Under the pieces are notes generated by a model, which had not been told where the DNA came from, searched no databases, and saw only the letters and a program-made list of their open reading frames with translations. Both the position numbers and the translations under genes were made by a program. Of a stretch of DNA of 64,000 nt, positions 1 to 64,000 are shown in pieces; the first letter of the stretch is position 1, and each line of letters begins with the position of its first letter. Source of the stretch: Phycisphaerales bacterium (lineage in GTDB: Bacteria > Planctomycetota > Phycisphaerae > Phycisphaerales > SM1A02); NCBI GenBank assembly GCA_029268515.1, contig JAQWNP010000006.1, forward strand, positions 248,001-312,000, written 5' to 3'.

Positions 1-1
1 G

Positions 2-532
2 GGCGCCACCAAGCAACTCGAAAACATGGAGGAGCAAGGGCGTCACATTGGCTTCATTGGAGATCAAGATGCCGGCAATCAAGGCATCTTCGTTCCATTT
101 TTTGGAAGATTGGCCTCAAGCCACAAATCAATGGCGCTGCTCGCACTTCGTTTTAATTCCACCATCATGGTCTCTGCCGCTCACCGAATCAATCGAACCA
201 TGCGTTACAAGATTGTTAACTCTGATGTCATTCGTCCTGATGATTGGGCAAATGTAGAGGATCCCATCTTCTACATCACCGCAAGAATCGCCCATGCGGT
301 GGAAAAACTAATCCGCTTAGCTCCAAATCAGTACTTCTGGCTGCACCGAAGATGGAAGAGCCGCCCTCGCTTTGAACGGGAGGGGCGTCCAGTACCCGTC
401 GCCATGCGAAATAAGATCGACTCTCTACCATGGCTCAATGGTGCTGCGATAGACCAAATTATCGCCAATAGTTCACCTTCTGAAGAACGCCCCACGCACG
501 CAGGCGACCGACCCCTCTCAAATGAGACATAA
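2..532 (+). CDS. LpxL/HtrB-type acyltransferase, C-terminal part (5' end outside window)
   Basis: The frame is open from base 2 with no start that fits the family, so the gene begins upstream of the window; 176 codons are visible. The visible part aligns closely with the C-terminal half of the next gene: both have a D-Q/QD-A-GN-G-FVPFFGRLASS block, a PDDWA block and LHRRWKSRPRFEREG. This is the C-terminal region of the lysophospholipid acyltransferase family that adds secondary acyl chains to lipid A at the inner membrane. The catalytic HX4E motif would lie upstream and cannot be checked. The stop overlaps the start of the next gene by 11 nt, which suggests translational coupling. Family call firm; acceptor substrate unknown. 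Confidence 0.85.
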   Translation, partial: GATKQLENMEEQGRHIGFIGDQDAGNQGIFVPFFGRLASSHKSMALLALRFNSTIMVSAAHRINRTMRYKIVNSDVIRPDDWANVEDPIFYITARIAHAVEKLIRLAPNQYFWLHRRWKSRPRFEREGRPVPVAMRNKIDSLPWLNGAAIDQIIANSSPSEERPTHAGDRPLSNET

Positions 533-1559
533 AGCTATCAACATCGCGGAGTACGTGGCGATACGTACACTTGGCTGCTTTCCCGCAGCAGCAAGTATTC
601 CTGCTGGCCGAGCCTTGGCTCGCCTTGTTGGCAGACTTGTTGATGCTTCTAATCCACGACGTCAAAAACGAATGGAGCAGAACATTGCCTTAGCGTTTCC
701 CGACTGGTCTCCTCAAAGGATCAAAGAGGTTCGACAACAGTCAATGGAACACTTGATGCAAGTCGTCATGGTAGATGCTCAAATAATGCATCGCGTGATC
801 ACTGAATCAACATGGCCTCAATACCTCTTTCTGGAATCAGCTGCTTCACTACTGGACAGACTGATGCGGCGAGAACCAATGGTGGTGTTGACGGCGCACT
901 ATGGAAATTGGGAAATGCTTGGCTTCGCACTCTCAGCGCTTGAATATCCCATCGATGCCGTGATTGCTCGTCCAGTGGGAAACAAACTGATCTATGATTG
1001 GATTCTGAGAATTCGGCAGGCATATGGCACGCGCATTATTTCACAGGAAGGCGCCACGCCAATCTTGACGAACTTACTTGAATCGGGCGGTCGCGTTGGA
1101 ACAACGGCCGATCAAAACGCTGGCAATCGTGGCGTCTTCGTTCCATTCTTTGGCCGCCTTGCTTCAAGCTATAAAGCCATCGCGATGATGGCGATTCGAC
1201 ACAACGTGCCTGTCGTCATTGGGTGTGCCCGTCGCCGCAAGGGTGAATTGTCCTATGAACTTCATGTACAAGACATTATCCCGCCTGACGATTGGGCTGA
1301 ACAAGATGATCCAACTTTTTACATTAGTGCTCGCTACACACGTGCGATCGAAGATATGGTTCGTATCGCTCCGGAGCAGTATTTGTGGCTTCACCGTCGA
1401 TGGAAAAGTCGTCCTCGATTTGAGCGGGAGGGCAAGCCGATGCCACAGAAACTCATCGATAAGATTGCTGCCCTTCCATGGATGACTGATCAGGAGCTTG
1501 AACTAATCATTGAGCGATCACAACCAACCCAGAGCACGCCAATCGTTTCGGCTACTTGA
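522..1559 (+). CDS. LpxL/HtrB-type lipid A acyltransferase
   Basis: 345 residues, close to the usual 300-350 of the Kdo2-lipid IVA lauroyl/myristoyl transferase family. The catalytic HX4E motif is present (His126, Glu131 in AHYGNWE). It is followed by a VGTTADQNAG block and the FVPFFGR segment, both typical of the family. The enzyme should transfer an acyl chain from acyl-ACP to a lipid A precursor at the cytoplasmic face of the inner membrane. It lies 11 nt inside the end of a close paralogue (2-532), so this is a tandem duplication in which the copies probably act at different positions or use different acyl chains. No obvious N-terminal membrane anchor was seen. Which chain it adds cannot be told from sequence. 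Confidence 0.88.
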   Translation: MRHKAINIAEYVAIRTLGCFPAAASIPAGRALARLVGRLVDASNPRRQKRMEQNIALAFPDWSPQRIKEVRQQSMEHLMQVVMVDAQIMHRVITESTWPQYLFLESAASLLDRLMRREPMVVLTAHYGNWEMLGFALSALEYPIDAVIARPVGNKLIYDWILRIRQAYGTRIISQEGATPILTNLLESGGRVGTTADQNAGNRGVFVPFFGRLASSYKAIAMMAIRHNVPVVIGCARRRKGELSYELHVQDIIPPDDWAEQDDPTFYISARYTRAIEDMVRIAPEQYLWLHRRWKSRPRFEREGKPMPQKLIDKIAALPWMTDQELELIIERSQPTQSTPIVSAT

Positions 1560-1601
1560 GATATCAGAACCTCTTCGGATAACCAGATACACTGCTTCTA
1601 T

Positions 1602-2003
1602 ATGCACCAAGCCCGCCTCCATAATCGGTCCATTCTCATTGTCGATGACGACGAGGACATCTTGCGCAGCATGGAAATCGCCATTAAGTCTGAAGGAGCA
1701 AGCACCGAGACGGCCATGGATGGCAATACAGCCATATCGATGTGCAATCACAGCAATCCAGATGCCGTGGTGCTCGATATGATGCTACCCAAGCGGTCGG
1801 GCTTTCTCGTGCTGGAACAGATTCGAGAGCTTCCTGAAGCACCGATCGTGATTATGGTGACCGCAAATGAAGGCCGACGTCATAAGGCCTATGCTGAATC
1901 TCTGGGTGTTCATGACTATCTCAATAAACCAGTAGCATTAGACAGTCTGATTGAAACACTCGCTCGCCTTCTTGCGGAAAGAGATGCATTAGAAGGTTCC
2001 TAA
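1602..2003 (+). CDS. Single-domain response regulator (CheY-like)
   Basis: 133 residues forming one receiver domain and no output domain. The acidic pocket is visible (DDDED, residues 15-19). The phospho-acceptor is Asp59 in VVLDMMLPK, the switch Thr is Thr87 in MVTAN, and the conserved Lys is Lys109 in LNKP. The gene starts 42 nt after the acyltransferase and is followed 23 nt later by a small unknown gene on the same strand. No histidine kinase is adjacent; the nearest in this window is about 41 kb away on the other strand. It probably relays phosphate to another protein or regulates by protein contact. The cognate kinase is unknown. Confidence 0.9.
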   Translation: MHQARLHNRSILIVDDDEDILRSMEIAIKSEGASTETAMDGNTAISMCNHSNPDAVVLDMMLPKRSGFLVLEQIRELPEAPIVIMVTANEGRRHKAYAESLGVHDYLNKPVALDSLIETLARLLAERDALEGS

Positions 2004-2026
2004 TAGACTAAACCAGTAGACCTTTT

Positions 2027-2347
2027 TTGGAATTTGTACACTTGGCTCAGCAGTTCGTCATCCTCTCTAAGCAAGAATCCTCCAGTGGCGAACTTATGCC
2101 CCTTGGTGATCGCAAGGAATTTCTTGCCCAGCTCAGTCAACTGAACACTCATCCATCACGTCCAGGCGAAGATATTCTTTTTGGCCCCGGCATTCGCTTA
2201 GAACTTCCGCCTGACGAGGATCCAATCAAGCAAGTACTACTGACTATTGTTGAACAAGAAATCGCCTGGCTGGTCATTATGCGTCTTGCTCGCAAACTGG
2301 ATTGGAAAATAATGGATCCGTTGAGTGGACGAGAATTGACGCCCTAA
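2027..2347 (+). CDS. Small hypothetical protein
   Basis: 106 residues from a TTG start; no ATG lies near the left end of the frame. I do not recognise the family. The protein is soluble and acidic in its middle (LELPPDEDP), followed by a probable amphipathic helix (IVEQEIAWLVIMRLARKL). There is no signal peptide, TM segment or cysteine. It follows the response regulator by 23 nt in the same direction, which suggests co-transcription and possibly a shared pathway. Codon use resembles its neighbours. The reading frame is convincing, but the TTG start is uncertain. Confidence 0.6.
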   Translation: MEFVHLAQQFVILSKQESSSGELMPLGDRKEFLAQLSQLNTHPSRPGEDILFGPGIRLELPPDEDPIKQVLLTIVEQEIAWLVIMRLARKLDWKIMDPLSGRELTP

Positions 2348-2490
2348 GAATTGCCAGTCACCAAATCTGCTTTTATAAAAACAGCTGGCTTCTTCCTAAT
2401 CATGTCCATGAAATGAGTTGCTCACCCGGATGAGCTTGCCAGCTGCTAGGATGGGTTCCCGCAGATGAAAGAAAGCCGGGAGGAAAACCG

Positions 2491-2904
2491 ATGCCACAAG
2501 AAACAAAGTCTCACGAAGATCATCAATCAGATAGTCCACTAAAACAAGGCTGTTGTTTTTCGCCTGATGATCCAGAGTTGTTTAATCAGGGGCTGCGTTT
2601 CGCAACTGACTATCGCGGCGATGTCACGATCAACTTGACCGACGGCACCGTCCTTCAGGGCTTCGTTTTCGATTACAACCCTGCTGAGTCTATCGATCAG
2701 TCATCAATTCAAATCATGCCTGCAAAGGGTGGTGGACGTCATTGCATTCCAGTGAGCAAGATCAGCCAGGTGAACATCAGCGGCCGCGACATGGCTGCTG
2801 GCAAGTCCTTTGACACCTGGATCCGTAAATACGTCGAGAAGAAGATTAAAGGCGAGGCTGCCAATATTGAGTGTGAGTCATTAGACGACGAAGTCCTTGG
2901 TTGA
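2491..2904 (+). CDS. Hypothetical protein with small beta-rich core
   Basis: 137 residues; a strong ribosome binding site (GGGAGGA around 2478-2484) sets the ATG. The core at residues 40-95 reads as alternating beta strands: DVTINLTDGTVLQGFVFDYN, then IQIMP, then CIPVSKISQVNISG. The first strand pair resembles the start of Sm-like or SH3-like barrels, but I cannot prove homology. A charged helix (FDTWIRKYVEKKIKG) and an acidic tail follow. The N-terminus has a Cys-Cys pair in a polar region. No signal or membrane segment. It stands alone, with 143 nt upstream and 127 nt downstream free of genes. Function unknown. Confidence 0.75.
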   Translation: MPQETKSHEDHQSDSPLKQGCCFSPDDPELFNQGLRFATDYRGDVTINLTDGTVLQGFVFDYNPAESIDQSSIQIMPAKGGGRHCIPVSKISQVNISGRDMAAGKSFDTWIRKYVEKKIKGEAANIECESLDDEVLG

Positions 2905-3031
2905 ATGAGGCACACTTTCTGCATCAAAACGTTCGTTTCATTTGATCACTACCTTTGGGTAGGACCTGTGGGCGCGCTTTGATAGTGAAGCGGGCGAGCA
3001 AACGAAAAACATTTGCCGTTCGCAGGAGCTT

Positions 3032-3829
3032 TTAGCCAACCCGTTTCAGTAAGTCTTCTATCGGTGTTACAAATTGGTGGGGGCCATCATTGAAAACCGC
3101 ACTTCGAATCCCTTCTTTGAAGAGGCGATTCAAGTAGGGCTGCGCATGCTCAACTGGAAGCGGAACGACACGATCTCCCTCACTGTTGTTTTGCCCACCC
3201 GTGTCACCAAGTTGTTTCTGACGAGCGAAACGACTGGCTTGACTGCGATTTGAGAACGTGACAATGCAGGGCTCTTCATTGGCGATTGAGACCACTGGTT
3301 GATCTGGCCATGCCATTTCAGTGACGATGTACCAGCGCGACAGGGAACAAAGCGCTTGAAGAACACGGTTGTAGTCGACAGTTTCATTGGTACTTGTCGC
3401 TGACATCACGAGGGCATCAATACGTGGATGCGTTGCCCCACTCACCTCACGCTCCATGCGCTCAAGAGCGCTGGTGGCCATAGAAAAACCAAAGGGACCG
3501 TGATTAAAACGAATCTGCTCTATCCCATGGTCGGCCAGCATTAACGCATAGCTCAACGCAGCATCCGGGTTAATATCAATAATGCTGCTACTGGGACCCA
3601 GTTCAGCAAGGTAGGGCGCGGCTCTGCTGGATTCAGAGAAGAACATGAGGTGCGGCTCTTCTTCCTCGAAGTCTATCCATGGAAGAATATCCGGGTTATC
3701 ACCACAGCCAATGTAATACCACTGCTGTAGACCAAACATTGACCGGAATAACGCAAGTTGTGAAGGATGAGTCTGCTGACCCACCCACGCTTGTGCAAGA
3801 GCATCAATTCTATTTAGGCCGACCATCAT
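3032..3829 (-). CDS. Hypothetical protein with two related halves (SseB-like fold possible)
   Basis: 265 residues. Two segments look like copies of one unit. Residues around 85-120 (ALSYALMLADHGIEQIRFNHG) and the C-terminus (AQPYLNRLFKEGIRSAVFNDG) share the order A-Y-L-hydrophobic-GI-R-F-N-G. Such a unit with a preceding strand is reminiscent of SseB-family domains, but this is a loose resemblance. No signal peptide or TM segment, so probably cytoplasmic. The gene converges on the plus-strand gene ending at 2904. It is separated by 127 nt from the ABC transporter gene to its right, which is also on the minus strand. Function unknown. Confidence 0.7.
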   Translation of the reverse strand: MMVGLNRIDALAQAWVGQQTHPSQLALFRSMFGLQQWYYIGCGDNPDILPWIDFEEEEPHLMFFSESSRAAPYLAELGPSSSIIDINPDAALSYALMLADHGIEQIRFNHGPFGFSMATSALERMEREVSGATHPRIDALVMSATSTNETVDYNRVLQALCSLSRWYIVTEMAWPDQPVVSIANEEPCIVTFSNRSQASRFARQKQLGDTGGQNNSEGDRVVPLPVEHAQPYLNRLFKEGIRSAVFNDGPHQFVTPIEDLLKRVG

Positions 3830-3956
3830 TGGCTCCTTTTGGTGCCGCCGGATCTCAAACCCATCGCTTCTAAAAATTGATACGACAGAAGTGCCCCTTC
3901 GGTTCCCGATGGTGCGCCGAGAGGTTAATTGTTCCGTATCGGTGAAAAGCGAGGCA

Positions 3957-5042
3957 TCATGACGCTGATGATCGGAAACGTCCTGAAGCCACTTCAGGAC
4001 GCCTCTGAGGGGATCCTGGCGCCTTATCAGGCGATTGGCAGAGAACCCAGTGGTTTTCCGCTGCTTCCCACAGAATCGGCTCCTGATCAGTTTGATCTGA
4101 CCAGTGGGGCCACCAAGGTTTTAGCCCAGGTGTGCCCGGTACCGCCTCCCGAGCCCGAGGGTCTTCCAGGGTCTGGTCAATCGTGAGCAATCTGTCGACA
4201 CGCTCCCCCATCCGGGGGATCGAGGCCAATAGCCCACGCGTGTAAGGATGCAGAGGCGCCTCAAACAAATTCGCAACGGTAGCGCATTCGCAAATGCGCC
4301 CGCCATACATCACATAAACAACATCAGTATGTTGACGAACGAGTCCCAAGTCGTGCGTAATAAGCAGGATGCCCATATCTCGTTCACAGGCAAGTTTTTC
4401 AAGCTGCTTGAGTACTTCTGCTTGGGTCGTTACATCAAGAGCGGTGGTTGGTTCATCGGCGACTAAGAGCTTTGGTTGGCAAACTAAACCCATTGCAATC
4501 ATGACGCGTTGGCGCATACCACCGCTGAACTGATGTGGATACTCTCGCATGCGCTGTAACGGCTCGGCGATTCCAACCTCACCCAATGCAATAGCTGCAA
4601 TTTCCCGCGCCTCTTTTCGGCCCACCTTTTGATGTAATGAGACGGCCTCCGTTAACTGATCTCCGATTGAGAACACCGGGTTCAGTGAAGTCATTGGCTC
4701 TTGGAAGATCATGGCAATTTCACTTCCTCGCACATCCCTTATCTGGGCGGGACTGAGTTTAGTGAGATCCCTGCCCTCAAGTTCAATCGCCTGTGCATGG
4801 ACTTGTGCTGGTGGTTCTGGCAGTAACCGGAGCATGCTTAATGCGGTGACCGACTTGCCACACCCAGACTCCCCTACCAAACTCACTACCTGACCAGCGA
4901 AGACTGAAATATTCACACCATTGACTGCCTGTACTTGGCTGCCATTTTCAAGCCCAAAACTGATTGAGAGATTACTGACCCGCAACAACGGTCGCGTCTC
5001 TGTACTGGCAGCATTGGTATCGGTTTGAGGTTTGGTTTTCAT
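3957..5042 (-). CDS. Peptide/nickel-type ABC transporter ATP-binding protein (OppD/DppD-like)
   Basis: ATPase of the oligopeptide importer family. Walker A is GESGCGKS, followed by the Q-loop in MIFQEP, the signature FSGGMRQR, Walker B LLVADEP and the D-loop TTALD. The ATG at 5042 gives 361 residues; an in-frame upstream start at 5126 would overlap the permease by 50 nt and is less likely. OppD-type proteins end in a cysteine-rich domain (C-x-PRC-x-C). Here the region after AVPGTPG has lost those cysteines and keeps only the last one, in HWVLC, so the C-terminal domain looks degenerate. It follows the OppC-like permease gene on the same strand. No partner OppF, OppB or binding protein lies in the window. 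Confidence 0.88.
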   Translation of the reverse strand: MKTKPQTDTNAASTETRPLLRVSNLSISFGLENGSQVQAVNGVNISVFAGQVVSLVGESGCGKSVTALSMLRLLPEPPAQVHAQAIELEGRDLTKLSPAQIRDVRGSEIAMIFQEPMTSLNPVFSIGDQLTEAVSLHQKVGRKEAREIAAIALGEVGIAEPLQRMREYPHQFSGGMRQRVMIAMGLVCQPKLLVADEPTTALDVTTQAEVLKQLEKLACERDMGILLITHDLGLVRQHTDVVYVMYGGRICECATVANLFEAPLHPYTRGLLASIPRMGERVDRLLTIDQTLEDPRAREAVPGTPGLKPWWPHWSDQTDQEPILWEAAENHWVLCQSPDKAPGSPQRRPEVASGRFRSSAS

Positions 5043-5076
5043 AGGCTTAATTAGGTTCAGCTTTGATGACAGTGAT

Positions 5077-6093
5077 CTACTGTGATCTTCGCCTCGGATC
5101 AAAGACGTCTCGAAGAGCCTCTCCAAGGAAGTTTAAGGTCAAGAGTGTGACACCAATCAGGAGACAGGGCCACAAAATAAGCCACCATCGCACCCGCACT
5201 ACATTTAGTTCGCTCAGTCCAGACGCGGCCATATTGCCCCAGCTAGGCAGTGGCTCACGGACACCGATGCCCAGGAAACTCAAGAATGACTCACTGAGTA
5301 TCGCCATCGGTACAGTGAGCGTCGCATAGACAATGATGGGACCCAATAGGTTTGGTAAAAGATGCACGACGAACTGCCGGCGCACAGGCACACCGACTGC
5401 TCTCGTAGCCTCCATGAACGGTTGGGCCTTCAAACTGAGAACCTGGCCACGAATGACTCTTGCAATCGTGAGCCAACTCACCGAGCCAATCGCAATCCAG
5501 AGAGTCAGCACATTGACCCACTGCCGCGCCCCGGGTGAGATCGTCGTGCCTTGGCGTTGAAAGATCCCGTCTACAGCAAGCCCAATGAGAACAACCAGCA
5601 AGATGTATGGAAGACCATAAAGCACATCAACCGTGCGCATGAGCAAGCCATCCCAGCGACCGCCTAAACCTGCTGCTAATGATCCGTAGAGTGTGCCAAC
5701 CAAGATGGCCAGTGCGGCAGCTGACAGTCCAACGACAAGACTGATTCCACCTCCAGCCAAGCTGCGAATAAAAACATCACGACCTAATTTGTCGGTTCCG
5801 AAAATTGGACGTGGCGTGGAGCCAGTCTCTGCCTTGATGCTGGCGATTTGTGCTCGCTCGACTTCATTGTGTGGTGCCCAGAATGGCGGCAATAGTGACT
5901 TTGATAGATCAGTTGCCTCAATCCGGCGTGGTGCATTCGATGATTCTCCATCCGTCCCGAGTGTGTACGGGAGTGTCCCCAGGCAGGCCACTGCAATGGC
6001 AACGACAATCGATGCCGAAATGATGGCCGTTCGGCGGGATGAACGACCCGATTTCAGACGCTTGCTTGTATGTACGGAGCCGGCACGAGGCAT
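5077..6093 (-). CDS. Peptide/nickel-type ABC transporter permease (OppC/DppC-like)
   Basis: Inner-membrane permease of the peptide importer class. It has an N-terminal TM segment (IISASIVVAIAVACLG), a periplasmic stretch with the characteristic FGTDKLGRDVFIRSL motif, and five more hydrophobic segments. The cytoplasmic EAA loop reads EATRAVGVPVRRQFVVHLLPN, and SFLGIGVREPLPSWGNM is typical of OppC. The ATG at 6093 gives 339 residues; a TTG at 6141 would add a basic 16-residue leader, and neither has a clear ribosome binding site. The OppD-like gene follows. OppC normally pairs with OppB, which is absent here, so the partner must be elsewhere or upstream genes have been lost. Confidence 0.87.
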   Translation of the reverse strand: MPRAGSVHTSKRLKSGRSSRRTAIISASIVVAIAVACLGTLPYTLGTDGESSNAPRRIEATDLSKSLLPPFWAPHNEVERAQIASIKAETGSTPRPIFGTDKLGRDVFIRSLAGGGISLVVGLSAAALAILVGTLYGSLAAGLGGRWDGLLMRTVDVLYGLPYILLVVLIGLAVDGIFQRQGTTISPGARQWVNVLTLWIAIGSVSWLTIARVIRGQVLSLKAQPFMEATRAVGVPVRRQFVVHLLPNLLGPIIVYATLTVPMAILSESFLSFLGIGVREPLPSWGNMAASGLSELNVVRVRWWLILWPCLLIGVTLLTLNFLGEALRDVFDPRRRSQ

Positions 6094-6163
6094 CGTGGTG
6101 CATCGTACTGGTTCATAACGCCGTCGTGCCAATCTTCGCAAAGACTGTTCACGAATCTATTCA

Positions 6164-6862
6164 CTATTGAGATTCAGAACCATCAGGAGCGACCGTCCGC
6201 TCTGCCTCTCCCAGGCCAGCCTCGGCGAGTAGATCTTGGTATTGCTGCTCTACGACTGCCCCGAAATTTGCCTGGTCATCAGCAATTGAGGCCTCTAATT
6301 CTTCAACATGTTCCCGTAAGCGTTGCAGATACAGTTCACGGACCTTGTGGCTCAGTACCACTTGCATGTAGACCAATCCTCGTAGCTGGCTATTAAGAGC
6401 CCCAACCGGCTTTGAGTCACCCCCATACTCCTGAACCGCAACTCGCATGTCATTGGTCACCCGAGTGACCTGCATCTCATTACGGATTTCTTGGAGCTTG
6501 AGCTCGTAAAGTGTGGGATCAACCTCACGAAGCTCAACCAGGGCACTAATCCGCCCACCGTACCGCTGGAGAGCCTGTTCTAGTAACTCTGGCTCGTCGC
6601 CGCATGTCTGTCGCAGTCGTTCTCCCCAAGCAGGATCAATCTGCTCAGCAACATCGATGCACTGATCCACAAATGAAGCTGAATCAGTGATCTTTCCTTC
6701 ATGCTGTTGGACTGGAATCATCCGAACGGAGTCCGGCATCGGCGCTTCAAATTGAGCCGTTTCCTCTGGTTGTGCCTGGCTCAATGCAGCAGACACAATC
6801 AGCAACGTCAAACACATAGAGATCATGATCAGAACGAATAGACTTCCGAGAGTGGTGCGCAT
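6164..6862 (-). CDS. Exported helical protein in ECF sigma operon
   Basis: About 232 residues from the ATG at 6862, which has an AGGGA ribosome binding site; an upstream in-frame ATG at 6907 is less likely. The N-terminus is a signal peptide or anchor (LFVLIMISMCLTLLIVSAAL) ending near an A-x-A-like site (ALSQAQ). The rest is mostly helical and charged, with two cysteines (DQCIDVAE, RQTCGDE). The C-terminal 90 residues look coiled-coil prone (VRELYLQRLREHVEELEASI). No family recognised. It sits downstream of the sigma factor and the TM candidate anti-sigma gene, 73 nt after the latter, so it may be a periplasmic part of that signalling unit. This role is inferred from position only. Confidence 0.7.
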   Translation of the reverse strand: MRTTLGSLFVLIMISMCLTLLIVSAALSQAQPEETAQFEAPMPDSVRMIPVQQHEGKITDSASFVDQCIDVAEQIDPAWGERLRQTCGDEPELLEQALQRYGGRISALVELREVDPTLYELKLQEIRNEMQVTRVTNDMRVAVQEYGGDSKPVGALNSQLRGLVYMQVVLSHKVRELYLQRLREHVEELEASIADDQANFGAVVEQQYQDLLAEAGLGEAERTVAPDGSESQ

Positions 6863-6980
6863 GGACGTTTCCCTACCGAGATAGCGTTCTCTTGAAAGAT
6901 TCATCATTAAGATGCCTGTTGAGATCTACACGCAAGACGTTACAACGATCTTAGTGCTCTCGCCAGGCGATTAATAGCAA

Positions 6981-7628
6981 TCAAATTCCTAAGTCAGAGC
7001 TCATAAGCTCATATTGTCGGGAACCATTTTCTTGGGATTCATTTGAGGCTTCCTCGATGATGGTGGCCATGTCACCAACAAGATCGGAATAGGACATTCG
7101 ATCTGTTTCCATCAACTGGGAAACTGGGCTACCAATCTCTTCACGTGAGACAACAAAAACTGCTTTACCTGTTCTTGTCAAAGGTGATTGCTGTGGCCCA
7201 ATTGGCTTGGAAAAGAGAATGATGCTTGGAGCTTCACCTGAGCTTGCGAGCATTGGTTGGCTGGATTGCAGATCATTCGGAATCGACTCTGTTGCCGCCC
7301 AAACGGCCACAATGAATGCCAGCCCAACGGCAGCAGCCATTGCCAGGCGGGCGAAGATCGGTGTGCGCCATATCGACTGGCGCGTCCCTTGAAAATCACC
7401 CCGCAGTTGATTCGGAACAGGCAATTCATCAACTGAAGCCTGGTAGATACGATCAGCTAAGCCCTCGGGTACTGCTTGCGCATGAGCCATACGCGCTAAA
7501 TCAACATCGATTTGATTCAGCTCTGGATCCACTGGATGACCAGTTGAGGTGAATGCAGATTCAGCCGCAGGCCACTGCCCATGCGGATCTCCAGACCCAG
7601 GTTCATGATGTGAATGAGGCGAATTCAT
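6981..7628 (-). CDS. Single-TM protein, candidate anti-sigma factor
   Basis: 215 residues; the ATG at 7628 has a GGAG ribosome binding site 8 nt upstream. The layout is that of a membrane anti-sigma factor: a cytoplasmic N-terminal region of about 90 residues, one TM helix (LAMAAAVGLAFIVAVWAA, about residues 93-110) and a periplasmic C-terminal part. I see no HXXXCXXC zinc motif, so it is not a classical ZAS protein, and no clear family match. It lies 85 nt downstream of an ECF sigma gene on the same strand. That position is the main reason for the anti-sigma proposal. It could instead be an unrelated membrane protein. Confidence 0.65.
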   Translation of the reverse strand: MNSPHSHHEPGSGDPHGQWPAAESAFTSTGHPVDPELNQIDVDLARMAHAQAVPEGLADRIYQASVDELPVPNQLRGDFQGTRQSIWRTPIFARLAMAAAVGLAFIVAVWAATESIPNDLQSSQPMLASSGEAPSIILFSKPIGPQQSPLTRTGKAVFVVSREEIGSPVSQLMETDRMSYSDLVGDMATIIEEASNESQENGSRQYELMSSDLGI

Positions 7629-7713
7629 TTCGTATCTCCGTAATAACTAACGTCTTATCTGGTTCGACATTGCCTTTTATTGCCGGACAACCAGTTTGTT
7701 TTTCAAAAAGTCG

Positions 7714-8301
7714 CTAATCAGGCTCATAATCACGTCTTTCCATCAATTCTCGGAGCTTTTTCAATGCTCGATGCTGCCTGGCCAGCACCGTGCCCAGCGG
7801 CTCATCAAGAATCTCAGCGATCTGTTTGAAGCTCAGATCTCCAAAATGACGCAGCTGAAGGATCTTCTGATCAGCATCCGGAAGTTCGCTGAGTGCCCCT
7901 CGCAGCCGACTGGTTATTTCTGAATCAATATCGTCACCCAACGATGCCGATCCCATTGACTGGCTGCTGCTGGCATGGAGCCCACTGAGGGTGTCATCAG
8001 CCACTGGTGTTGCCTGCCGCTTACGGCGCCGCATTTCATCACGAAGGCGGTTAACGGCAATCCGGAAAAGCCAAGACTCAAACTTCCCCACCTCCTTGTA
8101 GTCTTGCAGCTTGGTCGCAAGCGTACAGAAGGTCGATTGAGTGATTTCCTCTGCGAGATTTGGGTCATTGCATCGCGCTCGGATCAGACCAAAGATGCGT
8201 CGGCTATAGGCTTCAACAAGCTGTTTCCAGGCATATTGATCGCCCTCCGCTGCCTGGGTCAGTAAGGTCCCCAGTTCGTCTTTATCGAACTGTGATGGCA
8301 T
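7714..8301 (-). CDS. ECF-family RNA polymerase sigma factor
   Basis: About 195 residues from the ATG at 8301. Region 2 is visible at residues 30-95 (IFGLIRARC, EEITQSTFCTLATKLQDY, FESWLFRIAVNRLRDEMRRRKRQ). Region 4 (LPDADQKILQLRHFGDLSFKQIAEILDEP then a GTVLARQHRALKKLRELM helix) is near the C-terminus. Such factors direct RNA polymerase to a small regulon. The gene leads a minus-strand series: TM protein, exported protein, OppC-like, OppD-like. It is divergent from the antiporter gene at 8421, so the 120 nt between starts must hold both promoters. The linker between regions 2 and 4 is rich in Ser and Gly. Confidence 0.92.
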   Translation of the reverse strand: MPSQFDKDELGTLLTQAAEGDQYAWKQLVEAYSRRIFGLIRARCNDPNLAEEITQSTFCTLATKLQDYKEVGKFESWLFRIAVNRLRDEMRRRKRQATPVADDTLSGLHASSSQSMGSASLGDDIDSEITSRLRGALSELPDADQKILQLRHFGDLSFKQIAEILDEPLGTVLARQHRALKKLRELMERRDYEPD

Positions 8302-8420
8302 AGTGCATTCTTGATCTGGGGTTAATGAGGCGGATACAGCCTCTGGCTTATTGGGTCGAACAGTTAGTTTAGATGCTGTTAGCACCACGGCTTTGTTCCG
8401 GTCACTACAATCACCCAGGA

Positions 8421-9455
8421 ATGATCGGTTCTATCGGCGATTTGCTCAACTCTAGTCCTGGACCATCACTTGCTGCCATTCTCCTGGTGGCTGGTCTCGC
8501 CTTACTCATGTTAGGCGGACATTGGGTGGTAGATGGATCTGTTCGGATTGCCGAACGGCTAGGCATTTCTACGCTGATTATTGGCTTGACCGTCGTTGCC
8601 TTTGGCACAAGCGCTCCTGAGCTCGCCTTGAACATTATTGCAGCTCTGAGCGGGTCATCTAAATTGAGCTTCGGAAATGTCATTGGCTCCAATATTGCCA
8701 ATATCGGTCTAGTCATCGGTATTTCAGCGGTGATTCTCCCCCTCTATGTCACGAGCAAGGTTCTGAGACGGGAGATGCCATTGATGGTGCTCGCCACAGT
8801 CTTAACCATCTGCCTCGGTGCTTTGGGCTTGGTCTTACCGGGAACAGGCGGCTTTGCAGGATTTGGGTGGATCCAAGGACTTGTATTGACACTCTGCTTT
8901 GTCTTCTGCGCTATTCTGTGGGTTCGACAGGGCCTAGGCGATCGCAAGGATAAGCTTGTGGAAGAGGCCCGCAACCTTGTGAGCCAGGATGAGCCAGCAT
9001 CTATCTGGCCTGGTTTCTGGCTGTGCCTTATGGGGCTGCTGGCGCTCATCATTGGTGGCAAGCTCACAGAGACAGGCGCCGTTGGACTTGCTCAATGGTG
9101 GGGCTTAAGCGATGAGCTCATTGGCCTGACCATTGTGGCTGTTGCTACGAGCCTCCCAGAAATTTCGACCTCTTTGACCGCACTGAAGCGCAACCAACCA
9201 GATCTGGCGGTCGGCAATGTGGTGGGATCCAACCTGTTTAACTTGCTGCTTGTTCTAGGCGTGACTGCATTTGCAGGCGTGGTCCCCATTCCAATGCCGT
9301 TCGGATGGTGGGATTTAGGCGCCATGCTGGTCTTTACAATCATTCTCGTGCCAATCGCGATTTCCGGGCCAGCACGTATCACGCGCGCCGAAGGCATCAC
9401 CCTCTTGGTCATGTACGCGGCATACATCACCTGGAGTATTCTGCGTGAGATATAG
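8421..9455 (+). CDS. Calcium/sodium antiporter, CaCA family (YrbG-like)
   Basis: 344 residues from the ATG at 8421; a start at 8373 is possible but adds a non-conserved leader. It has about ten hydrophobic segments in two halves, each with the alpha-repeat that forms the ion site. The first reads GTSAPELALNI then GNVIGSNIANIGLVIG; the second reads ATSLPEISTSL then GNVVGSNLFNLLLVLG. The acidic residues of both repeats (PEL, PEI) are present. It should exchange Ca2+ or another cation for Na+ or H+ across the inner membrane. It is divergent from the ECF sigma gene and convergent with dnaB, with 22 nt between stops. Confidence 0.92.
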   Translation: MIGSIGDLLNSSPGPSLAAILLVAGLALLMLGGHWVVDGSVRIAERLGISTLIIGLTVVAFGTSAPELALNIIAALSGSSKLSFGNVIGSNIANIGLVIGISAVILPLYVTSKVLRREMPLMVLATVLTICLGALGLVLPGTGGFAGFGWIQGLVLTLCFVFCAILWVRQGLGDRKDKLVEEARNLVSQDEPASIWPGFWLCLMGLLALIIGGKLTETGAVGLAQWWGLSDELIGLTIVAVATSLPEISTSLTALKRNQPDLAVGNVVGSNLFNLLLVLGVTAFAGVVPIPMPFGWWDLGAMLVFTIILVPIAISGPARITRAEGITLLVMYAAYITWSILREI

Positions 9456-9477
9456 GCAGAAGCGGGGATGATTCGCC

Positions 9478-11085
9478 TCAAATAGGTGGCAACCCATCAT
9501 CTAAATCATCTTGAATCCCAGCGAGTTGAGCCCCGCCACCAGCACCACCGCCACTGCCACTGCCAGCACCACCGGGCGCATATGGATTGCCGCCAGTCGT
9601 AAAGGCGCCCAGCCCAGCACCAGTGGTCTCAGGGGCATAGTCCAGGAAGCGCGTCGAGTTCGCCTGCCAAGAAAGCGAAATAACAGGCGTTGGTCCATTC
9701 CGCTGCTTCGCAATAATCAACTCTGCAAAACCAGCTTTATCTGGGTTGGCTTCAATCCAAGTTGGATCAGATGCATGGTAGTACTCTTCGCGATGGAGCA
9801 TGGTGACCACATCTGCATCCTGCTCAATAGCGCCTGACTCACGCAGGTCATTCAACAATGGCCGATGGCCCGTCCGCTCTGCAGCAGCACGATTAAGCTG
9901 ACTGAGGCAAACAACAGGAATATCTAATTCTCGAGCCAAGGCCTTCACGCCTCGGCTCAACGAGCTGACCTCCTGCTGACGAGATTCCACTCGTCCTCCC
10001 AAGCTCATCAGCTGAAGATAGTCAATAAACAAGGCCTTAATTCCATGCTTCTGACTCATCCGACGGGCCTTGGCTCGCAACTGCATTAAGGTCAGGCCCG
10101 GTGTGTCATCAATAAACAAAGGCGCACTCATGAGTTCACCGCATGCAGTCATCAATGAGCGATAGTCATCCGTGCGAAGCATATTTCTTCGCAGTCGCTG
10201 GGAGTTAATTTGCGCTCTGGCTGCCAACAATCGTTGAACCAACTGTTGCTTGCTCATTTCCAGACTAAATAGGCCAACTGGATAGTCGTGCGTCGCCATA
10301 TATTCAGCCATATTCAGAGCCAATGCTGTCTTACCAATAGACGGACGGGCCGCCACGATAATGAACTCACCTGGCTGTAGACCACCGGTCACCTCATCAA
10401 GCTCAGAAAAACCAGTCGGCACACCTGTAATGGTGCGGCCTTCTTGCTTCTCCAGGACAGTCATGGCTTCCGTAATCAATTCATGCAAAGACTCAATTCG
10501 TCGTTCTTCACCTTGTTGAGCAATCTCGAAGATGCGCTGCTCAGCGGTATTAAGAACTGTCTCTGCATCATCTGCATTTTGATGGGCATCCACCAAGATC
10601 TCACCGGCCGCAGAGATCAAGCGACGGATTGTCGCCTTCTGGCGGACGAGCCTCGCATAGTGAGGTGCATTGGTCGCACTCGGCACGGCATTGGCTAACT
10701 CGAGTAGATAGTCGAGACCACCAACAGAATTAAGAACATCACGGTCGGCAAGTAACTGGTTCAGTTGAACAATATCAACCGAGGCGTGCTTGTCATAAAG
10801 CTCAACCATAGCGTCATAGATGGCGCCATTGGCCGGCTTAAAGAAATCCGACCCGCCGCGGAGGGTCTGCACAACATCGCCCACGACTGTGGGTTCAAGG
10901 AGCATCGAGCCAAGCAAACTGACCTCAGCCTCCATGGCATGCGGTGGCAGCGCTTCAAGCAGATGCGTGAGCTCTCGAGCTGTCGCTTGGGAACTCTGCT
11001 TAACGCTACGGCTTTTGCCAGATCCTGTCTGAGGTTGGCTGCCCTGATCATGATGTTTGGGTGGGTTGCTCATTCCTTGAGCCAC
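9478..11085 (-). CDS. dnaB: Replicative DNA helicase DnaB
   Basis: About 535 residues from a GTG at 11085; an ATG four codons later is an alternative. The N-terminal DnaB domain starts at LPPHAMEAEVSLLGSML. The RecA-like helicase domain contains Walker A ARPSIGKTA, the GLFSLEMSK block, Walker B ALFIDYLQLM, and CLSQLNR with LRESGAIEQDADVV. It unwinds DNA at the replication fork and loads primase. It is longer than the usual 450-470 residues because of a leader of about 40 polar residues and a glycine-rich tail (GGAGSGSGGGAGGGAQ) that ends in an acidic peptide. Such flexible acidic ends may bind partners. The HU gene lies upstream on the same strand, 123 nt away. Confidence 0.96.
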   Translation of the reverse strand: MAQGMSNPPKHHDQGSQPQTGSGKSRSVKQSSQATARELTHLLEALPPHAMEAEVSLLGSMLLEPTVVGDVVQTLRGGSDFFKPANGAIYDAMVELYDKHASVDIVQLNQLLADRDVLNSVGGLDYLLELANAVPSATNAPHYARLVRQKATIRRLISAAGEILVDAHQNADDAETVLNTAEQRIFEIAQQGEERRIESLHELITEAMTVLEKQEGRTITGVPTGFSELDEVTGGLQPGEFIIVAARPSIGKTALALNMAEYMATHDYPVGLFSLEMSKQQLVQRLLAARAQINSQRLRRNMLRTDDYRSLMTACGELMSAPLFIDDTPGLTLMQLRAKARRMSQKHGIKALFIDYLQLMSLGGRVESRQQEVSSLSRGVKALARELDIPVVCLSQLNRAAAERTGHRPLLNDLRESGAIEQDADVVTMLHREEYYHASDPTWIEANPDKAGFAELIIAKQRNGPTPVISLSWQANSTRFLDYAPETTGAGLGAFTTGGNPYAPGGAGSGSGGGAGGGAQLAGIQDDLDDGLPPI

Positions 11086-11208
11086 GATTCATATCATCCA
11101 TGAGAATACAGCAGCTTGTTATGCCCTGCTGCGTCAGTTCTTCCACATCTTGTCCACGGCCAGCTCTATCGCCAAACGCTGGCTTGAGGTCGTTAGACGA
11201 CCCCTCTG

Positions 11209-11565
11209 TTAGTCAACACTGACGGTCATCTCAAGGACTTCATTCGATGACTCAATCGATCTCACAGCAACTGGTTTCTGCTGATCATCGAGCGCTTCCT
11301 TCATCAAACGACCAACCTTGAACTTGACCGTTCGCTTTGCAGGAACTGGCACGCGTTCAAGTGTCCTTGGATTCTGTGCAATTCGAGGAGCGCGCTGGCG
11401 AATCTCAAAAACGCCGAAGTCACGGAACTCCATCCGGTTCCCTTTTCCTAATTCATCGATGACGTTATTCAGGAATGCTTGAACCGTCTTTTTAACGGCC
11501 GTCCTACGCTGATTCGTTTCATCAGCGATGCGATCTATTAAGTCTTTTTTAGTAGTTGTAGCCAT
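11209..11565 (-). CDS. HU/IHF-family DNA-binding protein
   Basis: 118 residues, about 25 longer than typical HU. The family pattern is clear: KKDLIDRIADETN at the start, FLNNVIDEL, GNRMEFRDFGVFEIRQR, and the beta-arm region AQNPRTLERVPVPAKRTVKFKVG. The DNA-intercalating proline lies in the arm (NPRT). The extra C-terminal tail (KEALDDQQKPVAVRS onward) is not part of the fold. It bends and compacts DNA as a dimer. The ATG is preceded by GGGGG, a usable ribosome binding site. The 248 nt upstream holds a strong imperfect stem (11615-11684), so expression may be controlled at the leader. HU and IHF cannot be separated safely here. Confidence 0.93.
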   Translation of the reverse strand: MATTTKKDLIDRIADETNQRRTAVKKTVQAFLNNVIDELGKGNRMEFRDFGVFEIRQRAPRIAQNPRTLERVPVPAKRTVKFKVGRLMKEALDDQQKPVAVRSIESSNEVLEMTVSVD

Positions 11566-11614
11566 ACTTGAAGAACCCCCACTAATCGTGGCCTAAGCGA
11601 GGTGCCCCTATACC

Positions 11615-11684
11615 CTTAGCTCAGGCGCTATTTCATTGTTTGCCCCCGGCTGGGGCTGGCCTGAGCCCTGAAAAAGCGCCTAAG
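11615..11684 (-). promoter_or_regulatory. Structured leader element upstream of the HU gene
   Basis: Two arms, 11623-11635 and 11669-11681, pair over 12 of 13 positions: 7 bp (AGGCGCT/AGCGCCT), one A-A mismatch, then 5 bp. Outside the stem, CTT (11615-11617) can also pair with AAG (11682-11684). The enclosed sequence has a second possible stem, GCCCC with GGGGC. It lies 50-120 nt before the HU start, in the orientation of its mRNA. There is no T-run on the minus-strand side, so it is not a plain terminator. A cis-regulatory RNA element is my inference; I recognise no known riboswitch class. Confidence 0.45.
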
Positions 11685-11813
11685 CCGGTTGATTCAAGTA
11701 TGACGAGGCAAGTCAAGGCCGTCAAGAACAACCCTGATGCCTACAACACTTTATGAAAGAAAAGACCCATTTATGATGGCTTTCTGGGCCAAAAAAAGGT
11801 CCCTCATTTATTA

Positions 11814-12188
11814 TCACCGAGATCCGTTGATTTCCAGGCTACGGTTCGTTCGAATGAAGAACTCATTGGGACGACCATTGACGATTTGTTGTTGATCCCA
11901 GGTCCGGATCTGAGCCACATAAACGGGTGCAAAATCTGGAATTCGGCCCACATTGAGCAGCCCATCGCGTCGCCCGAGAAGGAACTCCTGTCTCCTGACC
12001 AGCTCCCCATTTTCACCCGTCAAGCTCAACAGGTTTTGCCCAGGCATGACCAACATTCTCGCTCTTGATGCTGCCAGCCACTGTTCCTGAGTCGAACGGT
12101 TGGAACTTGTTCTCGTCTGGCAACCCAATGGGATAAGCCCGCTCATCAGTAAGCCAGCTGCCGCCGCAATTTTTAGCCAATACATCAT
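11814..12188 (-). CDS. Small lipoprotein of unknown function
   Basis: 124 residues; the ATG has a GGGGG ribosome binding site. The N-terminus is a type II signal: WLKIAAAAGLLMSG then lipobox LIPLGC, giving lipid attachment at Cys23. The mature part (about 100 residues) has no cysteine, TM segment or family signature I know. It is polar with several short beta-like stretches (PVYVAQIRTW, EFFIRTNRSLEI). Residue +2 after Cys is Gln, so an outer-membrane location is likely under the E. coli sorting rule, though that rule may not hold in this phylum. It is divergent from trkA; the 267 nt between the starts hold both promoters. Confidence 0.8.
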   Translation of the reverse strand: MMYWLKIAAAAGLLMSGLIPLGCQTRTSSNRSTQEQWLAASRARMLVMPGQNLLSLTGENGELVRRQEFLLGRRDGLLNVGRIPDFAPVYVAQIRTWDQQQIVNGRPNEFFIRTNRSLEINGSR

Positions 12189-12455
12189 TTGCCCCCTTCG
12201 ACCCCTTCAAAGCCTCTTTCCTCAATATTGAGAATAACCCAGGTGGCATGAGGGACAAGGTGAAATCACCCAATGAGCGCTGATAGTGACAACAAGAACC
12301 CTCTCGGGGCTTTGAGAGGGGTCGTCTGCTTCGCCAAAGCTGCCGATAACACAGAGTGTCCTGCAAACGGGTGTTTTCTCAGTATCAATCAATCCGATGA
12401 TTTGACCTGTAGAATCGCACGTCCGACGACAGCCTTAGAGGATCTGAGTAAAAAT

Positions 12456-13808
12456 ATGAACATCATCATCTGTGGCGCCGGCGAAGTGGGATCCCACGCA
12501 GCAGAGGTCCTCAGCGAGGCCAACCACAACATCACTGTGATTGATACAGATATCAGCCGCATCGAGCGCTTAGAAGACTCGATGGATATTGCCGCTCAAC
12601 TCGGGAATGCCTCTTCAGCTGAATCCCTTAAGCGAGCTGGTGTGCAACATGCGGACCTTGTGCTGGCAGCCACCAACAGCGATGACGTCAATTTGGTGAC
12701 CTCAGCAGTAGCAAAGTCAATGGGTGCAAAGAAGACCATTGCAAGAGTGCATCACATTGCATTTTACATGAATGATTCTCTTAACTACCGCACGTTTTTT
12801 AATGTGGATCGCCTTATCTGCCCCGAGTTCTCTACTGCACTTGCGCTCGCTTCATCTCTTCGAAATCCTGGTGCAATATTAATTGAGAATATCGCTCGTG
12901 GTGCCATAGAGATGCAGGAGTTCTCTGTCAGTGACAATGCAAAAGCAGTCGGCCGGGAACTAAAGAACATCGACCTCCCTGCTGGCTCTCGCCTCGCAGC
13001 TGTCACTCGGTATGGAAAAGCATTCATCCCCGATGCACAGACAAAAATTCAGCCAGAAGACATTGTGACACTGGTTGGTAATGCACCTGTGTTTCAAACA
13101 GCTCGCCACCTCTTTCATGATCGAGGCGTTAAGAGACAACGCATTGCGATTATGGGTGGACCGCCTGTCGCAGTGTGGCTGTGTAGGCAATTGCGTGACC
13201 GGAACTTCTCTATTCGCTTGTTTGAACAAGATCGCCAGCGTGCCGAAGTGTTAGCCACCAAACTGGACTGGGTCACGGTTATTCAAGCTGATCCAACTGA
13301 TCCCACCGTATTTGAAGATGAGCACATTGACCATGTCGACGCTTTCGTAGCCTTACAGAATGATGATGAAGACAACATTCTTGGCTGCGCATGGGCCAAG
13401 AGTATGGGTGTTCAGCAAGCAATGGCCATCGTTCAGCGATCGAACTATCAGCACCTCCTTCGCTACGTAGGCATTGACCGTTTCTTTAGTCCAAGGCTCG
13501 TGGCTATCCGCGAGATCAACGACGTTATTAATGAACGCCCTCTGCGTGTCGTCGCATCACTTGCCGATCATGTGATTGATGTGGTTCGCCTTCAAGTCGG
13601 CGAGGATGCAGAAGTCAACGGCAAGAATTTAAAAGAGATCGCACTGGGTGAAAGTGGAATGATTGTTGTTGTTGATCGAGGTGATCAGGTCTTTGTGCCT
13701 CAAGCAGATGAGACCATACAAGCTGGTGACACACTTTTAGTCGTCGCGCCTCATGGACAGGAGATTCCGTTGCGCAAGCGATTTGGCGTGCAGGGTCACG
13801 TCTCGTGA
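12456..13808 (+). CDS. trkA: Trk potassium uptake regulatory subunit TrkA
   Basis: 450 residues from the ATG at 12456, which has a GAGGAT site upstream; the frame is open 61 codons further, but that leader is not conserved. Two RCK units are visible. The first begins MNIIICGAGEVGSHAAEVL, a Rossmann GxGxxG NAD(H) site, ending with the acidic VIDTD. The second begins IAIMGGPPVAVWLC, where the glycine motif is altered. Each is followed by a TrkA-C domain, the last around IQAGDTLLVVAP. TrkA forms a cytoplasmic ring that gates the TrkH channel in response to nucleotides. It overlaps trkH by 4 nt (GTGA), so the two are translationally coupled. Confidence 0.95.
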   Translation: MNIIICGAGEVGSHAAEVLSEANHNITVIDTDISRIERLEDSMDIAAQLGNASSAESLKRAGVQHADLVLAATNSDDVNLVTSAVAKSMGAKKTIARVHHIAFYMNDSLNYRTFFNVDRLICPEFSTALALASSLRNPGAILIENIARGAIEMQEFSVSDNAKAVGRELKNIDLPAGSRLAAVTRYGKAFIPDAQTKIQPEDIVTLVGNAPVFQTARHLFHDRGVKRQRIAIMGGPPVAVWLCRQLRDRNFSIRLFEQDRQRAEVLATKLDWVTVIQADPTDPTVFEDEHIDHVDAFVALQNDDEDNILGCAWAKSMGVQQAMAIVQRSNYQHLLRYVGIDRFFSPRLVAIREINDVINERPLRVVASLADHVIDVVRLQVGEDAEVNGKNLKEIALGESGMIVVVDRGDQVFVPQADETIQAGDTLLVVAPHGQEIPLRKRFGVQGHVS

Positions 13809-15400
13809 ATTACGCATTCATACTGCGCCAACTCGGTCGACTCTTAGCTGTGCTCAGTGGCATTATTTTGGTCATTTGGTTGTGGTCGATCATTCGCTGG
13901 TCACTCGACTTCGACTTTGAACTCGCCGCCCAATGGGCCCTGTTGGCCACGGCTGGTTTGGGGGCCCTGCTCGGTTATATGAGCTGGCTACTTGGCACTC
14001 ATTTGATTCGCCCGAAGAAAAATCTTGTCACAACAGGCGCCTCATCCAGAAAAGAAATGTCGATCGGCCGACGTGAAGCGCTGCTCCTCGTCGCTATTGC
14101 TTGGGTTGTTGTGAGCTTACTCGCAGCGCTCCCCTATCTCTTGTGGTCGTGGATCGAACAAGATAATCCGGCGGACCATCCTTTCAACAGCTATGTGAAC
14201 TGCTTTTTTGAATCAATCAGCGGATTATCAACAACTGGCGCCAGTGTGCTTACGGATATTGAGGCGATGCCTCATAGCCTGTTGCTCTGGCGCGCCCTGA
14301 CCCAATGGCTTGGCGGCCTGGGAATTGTGGTGCTCTTTGTCGCGGTTCTTCCCATGATGGGTGTTGGTGGAAAACGGCTCTTCCGAATTGAAGCGCCTGG
14401 ACCTGACCCAGAAGGCGTTCGCCCTCACATACGAGAGACAGCAAGAATTCTTTGGCTGATCTACACCGGCATGACAGTGGCGCTTATCGTTGCTCTGTTG
14501 ATTGCTGGGATGTCTCTTTTTGATGCCGTCTGTCATGCATTCACAACCGTCGCCACAGGCGGATTTAGTAATGACAACTCAAGTCTGGGTGGCTATCGCT
14601 CGGCAACGATTGACATCATTACGATGTTGTTCATGGTGCTGGCCAGCGCCAACTTTATTCTCTACTTTGCTGCTGCTCGCGGAAAATTTAGTTCAATTCT
14701 GCGCGATACTGAATTACGTGTATACGTCGGCGTCATTATTATTGGTGTGCTACTGATCGCCGGGACACTGTGGGTCACACAGACATCAATCATCACCACC
14801 GAAGGCGTCGCTATTGCACCAACAGCAGGCGCTTCACTGCTGTACGGCAGTTTTACTGCGATCTCACAGCAAACAACCACCGGCTTCACCGTTGCTGATT
14901 TTAGTAACTGGCCCTTTCTTGCAACAGCTACGATCATCGGACTGATGTTCATTGGCGGATCCGCAGGATCAACCGCTGGTGGAATCAAGATTGCTCGCAT
15001 CTGGATTGGATTACGCGTCATTCTTGGTGAGGTCGAACGTGTCTTCCGACCCAATGTCGTGCGGCCACTGAAGGTTTCAGGCACCACCATCGATGAGGAA
15101 CTCAAACTCGGCACACTGGCATATCTCGTGCTGATTGTCTTGTTGTTCATTTCCGGTGCTATCTTGATGATGCTCTTTGAAGGTGGAAATGAAGCATGTT
15201 CATTTGCAACCGCCTCATCTGCATCACTTGCAACACTGTGCACTGTTGGCCCAGGCCTGGGTGCAATCGGCGCCTTGGACAACTACAACTGGATGACTGA
15301 TGCCAGCAAGCTTCTCTTGTGTTTATGGATGACTTTAGGGAGGCTCGAGATCTTCACACTTTTAGTGCTACTCAGTCCTCGCTTCTGGAGCGACCGCTAA
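13805..15400 (+). CDS. trkH: Trk potassium uptake channel subunit TrkH
   Basis: 531 residues from a GTG that overlaps the trkA stop. The four pore-loop filters of the SKT superfamily are visible in order: STTGAS, TVATGGFS, TTTGFTV and CTVGPGLG. Hydrophobic segments fill the rest, and MFIGGSAGSTAGGIKI, a TrkH hallmark, precedes the fourth unit. It conducts K+ into the cell through the inner membrane under TrkA control. At about 530 residues it is slightly longer than E. coli TrkH because of an extra hydrophobic leader. Its stop codon directly abuts the stop of the convergent nuoI gene, with no base between. Confidence 0.95.
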   Translation: MNYAFILRQLGRLLAVLSGIILVIWLWSIIRWSLDFDFELAAQWALLATAGLGALLGYMSWLLGTHLIRPKKNLVTTGASSRKEMSIGRREALLLVAIAWVVVSLLAALPYLLWSWIEQDNPADHPFNSYVNCFFESISGLSTTGASVLTDIEAMPHSLLLWRALTQWLGGLGIVVLFVAVLPMMGVGGKRLFRIEAPGPDPEGVRPHIRETARILWLIYTGMTVALIVALLIAGMSLFDAVCHAFTTVATGGFSNDNSSLGGYRSATIDIITMLFMVLASANFILYFAAARGKFSSILRDTELRVYVGVIIIGVLLIAGTLWVTQTSIITTEGVAIAPTAGASLLYGSFTAISQQTTTGFTVADFSNWPFLATATIIGLMFIGGSAGSTAGGIKIARIWIGLRVILGEVERVFRPNVVRPLKVSGTTIDEELKLGTLAYLVLIVLLFISGAILMMLFEGGNEACSFATASSASLATLCTVGPGLGAIGALDNYNWMTDASKLLLCLWMTLGRLEIFTLLVLLSPRFWSDR

Positions 15401-15958
15401 TCACATTGGTTTTTCATCAATGGTTGCGTCATAGATTTCTAATAGCTTCTGCTTATCGAAAATCATTTCTTGTCGTGACAGGCCAACAACCTCATACCTT
15501 GGGGTAAGTTCAATAGCATCAACAGGACATGCTTCTTCACACATACCGCAGTAGATACAACGAAGCTCATCAATATCAAATTGCTTTGGGTACTTTTCTC
15601 GATCATCCCAGGGTGCTGCCTCACCCACGATGTGAATACAGTTCGCTGGGCATGCTGTTGAGCACATAAAGCATGCCACACAACGAACGCGGCCATCTTC
15701 ATCACGGTTGAGCCGATGTACGCCACGGAAGGTTGGACGATACTGACCTCCTTCTTCCACAGGTCGATCATCGCGCTTTTCTTCTGGGTACTGCACCACC
15801 CAGAGGTTGTCCTTATTTTTGCCATCCCGCCCTACATTGGTAAGGAAGTGCCGCATCGTCGTGCCCAGACCACGAAAAACAGCTGGCAGAAACAGGCCGT
15901 CGGTACGGCTCAGAGGCTTGGGTGTTACGTCAATATATGGATTCTCGCCCTGCGTCAT
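15401..15958 (-). CDS. nuoI: NADH-quinone oxidoreductase subunit I (2x[4Fe-4S] ferredoxin)
   Basis: 185 residues. Two complete 4Fe-4S motifs are present: CVACFMCSTACPANC and CIYCGMCEEACPVD. The spacing between them and the flanking YRGVHRL-like and YDA sequences match NuoI. It would carry clusters N6a and N6b, which pass electrons towards the quinone site of complex I. The other nuo genes are not next to it: trkH converges at one end and the ATP synthase cluster diverges at the other, with 133 nt between starts. A lone nuoI is unusual, because complex I genes usually cluster. It could be the complex I subunit or a related ferredoxin-like subunit of another complex. Confidence 0.9.
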   Translation of the reverse strand: MTQGENPYIDVTPKPLSRTDGLFLPAVFRGLGTTMRHFLTNVGRDGKNKDNLWVVQYPEEKRDDRPVEEGGQYRPTFRGVHRLNRDEDGRVRCVACFMCSTACPANCIHIVGEAAPWDDREKYPKQFDIDELRCIYCGMCEEACPVDAIELTPRYEVVGLSRQEMIFDKQKLLEIYDATIDEKPM

Positions 15959-16091
15959 AACTAAGAATCATACCCACCAACTGATCAACACCCCGCTTGA
16001 AGCCCAGCAATCCGCCTACTTTGAGAAATTTTTCACATAGGTCCGGTCTCCCCTTGGCCCCTCGGCTCTAAAGAGGTACAAGAGCCAGATC

Positions 16092-16367
16092 ATGGTGGCC
16101 AACCCAACCGGCGAGAAAAAGCCAAATATCGCCCGAAACCGCATGTGGCGACTATCGGGCCTCGGCTTCACAATGGCTAGCGAAATCGTGGCCGGCTTAC
16201 TCATCGGCTGGTTGATTGATGTGGTGGTTGGTACCAAGGATACATGGATCATTGTTGGCACCGTCACAGGGCTCATTATTGCTCTGGTTAGCGCGATCAA
16301 GATTGGGCTCTCAGCAAATCGGCAGGCAATCACTGATTACAAAAAGCAGCAAGAAGACCGTTCCTAA
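16092..16367 (+). CDS. AtpZ/AtpI-like small membrane protein of the ATP synthase cluster
   Basis: 91 residues with two TM helices: GLGFTMASEIVAGLLIGWLIDVVVG and TWIIVGTVTGLIIALVSAIKIGL. A helix, an acidic/Gly turn and a second helix ending in Lys is the AtpZ/F0F1-assembly (AtpI-related) pattern. Such proteins assist c-ring assembly or cation supply to ATP synthase. It is the first gene of the ATP synthase cluster; the next gene begins 33 nt later. The N-terminus is basic and polar, probably cytoplasmic. The symbol is left open because AtpZ and AtpI cannot be told apart by eye here. Confidence 0.8.
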   Translation: MVANPTGEKKPNIARNRMWRLSGLGFTMASEIVAGLLIGWLIDVVVGTKDTWIIVGTVTGLIIALVSAIKIGLSANRQAITDYKKQQEDRS

Positions 16368-16400
16368 TCAAAAAATGGCTCATTCATAGGTAAAGCGGAC

Positions 16401-16922
16401 TTGTCCAAAGCACCACTCAACAGCGTTTCTGACTCCAAAACGGCACCGGCTGCCCCAAAACGACCGGTGAGCACCTTTCCTGGGCCCTGGTCAGCCCTTC
16501 CAGCCCGAGCACTCTGGACCATCTCTTTCTTGGCCCCAATCCTCGGATATGCACTTTATGTACTGGTTGTTTGGCTTATGGGTGTGGAAAATGCGGGTGA
16601 TTTGTACCTGGTTGGCCTTTATGAGACTGGCATCGTGATCCTGCCTGCAGTTGCTTACCTCGCCATCATCAGGCCTCACCACCAGCGACCGGTATCACTC
16701 TGGGTCATGTTGTGGATGGTCGGCACAATACTCCGCATGATGCTCACCCTGGTTATCTCCTTATTGGTATACTTCGCGACCGATTTCAACCAACTGGCAG
16801 TTTTCGGTTCTTTCTTAATTTCCTGGTTCTTCCTTCTCACCGGTGAAACCTGGGTCTGCGCTTCACACCTCCGTGGTGTGCAACCCCGGTTAGAGGCGGT
16901 ACAACCGATGGAGCCCGCCTGA
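16401..16922 (+). CDS. AtpI-like membrane protein of the ATP synthase cluster
   Basis: 173 residues from a TTG start; no better ATG is upstream. Four hydrophobic helices follow a 30-residue Pro/Ala-rich leader: ISFLAPILGYALYVLVVWLM, LVGLYETGIVILPAVAYLAII, VMLWMVGTILRMMLTLVISLLVYF and VFGSFLISWFFLLTGETW. This topology and its place directly before atpB (one base between stop and start) fit the AtpI/Atp1 group that helps build the c-ring. Sequence identity to known AtpI is not obvious to me, so the call depends partly on context. The window thus has two small membrane genes before atpB. Confidence 0.7.
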   Translation: MSKAPLNSVSDSKTAPAAPKRPVSTFPGPWSALPARALWTISFLAPILGYALYVLVVWLMGVENAGDLYLVGLYETGIVILPAVAYLAIIRPHHQRPVSLWVMLWMVGTILRMMLTLVISLLVYFATDFNQLAVFGSFLISWFFLLTGETWVCASHLRGVQPRLEAVQPMEPA

Positions 16923-16923
16923 A

Positions 16924-17913
16924 ATGGCACTTCTTGGTAGCGGTATAAACCCTCTTGGACATGTTCTAGACGTCGACCTTGTCGGCGGCCCTCGCCCTGT
17001 GTTTCGTGGCACCGAGCAATGGGGTGATTATGTCGGGCTGACCAATCAACCATTGGTCACCATGCACATGATCACGCTTATCTTGGCAGCGCTTCTACTG
17101 TGGTGGGCACTGACATCCGCTGCTCGAGCGATTGCCACTGGCCCCAAGAGTGAAGGCAACGACCGCTATCGAACTTGCAGTCGTTTTGGACAGCTCATTG
17201 AAGTGATTGTGATCTACCTTTCCGAAAAGGCGATCCGCCCAGTACTCGGTAAGGATGCCAATCGATACCTTCCCTTCCTCTTAACGTTGTTCTTTTTCAT
17301 ACTGGTTTGCAATCTCATCGGACTCTTCCCATTTGTTGATCTTCAACACATCAGCGATGTACTGTTCGACGTGGATTTAGGCGGCGAATCTGCAATGGAT
17401 TGGGCCGTGTTTGGTGGAACTGTGACAAGCAATCTGGCTGTGACTGCCGGACTCGCCGCACTTGCCTTCATCGTTATACAAGTTCACGGCTTCCGCGAAC
17501 TGGGTATTGGGGGTTGGCTCAAGCACCTCAGTGGTGGTGCCCCGATGTACCTGCTTCCAATTATGGTTCCAGTAGAGCTCATGAGTCTGCTCATCAAACC
17601 TGCGGCACTGGCCATTCGGCTCTTCGCCAACATGGTCGCTGGTCACACATTGATGGCGACGCTATCACTCTTTGGCTACATGGCCTACAGCTCGCTTGGC
17701 TGGGCCGGGGTCATTGGAATCTCCATTCCGTCCATTCTGTTCGCACTTGCAATCAGCTTCTTAGAGATTTTCGTAGCATTCCTACAAGCATTTATCTTTA
17801 TGTTCCTGACCACCGTTTTCATTGGGCAACTCTCACACCATGATGAGGACGATGAAAAAGAAACGGGCACTGAACATGCCCTGGAGTATCGAGACGCACC
17901 AGCACATGGCTAG
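16924..17913 (+). CDS. atpB: ATP synthase F0 subunit a
   Basis: 329 residues, longer than the 250-270 of many bacteria because of an N-terminal stretch of about 50 residues before the first TM helix. The essential Arg lies in LAIRLFANMVAGHTL, the fourth-helix motif matching LRLFGNMFAG in other organisms. KDANRYLPFLLTLFFFILVCNLIGL is the conserved entry helix, and a final helix with FLQAFIFMFLTTVFI follows. The subunit forms the two proton half-channels against the c-ring. The His/Asp/Glu-rich tail (HHDEDDEKE) is cytoplasmic. It follows the AtpI-like gene by one base; atpE is next after 115-127 nt. Confidence 0.96.
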   Translation: MALLGSGINPLGHVLDVDLVGGPRPVFRGTEQWGDYVGLTNQPLVTMHMITLILAALLLWWALTSAARAIATGPKSEGNDRYRTCSRFGQLIEVIVIYLSEKAIRPVLGKDANRYLPFLLTLFFFILVCNLIGLFPFVDLQHISDVLFDVDLGGESAMDWAVFGGTVTSNLAVTAGLAALAFIVIQVHGFRELGIGGWLKHLSGGAPMYLLPIMVPVELMSLLIKPAALAIRLFANMVAGHTLMATLSLFGYMAYSSLGWAGVIGISIPSILFALAISFLEIFVAFLQAFIFMFLTTVFIGQLSHHDEDDEKETGTEHALEYRDAPAHG

Positions 17914-18040
17914 GGTTGTTCCCCAGTTATGTTTTTGAATCACGAAATGAACTGTACGCATTGAGGGCTACAGCATTTCAAATCAAGATCCGGCATTCGG
18001 CTCTGGCCGAAGCACTAACCAGAGGAAAGTGGCTCTTACA

Positions 18041-18418
18041 ATGAAGAACCTGATCGCGCTTCTAGCCGTCACACTGATCGGCATCGGCCTTACCAATACA
18101 CTTGGCTATGCAGACGATGCTGCAGGCGGTACCGCTCAAACAGAGGAAGCACATCAACAAAACGTAGCCGTAGGCAAAGCCGAAGGCGGTGGTGGGCTCG
18201 GTATGGGACTTGGCGGCGGCTTGGCCGCTGGCATCGCAGCTGTCGGTGCGGGTCTCGGCATCGGACTCATTGGCAGTGGTGCCGTGAGCGCCATTGCACG
18301 TCAACCAGAAATGGCTGGCCCAATCGGCACCAACATGATTATTACGGCCGCACTTGTGGAAGGTGTTGCACTGTTCGCAGTGGTCGTAGGTCTGCTCGGA
18401 ATTCTTGGCGCGAAGTAA
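18041..18418 (+). CDS. atpE: ATP synthase F0 subunit c, with N-terminal extension
   Basis: About 125 residues from the ATG at 18041; a GTG at 18029 would add four residues. The c-subunit core is the last 75 residues: a Gly/Ala-rich first helix, the polar loop ARQPE and a second helix with the ion-binding Glu in AALVEGVALF. Residues that bind Na+ in sodium c-rings (Gln in helix 1, Ser after the Glu) are here Ile and Gly, so proton coupling is likely. In front lies a hydrophobic helix (LIALLAVTLIGIGLTNTLG) and a polar linker of about 35 residues. This looks like a cleavable signal or an extra TM helix. Most c subunits lack such an extension. Confidence 0.93.
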   Translation: MKNLIALLAVTLIGIGLTNTLGYADDAAGGTAQTEEAHQQNVAVGKAEGGGGLGMGLGGGLAAGIAAVGAGLGIGLIGSGAVSAIARQPEMAGPIGTNMIITAALVEGVALFAVVVGLLGILGAK

Positions 18419-18495
18419 CGCTTATGGGTAATCACTAGCTGGCACAAGCACATGCTTATGCCAGTTGGTTTATTCCCAAGATAAGGGAGCTGGCT

Positions 18496-19032
18496 ATGTA
18501 CCAGTTGATGCTTGCCGCCGGAGGAGGATCCGACTCACCGGTTATCATTGAAGTTCTACCGCTCATTACAGCGGTGATCGTCTTTGGCGCTACATTCGTT
18601 TTGCTGGCTAAATATATCTGGCCTCGCATCACGCAAGGACTCGAAGACCGAGATCGAAAGATCAAAGATGAGATCGAGTCAGCTGAAGATGCTCGCAAGC
18701 AGGCTAAAAATGCGCTTGAAGAGTATGAACGCGAGCTTGCCAATGCACGCCACGAAGCAGCAGACATGATCGCCAAGGCTCGAGCAGATGCCAAGGCGAT
18801 TGCTGAAGAGCTGCGAAGTCGTAATGAAGTTGAGTTGACTGATATGAAGCAGCGAGCCACACAAGAGATTGATGCGGCTAAACAGGCTGCCATCAATGAG
18901 CTTTACGCTGAGTCCTCAACACTTGCCGTCACCATGGCGGGCAAGATACTCAAGCGTGAGATCTCGGTTGATGATCAAGAACGCCTCATGCATGAATCTC
19001 TCCATGAAATGGGCCAAGCCCACGCGAACTGA
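18496..19032 (+). CDS. atpF: ATP synthase F0 subunit b
   Basis: 178 residues; AAGGGAG is the ribosome binding site. One N-terminal TM helix (LPLITAVIVFGATFVLLAKYIWP) is followed by a long charged right-handed coiled coil (residues 50-150), rich in Glu, Lys and Ala. This is the peripheral stalk, which as a dimer holds F1 against rotation. Only one b-type gene is present in the cluster, so a homodimer is expected unless a b' gene lies elsewhere. It lies 77 nt after atpE and 18 nt before atpH in the normal order. Confidence 0.95.
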   Translation: MYQLMLAAGGGSDSPVIIEVLPLITAVIVFGATFVLLAKYIWPRITQGLEDRDRKIKDEIESAEDARKQAKNALEEYERELANARHEAADMIAKARADAKAIAEELRSRNEVELTDMKQRATQEIDAAKQAAINELYAESSTLAVTMAGKILKREISVDDQERLMHESLHEMGQAHAN

Positions 19033-19050
19033 GTTTAGGAGAAGCCAGTT

Positions 19051-19665
19051 ATGGCTCGCGAGACTGATGCCTTAGCCATGATCTACGCCAAGAGTCTGTA
19101 CGAACTCGCCGATGCGGCGGGTGGTCAGGCCAAGATCATGGAGGTTGGGCAAGAACTTGAATCAATTGTTGAGTTAGCCAAAGAGAACAAACTCTTTCAG
19201 GAGTTTCTGCGCTCACCGATTGTTTCAACAGAGGCTCGCACCCAGGGTTTACGCAGTATTTTTGCTGATCGAATAACAGATCTCACCTTGCGATTCCTTC
19301 TTGTTGTCAATCGTAAAGGTCGACTTGGTCATTTGGAACAGATTGCACAGGCGTTTGATTTAATGGTCCAGGACAAATTTGGCCGAGTTGAGGTCGATCT
19401 ATTCACGGCCGTTGAGCTGCCCGCTGAAAAACTCGAGTCTCTTCGAATGCGTATTAAAGGTGCGCTTGGCAAGGACCCGGTTCTGCATGCATACACTGAG
19501 CCAGAGATGCTTGGTGGATTAAAGCTACTTGTGGGTGATCAGTTGATCGATGGCTCTATCGCCACCCAACTAAATTCCATGCGTGAAGACCTTCGTCATG
19601 GTGGCAGCAACACCATTCCTGGTCACTTGTCTGACTTCTTAGGCCAGTCCAATGGAGAGAGCTAG
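19051..19665 (+). CDS. atpH: ATP synthase F1 subunit delta (OSCP)
   Basis: 204 residues with an AGGAG ribosome binding site. The N-terminal helical domain begins ARETDALAMIYAKSLYELA. The conserved LRFLLVVNRKGRLGHLEQI block precedes the C-terminal domain, and the typical GGLKLLVGDQLIDGSIATQLNSMREDL stretch is near the end. It joins the top of F1 to the b-stalk. The tail is about 20 residues longer than usual. In most clusters atpA follows directly; here a SIMPL-domain gene starts 4 nt after the stop and atpA comes only afterwards. Confidence 0.95.
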   Translation: MARETDALAMIYAKSLYELADAAGGQAKIMEVGQELESIVELAKENKLFQEFLRSPIVSTEARTQGLRSIFADRITDLTLRFLLVVNRKGRLGHLEQIAQAFDLMVQDKFGRVEVDLFTAVELPAEKLESLRMRIKGALGKDPVLHAYTEPEMLGGLKLLVGDQLIDGSIATQLNSMREDLRHGGSNTIPGHLSDFLGQSNGES

Positions 19666-19669
19666 AGTC

Positions 19670-20431
19670 ATGATCAACATTGCAAACAAACCTTTACTTC
19701 TTGTCCTTACGCTTATAACCGCGGTCAACTTTCAGGTGATGGCTGACGCTCCACCAAGCGATGTACCTCAGCTTCAGTTGAGCGGGACGGCCATGATGGA
19801 ACGACCCGCTGATCAGGTCACCATTATGTTGGGGGTCGTAACGACAGAAGACAAAGCCGCTGATTCCATACGTGACAATGCCGCAAAGATGGAAAAGAGC
19901 TTGGAAGCTTTAAAGAAAGCGGGACTCACAAAAGACGAATACCAGACAAGCTCATTTGATATTGACCCGGTCTACGCTCCAAGACCACGCAACCCGCCAA
20001 GTGATTGGAAAGAAAAGATTATTGGCTACCGCGTCTCGAACCAGCTCATTATCAAAACCAGTCGAATCAACGACGTTGGCACAATTATTGATGCTGCAAC
20101 GAGTGCCGGAACAAATAGCATCGACAGGATTGTGTTCGGCCTCAAGGACCAACGAGCCTATCGCAAAGAAGCCATCACCTTGGCTACCAAGAATGCAATG
20201 ACCGATGCGAATACCGTGGCAAGTGCTGCTGGTATTACTTTGGTGCGAATTTTGAATGTGTCGGTCGGCAACTTCGCCAATAACGAACACAACCTCGGCA
20301 TGCCAAGATCAAGAATGATGGCTGAGAGCAATGCCTTTGGATCTGCTCCATCGACTTCAATCCAAGCGGGTGATGTCACCATTCAAGCAACTGTTAATAT
20401 TGTTTTCGAAATCGAGGACTCTCGTAAGTAA
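19670..20431 (+). CDS. SIMPL-domain (DUF541) exported protein inserted in the ATP synthase cluster
   Basis: 253 residues from the ATG at 19670 with GGAGAG upstream. A signal peptide (PLLLVLTLITAVNFQVMADA) leads into a SIMPL domain. LQLSGTAMMERPADQVTIMLGV, KSLEALKKAGLTKDEYQTSSFDI, IIGYRVSNQLIIKT and the AGTNSIDRIVFGLKDQ block are all in family order. SIMPL proteins are periplasmic or outer-membrane linked; their biochemical role is poorly known, with links to oxidative stress in YggE. No link to ATP synthase is known. It is tightly packed after atpH and 44 nt before atpA, so it is probably co-transcribed with both. Confidence 0.9.
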   Translation: MINIANKPLLLVLTLITAVNFQVMADAPPSDVPQLQLSGTAMMERPADQVTIMLGVVTTEDKAADSIRDNAAKMEKSLEALKKAGLTKDEYQTSSFDIDPVYAPRPRNPPSDWKEKIIGYRVSNQLIIKTSRINDVGTIIDAATSAGTNSIDRIVFGLKDQRAYRKEAITLATKNAMTDANTVASAAGITLVRILNVSVGNFANNEHNLGMPRSRMMAESNAFGSAPSTSIQAGDVTIQATVNIVFEIEDSRK

Positions 20432-20475
20432 TAAGACTCCTCTGTCCAAAAGACGTTATTCAGAAAGTATGAGCC

Positions 20476-22029
20476 GTGAAGATCAAGACTGACGAAATCA
20501 CCTCTGTCATCAAACAGGAAATCGAGCAGTTCTCTAGTGAGTTAGAGATCTCTGAGGTTGGCCGGGTGGTTGAGGTAGGTGATGGCATTGCGCGTATCTA
20601 TGGCCTCTCCAATGCAATGGCGGGCGAGCTACTCGAATTTGAAACCTCTGAAGGTGTCATCATGGGACAGGCCATGAACCTGGAACTCGACACCGTTGGC
20701 GCGGTTATTTACGGCAACTACCTCCATATCCGTGAAGGTGATACCGTCAAATCAACTGGCCGATTACTTGAGATCCCCGTTGGTGAAGAATTGCTAGGCC
20801 GGGTGGTTGACCCCTTGGGCAATCCTCTTGATGGGGCTGGTGCAATCAACACCACAAAGACCCGTAAGCTCGATATTGTGGCACCCGGCATCGCCTTCCG
20901 CCAACCTGTGACAGAACCACTTCAAACAGGCATCAAGGCAATTGACTCCATGATTCCTGTGGGACGTGGCCAGCGTGAGTTGGTTATTGGTGACCGAAAG
21001 ACAGGTAAGACTGCTGTTTGCCTGGACACCATCATCAATCAGAAACAGTATTGGGGAACGCCTGAGGCTGTGGTCTGCATTTACGTCGCAGTTGGGCAGA
21101 AAGAATCGACTGTTGCGGGTGTTATCGAAACGCTTCGTGAACATGGCGCTATGGACTATACGATTGTCGTGACTGCGGGCGCTTCAGACCCTGCCCCTAT
21201 TCAATACATCGCACCGTATGCCGGCTGTGCTATCGGCGAACACTTTATGTGGCAGGGCAAAGAAGGCAAGACACCTAAACATGTGCTCTGTGTGTATGAC
21301 GATCTTTCCAAACAGGCCATCGCCTACCGTCAGCTTTCGCTCTTGCTACGTCGACCTCCAGGTCGTGAAGCATATCCAGGCGACGTCTTCTACCTCCATA
21401 GTCGACTACTAGAACGGGCGACTAAGCTTTCTGACGAAGAAGGTGGCGGCTCACTCACAGCACTCCCCATCATTGAGACGCAAGAGGGTGATGTGTCTGC
21501 TTACATTCCTACCAATGTGATTTCGATCACTGATGGACAAATCTACTTGCAACCAGAGCTCTTTGCCGCTGGCGTACGCCCAGCTATCAACGTGGGTATT
21601 TCGGTGAGCCGTGTAGGTGGCAATGCACAGATTAAAGCGATGAAAGAAGTTGCGGGTTCACTTCGACTTGACCTTGCGGCCTTCCGCGAGCTTGAGGCAT
21701 TCGCACAATTGGGAACCGAACTTGATGTCTCCAGTCAGCGACAGCTTGACCGTGGTTCAGTGATGGTTGAATTACTCAAACAAGGCCAGTACCAGCCGTT
21801 TGAGGTCATCGACCAGTGCATTTCGATTTTCGCTGGAGCCAATGGGTTTCTCGATGATCTGAATAAGAATGACGTGCCGTCTTTTGAGGCATCACTACTG
21901 GAGTACATGCACGGCCCCGGCAAAGAACTGCGAGAGAAATTGGTCAGCAGCAGATCCTTCAAGGGCCTCGAGGATGACTTCAAGGGTATGCTGACTGACT
22001 TCAAGAGCAGTTGGTCGCCATCTGAATAG
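20476..22029 (+). CDS. atpA: ATP synthase F1 subunit alpha
   Basis: 517 residues from a GTG; an ATG at 20469 is in another frame. Walker [10 protein letters not shown], the catalytic-interface Arg in [15 protein letters not shown], and the [34 protein letters not shown] block are all intact. The N-terminal beta-barrel and the C-terminal helical domain are of normal length. It alternates with beta in the F1 head and binds non-catalytic nucleotide. It is the last ATP synthase gene in the window: atpG, atpD and atpC, which usually follow, are absent. The next gene, 27 nt on, is a nucleotidase in the same direction. Confidence 0.97.
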
Positions 22030-22056
22030 AGTCGTATTTTTACGGAGAGATTACAA

Positions 22057-23070
22057 ATGAATCAGCAGCACTCTTTGCTGCAGGCTGCATTGAGCGCGGT
22101 TGCCACGGGATGTGGCGCTGCCAAACATGTTCAACGTGAGCTTGAGTCAGTTCGAGAAGTAACCAAGGATGATCGAAGCCCTGTGACTGTGGCAGACTTT
22201 GCGGTTCAAGCCTTGGTTTGGATGAGCCTCAATGAGAGTCTCGACGCACCGTTAATTGTGGGTGAGGAAAGCGCTGATCTCTTACGAAATGTCAATCAGG
22301 CAGCCGTGTTGGACGCCGTCGTTTCAACTGTAAAATCTGCTCGGTCTGACGTAACGACTGCACAAGTACTTGATGCTATTGATGCCTGTAACCACGATGG
22401 CACAGCTGATAGCTACTGGACCCTTGATCCAATTGATGGAACCAAGGGCTTCTTACGGCAACAACAATTTGCAATTGCACTGGGCTATATCGAACATGGT
22501 GAAGTCGTGCTTGGTGTGATGGGTTGCCCAAGCTTACCGGTTGATCACGCGGCACCACTCGATACTGCTGATTCAGAAGGTGTTCTGTATGCAGCAAGTA
22601 AAGGTGCCGGAGCATGGGAATATCCGGCCTGCGATCCGCAATGCACACCACGTCAGGTTCATGCCAATAGCTGGTCTGCCGGGCAAACCACGCGCACTTG
22701 TGAATCTGTTGAATCTGGTCACTCTAAACAGGATGAGACCGCTGCTGTACTGAAGAAACTCGGCTCACCCTCAGCACCGGTCCGCCTTGATAGCCAATGT
22801 AAATATGCCTTAGTCGCTCGCAATCAGGCAGATGCTTATCTTCGTATGCCAACTCGCAAGGGATATGTTGAGAAAATATGGGATCATGCTGCTGGCATGA
22901 TCATTGCAACTGAGGCCGGCGCTCTCGTATCTGACGTGACTGGTGCCCCCCTTGATTTCACACAGGGAGCAACCCTTCAGAACAATCGAGGGGTGATTTG
23001 TGCCGTCCCTGGACTCCATGAGAGCATCATCGAGATAATCAGTGCCCTTGGTGTTGGTGCTGGAGCATAG
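22057..23070 (+). CDS. 3'(2'),5'-bisphosphate nucleotidase, inositol monophosphatase superfamily
   Basis: 337 residues. The lithium-sensitive phosphatase motifs are complete: VADFAVQ (Asp47), GEES (Glu70-Glu71), DPIDGTKGF (124-132) and IWDHAAG (Asp276). The GTKGF form and the length point to the HAL2/SAL1 branch, which removes a phosphate from PAP or PAPS, rather than to short CysQ or to inositol monophosphatase. PAP is the by-product of sulfate activation and transfer. It lies 27 nt after atpA and 20 nt before an SLC13-type permease. The permease pairing suggests sulfate uptake and assimilation. Substrate choice is inferred. Confidence 0.88.
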   Translation: MNQQHSLLQAALSAVATGCGAAKHVQRELESVREVTKDDRSPVTVADFAVQALVWMSLNESLDAPLIVGEESADLLRNVNQAAVLDAVVSTVKSARSDVTTAQVLDAIDACNHDGTADSYWTLDPIDGTKGFLRQQQFAIALGYIEHGEVVLGVMGCPSLPVDHAAPLDTADSEGVLYAASKGAGAWEYPACDPQCTPRQVHANSWSAGQTTRTCESVESGHSKQDETAAVLKKLGSPSAPVRLDSQCKYALVARNQADAYLRMPTRKGYVEKIWDHAAGMIIATEAGALVSDVTGAPLDFTQGATLQNNRGVICAVPGLHESIIEIISALGVGAGA

Positions 23071-23090
23071 TGATCGCCGACTAGGTTTCT

Positions 23091-24908
23091 ATGGACTTCT
23101 CCACCTGGTTTACCATTCTGGTCATCTGCCTCGTCATGGCTTCGATCATCTCTAATCGAGTTGGTGTCGATGTCGCTATGGTCGGTGGCCTTACGCTCCT
23201 CATCATTGGCCAGGTTGTGGATCCTCAAACAGCCATCCGTGGATTCGCCGACCCGGCAGTCGTCATGATCGGATCGCTCTTTGTCATCGCAGCTGGTATA
23301 CGAGAAACGGGAGCCCTGGAATCTCTGTCGCACCTTTTACTAGGACGCCCTAAGTCGGTTGCGCGCGCGCAAGCAAGAATGATGGGGCCTGTTGCAGTGC
23401 TGTCGGGGTTCATGAACAACACGCCCATTGTGGCCATGTATCTGCCAATCATTGCAGACTGGGCACGACGTCTAAAGATAAGCCCATCGAAGTTGTATAT
23501 GCCTCTATCGTTTGCTGCGATTATGGGTAGCAAGATCACGTTGATTGGGACCGCTTCCAATATCATCGTGATGGACTTGTATAACAGTTACATAAACCAA
23601 GAAATTGATATGGGGAGCACCATCGAACCAATGAGTCCAGTGCTTCAATTCTGGGGCATTGCCATATTGGGCGTACCAGCACTGATCATCGGTACTTTTA
23701 TGATTGTCTGGCTTTCGCCGTTTCTATTGAAAGAGCGGAAGAGTCCACTCGCTACGGTTGATGAGGCGAGGCAATATCAGCTCGAAATGGAAGTACGTCC
23801 TGACTCAACCATCGTTGGCCGTTCAATTGAAAACGCTGGGCTACGACACCTGCCTGGACTTTACCTCGCCCAAATCGATCGTGGCAATCAGTCGCTGCCC
23901 GCGGTTGGGCCAGAAGAAATACTTCAAGCTGGCGACCGCCTGGGCTTTGTCGGTGTCTTAGATTCAGTTATGGATCTACGCAAGATCAAAGGATTAGTGC
24001 CCGCCACAGATCAAGTTGAGAAGATTGAGTCGCCGGTAAACGCGAGACTGCTTGTTGAAGCAGTTGTCTCAGCACGCTCACCATTAGTCCGTCAAACTGT
24101 TCGCGAAAGTCGATTTCGCACGACGTATAACGCTGCAATTATTGCTGTTCACCGAGCTGGCGCCCAGATTCAGCGAAAAGTCGGCGACATTACATTGCAA
24201 CCTGGAGATACGCTGCTCCTAGATACGCATGATGGCTTCGTAGATGCGTATTGCAATAGCGACGACTTTTATCTGATTTCCGAAGTCGCTGATTCCCGCC
24301 CAGTTCGTCACGAACGTGGAATCATCGCACTCATGATCCTCGCTCTGATGGTGATTCTGATGAACGTACTTTCACAAGCATGGGTCGCTGCATTAGTTTG
24401 CGCCATGTTGATGATCGTCACACGTTGTGTCACTGGAACCGTTGCTCGAAGTAGCATTAACTGGCAAGTACTCCTCGTCATCGGCGCGGCTTTGGGTATT
24501 GGTACCGCTGTCAGCGAAACTGGCCTCCTGTCGACTTTTGCTGATGATTGGCTGGCTTCATGTTCACCGGCCGGGGGCTTTGTCGTTCTATTAGTGCTGT
24601 TTTCAATGGCCGCCATTGTCGCTCAGTTCATAACCAACTACGGCGCTGCAGCACTGCTCTTCCCAATTGCAATGGAAAGTGCCGCCACGATGGGCGCTAG
24701 TCCAGTTCCATTTGTCTTTACACTGATGATGGGTGCTGGATGTAGTTTCATGTCTCCCGTGACCTATCAGACCAATCTCATGGTGTATGGCCCCGGCGGC
24801 TATCGATTTACCGACTACCTGCGACTTGGCATACCATTGTCAGTTATCACTGCTCTTATCACTGCTGCTATTGCCTCAGTGGCATTCCCACTCCATCTTC
24901 CTGGTTAA
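23091..24908 (+). CDS. SLC13/DASS-type permease with two TrkA-C domains
   Basis: 605 residues. The N-terminal half has helical hairpins and the motif MNNTPIVAMYLPI with the later KITLIGTASNIIV; these are the SNT-like signatures of SLC13/CitT carriers. A cytoplasmic insert at about residues 215-395 holds two TrkA-C domains; both show the AGDRLGFVG or PGDTLLLDT pattern. The C-terminal half repeats the transport signature (QFITNYGAAALLFPIA, then SPVTYQTNLMVYGPGGY). Relatives with this layout carry sulfate or dicarboxylates with Na+. The adjacent PAP phosphatase favours sulfate. It lies 20 nt after that gene and 9 nt before the next. Confidence 0.9.
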   Translation: MDFSTWFTILVICLVMASIISNRVGVDVAMVGGLTLLIIGQVVDPQTAIRGFADPAVVMIGSLFVIAAGIRETGALESLSHLLLGRPKSVARAQARMMGPVAVLSGFMNNTPIVAMYLPIIADWARRLKISPSKLYMPLSFAAIMGSKITLIGTASNIIVMDLYNSYINQEIDMGSTIEPMSPVLQFWGIAILGVPALIIGTFMIVWLSPFLLKERKSPLATVDEARQYQLEMEVRPDSTIVGRSIENAGLRHLPGLYLAQIDRGNQSLPAVGPEEILQAGDRLGFVGVLDSVMDLRKIKGLVPATDQVEKIESPVNARLLVEAVVSARSPLVRQTVRESRFRTTYNAAIIAVHRAGAQIQRKVGDITLQPGDTLLLDTHDGFVDAYCNSDDFYLISEVADSRPVRHERGIIALMILALMVILMNVLSQAWVAALVCAMLMIVTRCVTGTVARSSINWQVLLVIGAALGIGTAVSETGLLSTFADDWLASCSPAGGFVVLLVLFSMAAIVAQFITNYGAAALLFPIAMESAATMGASPVPFVFTLMMGAGCSFMSPVTYQTNLMVYGPGGYRFTDYLRLGIPLSVITALITAAIASVAFPLHLPG

Positions 24909-24917
24909 GAACTCTTA

Positions 24918-25880
24918 ATGCGTCTTGTATGGACCATCCTTGCTTGGGCAATCACCATCTTCGGTGTGATTGTGTTCATCGCTTGGTTGGTCGGAGAAAT
25001 CTGCTCCAATAGATGGCATTGGTCACAGTGGTTGTTATGGATTCCATCTCCATTAGTCATCGTGATACTGCTCGTTTCACTTCTAGGTGGAATCAAATGC
25101 TGGTACCCCATGCAGATCCAGTGGCAGCGGATGGCGCCACTTGTTCTAGCCTTACTGTTCGTAACAGCCTTTTTTACGCTATGGGAGCATCGCTTTTTTC
25201 GTCAGGCCCAAAATCCACGCGATGGTCTGTCAATTCTCTGCTGGACGATGGCTAGCCGCACAATATCTGAAAAAGGCGAAGAAGTTTTTTTCCATGAAGT
25301 CAATCCAGATATAGCAATTCTTACCTGGGGAGATGACCTCGCAAGAAGTAAGACGCTATTCAAAAACCACTTGCCCAATCACCAACTGTACCGCGGAGAT
25401 GGAGTGGTCACCGTTCTCTCTAAATTTCCAGTACAAGAAATACGACCCGTCATCTGGAATAGTGGTTTGTATATGAGCTTGGTAGTGATCGATGCATCAC
25501 CATTCTTTAGTGAACCACTCGTGGTTTACGTTGTAGACCTTCCATCTTCCACAAAGATTGGACGCATGCAGATCGCCAATGATCTAAAAAAGATATTAGA
25601 TAAATTAGAGCTACCCCCACCGGACTTAGTTGTTGGTGACTTCAATATGAACAGAGGTTCTTCTGCCATCAGAAAAATGTTTCCGGACATGCGCAACGCC
25701 TACAATGTGGCCGGAAGTGGATACGCCGCTTCATTCCCACGAGAGTGGCCCATTTATCATATTGATCTAGCGCTACTTGGGCCTCGTATCACCGCGACAG
25801 GATACGAACTGATTGATTCAGGAATGGCTCGTCATTGGGCTCAGCTATTGCATATCAAACCAATCAGCGCACCACAATAA
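24918..25880 (+). CDS. EEP-fold (endonuclease/exonuclease/phosphatase) membrane protein, active site altered
   Basis: 320 residues. Three hydrophobic helices fill residues 1-85, then a short linker and an EEP-like domain. VVGDFNMNRGSSAIRKMF is the clear family motif (GDFN). YHIDLALLG matches the DHI/L strand. The end GMARHWAQ occupies the place of the usual SDHR/P. The catalytic Glu, normally in an ALQE-like motif, appears as AILTWGDD. So Glu and the Asp of SDH look replaced, while the Asn and His remain. It may be inactive or modified, or I may be aligning divergent motifs wrongly. It follows the permease by 9 nt on the same strand. Confidence 0.75.
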   Translation: MRLVWTILAWAITIFGVIVFIAWLVGEICSNRWHWSQWLLWIPSPLVIVILLVSLLGGIKCWYPMQIQWQRMAPLVLALLFVTAFFTLWEHRFFRQAQNPRDGLSILCWTMASRTISEKGEEVFFHEVNPDIAILTWGDDLARSKTLFKNHLPNHQLYRGDGVVTVLSKFPVQEIRPVIWNSGLYMSLVVIDASPFFSEPLVVYVVDLPSSTKIGRMQIANDLKKILDKLELPPPDLVVGDFNMNRGSSAIRKMFPDMRNAYNVAGSGYAASFPREWPIYHIDLALLGPRITATGYELIDSGMARHWAQLLHIKPISAPQ

Positions 25881-25941
25881 AAAGACATGGTCCGAACGGG
25901 CTTGTCGCTATAAGAACTGTTTGGAAACTCGTGACTCGCGA

Positions 25942-26736
25942 TTAATCGCGTGCCCCGGCAAGTGGCTGCTGAGCCTGCTTTTCACTAATAAGATCCCACA
26001 ATTCATTGAATGAACTGACCGACCGAATGAGTGGAATCGTTGACTCCCAGAGCAGCTCTCTGATCCGCGGAGAATTCACATATTGCACACTGCCGTCGCC
26101 GCGAAGAACATTCACACCTGCGGTGTGGTTGAGATCCTCAAATTCTCTGAGGCCATCCGCCAATAGAACCAGCTTCGAACCTTCGGACAATCTTCGAGGT
26201 CGCTTGGTTACCCAATCAACATCACCTGCATAGTGATAGTTGGTTTGGATTTCTCGACTTGGCCGTGTCCATGCGCCCACCTGGCCAATCTCACGCCAAG
26301 TAATTTCGTACTCTTCATAAGCATGATTGCCACCATGGCTTGGACAATAGAAACAGTTTGGTGTGCGGCAGTAGTTATGTGCATATAACCAACCGATGCC
26401 ATCCCAGCGATGTCCACCATGAGTGGACTCGGTTACCGCTGTTAGATCCCATGGGTGTGTGCCAGATGCAGCGATCTCGCTCTTTGGTAATTTGCCATTA
26501 CGATCGTGTGCGAAAAGGAACATCGCCTGCCCCAACTGGCGCTGATTCGATGCACAGTAAACGCGATTCGCGCCTTCCTGAACCTTTGATAATGCTGGAA
26601 GAAGGAGGCCAGTCAAAACTGTCGAAACGCTGATGACGACGACAAGTTCGATGAGGCTAAAACCGCGATTCAGCAATGCAACTGTTCGCCGCTTAGGCAA
26701 TCCATTACGTCTCTGAATAATCGGCATACAAGCCAT
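25942..26736 (-). CDS. Pilin-like protein with H-X9-DG C-terminal motif (DUF1559-like)
   Basis: About 264 residues from the ATG at 26736, chosen for an AGTAGG site 9 nt upstream; a GTG at 26760 is also open. The prepilin cleavage/methylation motif reads RGFSLIELVVVISVSTVLTGLLLPAL, so it should be processed by prepilin peptidase at the Gly. The C-terminal part carries HTAGVNVLRGDG, exactly H-X9-DG, the marker of large paralogous families in Planctomycetota and Lentisphaerota. A cluster of cysteines lies in the middle (NYCRTPNCFYC). It probably forms part of a type II-like pseudopilus or surface fibre. It is convergent with the EEP gene. Confidence 0.88.
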   Translation of the reverse strand: MACMPIIQRRNGLPKRRTVALLNRGFSLIELVVVISVSTVLTGLLLPALSKVQEGANRVYCASNQRQLGQAMFLFAHDRNGKLPKSEIAASGTHPWDLTAVTESTHGGHRWDGIGWLYAHNYCRTPNCFYCPSHGGNHAYEEYEITWREIGQVGAWTRPSREIQTNYHYAGDVDWVTKRPRRLSEGSKLVLLADGLREFEDLNHTAGVNVLRGDGSVQYVNSPRIRELLWESTIPLIRSVSSFNELWDLISEKQAQQPLAGARD

Positions 26737-26760
26737 GCCACACATCCTACTAGCCACCAC

Positions 26761-27163
26761 ACTAATGTCGTCCTAACAACTAGTGTGAATCATCCTGGCT
26801 GACCTCAGCTGATCAATACCAGCCTCCGGTATGCCCAACCAGTCCGCTTCTCCTCATCGCAGACCAACTGACCACGCGTATAGTCTATGTGATTGAGGCA
26901 TTTCTACCTAAATAAAAACTCTGTTCTCTTCCTTGCGGTAAGCTAAAATGAATACTGATGAAGGGCTTTAATGGGCTCAAAAGAGGTTAATTTTCGGCAA
27001 AAGGTTGTTTTTGAGCCCCTTATCGCGATTTATTAAACATATGTTGCCTTCCATCAAGATGTGCCCATTTTGGGGACAGTTAGAGCTGATTGCACTGGAT
27101 TAGGTATTTTTTGGGATCTTTAAGCCCAACCCTGCGAAGTCTCTGGTGCGGGAGAACCTACGA
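26761..27163. other. Gene-free stretch with a 10-bp inverted repeat
   Basis: 403 nt lie between the divergent starts of the pilin-like gene and the sigma factor gene. A perfect 10-bp inverted repeat (GGGCTCAAAA at 26973-26982, TTTTGAGCCC at 27009-27018) encloses 26 nt. It is about 145 nt before the sigma start. The stretch is AT-rich compared with the genes. No convincing coding frame, tRNA or known riboswitch was seen. It must contain both promoters, but I cannot place -10 and -35 boxes with confidence. Confidence 0.5.
26973..27018 (+). repeat. 10-bp perfect inverted repeat upstream of ECF sigma gene
   Basis: The arms 26973-26982 and 27009-27018 are exact reverse complements, with 26 nt between. 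In RNA this would form a stem with a large loop; as DNA it could be a dimer binding site. It is followed by CCTTATCGCG and not by a T-run, so it is unlikely to be a terminator. It lies in the long leader of the sigma gene at 27164. Function unknown. Confidence 0.5.
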
Positions 27164-27718
27164 ATGAGTCAAGAAGACTGGATGCTGATGCATCGTGTTG
27201 CTGCTGGCGATGAAGGCGCCATTGGTGATCTCTATGATCGGTTCAATGCTCTTGTATTCAAGGTGGCCCGCCAGTTTCTCTCTAGTCAGCCTGAGGCTGA
27301 GGATGCTGTTCAAGAGGTATTCATCCGACTCTGGCAAACGGCTGATCGATACGATCCCCGAAGAGCCAAGCTCGTGACATGGGTCATGTTAATTGCTCGG
27401 CGACATTTGATTGACCAACTTCGACGAAAAGCGGTGCGCCCCTCACCAGGAGTGCTGGAGGAAGATTTAGCCGCTTCTCGCCATGACGATAGACCGGAAA
27501 AGAAGACGAACGATGAGGAGTGGAGAAGTTCGTTACGGAAGCGAGTTGGAGAACTGCCTGAAATGCAACGAGTTGTGATTGAGCGGGCATATTTACAGGG
27601 TTACACTTTACGAGAGGTCAGCGTTCAGTTAAATGCACCTCTCGGCACAGTTAAATCAGCATTGAGCCGTGGGCTCATTAAATTAAGAGAAAGTCGATCA
27701 GCCGAGTGGGCTGTATAA
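27164..27718 (+). CDS. ECF-family RNA polymerase sigma factor (SigK-like)
   Basis: 184 residues from the ATG at 27164, with GGGAGA upstream; an earlier in-frame start at 27146 is less likely. Region 2 reads LYDRFNALVFKVARQFL, then AEDAVQEVFIRLWQTADRYDP and TWVMLIARRHLIDQLRRK. Region 4 reads LPEMQRVVIERAYLQGYTLREVSVQLNAP then GTVKSALSRGLIKLRE. The pattern is that of SigK/RpoE-type factors controlled by a membrane anti-sigma factor of the RskA group. The next gene on the strand, 162 nt later, fits that role. The linker is rich in charged residues. Confidence 0.93.
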   Translation: MSQEDWMLMHRVAAGDEGAIGDLYDRFNALVFKVARQFLSSQPEAEDAVQEVFIRLWQTADRYDPRRAKLVTWVMLIARRHLIDQLRRKAVRPSPGVLEEDLAASRHDDRPEKKTNDEEWRSSLRKRVGELPEMQRVVIERAYLQGYTLREVSVQLNAPLGTVKSALSRGLIKLRESRSAEWAV

Positions 27719-27880
27719 AAGAGTGATTCCTGGGGCCCTAATCGAGGATATGTAACAATTATGCGATCTTTTTGCCTTGATAAGGCCTGCAACTGAAAGA
27801 TACCAAGCAACCCCCCAACTCTTTGCTGCGAAATAGATTTAAGCAACGGCATAGCGGAAAAACAGACTATTAGGATTCGG

Positions 27881-28777
27881 ATGATGACCAAAGACACAAA
27901 CCTGTTAACACGAACTGAGCTCCTTGAAGTTGCTGCTGCAGATGCATTGGGGCTGTTAGATGATTTCGAGACCGAACAATTCAACCGGTCTTTCCACAAT
28001 GCCCCTCCTGCTGTTCAGGATGAGATTAAAGAACTTCAAGCAGAGATTGTGGCTGATACTTCACTATTACCGAACATCATGCCACCAGAAGCGCTTCGTG
28101 AACGCGTACTGGAACATTTACGGAAGCGGATCCTTGAAGAGAACTCTGAATTGGCGCCGCTGGCAACCATTGGCCGCTTCGGACACAACTTGGCGACAAG
28201 CAGTGAAACTACCCGAGTGAGCAGACGCAACTTAGTTTCGCACGATGCGTGGCGTGGCGCAGCAATCATTCTCGTTGGCGTGGTCGTTGCAATCTCCATC
28301 TACGCTTATAAAACCAATGACCGAACCAATGCTTTGTTGGCTGATGTTGCACTCAACCTACAGACACAAGATCAACTTAAATCGTACCTTGGCAATGATC
28401 TTGATTCCTTTGTCGCAAATCCAAGTTGCATTCAGGTTGCAATGTACTCTGTTGAAAGAAACTCACGAGGCATGGGCCATCTCTGGGTCAATCAACGAGA
28501 TAATGAAGTCTTCCTGATCACGCTAGACCTCCCCTCCAGTGATGGTGAGTTCACACTTAGTGCGATACTTTCGGATGGAACTGAGTTGTCCAATATCGTG
28601 AGTTTCAATTCACGACCCATTACTGGACAGCGTTTCGCAATTGATGCCAGCCAACTGGTCGATGCGACGTTCATGGTGACCGACGCTACTGGAAATGTCG
28701 TCCTCTCCAGTAACCCTACATCATCAATATCATTGACCTACGCGGCTCCTCCGCGTTCCGACCACTCAGCCTCATAA
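27881..28777 (+). CDS. Membrane anti-sigma factor, RskA-like
   Basis: 298 residues. The N-terminal part (LLEVAAADALGLLDDFETEQFNRSF) has the helical anti-sigma domain pattern of RskA: an A-x-DALGLLD-like motif followed by acidic helices and LPNIMPPEALRERVL. One TM helix (GAAIILVGVVVAISIYAYK, about residues 124-142) is followed by a periplasmic domain with strands (VQVAMYSVE-like, GHLWVNQRDNEVFLITLDLP, then ITGQRFAIDAS) matching the RskA C-terminal fold. It should hold the sigma factor encoded just upstream at the membrane. Its last 40 nt overlap the convergent ABC-F gene, an unusual tail-to-tail arrangement. Confidence 0.85.
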   Translation: MMTKDTNLLTRTELLEVAAADALGLLDDFETEQFNRSFHNAPPAVQDEIKELQAEIVADTSLLPNIMPPEALRERVLEHLRKRILEENSELAPLATIGRFGHNLATSSETTRVSRRNLVSHDAWRGAAIILVGVVVAISIYAYKTNDRTNALLADVALNLQTQDQLKSYLGNDLDSFVANPSCIQVAMYSVERNSRGMGHLWVNQRDNEVFLITLDLPSSDGEFTLSAILSDGTELSNIVSFNSRPITGQRFAIDASQLVDATFMVTDATGNVVLSSNPTSSISLTYAAPPRSDHSAS

Positions 28778-30696
28778 GGCAGAAGTTTTACAACTAACCT
28801 CTCTCGCATGGCGGTTAAATCCCGGCATCGCTCGGGGTTCGTGTAGATATCTGGCTGCGAGAGTTCTTGATCAATTTTCTTAATATCAGACTCAAACGTC
28901 TCTATGCGATCCTCAAGCTTCTTGAGGCTGAGATGTGAAAGATTGCTCTGGCCTGATGTGCTTGCCTTCTCTGAAGCCTGCCGGCCGGCATTTTGCACGC
29001 TGCTCTTTTTTCGGTCTCGCTTACCAGGTGACGGCGACCCCTTCTCCTTGTCCACGACTTTTTCGGTTTGAGATAACCACTGTTCGTAGGTTCCTGTAAA
29101 CAACGTCACCTCACCATTGATATCAAAGATAATCAAACGTGTACAAGTCGCTTGCAAGAGCGCTCGATCATGTGTGATCAGAAGTAACGTGCCCGAAAAA
29201 CCGCTCTCAATTGCCAAGGCCTCTTCGAGACGAGCTGCCGCAGGAATATCAAGGTGATTCGATGGTTCATCCATGACAAGTAAATTGTGAGGTGAGCCCA
29301 ACAAACCAGCCAGACGCACTCTGGCCCGCTCACCCCCAGACAGTAAGTGCAATGGTTGATCCTGCTCTTCTCCACTGAAGAGAAACCCTCCAGCAAGATC
29401 TCTGGCTTGCTGCTCTGTGACATCACGGCCATTTGACTCATGCTCAACGGTTATCTGAATCGCTCGCCATATCGAGAGGGAGAGGTCAAGACCATCATGA
29501 ACTTGCTTGAAATAACCCGTGCTGAGCCGGCTTCCCGGCCGCACTTCACCCTGTGTGACCTGCTCCTGACCAAGTAAGCATCTGATCAGTGTTGTCTTTC
29601 CAACTCCATTGGGGCCAATAATGCCTACCCGATCACCTCGCGTAATGGTCAAGGACAGATCTTGGAAGAGCTTGAGATCACCAAATGACTTAGAAATCTC
29701 CTGCGCAACAACAACCTGATCGCCACTACGCGGCGCTTCGGGAATCTTCAGCTTAATCACATCCAATTCTCTGGGACGATCGATCATCTCCTCTTTTCGA
29801 AAACGATCAAGGCGTGACTCACGCCCCTTGGCTTGCTTCGATCTTTGGCCTGCTTTGTATCGGCGTATGTAACCTTCCTCTTGACGGACTCGCGTCATCT
29901 GTTTGGTGTACTGTCGGCTGAGGGTTGTGCGCTGCAGGGAGCGCTGCTCAAGATAATTTGAAAAATGACCTGGGTATTCAAACAGGCGGCCGTTGTCGAC
30001 TTCGATAATTTTGTCGACCACTCGATCGAGCAACCAACGATCATGGGTCACTAAGACGATGGCGGCAAACTGTGAATCTATAAGAAAATCTTCTAGCCAC
30101 TTTCTCGCTTCAATATCGAGGTGATTCGTTGGTTCATCAAGCACAAGAATGTCGGGCGATTCAAGTAGTAATTGAGCTAATGCGAGCCGCGCTAGTTGTC
30201 CACCTGAGAGAACCGTGACTTTCTGATCAAATTGATTGGTAGCAAACCCAAGTCCATGGAGCATTGCTTCTACGCGGTGCTCCGTCACATAGCCACCAGC
30301 GACCTCGAGCTGCTCTTCTAGGGTCACCTGCTGGCGCATTAGCGCATCGAGCTTTGCACCCTCCGCATGGGCCATCTCTTCAAATAGTGCCGCCAGTTGA
30401 TCCTTCAATTCAGATGTTCGAGCAAAGGCACGCCCGGCTGCGGAAAGCACGGTATCACTCGGATCAAAGAATCGCTCCTGAGCCAGCGCACCGATGGTCA
30501 GACCCCGTTGCACCTCAACGCTGCCCGAATCACATGGAACTTGGCCACTGAGAATATTTAACAGCGTGCTCTTGCCCGTACCATTTCGCCCCACCAGCCC
30601 AATCCGCTGTGAGCGTTCGATGGCCATAGTGACGCCACTTAACACCTCGTTCGTGCCAAATCTGCAAACCACGTTCGTTAATGTTGCCAGTGACAT
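28738..30696 (-). CDS. ABC-F family ATPase (Uup/EttA-like)
   Basis: 652 residues with two ABC domains and no TM segment. Domain 1: Walker A GRNGTGKST, signature LSGGQLARLALA, Walker B LVLDEPTNHLD. Domain 2: Walker A GPNGVGKTT, signature LSGGERARVRLA, Walker B LVMDEPSNHLD. Between them is the basic linker (RQYTKQMTRVRQEEGYIRRYKAGQRSKQAKGRESRL), which reaches towards the ribosomal P site in this family. A C-terminal coiled coil (KKLEDRIETFESDIKKIDQEL) resembles that of Uup. ABC-F proteins act on stalled ribosomes or in ribosome biogenesis. Subfamily is not certain; Uup is favoured by the tail. Confidence 0.92.
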   Translation of the reverse strand: MSLATLTNVVCRFGTNEVLSGVTMAIERSQRIGLVGRNGTGKSTLLNILSGQVPCDSGSVEVQRGLTIGALAQERFFDPSDTVLSAAGRAFARTSELKDQLAALFEEMAHAEGAKLDALMRQQVTLEEQLEVAGGYVTEHRVEAMLHGLGFATNQFDQKVTVLSGGQLARLALAQLLLESPDILVLDEPTNHLDIEARKWLEDFLIDSQFAAIVLVTHDRWLLDRVVDKIIEVDNGRLFEYPGHFSNYLEQRSLQRTTLSRQYTKQMTRVRQEEGYIRRYKAGQRSKQAKGRESRLDRFRKEEMIDRPRELDVIKLKIPEAPRSGDQVVVAQEISKSFGDLKLFQDLSLTITRGDRVGIIGPNGVGKTTLIRCLLGQEQVTQGEVRPGSRLSTGYFKQVHDGLDLSLSIWRAIQITVEHESNGRDVTEQQARDLAGGFLFSGEEQDQPLHLLSGGERARVRLAGLLGSPHNLLVMDEPSNHLDIPAAARLEEALAIESGFSGTLLLITHDRALLQATCTRLIIFDINGEVTLFTGTYEQWLSQTEKVVDKEKGSPSPGKRDRKKSSVQNAGRQASEKASTSGQSNLSHLSLKKLEDRIETFESDIKKIDQELSQPDIYTNPERCRDLTAMRERLVVKLLPYEAEWSERGGAA

Positions 30697-30823
30697 AGCC
30701 AGCCAATTCTTAGACGATTTCCAGACATTCCGACACCATAGTCCTCAATGAGCGACTCTTGATAATAGCCTAGCCCTAATGGTGTGGGGTTGCATACCTT
30801 GCCTGCCGCCCTAGGATCAAGAC

Positions 30824-31360
30824 ATGCAAGGCGAACAACTCTGGGCTCCCTGGCGAGCAACCTATCTTCGTGACCTGAAATATAAAGCGGACGCTTCAGG
30901 GAAAGAAGTGGCCAGTATTGATAATTTCTTGGCCACCTATTGGCTAACTCCTGAAAAAGATCAGGAGCATCTGGTCATCCATCGCAATGATTTTGGAATG
31001 ATCTTACTGAATCGATTTCCTTATACATGCGGGCATCTTCTTGTTGCAATAGGAGAGCCACGTCCCACCCTTCTCGATTATGACGCCGATCAGCGCCGCG
31101 CATTCTGGGATCTGATTGAACTAGCAACAGCACTGGTACATGCCACACTGAACCCACAGGGCATCAACTTCGGCATCAATGAAGGTGCTGCTGCGGGGGC
31201 TGGTTTGCCTGAACATCTTCACGCCCATTTGGTACCAAGGTGGAACGGTGATACCAACTTCATCACTGTTGTTGGTGATGTACGAGTCATGCCTGACTCA
31301 CTCCAGAAGATCGCGACAGACTATCGTCAGCAATTAGCCTCACTTCTTCTTGATACCTAA
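30824..31360 (+). CDS. HIT-family nucleotide hydrolase/phosphorylase
   Basis: 178 residues. The catalytic HLHAH triad of the histidine-triad motif is at residues 131-135, followed by LVPRW. The fold begins LWAPWRATYL, as in the Ap4A phosphorylase-like group of bacteria. FGMILLNRFPYTCGHLLVAI forms the strands before the active site. The CxxC pair found in many of these proteins near the N-terminus is missing. The protein should split dinucleoside polyphosphates or related adenylates in the cytoplasm. It is divergent from the ABC-F gene with 127 nt between starts, so promoters for both lie there. Confidence 0.9.
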   Translation: MQGEQLWAPWRATYLRDLKYKADASGKEVASIDNFLATYWLTPEKDQEHLVIHRNDFGMILLNRFPYTCGHLLVAIGEPRPTLLDYDADQRRAFWDLIELATALVHATLNPQGINFGINEGAAAGAGLPEHLHAHLVPRWNGDTNFITVVGDVRVMPDSLQKIATDYRQQLASLLLDT

Positions 31361-31379
31361 ATAAAAAAGCGGCGACCGC
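31361..31379 (-). terminator. Possible weak intrinsic terminator (minus strand)
   Basis: Read on the minus strand: GCGG, a TCG loop, CCGC, then six T. The stem is only 4 bp but all GC. It sits right after the HIT stop and would end a minus-strand transcript coming from the gene-free block at 31380-31760. The short stem makes the call weak. Confidence 0.35.
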
Positions 31380-31760
31380 ACAGGTACTGTGAATTGCCCA
31401 CGTCCGCCATGGTTTGCTCGAACCCAGGATCAAGGTGGGCTCACCTGCCGACGATCCAGGACTTCCACTCTTTGGAGGCTTGCCCGTCGTCGCGGATCAG
31501 CGATCCCATGGGGTTCAATAGGCTCGAGAAAAAATACCAGGCGAACAAGGGCCACCACCCCTGGCGGCCGCTGCCAGTTAGACAGTACCTCCACAATGGA
31601 GGTAGGGCGAGGCATTTAGGCAATGTTCCGGCAATTCATGGACAGAAGTTCTATACTATGGGCCGCGACCAGCACGATCGGTGCTGCGAGCGGCTGGTCG
31701 AAATCTCACTCCTAGCTCTTCCTGTCCGGCGGCAGTGTTGAGCTTCGGGAACAGAACAAG
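31380..31760 (-). ncRNA. Candidate structured RNA, unassigned
   Basis: About 380 nt without a convincing gene, although several short frames are open on both strands, as is common in structured RNA genes. It seems richer in GC than nearby gaps. Visible stems include ACCTCC/GGAGGT around 31590-31605 and a larger imperfect stem from GACCAGC to GCTGGTC around 31666-31700. On the minus strand it ends at a possible terminator (31361-31379). I looked for RNase P, tmRNA, SRP and 6S landmarks on both strands and found none that hold, so its identity is open. Strand is inferred from the terminator. Confidence 0.3.
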
Positions 31761-31772
31761 GTGGCAGAACGC

Positions 31773-32063
31773 ATGAACCGTGCTCTTAGCTTTATTACAG
31801 TTGGATCTTCACTAATCACAGTAACTGCCTTGGTGGGCTGTAGTTCCCCAAATAATGTGAGCACCAATGCTATTCTTTCTAATCTGACGCCCGAGTTACA
31901 AGGACTCACTGAGAGAAGCGTTGATGTCCAGAGCCATATGGCTGTGACTGGCAATGTGGAGTTTCGAGAGTTCTGGGGTGATTTAGGACGTGCCACGTAT
32001 ATCGACCATCCCAGCCGGCTCAGTCCCTACCCAATCGTCTACACCAGTGGTCAGCCTCGCTGA
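31773..32063 (+). CDS. Small lipoprotein of unknown function
   Basis: 96 residues from the ATG at 31773, which has AAGGTGG 8 nt upstream; a GTG at 31761 lies inside that site. A type II signal (FITVGSSLITVTALVGC) gives lipid attachment at about Cys23. The mature part of about 74 residues is polar and ends in a Pro/Tyr/Arg-rich tail (PSRLSPYPIVYTSGQPR). I recognise no family. Residue +2 after Cys is Ser, so outer-membrane sorting is possible. It stands alone, followed by 147 nt with a hairpin and then an MFS gene. Confidence 0.78.
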   Translation: MNRALSFITVGSSLITVTALVGCSSPNNVSTNAILSNLTPELQGLTERSVDVQSHMAVTGNVEFREFWGDLGRATYIDHPSRLSPYPIVYTSGQPR

Positions 32064-32157
32064 TTTTCCGTACCTGTGTTTTGCCAGTGACGCGACGATG
32101 TGGGCATCGCATTTCTTGGACTGACTTAATTGATCATAAAATTGCAGTTTCGATTTG

Positions 32158-32187
32158 CGCTTGAAGAAACCTTTGCTCCTTCAAGCG
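32158..32187. promoter_or_regulatory. 9-bp hairpin before the MFS gene
   Basis: CGCTTGAAG (32158-32166) and CTTCAAGCG (32179-32187) pair perfectly around a 12-nt loop. It lies 23 nt before the ATG of the transporter gene at 32211. No T-run follows, so it is not a standard terminator. It may be an operator or affect translation of the transporter. Evidence is the symmetry alone. Confidence 0.4.
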
Positions 32188-32210
32188 TAGTCACATGCTG
32201 ATAGGCACAC

Positions 32211-33584
32211 ATGCAACTGAGTGTTTTTCGCCTGGTTAAAACATTTGTCGCCTCGTTTCATCCAAAACAGATGCCCGAGCTCAGTCGTCACGCTTACCAG
32301 AAGGAGCTTATTGCTTGGTCTTTGTTACCGTTGATGACTGGCGCCGCTGAAGGCAAGGTCGTTGGCGTCATCGTTAAGAATGCCTACGCAGGTGTGGTCT
32401 CTGATGGACTGCTCAATCTGATTGTGGCGATTCTCATCGCATCTAAGGCGTTTGCCAATATCACCAGCCTCGGCTGGGCTGGAATGAGTGCTGGAAAGCA
32501 CAAAATTCAGTTCGCCAACATGCTCATGTTTATCACTGTGCTGCTTGTTGCAGCCATGGCCCTGGCGCCTTTTAACGCCCTCGGTGTGTGGATCTTCCTG
32601 GTGGGCGTCATTGGCGTGCGCATCTGCTGGACTGGCGTAGTCACCATTCGTACCAGTGTCTGGGCAGCGAACTACCCACAGCACGAACGTGGCCGAATTA
32701 CCAGCCGCCTGTTTATTCTCCACACGCTACCGGTTGCGGGTATCAGCGCCGTGATAGGTCAGGCGATGGACTGGAATGCTAATGCTTTCCGAATCATCTT
32801 CCCGCTTGTCGCCATCGCAGGAACATTTGGCGCCTTAGCATATGGAGGCGTCAAGGTTCGCGGTCATAAAGCACTGCGAGCAGCCGAACGCAAAAATGCA
32901 GGGATTGGCATTAAGTCATCACTTCGACAAGGATTGAAAATCCTCAACAGTGATCGTTTATTTCGGCGCTTTGTACTAACGCAATTCGTTTTTGGTTTTG
33001 GCAATCTCATGGCAATGGCGCCACTCGTGATCATATTGAAAGATCAATTTGAGCTCGCATATTTCGGATCACTCATGCTGCTGATGACGATACCGATTGT
33101 TGTCATGATGCTCTGTATTGGTCTTTGGTCGCGGCTCTTGGACAAAGTACACATCATTAAGTTCCGGCGAATTCACAGTTGGACCTTTGTGATCACCATT
33201 TTGCTCATGTTCATAGCCACGGTAACGTCTTCCCCATTTTCACTTTGGATTGCTTCCATCATGCTTGGTGTGGCACAAGGTGGTGGTATTTTGGCGTGGA
33301 ACCTCGGGCACCATGACTTTGCCCCATTGGAAAAGAGTGGGCAATATATGGGTGTCCACGTCACCCTATTTGGCATTCGAGGAATACTGGCGCCTTTGGC
33401 GGGCGTTGGCCTTTATCAGGCCTTAGCAAGCTGGCCCACATGGGATGGACCAGTGGTCTTTGCTGTCAGCGCTGCCATTAGTGCCTCTGGCGCTATTGGA
33501 TTCCTGCTTATATCTCCACCGAACCGGTCTCAGCAGCGAGCATCGGCCGTTCTACCTGGCTCGAGCCAAGACGCTGCAGATTGA
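32211..33584 (+). CDS. Major facilitator superfamily transporter
   Basis: 457 residues with about 11-12 hydrophobic segments, including FANMLMFITVLLVAAMALAPF, GVWIFLVGVIGVRICW, FVLTQFVFGFGNLMAMAPLVIIL and LMLLMTIPIVVMMLCIGLWSRLL. A central cytoplasmic loop (KALRAAERKNAGIGIKSSLRQGL) divides the two six-helix halves. The ASIMLGVAQGGGILAWNLG segment is typical of MFS helix 10. No signature tells the substrate. The first 40 residues are soluble. The gene stands alone, with a hairpin just upstream. Confidence 0.82.
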   Translation: MQLSVFRLVKTFVASFHPKQMPELSRHAYQKELIAWSLLPLMTGAAEGKVVGVIVKNAYAGVVSDGLLNLIVAILIASKAFANITSLGWAGMSAGKHKIQFANMLMFITVLLVAAMALAPFNALGVWIFLVGVIGVRICWTGVVTIRTSVWAANYPQHERGRITSRLFILHTLPVAGISAVIGQAMDWNANAFRIIFPLVAIAGTFGALAYGGVKVRGHKALRAAERKNAGIGIKSSLRQGLKILNSDRLFRRFVLTQFVFGFGNLMAMAPLVIILKDQFELAYFGSLMLLMTIPIVVMMLCIGLWSRLLDKVHIIKFRRIHSWTFVITILLMFIATVTSSPFSLWIASIMLGVAQGGGILAWNLGHHDFAPLEKSGQYMGVHVTLFGIRGILAPLAGVGLYQALASWPTWDGPVVFAVSAAISASGAIGFLLISPPNRSQQRASAVLPGSSQDAAD

Positions 33585-33784
33585 CCTATTGAGACTGACT
33601 TTCTGGTCCAAAATGACTCAAGCGACGTTATACTGCTTGGCTGCTTTCCGGCCACGCTTACGTTCTCAATCGATGGATGCTTCAATTGTTTTGAAGCCGA
33701 TGACGACGTCACAGTGTGGGGCATTCCGCCCCTGAACTGGCCCCAGAAAAATGGTCCAACTGGACCGAAATACCCACTAAACAC

Positions 33785-35542
33785 ATGGTAGATCAGAATC
33801 TAATTGCAACTCTTGATATCGATCAAGCAAGCGTCGATGCTCTTATTCTTGAAGCACTTGGAACCGAGGTCGCCGGCGGCGATATGGACTCGGTACTTGC
33901 CAGTGATATGGCACAACTTGAACGCGGCAAAATCCTTAAGGGACGCGTCGTAGGCAAAGCCGGCGATGACGCTGTTGTTGAAGTTGGCCTCAAGTCTGAA
34001 GGCCTTATTAACAAAAACGAATTTGACGACTTTGACGCCCTCTCACCAGGTGACGAAATTGAAGTCCTGCTCGAAGATATTGAAGACGATTCAGGCGTCA
34101 TCAAACTCTCGAAGCGCAAGGCCGATCGCATCCGTGGATGGGAACGTATCTTGGCCAACAATGCGGAAGGTGACATCATCGAAGGCCGCGGCATGCGTAA
34201 GATCAAGGGTGGACTACTCGTTGATATTGGTGTTCCTGTGTTCCTACCCGCCTCTCAAGTTGATATCCGTCGCCCAGGTGACATCGGTGAGTTCATCGGC
34301 AAGATGATTCGCGCGGAAATTCTCAAGATCGATGAGGAGCGGCGCAATATCGTTATCAGTCGCCGTAAGCTCATCGAACGCGAACGTCATGAAGCTAAAT
34401 CCGAACTGATGAGCCGCATCGAAGAAGGCCAGCTCGTAAAGGGCACCGTCACAAACATTGCTGAGTTTGGCGCTTTCGTGGACCTCGGTGGCGTTGATGG
34501 CTTGCTGCATATCACAGATATGAGCTGGGGCCGAGTCAATCACCCCAGTGAAATCTGCAAAGTCGGCGATGAGCTTGAAGTCAAAATTCTGAAGATTGAT
34601 CTGGATCGAGAGAAGATCGCACTTGGACTCAAGCAGAAAGAAGCCTCCCCATGGGAGAGCATCGAAGAGAAATTCCCGATTAACAGCCGTATCACTGGGC
34701 GTGTGGTGAATCTGGTCAGCTATGGTTCGTTTATTGAACTTGAACAAGGCGTCGAAGGCCTTGTTCACATCTCAGAGATGTCTTGGACAAAACGAGTCAA
34801 TCATCCCAGTGAAATTCTCAGCGTTGGTGAAGAAATCGAAGTGGTTGTTCTTGATATCAATCGAGATAAGCATGAGATTTCTCTTGGCATCAAACAGACA
34901 GAAGTTAATCCTTGGGAATTAGTCGCAGAGAAATATCCTCCAGGCACAATTATCCATGGAACTGTTCGCAATCTTGCAAACTACGGCGCGTTTGTTGAAA
35001 TCGAGCCGGGTGTTGATGGGTTGTTACACATTTCCGATATCTCATGGACTGAGAAGATTTCCCATCCCAATGAGAAATATAAAAAGGGCACAGAGATTGA
35101 GTGCGTTGTGCTCGAAATCGATCGCGAAAAGCAGCGCGTCGGCCTTGGTGTCAAGCAGCTCACTGAAGACCCATGGCTAGAGCAGATTCCTGCTGCATAT
35201 CAGCCTGGCATGGTTGTGCATGGCACCGTTACGAAGATCACTAATTTCGGCGTCTTTGTTGAATTAGAATCAGGTCTTGAAGGCCTCTTGCATATCTCCG
35301 AACTTTCGGACGACCAAATTGAGACGCCCAATGACATCGTCAAGCCTGGTGACCAGGTCGATGTTAAGATCTTGCGAGTGGACTCTGCTGATCGAAAGAT
35401 TGGCCTGAGCCTCAAGCGAGCACAATGGGGCGATGACACCCCAGTTGAAGACGGCGATCCAACGGTTGAAGGATCAGATGCACCATCCAAGGGCGGCATG
35501 GACGACCATGGTGCATTGGGAACCGACAAGATCGAGCTCTAA
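33785..35542 (+). CDS. rpsA: 30S ribosomal protein S1
   Basis: 585 residues from the ATG at 33785. Six S1 (OB-fold) repeats can be read. The first two are less standard (GRVVGKAGDDAVVEVGLKSEG; GRGMRKIKGGLLVDIGVPVF). The next four carry the GxVxxxxxFGAFVxL-GxxGLLHIS pattern. Linkers between repeats hold the NPWELV or SPWESI motif. The protein binds mRNA at the 30S platform and starts translation of structured mRNAs. The acidic Ser/Gly tail is non-conserved. A strong terminator follows 28 nt after the stop. Length fits bacterial S1 (about 560 residues). Confidence 0.96.
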   Translation: MVDQNLIATLDIDQASVDALILEALGTEVAGGDMDSVLASDMAQLERGKILKGRVVGKAGDDAVVEVGLKSEGLINKNEFDDFDALSPGDEIEVLLEDIEDDSGVIKLSKRKADRIRGWERILANNAEGDIIEGRGMRKIKGGLLVDIGVPVFLPASQVDIRRPGDIGEFIGKMIRAEILKIDEERRNIVISRRKLIERERHEAKSELMSRIEEGQLVKGTVTNIAEFGAFVDLGGVDGLLHITDMSWGRVNHPSEICKVGDELEVKILKIDLDREKIALGLKQKEASPWESIEEKFPINSRITGRVVNLVSYGSFIELEQGVEGLVHISEMSWTKRVNHPSEILSVGEEIEVVVLDINRDKHEISLGIKQTEVNPWELVAEKYPPGTIIHGTVRNLANYGAFVEIEPGVDGLLHISDISWTEKISHPNEKYKKGTEIECVVLEIDREKQRVGLGVKQLTEDPWLEQIPAAYQPGMVVHGTVTKITNFGVFVELESGLEGLLHISELSDDQIETPNDIVKPGDQVDVKILRVDSADRKIGLSLKRAQWGDDTPVEDGDPTVEGSDAPSKGGMDDHGALGTDKIEL

Positions 35543-35570
35543 TCAAACCAACCCAAAATCACTTCTTAAA

Positions 35571-35597
35571 AAGCCCCGGCCTTGCCGGGGTTTTTTT
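35571..35597 (+). terminator. Rho-independent terminator of rpsA
   Basis: A perfect 7-bp stem, CCCCGGC (35574-35580) with GCCGGGG (35584-35590), has a CTT loop and is followed by seven T. An A-run precedes the stem, so it might also work in the other direction. Confidence 0.93.
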
Positions 35598-36072
35598 AAG
35601 CCGTCTGAAACAATGACTCATTAACCAAACAGGCCCAGCCAAAGGCTGAGCCTGTTACGCGAATCCTCCCCCAAGGATCCGGCCGCGAAAAACGCGGCGT
35701 ATATTGAATGACCGTCACTGTCGTGATCTGCGATTTTGAGGCGTCCACATGCTGGACGCTTGTATTGTTGTATTCAGATATGCCCTCTAAGCTGCCAAAT
35801 GGAAAGCTCAAGGCATATCTTCTCAATACCTGACGTCCTTACGATCCCGGTGGGCTAGCATAGGGTGATAAATGTCAGCACTACCAAAATCGCTATTCGA
35901 CGACGGTTCTCCGTCAATGTCATCATTGCTCGCACGGTAAAGGTCCTTTTTTCCTGATCTTCAGATGTCTAGTCACTTAATAACTTCAATCCCTGTGCCA
36001 TTGTCCGCACAGAGCAAGTACCGGAGAGCCAGTTGCCTCAGCCGGTTTTTTCTCGGACCACTTGGTCTGGTT
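35598..36072. other. Gene-free stretch with three hairpins
   Basis: About 475 nt lie between the rpsA terminator and the next supported start. Three short inverted repeats occur: 35628-35656 (7 bp, one mismatch, 5 bp, AAA loop), 35679-35693 (CCGCG around five A) and 35741-35759 (7 bp, CATGC loop). None is followed by a long T-run. A 76-codon minus-strand frame (35596-35826) crosses all three, but I do not accept it as a gene. The stretch presumably holds the promoter of the gene at 36073. Confidence 0.45.
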
Positions 36073-37893
36073 ATGCGCCGCATGATGCCCAAAAGCAACA
36101 TCCAATGTTTATTGATTACCACAGTGGTGCTTGGACACAGTTTTTCTATCTACGCGAATGCAGATGAGACTCTGGATGTGAGTGCTGCCTTAGACGCTTT
36201 TACAGTAAGTCGTTCATGGATCGATTTATTTGATGATGAGGGACTGCCACCACCAACCTCTCCCCAATCAGCAATACCAATTCCTGGGGCCACTGGCGTT
36301 GCTGTCATTCTTCGAAGGGCAGGCCATGTCATTGCGTTGGCAACGGACGCTCAACCAGACCAGTGGATGGTACGGCGTGCTGTTGGCCGGGCTCTGAGTC
36401 AGGTGCTTGGCAGTGCCGGAGCAGCAAACCTCCCGCGCGATATGAGAGATGAACTTGCAACACAGGTTTCACTTGAGATTGAAGTGGCTGGCCACATGCA
36501 ACCAATCTTGGCAACAACTGCGGCACAGCTCAACAACCGCTTGGCAGCAGGTTCTGATGGATTGGCACTTCGTCATGAAGAGCGTTGGTACCTTGAGTTT
36601 CCATCTGCAGCCAGAGCATTCAATCGGAGAATTGCCGCACCAACACTGGCGGGGCTTCTCGGTGAAGCTGGCTTGCCACCACGGCCACTTTCTGAACTTG
36701 CGAGACAACCTGAAATGGGTGTCTATCGGTTTACCACGCTGGATCTCGCACAACGCTCACCGCAAGCACTGCCACTTATTTTGGAGCAAGGCGATACTTT
36801 GGTCGAAGCTTCTTCAATTACTCCAGCTCGCATCACCCAAGCCGCAAATGAGATCGCATCACATCTCTTAACAAAAGCTTGGCCTGGCCCTGAGCCGGTT
36901 GGATTGCTTGGGGGCTACAACCCCGTCACCGACTCATACATTCCATTGATCGCTTCAGATGAAGATCAGCTCATTATCGCAATGGCACTACGCAGATACG
37001 CGCGTATCGATCGAGCCAATCCGACCCAAGCGGAACAAGCCCGTGAACTCTCCGCCTCAATACTGACGGCGCTGGCGACACGAAGGAACAATGAAAATGC
37101 GCCTCCACTTCATCCAGTACTGGCAGGATTTATTGTCTTAGCTTGGGCAGATGAAATGCCGTATGAGACGAATTCAGCAGCATTGCACCAGGAAGCTCGC
37201 GATACCATTCTGGCGCTGACCATGAACCGCTCTGCTTTAAAGCTCAATCCCCATGAGCAAGCCATCATCGTTTCTGCAATGACTGCCATATCGCGCCAAG
37301 CTGGCCAAACTGATCTTCCACCGCTGACCCCTGAAATGATGACTGAGTGGATTGATGCAACCTGGACGTTGGTACCCGAAAATGAATATGTATCACTCCA
37401 CCCCTGGTTAGGCTGGGCGGTGATCGATATGAATGTGATCTCAGGTGAAACGACAAGCTGGGACCAAATGCTCCGCCGCCAGCGGCGCTTGCTGCAGACC
37501 GCTCAAGACGGCCCTGAAGATGCTCCTTGGGCTCCAACGCTTGATGGTGGGTTCCCTCTTGGCCTCGGCACCAAGGCCAATGCAACCGCTCAGGGCTTAC
37601 GCCCAGGGATTCTCTTAGCCACCATGCTCGGCCAGCAGCACCTGACAAATGATCAGGAGCTAGCAGCCGCCATAGAATCTCAGTTATCTGCCATGAGATT
37701 TCTTATACAACTCATGCATCGAATAGAGACCCCACATCAGCCCCGGACGCCCAAAAGAGCTGTTGGAGGGGTCCGAGCGGCTCTTTGGGATCAAAATCAA
37801 CCCTCAGCGGCCCAGGCGATGGGGCTGATTATGGCTTGTGAAACCCTCGAGAGCCTACGAATTCTCACAAAAAGACACGTCGAACCCAAATAA
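36073..37893 (+). CDS. Exported protein with AMMECR1-like N-terminal region
   Basis: About 606 residues from the ATG at 36073; the frame is open from 35965. A signal peptide (CLLITTVVLGHSFSIYANA) is followed by a region of about 170 residues that resembles AMMECR1. Key segments are VSLEIEV, then GSDGLALRHEERWYLEFP, then TLAGLLGEAGLPPRP and YRFTTLDLAQ, in the order and spacing of that fold. The remaining 330 residues are mostly alpha-helical (ADEMPYETNSAALHQEARD, LHPWLGWAVIDMN) and unassigned. AMMECR1 proteins are normally cytoplasmic and of unknown activity, so an exported one would be odd. The gene is 115 nt before the STN-like gene on the same strand, which may be related. Confidence 0.7.
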   Translation: MRRMMPKSNIQCLLITTVVLGHSFSIYANADETLDVSAALDAFTVSRSWIDLFDDEGLPPPTSPQSAIPIPGATGVAVILRRAGHVIALATDAQPDQWMVRRAVGRALSQVLGSAGAANLPRDMRDELATQVSLEIEVAGHMQPILATTAAQLNNRLAAGSDGLALRHEERWYLEFPSAARAFNRRIAAPTLAGLLGEAGLPPRPLSELARQPEMGVYRFTTLDLAQRSPQALPLILEQGDTLVEASSITPARITQAANEIASHLLTKAWPGPEPVGLLGGYNPVTDSYIPLIASDEDQLIIAMALRRYARIDRANPTQAEQARELSASILTALATRRNNENAPPLHPVLAGFIVLAWADEMPYETNSAALHQEARDTILALTMNRSALKLNPHEQAIIVSAMTAISRQAGQTDLPPLTPEMMTEWIDATWTLVPENEYVSLHPWLGWAVIDMNVISGETTSWDQMLRRQRRLLQTAQDGPEDAPWAPTLDGGFPLGLGTKANATAQGLRPGILLATMLGQQHLTNDQELAAAIESQLSAMRFLIQLMHRIETPHQPRTPKRAVGGVRAALWDQNQPSAAQAMGLIMACETLESLRILTKRHVEPK

Positions 37894-38008
37894 CACACTT
37901 ACTTTCGCTCGAAGGGCTCAGCCTTCATCATCCGATGAATATACTGTAGAGATCGCTTCGCCCAGATGTCCCTGAATTGCGGAGCTCTTACTTGTTGGAG
38001 ACCACACT

Positions 38009-39016
38009 ATGAAACTTCTCACACTCTCTCTGAGTATTGCCCTTTTAGCTACGCCAGTATTAGGCCAATCGCTCTCTGAACGAATTGACCAGGTTCGCAA
38101 GAACAGAGAAGCGAATCTCACCCGAGCAAAAGCCCAGATGCTCGGCGCTCTGTTGTATACACCGCTGACATTTGAATTCCAAGACAGACCTGTCCGTGAA
38201 GTTTTCACTTTGATGCAGGATGTCCTCGGAGTAAGAATCATTGGTCGCTACTCTGACGATAAGGAAGGTCACGGTATTGATCCGGACATGATGATCTCCC
38301 TTGATGTCGAAAACGAACCAGCACTTCTCATCCTTGAGAACATACTTGAACAAGCAGAAGATCTCGAAGATACAACTTGGCAACTTCGCAATGGTTATCT
38401 AGAGGTGGGTACAAAAGAACGACTCAGTGTTCCCCCTGCTCAAGAGCTTCGCATCTACCCTGTCGAAGATCTACTCTACGACCTTCCACAGTTTAATGAT
38501 CCACCAGATCTCGATCTTGCAGCATCGCTTGACCAAGGCCAGAACGGCGGCGGTGGTGGTGGTGCCGGCGGTGGTGGTGGTGGTGGTGGCTATGGTGGTG
38601 GCGGTGGCGGTCGCAGCGGCGGCGGCGGCGGCGGCAGTAGTGGCGGCGGCGGTGGTGGTGGTAACATCTTCGGTGGCCCCGGCGGCGATCCTGATCAGAT
38701 GAACCGACAGGAAAAAGCGGAAGAGCTTATTGTGATCATCACTGAATTGGTTGAGCCTACGAGCTGGAACATCAACGGTGGAACAGCTGCATATATCCGT
38801 TACTACGAAGGCAATCTTATTATTCGGGCCCCTGACTTCATTCAGCGGCAGATCGCTGGTTATCCCGCTATTATCAAGCCAACCCGCAAGACATCTGACT
38901 CGGGTAGCGCGAGACGCTATGTCACTTTTTCAGGCATGCTTCAGAACTCGCAGCTTCAGGGATTTGATACAGCAACAGTCACTGGCTCTACTGGTGGCAC
39001 TGTAAATAACCCATAG
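38009..39016 (+). CDS. Exported protein with STN/secretin N0-like domains and a polyglycine linker
   Basis: 335 residues. A signal peptide (LLTLSLSIALLATPVLGQ) is followed by an STN-like domain: LTFEFQDRPVREVFTLMQDVLGVRII, ISLDVENEPALLILENILEQ, then WQLRNGYLEVGTKERL. This is the N0-type unit found in secretins and TonB receptors. A second, shorter unit near the C-terminus (IITELVEPTSW, YYEGNLIIRAPDFIQRQIAGY) ends it. Between them, residues 180-226 are almost only glycine with a few Ser, Tyr and Arg. There is no secretin barrel. A terminator follows 27 nt downstream. It may assist a secretin, but no partner is adjacent. Confidence 0.75.
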   Translation: MKLLTLSLSIALLATPVLGQSLSERIDQVRKNREANLTRAKAQMLGALLYTPLTFEFQDRPVREVFTLMQDVLGVRIIGRYSDDKEGHGIDPDMMISLDVENEPALLILENILEQAEDLEDTTWQLRNGYLEVGTKERLSVPPAQELRIYPVEDLLYDLPQFNDPPDLDLAASLDQGQNGGGGGGAGGGGGGGGYGGGGGGRSGGGGGGSSGGGGGGGNIFGGPGGDPDQMNRQEKAEELIVIITELVEPTSWNINGGTAAYIRYYEGNLIIRAPDFIQRQIAGYPAIIKPTRKTSDSGSARRYVTFSGMLQNSQLQGFDTATVTGSTGGTVNNP

Positions 39017-39043
39017 AACAAATGACTTCTTAGAGATCTTCAA

Positions 39044-39078
39044 AGCACCCTCAATAAGCTGAGGGTGCTTTCTTTTTT
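39044..39078 (+). terminator. Rho-independent terminator
   Basis: A perfect 10-bp stem (AGCACCCTCA / TGAGGGTGCT) has a 6-nt loop and is followed by TTCTTTTTT. It ends the transcript of the STN-like gene. The convergent S9 peptidase gene stops at 39150, so the region may also serve it. Confidence 0.92.
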
Positions 39079-39149
39079 GCGATTGAAAGAAATGGTCTTC
39101 GTGCACAATGATTGGCTACTTGCACTATCTCACAGGGTCATAAAAGTAA

Positions 39150-41225
39150 CTATTCCTCATCACCCAGTGTATAGCCCTCTAGCCATTGCACATCCCATTG
39201 TAACTTTGCTTCTCGGTCAGATCGTCGACTTAGTCCATGGGCAGTGTTCGGATACACAACTAACTCGCTTGGCACATCCAGATATCGACTCAACGCGCGA
39301 TGCAGTGCTTGGCTGTGGGCAACAGGCACACGTGCATCATTCGCTCCACAGTGGATGAGTGTCGGTGTGCTAATCTCATCGGCGCGATAGAGAGGTGACA
39401 TCTCCTGCATCGCCTGAGGTTTTTCCCATGGAAGTCCACCCGCATAGTTGATGACATGCCCCGGCGTATCCTCGACAGCCCACTGCATGGTCATATCAAA
39501 GACACCCGCCCCACTACTCGCTGCTTTAAAGCGATCCGTTTGAGTAATCAGGCAGTTCGTGAGATAACCGCCATTGCTCCACCCAGAAACAGCGAGGCGG
39601 TTGGGATCAGCGATACCACGCTCAACCATAGCATCAACACCAGCCAGAATATCTGACACCTCAATATCATTTTCTTGCTCGATCAGGTCTGTCAGAAACT
39701 TGTCTCCATAGCCCGTTGAGCCACGATAATTCGGGCTAAGAAGAGCCCAACCGCGTGCGGGAAAAAGCGTCCGACCATAAACCCAATATTGGAGACGGTA
39801 CTTGCTTGAACTTGTTGGCCCCCCATGCAATTGCACTAACATTGGTAATGGGCCATCTGACTGCTGGTCATATCCTGGTGGCAACTCAAGAACACCCTCA
39901 ACAGTGACACCATCTGGTGCTTTCCATTGGACAATCTTGACCTGAGGAAGCCGCCATTGATCAACGTGGGGATTTACATTGGTCAAACGACGGTATTGCG
40001 CTTCTGAACCAAGATCCATCACCAAGAACACATCATTAAAGTGAATCAATCCGCTCGTCACGATTGCGAGTTGCTGGCCGTTGTCATCAAAACTAAATGA
40101 ATCAACAACGACCTTACCTGGTGTCAGTACTGTTGCTTTAGACGCTGGGTCACCACCAGCATCCTTGATTTGGTACACACGTTGGACCGCATGTGATTCC
40201 GCAAGGAAGCATAAGTCATGAGATTTCGATCTCCATGTCAATCTGCCCGAGGTCGTCAATTCTTTTGCTGCCTCATCTCCAGATAAAGTGCGTGGCAACT
40301 TACGAACAGTTGGAGATGACTCCTCTGGAAATGTCGCAACAAAAACTTCTTGAGGATAGCCATCAAAATCGACTGAAAACGCCAGCCTTGCCCCATCAGC
40401 TGACCAAGTGGGCGATTCTATCCAGCCATATGGCGATGGTCCCTGCGATCGCCAAAGTCCATCGGGCAAGGTGGTTGTCTTGCCGCTCGGAACATCCACA
40501 ATATCCATCTGAGACCAACCTTCATGCGAAATCAGTTCGTCGTCAGGGACTTTTACCAGTGCGACTTTTTGAACATGATCGTTGACTGAAAAGTCTCGAT
40601 AGAAACCCTTAGGGGTCACCAACTGATTCAGTCGCCAGGTCGTGAGATCAAGCTCCCACAGTTCAGAGTGCTCCCCAGCATCTGAACCATACTCTAGACG
40701 ATCAAACTGGCTACGCAGTTCTTGCCATCGATCATCAATCTCGGCGTCACGGGAACACAGGAAGTATAAACGGTCACTCTCACGGCTTAGTTGATACTGA
40801 TCAATCCCGCCTTTGACCCTTGTGACTTGCTGAATCGTTTTTGTCTCTGGCGATAGCCTCCATACTTGTAAACCGCCGCTCTCAGTAAATCGTCGACTCT
40901 GAAAATAAATCCAGGAGCCATCATTGCTCCAAGAAAGATTCCAATCATCTGCGTGGTCAAAAGTCAATCTCTGTAGATGCTCGCCTTTTATGTTGACCAT
41001 CCATATATCTCTGTTGCGGGTTTCATGGTCCAGTGACCAACGACTATCCGTAAAAGCAACATTGCCACCATCAGGGCGCATTGCACACTCTCCGACATAA
41101 GCCAAGGTGAAATAGTCTTCAATCGTAATGCTATGGGTGCGTTTTCCGTGCACTGCTGTCGGGGCCCCTTGTGAAGAGCCGAGAACAAAAAGCAGTAGCA
41201 GGCCTCCAATGGCTGATGTAAACAT
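39150..41225 (-). CDS. S9 family serine peptidase (prolyl oligopeptidase/DPP-type)
   Basis: 691 residues; the ATG has an AGGAG site. A signal peptide (IGGLLLLFVLGSSQGAP) indicates export to the periplasm. The first two thirds form a beta-propeller with WD/PD40-type repeats (RDIWMVNIKGEHLQRLT; DWNLSWSNDGSWIYFQS). The catalytic alpha/beta-hydrolase domain has Ser550 in GWSNGGY, Asp630 in GANDARVP and His663 in NTAHGLS. It should cleave short peptides, with removal of N-terminal dipeptides or acyl residues most likely. It follows the MacB-like permease gene by 43 nt on the same strand, the last of a four-gene run (44571 to 39150). Confidence 0.93.
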   Translation of the reverse strand: MFTSAIGGLLLLFVLGSSQGAPTAVHGKRTHSITIEDYFTLAYVGECAMRPDGGNVAFTDSRWSLDHETRNRDIWMVNIKGEHLQRLTFDHADDWNLSWSNDGSWIYFQSRRFTESGGLQVWRLSPETKTIQQVTRVKGGIDQYQLSRESDRLYFLCSRDAEIDDRWQELRSQFDRLEYGSDAGEHSELWELDLTTWRLNQLVTPKGFYRDFSVNDHVQKVALVKVPDDELISHEGWSQMDIVDVPSGKTTTLPDGLWRSQGPSPYGWIESPTWSADGARLAFSVDFDGYPQEVFVATFPEESSPTVRKLPRTLSGDEAAKELTTSGRLTWRSKSHDLCFLAESHAVQRVYQIKDAGGDPASKATVLTPGKVVVDSFSFDDNGQQLAIVTSGLIHFNDVFLVMDLGSEAQYRRLTNVNPHVDQWRLPQVKIVQWKAPDGVTVEGVLELPPGYDQQSDGPLPMLVQLHGGPTSSSKYRLQYWVYGRTLFPARGWALLSPNYRGSTGYGDKFLTDLIEQENDIEVSDILAGVDAMVERGIADPNRLAVSGWSNGGYLTNCLITQTDRFKAASSGAGVFDMTMQWAVEDTPGHVINYAGGLPWEKPQAMQEMSPLYRADEISTPTLIHCGANDARVPVAHSQALHRALSRYLDVPSELVVYPNTAHGLSRRSDREAKLQWDVQWLEGYTLGDEE

Positions 41226-41268
41226 TCGAGGGAGACTCCTTGAAATGAAGGTTCTTTACTGGATACGA

Positions 41269-42600
41269 CTAATCATGCCGCAATGCCACAATGGGATCTT
41301 GTCGACTCGCCACGATTGCTGGGTAGATACCAAAAACCAATCCAACAACGGCAGAGACAACGAATGCCACGATAATTGACCATGCCGTCACCTGGGTTTC
41401 CAACACAACAGCACCATCAAACGACTCTGCAATGCCCGGCAACGAGAGGATCCATGGGACGAGCGTAGAGATAACTGCAGACAACCCAATGCCCAAAGCA
41501 ATCCCCAACAAACCACCAACTGCTGAAAGCGACCCGGTCTCAACTAAGAACTGAGCCAATATATGTGCTCGGGTTGCCCCAACAGCACGGCGCACACCGA
41601 TCTCTCTTATACGTTCAGTGACTGACGCCAACATAATATTCATGATGCCAATACCACCAACAACAAGACTGATGGCAGCAATTGATACAAGCACAATGTT
41701 CCAGATCATCTCCCGTTTCTTTCTCGCTTCAAGAAGCTCCCAGGGAACGATGAGCTTCACATCACTAAGTTCTGGATGCTCAACTTCAATAATCCGCTGT
41801 GCTCTGCTCGCTGTATTAACGACCTCCTCTGTTTCATTGGTCGTAATATAGACTTCAGAGATCTCAACATCCTCACCAGAAAATGAACCTGACTGACGAC
41901 GAACTACGATATCACCGAACTCAAGTTCGGCTGTCGTTATTGGTATGTGAATATCCGCATTCAAATCACGCCCAAGCAACGCCGCACCAGAACCCCCTGC
42001 TAATCCAATTGGGCTAAGAACGCCTATCACACGAAAGACTCTCCGGTCGATCCGAAACTCCTGTCCAACCGGATTTTCAAGTGGAAAGAACTGTTTTACG
42101 ATGTCGGCACCAATGACTGCAACTGGCAGCCGCTTCTCGATATCGTCCGGTGAAAGATACCGACCACCAGGCTCAACTGTCAGATTGGCAACATCCAGTA
42201 AATCTGGAGTGGTGCCAAACGACTGACTCACTGTGCGCCTTGCCTTACGCGATATCTCTGAACCAACGGATTTTAGTGGAACGATGTAAGCGGCATCGGT
42301 AAGAAAGTGCTCTAGACGTGCGAGATCTGCTCGTGTCAATCCAAAGCTTGCCACAAACGACCTTTGGCTCGAACCAAATGAACCTGACTCTGGCGGTCGC
42401 TGTGAACGTACGATCACATTGGTAGCGCCTAGTTTTTGAATCTCGCGCAGCGCCGCCTGCTTATTACCCTCACCCAAAGCCACCATCACGATCACGGCTG
42501 CAACACCAAACATAATGCCAATGCTGGTCAAAATGGAGCGCAGCAAGTGAAGCCTCAGGTTCCAAATGCCAAGCCGAGCAATCTCTAGAAAGAAACTCAC
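41269..42600 (-). CDS. ABC transporter permease, MacB/FtsX type
   Basis: 443 residues from a GTG with GGAAGG upstream. One TM helix near the N-terminus (LRSILTSIGIMFGVAAVIVMVALGEG) is followed by a MacB-type periplasmic domain (LPVAVIGADIVKQFFPLENPVGQEFRI) and three C-terminal helices forming the FtsX domain (VSIAAISLVVGGIGIMNIMLASV, LAQFLVETGSLSAVGGLLGIALGI). This is the mechanotransmission permease of the MacB group, which moves lipids, lipoproteins, toxins or peptides. The cognate ATPase, normally adjacent, is not here, so it must be encoded elsewhere. A helper role for the S9 peptidase downstream cannot be excluded. Confidence 0.9.
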   Translation of the reverse strand: MSFFLEIARLGIWNLRLHLLRSILTSIGIMFGVAAVIVMVALGEGNKQAALREIQKLGATNVIVRSQRPPESGSFGSSQRSFVASFGLTRADLARLEHFLTDAAYIVPLKSVGSEISRKARRTVSQSFGTTPDLLDVANLTVEPGGRYLSPDDIEKRLPVAVIGADIVKQFFPLENPVGQEFRIDRRVFRVIGVLSPIGLAGGSGAALLGRDLNADIHIPITTAELEFGDIVVRRQSGSFSGEDVEISEVYITTNETEEVVNTASRAQRIIEVEHPELSDVKLIVPWELLEARKKREMIWNIVLVSIAAISLVVGGIGIMNIMLASVTERIREIGVRRAVGATRAHILAQFLVETGSLSAVGGLLGIALGIGLSAVISTLVPWILSLPGIAESFDGAVVLETQVTAWSIIVAFVVSAVVGLVFGIYPAIVASRQDPIVALRHD

Positions 42601-42639
42601 AAATGACCTTCCATTCGACCAGGTGCCTTGAGCACTGAA

Positions 42640-42939
42640 TCAACCCTCTGCAACAATCAGATCAGGAACCTGAGCATCTGCTGATCTATTGAGTCTTCGT
42701 ACGATCGAGGCATCAAGCCGCTTAGGAAGCTCCTCAACCGTCATAAAACGAAGCACAAAAACCAACGCAGCTCGAGCAACGAGCCAAGGCATATCAGCCC
42801 CTGTTTGAGACCATAGATTGTAATCGGCCCACGACAGATGGACCTCGATCTCTCTGAGAAGATCACCTGATTCCAGCTTCACAAGGAAACACCAGCCCAG
42901 GGCCTCTTCCTGCTCTGTCAGACTCTGAATCAATACCAT
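42640..42939 (-). CDS. Small hypothetical protein next to histidine kinase
   Basis: 99 residues. The N-terminal half looks like a beta-sheet with repeated Leu/Val (CFLVKLESGDLLREIEVHLSWADYNLW). The second half has a helix (WLVARAALVFVLRFM) that is not long enough or hydrophobic enough to be a safe TM segment. I do not recognise it. It lies 9 nt after the kinase gene and 39 nt before the permease gene, so it is probably part of the same transcript. The compact gene and good spacing favour a true gene. Confidence 0.68.
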   Translation of the reverse strand: MVLIQSLTEQEEALGWCFLVKLESGDLLREIEVHLSWADYNLWSQTGADMPWLVARAALVFVLRFMTVEELPKRLDASIVRRLNRSADAQVPDLIVAEG

Positions 42940-42948
42940 GTTTACCCA

Positions 42949-44571
42949 CTAGCCCATGAGAGGCCGGCGTTCCTCCACACGGTACTGCTCTGGAAGCTCT
43001 ACGACAAAAGTTGCACCCTGGCCAGGATTCGACCCAAATGACACGCTGGCACCAAGCATTTCGGCCAACTCACGGCAGATCGCCAGGCCGAGACCTGTAC
43101 CCGGGTGTTCGCGGGTATGAGATGCATCAACCTGACGAAATTTTTCAAAAACGGTGTCTTGCATATCTTCAGGAATACCGGGCCCTGAATCTGTTACCTC
43201 AACACGTACACCTGGCGATCGATCAGGTCGTACGATTCGCTCTGCACGAAGTACAACGGGACTTCCAGGGGGTGAAAACTTAATTGCATTCGAGAGATAG
43301 TTATAAAGAATTTGCTGCACCTTGCCAGGATCGGTTTCGATTAAAGGCACGTTTTTTCCAATCTTAACATCGATTGAAAGCTCTTTTGATTCTGCCTGCG
43401 GACGCATAATCGCCACGATGCCCTCAATAAGATCGCCAACACTAGTCGATTCGAGATTCACCTCCATGCGCCCAGCTTCGATCTTAGCCATATCAAGAAG
43501 CTCATTAATCATTTCAAGTAGCTGTCGGCCACTGTGAATAATATTTGCAATGTAACGAACCGACTTTGGGTCAACGCCCTCTGACACACGGCTTGTTTCA
43601 TCAAGGAGTTCTGCAAAACCAATGATTGAATTCAAAGGTGTCCGAAGTTCATGGCTCACGTTTGCTAGGAACTCACTCTTCAGTCGGTCGGATTCATATA
43701 AACCGACATTGGCTTCGGCAAGTTCTTCAAGCTTCAGATCAAGACCCTCATTAATTGATCTTAATTTTGATTGCCCTTGTTCTAACTGGTCAAGCATTGA
43801 ATCAAACGCACCAGAAAGTTGTTCAAACTCATCACCAGTTCTTAGATTTGCGCGAATAGTCAAATCACCAGCTTGAACGCGCTCCGCAGTTTCACGCAGC
43901 CGCCGTACTGGAGAGAAGATTAGTTTGGTTAAAATAAAGTAAAAGACCAAAATGGCGAGAAGCCCCGCAACAATACCTGCAGAAATGATGAAGACACGGC
44001 TCACCAGTCGCTGGCTCGCAGAAAACTGCGTCGTACGTTCGACCATTAAAATACCGACCACGGGATCTGCGTCATTTGTTTCAACTGGGCTGGTTACAAA
44101 CTCTTTAATTGATCTTGCATCGATCGCAAGCATCTGTGATTGACGCACTGCCCTCGCATATCGAAACGTTGGCACATCATTGAGTTCGGTGGATACGTAG
44201 TACTCAGAGTCTCTGGGGCTCGATTGAAAAATTTTGAGCGCCCGCTCTATAAACCCCTTGCCTTTATCTAAAGAGTCTACTTTTGTGACTTCAACAAACT
44301 GCATCGAGAGTGCAGATCTTTGTTTAGGATCCTTCACTTCATCATCTAAGGCCTCAGGTAATTCTCCTGAGTTTTTCATTGATCCTAACTCAATGCCTGC
44401 TGCAAGCCAGGTGTCTGCAAGCTGTCGAGCAAGCTCTAGTTGGTAGTCCTTAACAAGGGCGGCCGTGTGAAACCACGGCACACTTAAGGCCGCGATCAGA
44501 ATGATGAACACGGCACATCCGAAAAGGAGCTGACACTTATTTGAAAGACTGATTCCTGACTTCACCCCCAA
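42949..44571 (-). CDS. Membrane sensor histidine kinase (HAMP, HisKA, HATPase)
   Basis: About 540 residues; the start is TTG at 44571 or GTG at 44565, as no ATG precedes the first TM helix. TM1 is near residues 15-34 and TM2 near 190-218, with about 155 residues between them as the periplasmic sensor. The HAMP linker (PVRRLRETAERVQAGDLTI) follows. The phospho-acceptor is His307 in SHELRTPLN. The ATP-binding domain shows the N-box YNYLSNAIKFSP, the G1 box DSGPGIP and GTGLGLAI. No response regulator is next to it. The sensor domain has no family I know. Confidence 0.93.
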   Translation of the reverse strand: MGVKSGISLSNKCQLLFGCAVFIILIAALSVPWFHTAALVKDYQLELARQLADTWLAAGIELGSMKNSGELPEALDDEVKDPKQRSALSMQFVEVTKVDSLDKGKGFIERALKIFQSSPRDSEYYVSTELNDVPTFRYARAVRQSQMLAIDARSIKEFVTSPVETNDADPVVGILMVERTTQFSASQRLVSRVFIISAGIVAGLLAILVFYFILTKLIFSPVRRLRETAERVQAGDLTIRANLRTGDEFEQLSGAFDSMLDQLEQGQSKLRSINEGLDLKLEELAEANVGLYESDRLKSEFLANVSHELRTPLNSIIGFAELLDETSRVSEGVDPKSVRYIANIIHSGRQLLEMINELLDMAKIEAGRMEVNLESTSVGDLIEGIVAIMRPQAESKELSIDVKIGKNVPLIETDPGKVQQILYNYLSNAIKFSPPGSPVVLRAERIVRPDRSPGVRVEVTDSGPGIPEDMQDTVFEKFRQVDASHTREHPGTGLGLAICRELAEMLGASVSFGSNPGQGATFVVELPEQYRVEERRPLMG

Positions 44572-44706
44572 AAGATACGGGCAGAGTGGGTCTGGTGGAA
44601 CCCCTATCCCGATTCAAACCCGTTTACACTATTTCTGTAGCCGCTTCATGAGCTCTCTAGAGCCTTTTCTCAGCTAGACTTGGGAATTCTTTGGAGGATC
44701 CTATCT

Positions 44707-45813
44707 ATGCTTGTTGCTGGAAAGCCCATGCGTTCCATCTGGTGTACCCAGTCTGGCGAAGCCGTGTCTATCATTGACCAGACCAGGCTTCCACATGAAC
44801 TTATTATCAGTGAGCTTACTTCTGTCGGCGATGCTGCCAATGCCATCTCTACCATGGCTGTACGTGGTGCCCCACTCATTGGGGCAACGGCTGCCTATGG
44901 CATGGCTCTCGCCGCTCGCGCTGATGCCAGTGATGAATCACTTGCTCAAGCGACAGAACAGCTCGCTGCAACTCGGCCAACCGCTCGTAATCTCAAGTGG
45001 GCTCTGGAGAATATGCATGCCGCACTCAACGAAACACCAGTAGATCAACGAGTTGACATCGCGTATCAGCACGCCCATGAGATTTGTGAGCAAGATATTC
45101 AGATTAATCAGGCAATCGCGGCAAGCGGTCTACCGTTGATTAAATCGCTCGCAGCTGCGAATCCTAATCGACCTGTAAATGTGCTCACTCATTGCAACGC
45201 GGGCTGGCTTGCCACAGTCGATTGGGGTACCGCAACCGCTGCGATCTATCTAGCACATCAAGCAAACATCGACTTACATGTTTGGGTTGATGAAACACGT
45301 CCTCGTAGCCAAGGCGCTGCGCTGACGGCATGGGAACTTGGTCATATGGGCATTTCGCACCATCTAATCACCGATACCTGCAGCGGGCACCTCATGCAAA
45401 CAGGCCAAGTTGATCTCGTCATCACTGGCGCAGATCGTGTCACAGCGACTGGTGACGTATGTAACAAGATTGGAACTTATCTGGTTGCCTTAGCTGCCTC
45501 TGATAATCAGATACCAATGTACGTTGCCACACCATCGCCAACAATTGACTGGTCGCTCTCTGATGGCCTCTCAAGCATTCCTATCGAGCAAAGATCGGTA
45601 GAAGAAGTGACTCATGTATGGGGATGTACAAAAAATGGCTCCATCGAGCAGGTACGCATCACGCCACCACAGACATCTGCAGTTAATCATGCATTTGACG
45701 TCACTCCTTCACGACTTGTTACAGGGCTCATCACAGAGCGAGGCATTGTTGATGCCAACAAGGACGACTTAGCTCATACATTCTCAGAATGTGTTGTTTC
45801 GACAAGCCCGTAA
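44707..45813 (+). CDS. mtnA: S-methyl-5-thioribose-1-phosphate isomerase
   Basis: 368 residues from the ATG at 44707, which has GGAGG upstream. The family signature GAPLIGATAAYGMALAA is near residue 55. The catalytic Cys is in VLTHCNAGWLAT and the catalytic Asp in VITGADRVTATGDVCNKIGTY. The CRxxSQG-type motif (TRPRSQGA) lies between them. It converts methylthioribose-1-phosphate to the ribulose form in the methionine salvage pathway. No other salvage gene is adjacent. The same fold occurs in eIF2B-like proteins, but the paired active-site residues favour MtnA. It is divergent from the kinase operon. Confidence 0.95.
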   Translation: MLVAGKPMRSIWCTQSGEAVSIIDQTRLPHELIISELTSVGDAANAISTMAVRGAPLIGATAAYGMALAARADASDESLAQATEQLAATRPTARNLKWALENMHAALNETPVDQRVDIAYQHAHEICEQDIQINQAIAASGLPLIKSLAAANPNRPVNVLTHCNAGWLATVDWGTATAAIYLAHQANIDLHVWVDETRPRSQGAALTAWELGHMGISHHLITDTCSGHLMQTGQVDLVITGADRVTATGDVCNKIGTYLVALAASDNQIPMYVATPSPTIDWSLSDGLSSIPIEQRSVEEVTHVWGCTKNGSIEQVRITPPQTSAVNHAFDVTPSRLVTGLITERGIVDANKDDLAHTFSECVVSTSP

Positions 45814-45850
45814 TTGTGAGCAGAGGGCCATTGGGCCCTATACTGACAAC

Positions 45851-46198
45851 ATGCAAAGACCAGGCTGTGATCTCACCAATATCCAACTTGATGATATTCT
45901 GTGCGACTTTTGCCATAAGCCATGGGGTGGAAATCATGCCATGATTGAGGGCCATGAGGGCTCTGTCATCTGCGGCCAATGCCTCACTGTGGCATTTACG
46001 TTTCTTTGTCTCGGTGATGCACCAGAAGCGCCAGCAGGCACCACCTGTAATATGTGCTTAGAAGTGCGCGAGGAACCACTCTGGGAGAGTCCACTTCACG
46101 AAGACGCCTGGATCTGCCGCCGCTGCGCAAGAATGGGAGCAACCTCACTTGATCGCAGTAAGGACTTTGATTGGGAAAAACCGCAAAAAGACTCGTAA
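45851..46198 (+). CDS. Small protein with two C4 zinc-finger motifs (ClpX-type)
   Basis: About 115 residues from the ATG at 45851. Two Cys4 clusters are clear: CDFCHKPWGG...VICGQC near residues 18-44, and CNMCLEVRE...WICRRC near 70-96. The first resembles the zinc-binding dimerisation domain of ClpX (CSFCGK...ICDEC), but no ATPase follows. It begins 37 nt after mtnA and is convergent with trmB. It may be an adaptor or a small DNA/RNA-binding protein. Cys spacing (C-x2-C ... C-x2-C) in both halves suggests an internal duplication. Confidence 0.75.
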   Translation: MQRPGCDLTNIQLDDILCDFCHKPWGGNHAMIEGHEGSVICGQCLTVAFTFLCLGDAPEAPAGTTCNMCLEVREEPLWESPLHEDAWICRRCARMGATSLDRSKDFDWEKPQKDS

Positions 46199-46212
46199 CG
46201 ACGTCTTATCCA

Positions 46213-46869
46213 TCATCCAAGTCGGCGAAGTGTCATTGCACTCACTGATCTCTTTTCAGCCTGGTACTTTCTTTCGAAGTTGGTGCCAACAAATTCACCC
46301 TCTTGAGCTGATTGTGGTGGCCTGAATTCCTCACGAGAAAACATCTGTTGGTTGGCGCCCACCAGTTCCTCATACCACGCCCAAAGCTCGGCATGGTCTG
46401 TGACAAGGTGAATCTCTCCGTCTGGCTCTAGGATCCGATGAAACTGCTCAAGTGACTCACTTTGCAAAACACGCCGCTTGTGATGACGCTTTTTCGGCCA
46501 GGGATCTGAGTAGTACAAGTGAATCACTGAGGTGCAGGAATCTGGACACCAAAATCGAATGAACTCAGTTGCATTCGCATGCAATACACGCACGTTTTGT
46601 AGTTCACGACGCCGAAGTCGATCAGCTGCATACCGATAGAACTCTCCGGCCCATTCAATGCCCAGGAAGTTCGTCTCTGGCTGAAGAGAAGACTGTTGAA
46701 CAAGAAATGTGCCCTTGCCGGCCCCAATTTCAATTTCGAGGCGAGACTTTGTGACTGGAAATAATGAATGAGGATCAAACGATCCTTGATCATGGGGTGG
46801 CAGATCGTCTTGCACCAGTCCCCATGCACCAGTCTCTAATTGTCGCCCTCGCCCAAGTCCAAATGACAT
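46213..46869 (-). CDS. trmB: tRNA (guanine-N7-)-methyltransferase
   Basis: 218 residues. The SAM-binding motif LEIEIGAGKGTFLVQQ (motif I), LGIEWAGEFYRYA (post I) and YYSDPWPKKRHHKRR (the TrmB signature with the catalytic Asp) are all present. It adds the N7-methyl group to G46 in the variable loop of several tRNAs. It lies 48 nt after rsfS on the minus strand and may form an operon with rsfS and hppA. The length is normal. Confidence 0.96.
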   Translation of the reverse strand: MSFGLGRGRQLETGAWGLVQDDLPPHDQGSFDPHSLFPVTKSRLEIEIGAGKGTFLVQQSSLQPETNFLGIEWAGEFYRYAADRLRRRELQNVRVLHANATEFIRFWCPDSCTSVIHLYYSDPWPKKRHHKRRVLQSESLEQFHRILEPDGEIHLVTDHAELWAWYEELVGANQQMFSREEFRPPQSAQEGEFVGTNFERKYQAEKRSVSAMTLRRLG

Positions 46870-46917
46870 ATCTGGCCTCTCCGTCTACGGTCGGATCAGC
46901 TTCAAAACCAGTCGTGC

Positions 46918-47337
46918 CTACAGCTCCGATTCAGCCCCTACTGAACCAGGTGCAGATCTTGGGGCATTCTCCCAAGGAATGCTCGGTGCATCATGCCAAA
47001 GCTCTTCGAGTGCGTAGTACTCACGTAGCCGAGGCTCAAACAGATGCACAACCAAGTCAACAAAGTCGATGATTATCCAGGTCGAAGCTTCGTCACGATT
47101 AGAATTAAAGCAGGAATAACCAAGCTCTTTGCCAAGCTTGGCGAGCTCGTCTGCGACGGAACGCATCTGACGATCACTTGTCCCTGTGGTTATCAGTATC
47201 TGATCACAAACATGACTCAGCCCACGCACGTCCAGAAGGCGCACGTCCTCGCAGCGACGGTCTGCAAGAAGCTGAGCTACTTGTATAGAGAACGTCTCCA
47301 ATGAGGGCGTTTCACGAGCTGGTGGGTCTGGTGTCAA
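46918..47337 (-). CDS. rsfS: Ribosomal silencing factor RsfS
   Basis: 139 residues from a TTG with an AGGAG site; no ATG is nearby. The DUF143/RsfS pattern is clear: VRLLDVRGLSHVCDQILITTGTSDRQ, VADELAKLGKELG, then STWIIIDFVDLVVHLFEPRLREYYALEELW. RsfS binds uL14 and blocks subunit joining under starvation. It lies 17 nt after the pyrophosphatase gene and 48 nt before trmB on the same strand. The extra 15-20 residues at each end are polar. Confidence 0.95.
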   Translation of the reverse strand: MTPDPPARETPSLETFSIQVAQLLADRRCEDVRLLDVRGLSHVCDQILITTGTSDRQMRSVADELAKLGKELGYSCFNSNRDEASTWIIIDFVDLVVHLFEPRLREYYALEELWHDAPSIPWENAPRSAPGSVGAESEL

Positions 47338-47354
47338 AGTGCTCCTTCGAGGCC

Positions 47355-50015
47355 TTAGTCAAGGCCGAACCAAGCTGAAACACCTGGGCCAACATAAACC
47401 ACCAAACCCGCAAACACGACCGACACAATGGCAATCAACTTAATCAGAATATTAAGAGCCGGGCCTGAAGTGTCCTTGAAGGGATCTCCAACGGTATCAC
47501 CAACAACACCAGCTTTATGAGCATCTGAACCCTTGCCGCCATGGTGCCCTGCTTCAATATACTTCTTCGCATTATCCCAAGCGCCACCAGCATTCGCCAT
47601 GAAGATCGCAATCGCAAAACCGCTGGTCAAGCCGCCGACGAGTAATCCCATCACACCGCCAACACCAAGAACAATACCGACCAACACCGGTGTCACAATC
47701 GCCATGATTGCCGGAACAACCATTTCTTTCTGTGCGCCAGCTGTTGAGATTGATACACACTCTGCATAGTCAGGATACTGAACACCATCCACCATCACCT
47801 TGCGAGGCCACTTCATTGGATCAGCAAGATCAGCATCTGACATCCCATCTTTCTTGAACTGAGCCTTCATCTTGGCAAATTGACGACGGCATTCGCCCAT
47901 CATTTGATAAGCCGCTCGACCAACTGCACTCATCGTCATAGCGCAGAATACAAAGGCCAACATGACGCCAAGGAAAATGCCTCCAAGAACACGTGGGTTC
48001 ATGATTGAGATGTCGTAGAAGTTGAGAATCTGACTGATCGTCGCTCGATGTGCCGCCACGAGTTGAAAAGATGCTGGTTCTTTTTCTCCGTCAATAACAA
48101 CAGCATCTATCTGATACACATTTGCTGTGTCGGCCCAATGGCCATCAAGCTCAACAATCGTGCCAGGCTCAATGTTATCGTCAATCATGCGATCGACTAC
48201 AGGTGCTGCAACCATGAGGCCACCAAACTGCATGTAACCGCTCTCAGAAATATCAAGGGCTTTAAATTGACCATGGCCTTCATACTGAGCATGGATCCTG
48301 TGCTCACCTGTCAGATCAAATTCGCCATAGGCCATAGGGCTTAGGTTTCCAGGTGGATCCGCTTCAGCATAGATCGCTTGAATCGCGTCGGAATCTGCTG
48401 TGAGCTTCTTAATAAGCGTCCCTTGTACAACCGCAACGTATGCCGCCAGCAATGCCATTGCTGTCAGCGCCGCAGAGCCAATCGCAAATCCTTTGCCTGT
48501 TGCAGCAGTGGTATTGCCCAATGAGTCGAGCATATCGGTACGTTCACGTACATATTCAGGCTGATCAGACATCTCTGCATTGCCGCCAGCATTATCAGCG
48601 ATTGGACCATATGCATCAGTAGCGAGGGTGATTCCCAGTGTGGAAAGCATGCCTACCGCTGCAATCGCCACTCCATAAAGACCAATAAGGAAGTGCTCTC
48701 GACCACCTGCCATCGTAAAGGCTGCGATGATCGCCACCACAATCGTCATAAGAGGTATCCACGTCGAGCGCATACCAACAGCAATACCCGAGATGATCAC
48801 CGTGGCAGCTCCGGTTTCGGCTTGCTCGGCAATCTCTTGGGTCGGCTTATGCTCATACGAGGTGTAATACTCTGTCGCTCGAGCAATAACCAGCCCAGAC
48901 AGGAGGCCGCAAAGAATCGCGCCCCATAACCCAAGCCAACTCACGTCGCCGAGGCCGCTGAGAATCCAATAGAGAAGTCCCAGTGAACCAATCAAAAGAA
49001 GTCCAGAGGCAACATAGACACCCATATGTAGACCATTAAGCAGCTGCTTAAACGAAGCACCTTCTTTGGCTTTTACGAAATAGATGCCGATCAATGAGCA
49101 GAGAATACCCAAGCCAGCAAGTGCCATCGGAAGAACGGTCAGGCGAAGAGCGACATCTGTAACCTCGGCTCCCATTTGCGTGAGCCCCATTGCTGCTGCT
49201 GCACCAAGCGCCATCGCCGCAAGAATAGAGCCGTAATAACTCTCGTAGAGATCTGCACCCATGCCTGCAACATCACCAACGTTGTCACCAACATTGTCAG
49301 CGATCGTTGCTGGGTTACGTGGATCATCCTCAGGAATACCCGCTTCGACCTTACCAACCAGGTCAGCACCAACATCAGCGGCTTTGGTGTAAATACCACC
49401 GCCAACACGTGCAAAGAGCGCCTGGGTGGAAGCACCCATTCCATACGACAACATGACAGCTGTGAAGTAAAGAACGTGTGTTCCGGTTGTTTCACCCTCT
49501 CCAAGAGGCACCATGTTCCATACGAAATACCAGACTGATGCGTCGAGTAGTGCGAAGCCAACCACGACCAAGCCCATCACGGCACCAGCACGGAACGCAA
49601 CGGTCAGGCCGTCGTTAAGAGACTGTTTGGCAGCGAATGTCGTACGGGCTGACGCGTTGGTGGCCATCTTCATGCCAAACCAACCACACAAGCCTGAGAG
49701 TGTGCCTGCAATCGCAACGCCAATGACGGTCCAGATAGGCTGAATGCCAAATCCAGCCAGAACTGCCAATACCACGAGCAAGGCAACAAAGACACAGAAG
49801 ACGACGATGTACTGGCGTTTGAGATATGCCATGGCACCACTGCGCACGGCAGTTGCAATCTCAACCATCAGGGGCTCACCCTCTGATTGGGCCATCACCT
49901 TACGGCTAAAGTAAAAAGCTGCTAACAAACCGAGGATTGCAGCACCAGGCGCGATAAACCATGCCGGGATGTTCTCGGCTACATAATTGAAACTCGCAAG
50001 CGTCAACTCGTTCAC
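47355..50015 (-). CDS. hppA: Membrane-bound ion-translocating pyrophosphatase with a large insertion
   Basis: 886 residues from a GTG with GGAGAG upstream; the family is usually 660-770. The pyrophosphate/Mg2+ sites are intact: [35 protein letters not shown] (214-248), [12 protein letters not shown] (467-478) and DNAKKYIE near the C-terminus. Ala504 and Gly507 in [10 protein letters not shown] match the K+-dependent type. Residues about 532-665 (nt 48021-48422) form an additional soluble block of about 130 residues between two TM helices, with beta-like segments ([22 protein letters not shown]) not found in standard enzymes. It pumps H+ or Na+ using PPi. Which ion cannot be told here. Confidence 0.95.
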
Positions 50016-50330
50016 GGAAACACTCTCCTGTGAAGCTGTCGTTTTTGACAGCCTTAAAACTCTTACACGACGTTTTTCAGATAACTCTCAATTTGTACGA
50101 TTGATGCGTCCCACAAGCGACGCTCATAAACAACTCATTATCCATCAAGCACATAAGCACATGATGTGGGGAACCAAGGTTTGAAGGGAAACTCCCGCCA
50201 TCACCGATGGCCACGTATCTATATTTCAACAAGACTATCTCGGACTATCGAAGGTGATCGGCTTAACCGATCAGCCAACTCCATCTGTCAGAAGCACTTC
50301 GCACTCATGGCTATGGCAACAACCTGCGAC
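50016..50330. other. Gene-free stretch upstream of hppA and downstream of rpsU
   Basis: 315 nt between two minus-strand genes. A 6-bp hairpin (50035-50052, GCTGTC/GACAGC around GTTTTT) lies in the hppA leader just upstream of its ribosome binding site. A 7-bp hairpin (50255-50273, TGATCGG/CCGATCA) lies 58 nt after the rpsU stop with no T-run. Short plus-strand frames are open, but none has a ribosome binding site or a recognisable product. The hppA promoter should be here. Confidence 0.5.
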
Positions 50331-50558
50331 TCAGCGGCTTGGATTCCGAGGTCGACGCTCAGTAGTACCGCCAGTCTGTTCACGAACTGCACGGCTAATG
50401 GACTTACGGATTGCTCGACGGCGGCGCTCGGACGGCTTCTCAAAATACTGCCGTCGCTTCACGTCCTTGGTCAGGCCTTCCTTCTCACACAGCTTTTTGA
50501 AGCGGCGCAGCATCTGCCCCACTGATTCGTTGTGCCGTGTCTTGATTCGGATCGCCAT
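50331..50558 (-). CDS. rpsU: 30S ribosomal protein S21
   Basis: 75 residues. The S21 pattern is visible: VGQMLRRFKKLCEKEGLTKDVKRRQYFEKPSERRRRA, strongly basic. The tail (SISRAVREQTGGTTERRPRNPSR) is longer than in many bacteria. S21 sits near the anti-SD end of 16S rRNA in the 30S platform and affects initiation. The ATG is at 50558. It is divergent from the NYN gene at 50794. Confidence 0.95.
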   Translation of the reverse strand: MAIRIKTRHNESVGQMLRRFKKLCEKEGLTKDVKRRQYFEKPSERRRRAIRKSISRAVREQTGGTTERRPRNPSR

Positions 50559-50691
50559 TAAAAGTGCCTTCCTGACTCAAAGTTGAGCGGGGTATTAGAT
50601 CGGAAGTTGGCCGTGTTGGCAAGTGGTAAAGACCACTGAGCTCGGCATAAATAATCGACAGCCTGCCATAGTAGTCCACGATTTACAGAAA

Positions 50692-50716
50692 GGGGGCCAT
50701 GCGGGCCCCCATTTTT
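50692..50716 (+). terminator. Rho-independent terminator with no obvious gene before it
   Basis: GGGGGCC (50692-50698) and GGCCCCC (50704-50710) form a 7-bp GC-only stem with a 5-nt loop, followed by ATTTTT. On the plus strand no gene lies upstream until 45851-46198; on the minus strand there is no T-run on that side except TTT. It may end a small RNA that starts around 50580. Confidence 0.7.
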
Positions 50717-50793
50717 GCGATCTTGAGGCCAGAACCTCGGAGAACACCAGTGGTATCCCTAGACTGCCGATATAGTCACTTGGAGTGCATAAA

Positions 50794-51459
50794 ATGACCC
50801 TCTTGGTTGATACCTACAACGTTCTGCATGTCGTCGGCGTACTTCCCGATTCTCTGGCGGGCATCAATGTGGCTGGTCTCGCCAAACTCATTGGATTAAG
50901 CCGTTATCGGGGAAAAAAGTCTTTTCTGGTCTGTGATGGCGTCTCTGGGGCAAAAACAAGTTTGCCTGATCAAATCCAGGTGGTCTTTTCTGGCTCAAAG
51001 CTCACAGCTGACCAGGTCATCGTGGCCAAGGTTTTGGCTGCAAGCTACCCCCGTCAAATCACAGTGGTCACCTCAGATCGAGCTATCCAAAGAGCCGTCC
51101 GACGACGCAAGGCCAAGACGATCCCCAGTCCAGACTTTTTAGAGCATCTCGTGGCTGATGCTGAAAATGCCAATATTCAATCCAAGGGTGCCCAATCTAA
51201 ACCGAGCCCCAAAGGGCCATTGAGTGAAACGGCCATCGAGGCATGGGCTCAATATCTCGATATTGATCTTGAGCAGTTTGATTTGTCAGAGCTTGCCCCA
51301 CCAAGCCCGGCGAAGGTGCCTAAGCCGCAATCAACTCCAGCGCCCCCACCATCCAAGCCTGCTCAAAAACAGGATGGCCCCAAGTACGTCAGGGCCCAAC
51401 CTGATTTTCCACCAGACATCCTGGCCGAAGCAAGGCGCTTGCTTGACGAAAAAGACTAG
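50794..51459 (+). CDS. NYN/PIN-like RNase domain protein (YacP-like)
   Basis: About 221 residues from the ATG at 50794, which has GGAG 8 nt upstream. The NYN domain is N-terminal: LLVDTYNVLHVVGVL, FLVCDGVSG, ADQVIVAKV, then VVTSDRAIQRAVRRR. Asp8 and later Asp residues (CDG, TSD) form the metal site. This is the YacP/Rae1 group, which cuts RNA, in some cases mRNA on the ribosome. The second half is Pro-rich and disordered with a C-terminal helix (PPDILAEARRLLDEK). Its stop codon shares bases with the convergent pdxH stop, a 4-nt overlap. Confidence 0.85.
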   Translation: MTLLVDTYNVLHVVGVLPDSLAGINVAGLAKLIGLSRYRGKKSFLVCDGVSGAKTSLPDQIQVVFSGSKLTADQVIVAKVLAASYPRQITVVTSDRAIQRAVRRRKAKTIPSPDFLEHLVADAENANIQSKGAQSKPSPKGPLSETAIEAWAQYLDIDLEQFDLSELAPPSPAKVPKPQSTPAPPPSKPAQKQDGPKYVRAQPDFPPDILAEARRLLDEKD

Positions 51460-52055
51460 GGATAAAGCCGCCGTACCGACCAGACTTGATCCTGCTGTTC
51501 GAAGCGAACCCGATCGTGATAACGAAAATCCTGCCCCTGCCAGAACTCGATGCGATCTAAGGACACACGATAACCAAACCAATATGGAGGCCTTGTCACT
51601 GGCTTTCCATTGAACTTACTTTCCGCCTCTTTCCAAGCTTCCTTCAAAGCCTGTCGTGACTCAGCAGGTTGTGATTGGGTACTTGCCCAAGCACTTATCT
51701 GAGATCCGCGTGGGCGGGTTTGAAAGTATGCGTCGCTCTCCTCATCAGAGATACGCTGCGCATGACCAGTGATACGGATCTGACGAGCCTGTTGATCCCA
51801 GTGAAAAAGAAGCGCCACTGCTTTGTTGCCTGCAATCTCGCTGCCTTTTTGGCTGTTGCTATTTGTAAAAAATACCGCTCCACGCTCATCAAAGTCTTTC
51901 AATAAGACAATTCGACTGCTTGGCTGTCCATGCGAATCAACCGTAGAGAGTGCCATCGCAAGTGGATTTGGTAAGTCGATCTCGGTCGCTTGCGCAAACC
52001 ACTCGCGACACCAATCAAATGGCGTAGTAGGTGGATGGTCAAAGTCATATTCCAT
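51456..52055 (-). CDS. pdxH: Pyridoxamine 5'-phosphate oxidase
   Basis: 199 residues. The FMN and substrate sites are in order: PNPLAMALSTVDSHGQPSSRIVLLKDFDERGAVFFTNSNSQKG, then ALLFHWDQQARQIRITGHAQ, then the family C-terminal signature WFGYRVSLDRIEFWQG and RFEQQDQVWSVRRLYP. It makes pyridoxal 5'-phosphate in the cytoplasm. The gene lies 26 nt after purE on the same strand; the link may be only shared transcription. The start ATG at 52055 fits the family's N-terminus. Confidence 0.96.
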   Translation of the reverse strand: MEYDFDHPPTTPFDWCREWFAQATEIDLPNPLAMALSTVDSHGQPSSRIVLLKDFDERGAVFFTNSNSQKGSEIAGNKAVALLFHWDQQARQIRITGHAQRISDEESDAYFQTRPRGSQISAWASTQSQPAESRQALKEAWKEAESKFNGKPVTRPPYWFGYRVSLDRIEFWQGQDFRYHDRVRFEQQDQVWSVRRLYP

Positions 52056-52081
52056 GTTGTCCGGTCCGCCAATATATTTGC

Positions 52082-52591
52082 TTATTTTGCAGGTGGAAGC
52101 GTATCTACTTTCGCAGATTGCGCTGCGCGATACTCACACCATGCCGTTTTTACTGTGTCGTCACTGAGTGCCAAAATAGAGGCGGCGAAAAGGGCTGCAT
52201 TAATCGCCCCAGCACCACCAATAGCAAAGGTGGCTACTGGCACACCCTTGGGCATTTGTGCCATCGATAGAAGTGAGTCCAGTCCATCGAGTGACCACCC
52301 CTGCATCGGACATGCAAGGACTGGAAGCGCTGTCATAGATGCAACCACCCCTGCAAGATGAGCCGCTCCCCCAGCTGCACAGATAAAGACCTCCACTCCT
52401 CGCTCAGTGGCTTCCTCGATATAGTCCGCCAAACGGTCAGGTTGACGGTGGGCAGAAATGACATTGCACTCATGGGCCACACTCAGCTTATTGAGCGTTG
52501 AGGACGTCTTCTCCATGGTCGGCCAATCTGAGGCACTGCCCATGAGTACGCCAATGCGTGCACCATCTACTTTTGTGTATTGCTCTGACAT
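52082..52591 (-). CDS. purE: N5-carboxyaminoimidazole ribonucleotide mutase
   Basis: 169 residues from the ATG at 52591; upstream codons as far as 52705 are not conserved. The PurE class I motifs are present: VLMGSASDWPTM, SAHRQPDRL (catalytic His), AAGGAAHLAGVVASMTALPVLACPMQG and the tail MPKGVPVATFAIGGAGAINAALFAASIL. It moves the carboxyl group from N5 to C4 in purine synthesis. It usually pairs with PurK, which is not seen here. It is divergent from asd; the space between their true starts is 137 nt. Confidence 0.96.
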   Translation of the reverse strand: MSEQYTKVDGARIGVLMGSASDWPTMEKTSSTLNKLSVAHECNVISAHRQPDRLADYIEEATERGVEVFICAAGGAAHLAGVVASMTALPVLACPMQGWSLDGLDSLLSMAQMPKGVPVATFAIGGAGAINAALFAASILALSDDTVKTAWCEYRAAQSAKVDTLPPAK

Positions 52592-52728
52592 GAACTTCTC
52601 GCTTGCTCTTAAGGAGGGAAAGAATGTCGATGGTACTATTCCCACGCAGAGTCGCAATGCCCCCTTGTCTGAACTACCCCAAGACAACCACCCAGGCCCG
52701 CCCACTGCCCTGGATTTGGAACCACCAA

Positions 52729-53772
52729 ATGGCCCGCCAACCTAAAAATTCGATCGCCATTATTGGGGCCACGGGTGTTGTCGGTCGGACGGTTGCAGAA
52801 ATTCTCCAGACGCGGTTGACCTCACCCTACGCACTTCACCTATTGGCCTCGAGCCGATCTGCGGGGTCTCCCCTTCTCATTGGTGATCAACAATACACCG
52901 TTGAGTCACTTGAAGATGCCTCTCTTGAAAACCATGACATCATCTTCAGCTGCGCTGGAAATTCTATTGCTCGCCAAATCGCACCCGGCGCCGTGCAACA
53001 TGGCGCTTGGTTTATTGACAGCTCCAGTGCTTTTCGGATGGATCCATCAGTTCCCCTCGTGATACCAGAAGTTAATCTGCAACTTCTTAAAAAACTCCAA
53101 CGCCCTCAGATCATTGCCAGCCCCAACTGCTCGACCACCTTGGCACTTGTTGCTGTTAATCCAATTCGAGAAGCTGTGGGTATTGAACGGATGGTGATCA
53201 GTACCTACCAAGCCGCATCGGGTGGCGGCCGAGCACTCATGGAAGAACTAGAAAATCAAATTCACGATCATGCCACAGGCCAACCATATCGCTTAGCGGC
53301 ACTAGACCGCCCCTATCTCCTCAATGTATTTAGCCATGAGACACCCATTGGTGATGACGGATACAACGGCGAAGAACGTAAGGTGATCGATGAGACAAGA
53401 AAGATCTGGGAAGAGCCAGAGGCTTGTGTCACCGCGACGTGTGTTCGTGTTCCCGTACTGCGGTCCCACTGTGAGTCCATCACCCTCACACTTCGCGCAC
53501 CTTTGACAGTGGAAGATGCTCGTGTTCTGATTGATCAGGCACCCGGTCTCGCCCTCTGTGATGACCCAAAAAATGGTCGTTTTCCTGAGCCGATCAATGC
53601 AAGCGGACAAGACGACATCCTGGTTGGCCGTATTCGAATGGACCAGAGCCAGCCAGAGGGCATTGGCCTCCAACTTTTCCTTTCTGGCGACCAACTACGT
53701 AAGGGTGCTGCTCTCAACGCTTGCCAAATTGCTGAAACGTTAATCGCGAATGACCCCTCATTACACACCTAA
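52729..53772 (+). CDS. asd: Aspartate-semialdehyde dehydrogenase
   Basis: 347 residues from the ATG at 52729; the upstream extension to 52603 reads as a poor leader. The NADP motif IAIIGATGVVGRTV is at the start. The catalytic Cys lies in IASPNCSTTLALVA, and YQAASGGGRALMEEL and VRVPVLRSHCESI follow. The enzyme reduces aspartyl phosphate to the semialdehyde in lysine, methionine and threonine synthesis. Length is typical. It is followed 62 nt later by a tRNA-Gln gene. No other amino acid synthesis genes are adjacent. Confidence 0.95.
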   Translation: MARQPKNSIAIIGATGVVGRTVAEILQTRLTSPYALHLLASSRSAGSPLLIGDQQYTVESLEDASLENHDIIFSCAGNSIARQIAPGAVQHGAWFIDSSSAFRMDPSVPLVIPEVNLQLLKKLQRPQIIASPNCSTTLALVAVNPIREAVGIERMVISTYQAASGGGRALMEELENQIHDHATGQPYRLAALDRPYLLNVFSHETPIGDDGYNGEERKVIDETRKIWEEPEACVTATCVRVPVLRSHCESITLTLRAPLTVEDARVLIDQAPGLALCDDPKNGRFPEPINASGQDDILVGRIRMDQSQPEGIGLQLFLSGDQLRKGAALNACQIAETLIANDPSLHT

Positions 53773-53834
53773 TACGCAATGTTCCTACGCGCTTGCTCCA
53801 AATGGCTCTGGATGGCTAGAATTGCTTTTTCTGA

Positions 53835-53905
53835 TGGGGATTGGTGTAACGGTAGCACGGCTGACTCTGAATCAGTTAGTCAAGGTTCGAATCCTTGATC
53901 CCCAG
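53835..53905 (+). tRNA. tRNA-Gln, anticodon CUG
   Basis: 71 nt without an encoded CCA. The acceptor stem TGGGGAT pairs with ATCCCCA over 7 bp, with discriminator G. The D-arm is TGGTGTAACGGTAGCAC-like. The anticodon stem GCTGA/TCAGT holds the loop CTCTGAA, giving anticodon CTG (Gln, codon CAG). The T-arm has stem CAAGG/CCTTG with loop TTCGAAT. The first acceptor base is T, as is typical of bacterial tRNA-Gln. Confidence 0.95.
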
Positions 53906-54019
53906 TTGTTCTTTAAGTGGTGCTAATCACCAAAGATGAATCTCAACAAGCAAAGCAGATTTTCAAGTACCCTGATGAATCACTACCTTTGCTCTTACAT
54001 ATAGAACAGGCTTCTACCA

Positions 54020-54292
54020 ATGAATCAGGAACAAGATCCGTCAAGACCAGTTGTTGACGATTCCGTTCGCGACTTCCTGCAGCATCCGCCAAGCTATAAG
54101 CGTGCTACCTGGCTGCTTTGGCTCTGCCTCGCCGCATTTATCTTTGGGATTGTGCTACTGGCTATTGGGCTCAGCCTAGATAACACCGATGACACACCCG
54201 CACTCTTTGTGTTTGGTGTGGTCTTGATTTTCGGTGGACTCGTTGGCTTTCTGTTCTCGACGATGCTCCGTTTTACACATAAACAGAGATAG
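54020..54292 (+). CDS. Small two-TM membrane protein
   Basis: 90 residues. A polar N-terminus of 28 residues is followed by two TM helices: ATWLLWLCLAAFIFGIVLLAIGLSL and ALFVFGVVLIFGGLVGFLFSTML, with a short acidic loop (DNTDDTP) and a basic tail. The acidic loop suggests it faces outward. I do not recognise the family. The gene stands alone after the tRNA and converges with the lipoprotein gene at 54308 (15 nt between stops). Confidence 0.7.
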   Translation: MNQEQDPSRPVVDDSVRDFLQHPPSYKRATWLLWLCLAAFIFGIVLLAIGLSLDNTDDTPALFVFGVVLIFGGLVGFLFSTMLRFTHKQR

Positions 54293-54307
54293 AGTTTCAA
54301 CCAAGCA

Positions 54308-54883
54308 TCAACTTCCACCGCGCCCCAGCTGAACGCTACGAAGCTCTGCCGAACACCGCACTATTTTAGAGCCATCGGCCGGTTCGTAGTACCCCATTAT
54401 GGTGAGTGGGATCTGCGGGACACGATCGCTCTGAAACACCTCCAATAAGCTCAGTGCAAATGGATAACAAGTGCCGTAAATGGCCATCGTTTTTACGTCC
54501 TCATTTTGCTCTGGCCCACGTCGCCACACCGCCAGTGGTTCATCGCTGGCTTGCTGTCCATCACCCACTGCATAGAGCTCAAATACAAATGTTCCGTTTG
54601 CTTGAAGTGGCGTTGGATAGGGATGTGAAAACAAAGAAGATGTCACATGAACAACATCTGGAAAACCATTGCCATTTGAGTCTTCTGTATTCGGAGAGAC
54701 CAAAAGCGTCATTCGGTTTGCTTGGGCACCAGCAGGTACCGCTGGCGCCGGAATAGGCTCAGGGGTCGGAATTTGAGTCGCTCGACGGCGTGCTGGAACT
54801 GCTTCGCAACCTATAGGCAGGCATATGAACAATGCAGCTATTCCCACAGCCACCACTTGCCCAGTTTTCAACTTCATAATCAT
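54308..54883 (-). CDS. Lipoprotein coupled to the giant secretin gene
   Basis: 191 residues. A type II signal (VVAVGIAALFICLPIGC) gives lipid attachment at Cys26. A Pro/Ala-rich linker (PTPEPIPAPAVPAGAQ) follows, then a beta-rich domain with NGNGFPDVVHVTSSL, a possible calcium-binding DxNxNGxPD turn, and FVFELYAVGDG. The ATG overlaps the stop of the giant secretin gene by one base (TAATG), so translation is probably coupled. By position it might be a pilotin-like partner that guides the secretin, but pilotins differ in fold and I see no direct sequence support. A second ATG two codons on is possible. Confidence 0.75.
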   Translation of the reverse strand: MIMKLKTGQVVAVGIAALFICLPIGCEAVPARRRATQIPTPEPIPAPAVPAGAQANRMTLLVSPNTEDSNGNGFPDVVHVTSSLFSHPYPTPLQANGTFVFELYAVGDGQQASDEPLAVWRRGPEQNEDVKTMAIYGTCYPFALSLLEVFQSDRVPQIPLTIMGYYEPADGSKIVRCSAELRSVQLGRGGS

Positions 54884-57800
54884 TACTCTTCTCCTACCAC
54901 CTCTTCTACCAACGCAGCATCACCGATTTCCTCATTCGGAAGGACCTCAGGCCGCTTCTGAATCTTCCACTCTCGTAGCTTGAGCGGTCCATCACCAAGT
55001 GACTCAAACAAGCTGCCACCCTCGTCAATCGTACCATCTCGCATGTCATCAATGACGCGATTTGGCATGGTCAACTTATTGAGCTCCCCATCACGAAGAT
55101 TGCTAAGCCGATCAATTTCAGCTGGCGAATGAATCACGTGTGGTGTCAATACAATCAACAGTTCCGTTCGATCCAACCGCTTGGTCTCACTCCTAAAAAG
55201 TGCGCCAAGAATAGGTATAGAGCCAAGAATTGGAACCTGTTCTTCAATAAACTGATACCCCTCTTGGATCAGACCGCCAAGAATGATTGTCTCGCCATCG
55301 CGAACTGTGACCGTTGTTCCCGCCGTACGTTCACGGAAAATTGGTATCGGCCCTGCACCAGTCAATGGCGTTGTACTCTGTTCGGTCTCTTGAATAAAAC
55401 GGGGCTCAACCTCCATCCGAACATATCCGTCTGGATTAATCGAAGGGGTCACATTAAGAATCACACCAGTTCTTTTAGGGATTACAGATGTAATCGAAGC
55501 AAACTCAGAAATTTGAGTCGCGTCGGGAATATATATCTCTTCGCCAACATCAATGATTGCAGGAACGTTGTTGGCGGCCATGACCGATGGATTACTTAAG
55601 ACATGGACACGATTCTGGGCTTCAAGGGCCTTGATAATCAAACCAAAGTCACTTGATGCAATACTCAGTGTCGGCGTGCCCGTCATTGCAGAAAAACTAG
55701 CCGACGCCAACGCAAACATAGAATCAACGCCAACGCCGCGAATACTTGCATTATTTGATAGTTCGACGCCCCAGTCGTTTCGATCTTTTAGTGACACTTC
55801 GGCCAGCAGCACATGAATCAAAACCTGGGGTGGATCGACATCCAGTTGTTCAATGATGTCACGCACACGCTCCATATAGCGAGGCGAGGCACTAATCAAA
55901 ACAGTGTTTGATTTTGCATCACCTCGTATCGTAATCTCACGCTCGAGCAAACGTGCCGCTGATCCAAGTTGATCGTTGTTTAGTGTTTCAACCAGCTTCC
56001 TCTGCTCTTCATCTGCAAAGTCACCTAGAACCCGAGCAACCTCTTCGGCAGTAGCGTTGCGAAGCTGATACACCAAGGTCTCTCGTTCGTTGGCCTCAAG
56101 CGAATCAAGCTCTTCAATAACCTCCTCAACAAGATCCAAATAGGTTGGAGATCCTGAGACTAAAAGACTATTTGTTCGACTATCAACTGTAATTGATAAC
56201 TGCTGACGGGGATCGGGCACTGCGGTCAACTCTGTTTCACCCAAGCCAGTTGTCCCAATCATCTCGACAGCTGGCGCATCGGTGACGATTTCCATACTGC
56301 CCTGCATTCCATCACGTGGCTTCAAGACCATGAGGTCCTTCCCATGACGAAGTTGAAAGAGATCTCGCATCATCTCAGCCATCGCAGTGGCATCTGCATT
56401 CACCAGGTTAAAAATACGAATGCTCTTGGCGCCAATATTACTTTCATCCAAATCTGTAATCATTCGCTCAATCAATAACATGGATTCTTGAGGCGCTGAA
56501 ACAATGATGGTGTTGGTTCGCAGATCAGGTGTCAGACTAATCGACTCTCTCAATGCAGTTGATACCTGAATCTCACCTGTCTTATCAATGACTTCACCGT
56601 TATCCATCTCACTCAGATACTTGAGAATAATAGACTGTTGGCTACCACGTCTTGAGCCAATACCCCGGCCGCTGAGCACGTTTTCAATCAAATTAACTGT
56701 CTCAAGCGCGTTCGCAGACGTCAACGATATGTACTTAATCTCGACCACTGCTTCAGGTCGAGCTCCATCAAGCTTCGCGACAAGACCGCGTATGGCTAAA
56801 AGATCTCGCTCGGGCCCACTTACAAGAACCGCATTCAACTGATCATCTGCGGTCACACGTAGCGATTTATTACCGCGAGCGCGATTACTTTCTTCAACGT
56901 AGAGATCTTCTAAAACTGGCACCAGATCAGAAGCGCGGCTGCGATGAAGCGTCAGCACCTCTACTTCAAAATCTCCACTCTCTCCCTCAACATCAATCAA
57001 TGCACCAAGGAGGTTCTCAATAACGGCCAGATTCTCTTCGCTCGATGCAATAATGAGTGCATTGGTTGATGGTTCTGCTTGAATACTCACCCTATCAGAC
57101 GCAGAGCTCGCCTCACCAAGAGACCTCTGTCGCTCACGCATGAGCGATTGCAATCTTGGGGCGAGTTGTTCGCATCGTCGAGATTCCGGAAGTGCCAGTA
57201 CGTGCAAGGTGACTGCTTGATTCACCGGCGCATTCTCTAACTTCTTGACCAAATCCTCGACAATCACTGCGTCTTCCGGATTCGCTGTAAGTAAAATGCT
57301 ATTTGATCGAGAGTCCGTCAGAATCATGGGCTTCTGAGCTACTTGTAATTCTGCCGGTAAATCGGCATAGCGCCGCTGCATAATAGTCTCGATAGTCGCT
57401 GCGATACGAGATGCATTTCCTTTCTTAATGGGTAGAATCCGAACCAGTGTGCCATCATCAAACTGTGATTGATCCATCTCCATCGCAAGTTTTTGTATAA
57501 CGTCAAATGACTCATTTCCAGCAGCAACAATCAGCGAATTGGTTCTTGGATCAGCCACAATTGTAGCGCGCTCTAAGTCTGCGGTCTCCGGCTCAACCAT
57601 ACGCAGCCGGTCCAGTCTTGCATCCATGAGCTGCTGAATCAGACTGGCTAATCGAGATGCTGATGAATTCTTTAAGCTCACAATACGAATCTCGCGTAGA
57701 TCTGGCGAAATTTCTGTATCAAGTGATTGCATTAGATTCTCAAGAACCGCGAAACTCCGAGTGCTTGTCGTCACAACAAGTGCGTTGGTTCGATCATCTG

Positions 57801-60800
57801 CCTGCATGATGACGCGATCTTCAGGGCGAATCGCCTTTGATTCCGCTTGTTGATCAAAGAGATTTGTGAGTGTCGCTCCTAACTTCGCTGCAGAAGCATG
57901 CTTGATTGGATAAATACGCACGGTAGAGCTCGGGCTCGCCGCCTCCACGTCGAGCATATGAACCAACTCAGTAATCACTTCTAGATTGCTAGGCGTGGCC
58001 ACGAGTATGAGTGCATTGAGCTGCGGCTGAGCCTCAACGACTACTCTTGTCATCGGCTGAAAAATATCTGATTCAAGAACTTGCCCACCATGTTTCTCCA
58101 TCCGTGCCAAACGAAGTCGACCAACTTGTTCCTGAAGCGGGCCCGCTTGCGGCAAGTTACTTGTTCCTTGTACCAATACTGAATCGATGGTCTGTGCCAG
58201 ATCAACCGCGTCAGCGTAACGAAGTTGAACAATTCGAGATTCAACCCAACCTGTTGGAACTTCCTGGTCTAATCGTTTGGATAACACCTCAACCGTTGCA
58301 GCAACGTCTTCTTTACCAGCAACAATCACGGTGTTTGTGCGCTGATCAACACTGATAGCAACTTGGTCCATAAGGGCTTTGCCCACAATCCCACTGGGCT
58401 GACCAACAATATTGGTGCCCGGAATGGACGCCAGATCACTGCCTTTTGAAAACAGTTCATTCATGATGCGAGCAAACTGCTCCGCTGCAATATTCTCTAG
58501 GGGCAGCACTTTCACAGTGACGGCTTCTGTTACAGGCAGTCGGTCAAGTAGCTTAATCAAACATCGCATTGCCTCAAGATTGGATTTGCTTGAACCAACG
58601 AGGAGGGCATTGCCAACAGTGTCTGGAATAACTCGAATCGGCACCGAGAGATCGAGCGACATATTTAATTTATTAACACCGTCGCCTTGCATATTTAATC
58701 GGCGAATCTGCTCTTCGAGTGCTTCTGCGAGTGGCGTCTTGGCTTGTTGTGGGCTGGGCGCTAATACCTCTTCAAGTATTCCCGCAACGGCCCTCGCCTC
58801 TGCTTTCACCAGGGGCACTAATATTAACTCCGCCTCCGCAATATCAGATTCACTATCGAGGGCTTTCAAGAGACCCAAGATGGCATCTTGATCCAGCGGA
58901 TTTGCAACAACCATGATTGCTCGGCGTCCCTCGACCACGACTGCTTTCACTGGCTCCGTAACAATCCTATTTGACACATCTTCATCAATCGGATCATTAA
59001 GACCTAACTTATCAATCATGTCTACGGCTGACTCTGGATTCATATGTTTGAGATCAATAAAGAAGATTGCCTGACCACGCTTCGGCGCCAACTTATCAAT
59101 TTCTAATGCGGTATTCGAAATCTCCTCAAACAGCTCTGGCGTCGATGAGATAATCAAAGTATTGCCGGGCACATCAACCTGAATTGATAGTGGCTGCCGT
59201 GCTTGTAAAGCTTGTGTTTCATATGCTTGTTCAAGAACGGTTGCAACACGTGACGCGGGTGCGTTCGTCATCGTAACGATCTGAACGCGGACACCGCCTG
59301 TCTGAGCATTTAACTCCAGCGCGTTCGTAAACTCTTTGATTTTCTCAAACTCGTCATCCTCAGCCCGTACCAAGATTGTGTTCGTGACAGGATCACCGAC
59401 AATGCGAAGGCTATCTGCGCCCTCTCTCTGCTTGTCTTGTCCAAAGAGCTTTGTGACCGCCAGTGCTACCTGAACAGGATCTCCATGAGTTAACGGAATA
59501 ATCCGTGGTGGCGGCAGCAATGCATGATCAGCAACATCGAGCTGTCCAACAATCTCTTGAACCTTGCGTACGTTCTGCCGACTTGCCGAAACAATTACCG
59601 AGTTGGTCTGTGGCTCCGCAGATGCACGAACCCACTCATCTGCTGCGACTAATACTTTTGGAATTGATGGCCGCCCATCATCACCATCGGATCCGCCACG
59701 AGCAGATTCTCTCGCTTGCTGAGCGCCAAGCGAGGCCTGAAACGCATCATTGATGGCCTTTGCAACCGAGGTCGCGTCTGCATATCGCAGCGCTATCACC
59801 TTCAGCTGAAGGGACGCATCATACTGTTCAGAATCGAGCTCAAGAAGTAAGGCTCTTATTCCTTCCCACTCACCAGCCGCAGCTGAAATCACCAGTGAGT
59901 TTGTGGCTGGATCTGCAACAATGCGAACACTTCTCTTTTCTGGCGTATCAGCTTCAAGCGCATAGTCACCATAAAACACAGAGAGCGCATCTTGTACTTG
60001 CATAGCCTGGGCATACTCAAGTGGCACAAACTCTGTTGTCCGATTCTGTTCTGAAGGCGTATCTAATTCACGAACGATCTTACTAATCTGCTCAAACTGT
60101 TGGGCATTTGCGGCCACAATCAACTGATTTTCTCGCTCGTCGTAATCCACACGAGGACGGTCTTGTGATGGTAAAGATCGAGAAAATGAATTTAAGGTGT
60201 ACGCTAACTCACGAGCGATGGCATTCTCGACTGGAATAACGCGATACTCGATCGGATTGACTGTGGGAACAGCATCTAACTCTTTGATCAAGTGCTCAAT
60301 AATCGGGAACGACTGTGATGTAGCGGTCACGATCAATGAATTTGATCTCTGATCTGCAACAATTTTTGCTTTGACTTCAACCGACGGCAATTCTGTGTTG
60401 TCAATAGCAACAGTAATACCTCGTGTACGACCAGTATCATCCAGTTGTAACGTCTCCGTAAGCAAGGACACTACTTCATTTGCTTTCGCCGTTGCCAGTT
60501 CATATGTTCGAATAACTGTCTCGTCGCTTGCAGAAGGCGCATCTAGTTCTGCCACCAGTGCTTTAACACGATCTAATTCTTGTTTTGGGGCATTTAGAAT
60601 CAGCGCATTGGTGCGCAGATCAGGCGTGACAACAACACTGCTACCAGACCTACGGCTAAATTGCTCGCGAATGATGTTAGCAATAGCCAGAGCTTGGCCG
60701 TCCTCAAGCTGAATGATCTCGACGCTTCTTTGCCCCGAAGCGTCAGGCTGATCAAGTGTGTTCATAAGATCTTTAATCATGGATCGGCCAGCTTCATCAC

Positions 60801-63800
60801 CAGACACAATGAGACAGTTTGTACTATCACTCGCAGCAATTGTCACCGGAGATATGTTGGAGCCATTTGCACGAGCTCGCGTGCGAAAAAATCGATCAAG
60901 CGTGCCCGCTAAATCTCGTGCCTGGGCAAACTCTACTGGTATGACATCAATATGTTGCGTTTCAGACTGAGTCGTTGAGTCAATCGAGTCAATAAGCTCT
61001 TCAACCTTCGCATGATCGGACTCTGTAGCCGCAATAATTAGAGATTGGCCTGGCTGATCCACACGAATAACCATTTCGTCTGAAGCAGAATCATCCCACC
61101 AACGACGTGACCACTCCGTGACGCCAAACACATCTCGAATGACATCTGCAACAAGCGTCGGTGAAGTGTTTAAAACTTCATAACGGTGAATGACGCGTAG
61201 TTGTTGTGGTGGCGTAGGCACATCAACCTGAGCCAAGATACTCTCGATTTCAACAAGCTGTTCTGGGCTTGCTGTCACTAAAATGGTATTTGTACGAGAG
61301 TCAATCGCAAAATCAACTGGCGGTTTGCCCTCGCGACCGCCGCGACGTTGCCGCGTTTGGAATATCTGCTGAAGTGTTGCAGTAGCTTCATTTGCCTTCG
61401 CATGCTTAAGCTCAAATATTTGCAACGATTCTCGGCGCTGTACCGGTGTCTCATCAATAATCGCAATAAACTGATCTAGAAATGACAAGGTCTCAAGTGG
61501 CGCAATAACAACAAGTGCGTTCCCAGATGGGTCTTCGCGAATCTTCACCAGCGATGGATCAAGAACGCCTTCTATCGTCTGCTCATCGCGAATAAACTTC
61601 ACGGCTATGGCCCTGGTTTGCTGAGCATTACGAGTGCGCCCTGCGGTATTTGGTTCAATAAGCTGCTCCAGACTGGCGCGAGCTTGGGATGATGAGATCT
61701 TGGTCAGTGGATAGACCTTGACAGCTACTTTTTCAATCGCAGGGGGATTCGTCAGTGCAACAATCAAGTCCCCTACGACACCAAAGTCTGTATCAGTACT
61801 TGTAATGATTAACGTATTCGTCTCAGGGTCATCCATCACCATGACGCGCCGTGCAAGTTCACCAGGCTTTCCACCGGCTGGCGTAAGTCGATAGAGCGTG
61901 CCTCTAAGCAAATTCGCGAGCGAGGCTGCGTTGCGACCTTCTGGCAAAGTAATAGCCCTTACTCGTGAGCCTTCTGCTGGCATTTCAGCAATCAATTGTT
62001 TGGCAATCCGACTAAGTCGCTCAACAGCTCTTGGCGAGCCAACTACCACAAGACTATTTGATTCCTTGTCAACAGCAATTGAAAGCGGCGCACTGAAGTC
62101 AGATTCATTTGTCTCGTCAGCATTGGTTCCAGACGCGCTGTCATCGCCAACCTGGGCAAGGGCCAGTAATACGATCGCTGTCATACCTGGAACGATTGGT
62201 CTTTGTCGTTGCGAACTTGGCGCATCTGTTTTCGGGCGATCGCGATTTGATTGTTCTAATAGTTGCTCAAGTGTCATGACCTCAACCTGGTTATCCCGAT
62301 TTTGATTCATCATGCGCTTGAGCAAATCTGCAACAGCCGTTGCCTCAGCTCGATTAGGATCAATGCTAATGGTACGCACCTGCCGAGCCGTCTCGAGCGC
62401 AGCTTGATCAATTTCATTCACAACTTGTGAAATTATTTCGTACTGCACGTCGGTTGCGCGAATCAAGAGGCAGTTGTTCGGCGTATCAACACGAATTGTT
62501 GGCGGCTCCACATCAAAATCATCCTCATCGAAGAGAAGACGAATATTCTCTGCGAGGCTACTGGCATCGGCATTATCGACAACCAGTACATGAACTGGTC
62601 TTTTGGTGTTTTTGCCATTTGCCGTAGGCGCCACATCAAGCTGAGCAACAAGCTCTTCAGCCAATGGCAAGGCTACTGAAGCGCCTGAAAGGACAATTGC
62701 GTTAAGTCGTTTATCAGCGACAACGCGAATCCCCGGATTATCCTCGGGCAATGTCCATCTTCTTCGAAGCGCTTCCATGCGAACATTTAAAGGAATGATC
62801 TCGCCTGCTAACAACTGCTCGACTAACGGCGCAATTCGTTCTGCCTGCGCGTGCTTTAGGAAGACCGTCTTCACAAGTGGTTCATCTGGATCCTCTGCGC
62901 TGTCAAGTGGGCTGATAAGCGATTCAAGAAATACCATCTGTTCGGCTGTAGCCGCAACAACAAGTACATTACTTGCCGGCTCTGGGGTAATAACTGGTGG
63001 CGGCTCTGACACATAATTTGGCTGTGAGGCCCTGACAGCGACGGCACGGGCTATTGCTCGAGCCACATCTTCAGCGCGTGCTTTGTCTAGCTTGAATAAC
63101 CTGACTTCAATGGAAGCTTGAGCAGATTCTTCTTGATCAAGCTGTTGAATGAGGGCTTCTACAATTGGCATGACTGACACGGGCGCTGAGACAATCACCG
63201 TGCTACTGTCGGGCTCCGACGTTACCGTAAACATACTCCCAAGATCAACAGACGAGCCAGAAACATTCTGCTTTATACGATCTGGAACAACCGCTTTCAG
63301 AGTCTCCGCAATGACTGCAGGCCTTGCATGCTTGATCGAGAATAAGCGCATTGAAGTTTCGGTTGTTGATGGAGGCAGATCAAGCTCTCCTAATACCCGC
63401 TCGACCGTTTTGAAAATCTCTGCTGGTCCTGAAATGACCAGTGTGCGGGTCGCCGGATCTGCTGTAATAGATACAGGGACCCTGCGATCCTGGCCAGTTG
63501 GACTCAGCGCTCCGGCATCCGCCAGTTTTGAAAGTGACTGCGCCATCGCATCAATATCTGCATGCTCGACCGGATAGGTACGCACCTCTATTGTTTTTTG
63601 TAGATCCAGCTTCTCAACAAGCGACTCGAATGACGCTCTTCGGTCACTTGGCGCTTCAATAATAAGTGTGTTCGTGGCAGCATCTGCACTGATATGAACT
63701 TCCTTCATTGGCCTTAGATGCGGCATCGGCTTTCCACGGCGATCCAATGGTATCGGTGGGTTGGGATAAAGCTTATTAAGTGCAATGGCAACATCTGTTG

Positions 63801-63999
63801 CACGTGCCTGCTGCAGTGGCAATATGATTGTGGTGCGCTCGGACTCATCTTCACCAGTAGCATTGACTTCGTCTACAAAAGACTTAATTTCACTAAATAC
63901 GGCTGGATGAGCAGATACGATGAGTGTATTGGTAGCCGTATCTGACGAAATCTCTACTGGCTGCTCACGGCGCATTTCGGCAGGCCGCGTGTCATAACG
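54883..63999 (-). CDS. Giant multi-module outer-membrane secretin (5' end outside window)
   Basis: The frame is open through the window edge, so the protein exceeds 3,037 residues and lacks its N-terminus here. The C-terminal 300 residues form a standard secretin: VLIHVLLAEVSLKDRNDWGVEL at the start, TGVILNVTPSINPDGYVRMEVEP, the VPILGSIPILGALF signature (nt 55195-55236) and LLIVLTPHVI. In front are about 32 secretin N-type modules of about 85 residues (IxxDxxTNxLIVxA ... LIxxLD ... VRxxxLxxAxAxxVAxxL), where GspD or PilQ has two to four. A hydrophobic stretch (GMTAIVLLALAQV) breaks one module. The product should form a gated outer-membrane pore with a very long periplasmic portion. The secreted substrate is unknown. 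Confidence 0.93.
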   Translation of the reverse strand, partial: RYDTRPAEMRREQPVEISSDTATNTLIVSAHPAVFSEIKSFVDEVNATGEDESERTTIILPLQQARATDVAIALNKLYPNPPIPLDRRGKPMPHLRPMKEVHISADAATNTLIIEAPSDRRASFESLVEKLDLQKTIEVRTYPVEHADIDAMAQSLSKLADAGALSPTGQDRRVPVSITADPATRTLVISGPAEIFKTVERVLGELDLPPSTTETSMRLFSIKHARPAVIAETLKAVVPDRIKQNVSGSSVDLGSMFTVTSEPDSSTVIVSAPVSVMPIVEALIQQLDQEESAQASIEVRLFKLDKARAEDVARAIARAVAVRASQPNYVSEPPPVITPEPASNVLVVAATAEQMVFLESLISPLDSAEDPDEPLVKTVFLKHAQAERIAPLVEQLLAGEIIPLNVRMEALRRRWTLPEDNPGIRVVADKRLNAIVLSGASVALPLAEELVAQLDVAPTANGKNTKRPVHVLVVDNADASSLAENIRLLFDEDDFDVEPPTIRVDTPNNCLLIRATDVQYEIISQVVNEIDQAALETARQVRTISIDPNRAEATAVADLLKRMMNQNRDNQVEVMTLEQLLEQSNRDRPKTDAPSSQRQRPIVPGMTAIVLLALAQVGDDSASGTNADETNESDFSAPLSIAVDKESNSLVVVGSPRAVERLSRIAKQLIAEMPAEGSRVRAITLPEGRNAASLANLLRGTLYRLTPAGGKPGELARRVMVMDDPETNTLIITSTDTDFGVVGDLIVALTNPPAIEKVAVKVYPLTKISSSQARASLEQLIEPNTAGRTRNAQQTRAIAVKFIRDEQTIEGVLDPSLVKIREDPSGNALVVIAPLETLSFLDQFIAIIDETPVQRRESLQIFELKHAKANEATATLQQIFQTRQRRGGREGKPPVDFAIDSRTNTILVTASPEQLVEIESILAQVDVPTPPQQLRVIHRYEVLNTSPTLVADVIRDVFGVTEWSRRWWDDSASDEMVIRVDQPGQSLIIAATESDHAKVEELIDSIDSTTQSETQHIDVIPVEFAQARDLAGTLDRFFRTRARANGSNISPVTIAASDSTNCLIVSGDEAGRSMIKDLMNTLDQPDASGQRSVEIIQLEDGQALAIANIIREQFSRRSGSSVVVTPDLRTNALILNAPKQELDRVKALVAELDAPSASDETVIRTYELATAKANEVVSLLTETLQLDDTGRTRGITVAIDNTELPSVEVKAKIVADQRSNSLIVTATSQSFPIIEHLIKELDAVPTVNPIEYRVIPVENAIARELAYTLNSFSRSLPSQDRPRVDYDERENQLIVAANAQQFEQISKIVRELDTPSEQNRTTEFVPLEYAQAMQVQDALSVFYGDYALEADTPEKRSVRIVADPATNSLVISAAAGEWEGIRALLLELDSEQYDASLQLKVIALRYADATSVAKAINDAFQASLGAQQARESARGGSDGDDGRPSIPKVLVAADEWVRASAEPQTNSVIVSASRQNVRKVQEIVGQLDVADHALLPPPRIIPLTHGDPVQVALAVTKLFGQDKQREGADSLRIVGDPVTNTILVRAEDDEFEKIKEFTNALELNAQTGGVRVQIVTMTNAPASRVATVLEQAYETQALQARQPLSIQVDVPGNTLIISSTPELFEEISNTALEIDKLAPKRGQAIFFIDLKHMNPESAVDMIDKLGLNDPIDEDVSNRIVTEPVKAVVVEGRRAIMVVANPLDQDAILGLLKALDSESDIAEAELILVPLVKAEARAVAGILEEVLAPSPQQAKTPLAEALEEQIRRLNMQGDGVNKLNMSLDLSVPIRVIPDTVGNALLVGSSKSNLEAMRCLIKLLDRLPVTEAVTVKVLPLENIAAEQFARIMNELFSKGSDLASIPGTNIVGQPSGIVGKALMDQVAISVDQRTNTVIVAGKEDVAATVEVLSKRLDQEVPTGWVESRIVQLRYADAVDLAQTIDSVLVQGTSNLPQAGPLQEQVGRLRLARMEKHGGQVLESDIFQPMTRVVVEAQPQLNALILVATPSNLEVITELVHMLDVEAASPSSTVRIYPIKHASAAKLGATLTNLFDQQAESKAIRPEDRVIMQADDRTNALVVTTSTRSFAVLENLMQSLDTEISPDLREIRIVSLKNSSASRLASLIQQLMDARLDRLRMVEPETADLERATIVADPRTNSLIVAAGNESFDVIQKLAMEMDQSQFDDGTLVRILPIKKGNASRIAATIETIMQRRYADLPAELQVAQKPMILTDSRSNSILLTANPEDAVIVEDLVKKLENAPVNQAVTLHVLALPESRRCEQLAPRLQSLMRERQRSLGEASSASDRVSIQAEPSTNALIIASSEENLAVIENLLGALIDVEGESGDFEVEVLTLHRSRASDLVPVLEDLYVEESNRARGNKSLRVTADDQLNAVLVSGPERDLLAIRGLVAKLDGARPEAVVEIKYISLTSANALETVNLIENVLSGRGIGSRRGSQQSIILKYLSEMDNGEVIDKTGEIQVSTALRESISLTPDLRTNTIIVSAPQESMLLIERMITDLDESNIGAKSIRIFNLVNADATAMAEMMRDLFQLRHGKDLMVLKPRDGMQGSMEIVTDAPAVEMIGTTGLGETELTAVPDPRQQLSITVDSRTNSLLVSGSPTYLDLVEEVIEELDSLEANERETLVYQLRNATAEEVARVLGDFADEEQRKLVETLNNDQLGSAARLLEREITIRGDAKSNTVLISASPRYMERVRDIIEQLDVDPPQVLIHVLLAEVSLKDRNDWGVELSNNASIRGVGVDSMFALASASFSAMTGTPTLSIASSDFGLIIKALEAQNRVHVLSNPSVMAANNVPAIIDVGEEIYIPDATQISEFASITSVIPKRTGVILNVTPSINPDGYVRMEVEPRFIQETEQSTTPLTGAGPIPIFRERTAGTTVTVRDGETIILGGLIQEGYQFIEEQVPILGSIPILGALFRSETKRLDRTELLIVLTPHVIHSPAEIDRLSNLRDGELNKLTMPNRVIDDMRDGTIDEGGSLFESLGDGPLKLREWKIQKRPEVLPNEEIGDAALVEEVVGEE
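55810..63999 (-). repeat. About 32 tandem secretin N-type protein modules
   Basis: Counted by eye from the strand motif D-x-x-TN-x-LIV-x-A/G, which recurs roughly every 75-110 residues along the giant secretin. Modules differ strongly in sequence, and no long identical DNA repeats are seen, so the array is old and not an assembly artefact of the kind that collapses or expands recent repeats. Linkers between modules vary from about 5 to 45 residues. The number may be higher because the N-terminus is outside the window. Confidence 0.88.
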
Positions 64000-64000
64000 A

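Follow-up and report, generated by a model that had tools for sequence, protein, structure and literature searches.

A divergent 6S RNA gene in a Phycisphaerales bacterium, with a predicted Bacillus-type release switch

The gap at positions 31361-31772 of a 64,000-nt stretch of DNA from a Phycisphaerales bacterium (the window) almost certainly holds a minus-strand 6S (SsrS) RNA gene, of a divergent planctomycete version and about 213 nt long, at approximately 31575-31363. The 6S RNA of other bacteria blocks RNA polymerase by mimicking an open promoter. A sequence-only reading of the window had left the gap unassigned, having seen no match to 6S RNA by eye; the RNA is 6S RNA, too divergent for the eye or for the gathering score of Rfam.

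Results

The gene and its surroundings

The gap lies between the stop codon of a HIT-domain protein gene (31358-31360) and the ATG, at 31773, of a small lipoprotein-like gene. Its size, previously put at about 380 nt, is 412 nt. The RNA gene (31363-31575) would fill about half of the gap, the remainder being spacer to the lipoprotein-like gene. The features are as follows.

30824..31360, plus strand: HIT-domain protein gene, convergent neighbour (PF01230, E = 3.6e-9)
31363..31575, minus strand: 6S RNA gene (ssrS), about 213 nt, predicted ends (RF00013 match 31555-31392; match to covariance model R1 31536-31412; fold z −3.98)
31582..31587, minus strand: predicted −10 box TACTGT of the 6S promoter (count of TAnnnT in relatives)
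31532..31575, minus strand: outer closing stem, 5' strand (single-sequence fold only)
31369..31413, minus strand: outer closing stem, 3' strand (single-sequence fold only)
31521..31531, minus strand: helix P2, 5' strand, template side of the predicted pRNA (covariation)
31508..31520, minus strand: central bubble, 5' strand (R1 alignment); predicted pRNA start U31520 or U31518
31500..31507, minus strand: helix P3, 5' strand (covariation)
31447..31496, minus strand: apical arm, comprising P4, P5, P6 and loop (covariation)
31496-31490/31454-31447, minus strand: helix P4 of the apical arm
31485-31482/31462-31459, minus strand: helix P5 of the apical arm
31478-31475/31468-31465, minus strand: helix P6 of the apical arm
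31437..31444, minus strand: helix P3, 3' strand (covariation)
31425..31436, minus strand: central bubble, 3' strand, ACCUUGAUCCUG, aligned by R1 with ACCUUGAACCAAG of E. coli ssrS
31414..31424, minus strand: helix P2, 3' strand; also 3' strand of a predicted collapse helix with the distal 5' bubble
31363..31368, minus strand: U-run after the closing stem, six U, intrinsic-terminator-like, abutting the HIT stop codon
31773..32063, plus strand: small lipoprotein-like gene, divergent to the RNA gene (no Pfam match at E ≤ 0.1)

The predicted pRNA start follows by homology from U44 of the E. coli RNA, which we take to be the pRNA start there. The gap had been called GC-rich, and the numbers agree: GC content is 60.1% in the RNA gene and 57.5% in the whole 64,000-nt stretch, against a median of 50.0% in other gaps, the comparison set being 20 gaps, none shorter than 100 nt, that separate open reading frames of at least 150 aa in a rough gene call. 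The element region is present as a single copy in its own genome; the stretch is therefore not a repeat, and that reading was ruled out.

Upstream of the lipoprotein-like gene, TATACT at 31652-31657 on the plus strand, kept in the same-genus relative, is a possible −10 box of that gene, and 31662-31694 contains a hairpin-forming inverted repeat with 14-nt arms (79%).

Homology to known 6S RNAs

At gathering score, Rfam finds only a tRNA-Gln in the window and nothing in 31361-31772. The cmscan search against Rfam that the sequence-only reading had proposed as a check does match RF00013, the 6S family, by E-value, though under the gathering score: the match runs from 31555 to 31392 on the minus strand (32.9 bits, below the gathering score of 46.4; E = 5.1e-5) and covers the full model, positions 1-187 of 187. 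With RF00013 searched against the whole genome, this is the sole place at E ≤ 10 (E = 7.7e-5). Because the gathering score is Rfam's operating cut-off and not a biological feature, we still file the window RNA as 6S. SRP RNA was ruled out as a candidate, being found elsewhere in the genome (C14).

Compared with other 6S RNAs of the Planctomycetota, those of the window's family form a divergent group. RF00013 is matched at E ≤ 0.01 in 114 of 244 genomes of the phylum and over the gathering score in 64 of them, whereas in the window's family it is matched at E ≤ 1 in 32 of 121 genomes and exceeds the gathering score in 0 of 121. Thirty of the 32 were fetched as loci, and in all 30 the RF00013 match encloses a BLAST match to the window element; in one of the 32 (G025), a weak RF00013 match (E = 0.99) sits away from that genome's own element.

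The assignment also holds in the reverse direction, with a model built from the planctomycete elements. Alignment A1 comprises 47 non-redundant sequences out of 75 elements, chosen by a core pattern that fixes part of the RNA; trimmed to A2, it gave the covariance model R1, which thus represents 47 Phycisphaerae elements and no known 6S RNA. R1 scores 114.9 bits on the window (31536-31412), which is one of its training sequences. Run with filters off on 40 kb of E. coli K-12, R1 has its best of 18 matches at 16009-16139, inside ssrS (15984-16166) and on the correct strand, at 24.7 bits (runner-up 12.5 bits) and E = 3.8e-4, a rough value, as R1 E-values are, that becomes about 0.04 for the whole genome, the 40 kb having been chosen to hold ssrS. 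The R1 alignment places ACCUUGAACCAAGGGUUCAAGG of E. coli opposite the window-type 3' bubble and P2. With default filters at E ≤ 0.01, R1 does not recover E. coli ssrS, and blastn against E. coli genomes gives no match.

Within the same order, RF00013 exceeds its cut-off where R1 matches in two genomes, G045 (57.3 bits, R1 86.9 bits) and G041 (47.3 bits, R1 100.1 bits). In the phylum search, three more genomes of this order match RF00013 (the window's own, G040 and G049), again at the R1 place. Across the phylum, R1 at E ≤ 1 matches 11 of the 20 best RF00013 loci, each on the same strand and inside the RF00013 match, and misses the other 9; it also misses G151, of the same class, although RF00013 passes there at 52.9 bits.

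The window RNA shares with RF00013 and E. coli ssrS a rod shape, a central bubble between P2 and P3, a full-length model match and a reciprocal model match, with GAGCC before the bubble and ACCUUGA...GGGUUC(A/G)AG after it; it differs in scoring under the gathering cut-off, in the sequence of its apical arm and in its neighbours, which are zapA and fau at E. coli ssrS and the HIT and lipoprotein genes here. A new class of structured RNA, resembling 6S in outline alone, would be in keeping with the absence of any family genome over the gathering score (0 of 121) and with the RF00013 loci that R1 misses. That reading is contradicted by the same-order genomes that exceed the cut-off at the R1 place, by the reciprocal match to ssrS and by the single RF00013 match genome-wide, and we give it next to no weight. 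We conclude that the core is homologous to E. coli ssrS, with compensatory changes across the Phycisphaerales.

Occurrence among planctomycetes

Searching 61 genomes at the DNA level for 30824-32300 reveals a conserved island within 31402-31556. Leaving out the window's own genome and the same-genus one, the island is a separate match in 21 of 59 genomes at 69-84% identity, the HIT gene having 65-76%; the same-genus copy has 90.7% identity over 160 nt. Searching named genomes other than its own with the core pattern gives 74 records, by title 63 Phycisphaer- or Planctomycet-, 5 other planctomycetes (Singulisphaera 3, Kuenenia 2), 5 uncultured bacterium and 1 Limnohabitans. These titles point to a Phycisphaerales origin of the window. 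The contig labelled Limnohabitans (L065) bears a planctomycete 6S element, and because of this we doubt the label: it is probably a mislabelled or mixed metagenome-assembled genome.

Of 251 genomes from the order, 178 have an R1 match under strict filters and 73 have none; in the class, 31 of 198 genomes have one under strict filters (own 1, family 8, order 16, other class 6). Two loci outside the order, L255 and L256 (genomes G290 and G217), have weaker R1 matches (41 bits) and a different bubble, and are perhaps further divergent 6S RNAs.

The HIT gene and the small lipoprotein gene are frequent neighbours of the 6S element. Of the 74 named loci, 51 have a HIT gene within 1500 nt of it, 41 with the opposite-strand arrangement seen in the window and 10 on the same strand; in 22 of the 74, some of them on short contigs, no HIT gene was found in the fetched DNA. 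A lipoprotein gene lies within 1500 nt in 54 of the 74, with 53 on the opposite strand and 1 on the same. The lipoprotein-like gene at 31773-32063, which matches no Pfam family at E ≤ 0.1, thus stays beside 6S in these 54 loci.

Helices, strand and promoter

The minus strand of 31575-31363 folds into one unbranched rod at −98.7 kcal/mol (z −3.98; none of 200 shuffles folds as well), in which a closing stem, a central bubble and an apical arm are present; P2 to P5 are supported by covariation and the outer closing stem by single-sequence folds. The gap had been described as a possible structured RNA gene with several stems, and the fold, which beats 200 shuffles, and the covariation, which supports the helices, bear this out. 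Among 12 single-sequence folds, those of several relatives enclose the 6S core in a further long helix and carry an additional hairpin on the 3' side of the core (for example at about 2578-2855 of L092 and about 7528-7805 of L085).

The five helices comprise 32 named pairs. In A1 these are paired in 92.5% of cells, versus 32-47% for slid versions, and there are 102 double-changed cells versus 32.5 ± 4.4 after shuffling (0 of 500 shuffles as high). In the apical arm, columns 116-182 of A1 hold A-U 20 times, U-A 14 times, G-C 8 times and C-G once. RNAalifold, unaided on A1, finds 24 pairs, 9 of them changed on both sides; folded freely, just 31 of the 47 rows form P2. Because A1 had been selected by a pattern, a second set, A3, was made by joining the window to 60 R1 matches that lie outside its family (61 rows). 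In A3, 93.0% of cells are paired, 23 of the 32 pairs have changes on both sides, and double-changed cells number 258 versus 83.5 ± 9.4 (0 of 500 shuffles as high); the pair counts in both sets lean towards structure, because A1 is pattern-fixed and A3 is fitted to R1. Covariation in relatives, suggested in the sequence-only reading as a check, therefore comes out positive, with compensatory changes beyond shuffles in both A1 and A3.

Fold energy proved useless as a test of strand: the plus strand of the same interval has z −4.04 (0 of 200 shuffles as good) against −3.98, and since both strands fold alike, fold energy is no guide to strand. The excess in A1 of G-U cells (89) over A-C cells (7) indicates the minus strand. 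The equally good plus-strand fold is what would be expected if the stems belonged to the HIT mRNA, as its terminator and 3' untranslated hairpins, or formed a cis element. That origin has a very small probability in view of the G-U excess (89 versus 7), the HIT gene's location on the strand of the RNA in 10 of 74 loci and its absence from the fetched DNA, on some short contigs, in 22 of 74, and the element's own predicted −10 box. A short protein-coding gene is, for practical purposes, dismissed: the plus strand does contain open frames of 115 and 76 aa, but the five short frames in 31361-31772 match 0 Pfam families at E ≤ 0.1, in line with the earlier impression that they do not resemble proteins, and relatives show loop insertions of many lengths and compensatory pairing.

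The minus-strand 6S gene presumably has its own promoter and is transcribed. In 45 of 47 sequences, the window included, TAnnnT occurs within 80 nt 5' of the core, a stretch that reaches into the outer stem; first-order Markov resampled controls give 14.8 ± 3.0 (maximum 24 in 300 rounds). The window's TACTGT at 31587-31582 would place the transcription start near 31575. At the other end, the closing stem runs into six U (31368-31363), consistent with the minus-strand terminator beside the HIT stop that had been proposed from the letters; a U-run is also found in the same-genus relative L131. A simple terminator scan, covering loops of 3-8 nt only, does not list this minus-strand end.

A perfect inverted repeat at 31586-31604, TACCTCCA-N3-TGGAGGTA, overlaps the upstream edge of the predicted 6S −10 box and is possibly an operator; inspection by eye shows another inverted repeat at that place in the same-genus relative.

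Predicted release mechanism

As described in PMC8876501 and PMC11077062, 6S RNA binds polymerase carrying the primary sigma factor, pRNAs are made on it as template, and it leaves the enzyme once P2 unwinds; E. coli 6S RNA then folds a 9-bp 3' hairpin, and in B. subtilis and A. aeolicus the 3' strand of P2 joins the distal 5' bubble in a collapse helix. In the literature searched, one paper, PMC8876501, uses the phrase 'central bubble collapse helix'. By analogy with these systems, planctomycete 6S RNA would likewise bind RNA polymerase and support pRNA synthesis.

The window RNA has the same complementarity as B. subtilis 6S-1 RNA, as far as the latter is described in the available part of PMC8876501: the distal 5' bubble is complementary to the 3' strand of P2, over 8 bp in the window. 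Across the 61 rows of A3 the longest collapse helix has a mean of 8.18 bp, versus 5.45 (maximum 5.87) with the 5' bubble shuffled and 7.26 (maximum 7.57) with partners swapped, in 200 rounds each. When refolding is simulated with a 14-nt pRNA template kept unpaired, the collapse helix forms in 56 of 61 A3 rows, versus 20.8 ± 2.7 (maximum 28, 40 rounds) with a shuffled bubble; in A1, with the template blocked, 29 of 47 rows give the collapse helix and 18 of 47 neither alternative. E. coli ssrS refolded in the same way gives its 9-bp 3' hairpin, as PMC8876501, in the part available, describes. The collapse helix is 78.7% paired in A1, and its covariation there is modest, at a level reached by 7 of 500 shuffles.

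The E. coli-type hairpin between 3' bubble and P2 received little support: 75.2% of its cells are paired (slid 22-50%), on a 3' side of the alignment that is pattern-fixed, its covariation is not above shuffles, and simulated refolding produces it in 4 of 61 rows of A3 and 0 of 47 of A1. With the template open, 31 of 61 A3 rows already show at least 5 collapse pairs in the free fold, and for this reason part of the collapse helix may belong to the ground state; its distal 4 bp are compatible with an intact P2.

The collapse pairing suggests a Bacillus-type release switch in planctomycete 6S RNA. Once P2 opens, its 3' strand would switch to the distal 5' bubble, forming 8 bp in the window, so that the release helix would be the B. 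subtilis-type collapse helix predicted for the window RNA and not the 9-bp 3' hairpin of E. coli ssrS. An RNA of the mycobacterial Ms1 type, which is 6S-like and binds polymerase core without sigma, is structurally related to 6S RNA (PMC9130861, PMC11077062, in the portions accessible), and so deserves consideration here; we judge it very improbable, since the homology to E. coli ssrS and RF00013 includes the central bubble and the collapse helix fits pRNA-driven release.

Discussion

The window RNA is a new, divergent member of the known 6S family. Among the matches listed in the literature searched, which covered few subscription papers, there was no description of 6S RNA in Phycisphaerae, and for planctomycetes PMC5673643 alone, in its available text, bore on the point. 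That text reports Thermogutta terrifontis as having no 6S homolog and, with Wehner et al. 2014 as its source, says the same of two further planctomycetes; the accessible part of PMC2864571 states that 6S is extended in its supplement, where an earlier planctomycete description may stand. RF00013, by comparison, matches 114 of 244 phylum genomes, which need not include Thermogutta terrifontis or the two species of Wehner et al. 2014, and R1 matches 178 of the 251 genomes from the order. For the family of the window, a lack of 6S RNA by the Rfam cut-off is a threshold effect.

We raise, as a tentative and somewhat doubtful proposal, that compensatory change keeps the collapse switch throughout the Phycisphaerales, which would make it the ancestral mode of 6S release and the gammaproteobacterial 3' hairpin a derived one. 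The alignments could extend RF00013, and the predicted collapse helix would offer natural variants for testing how 6S RNA lets polymerase go.
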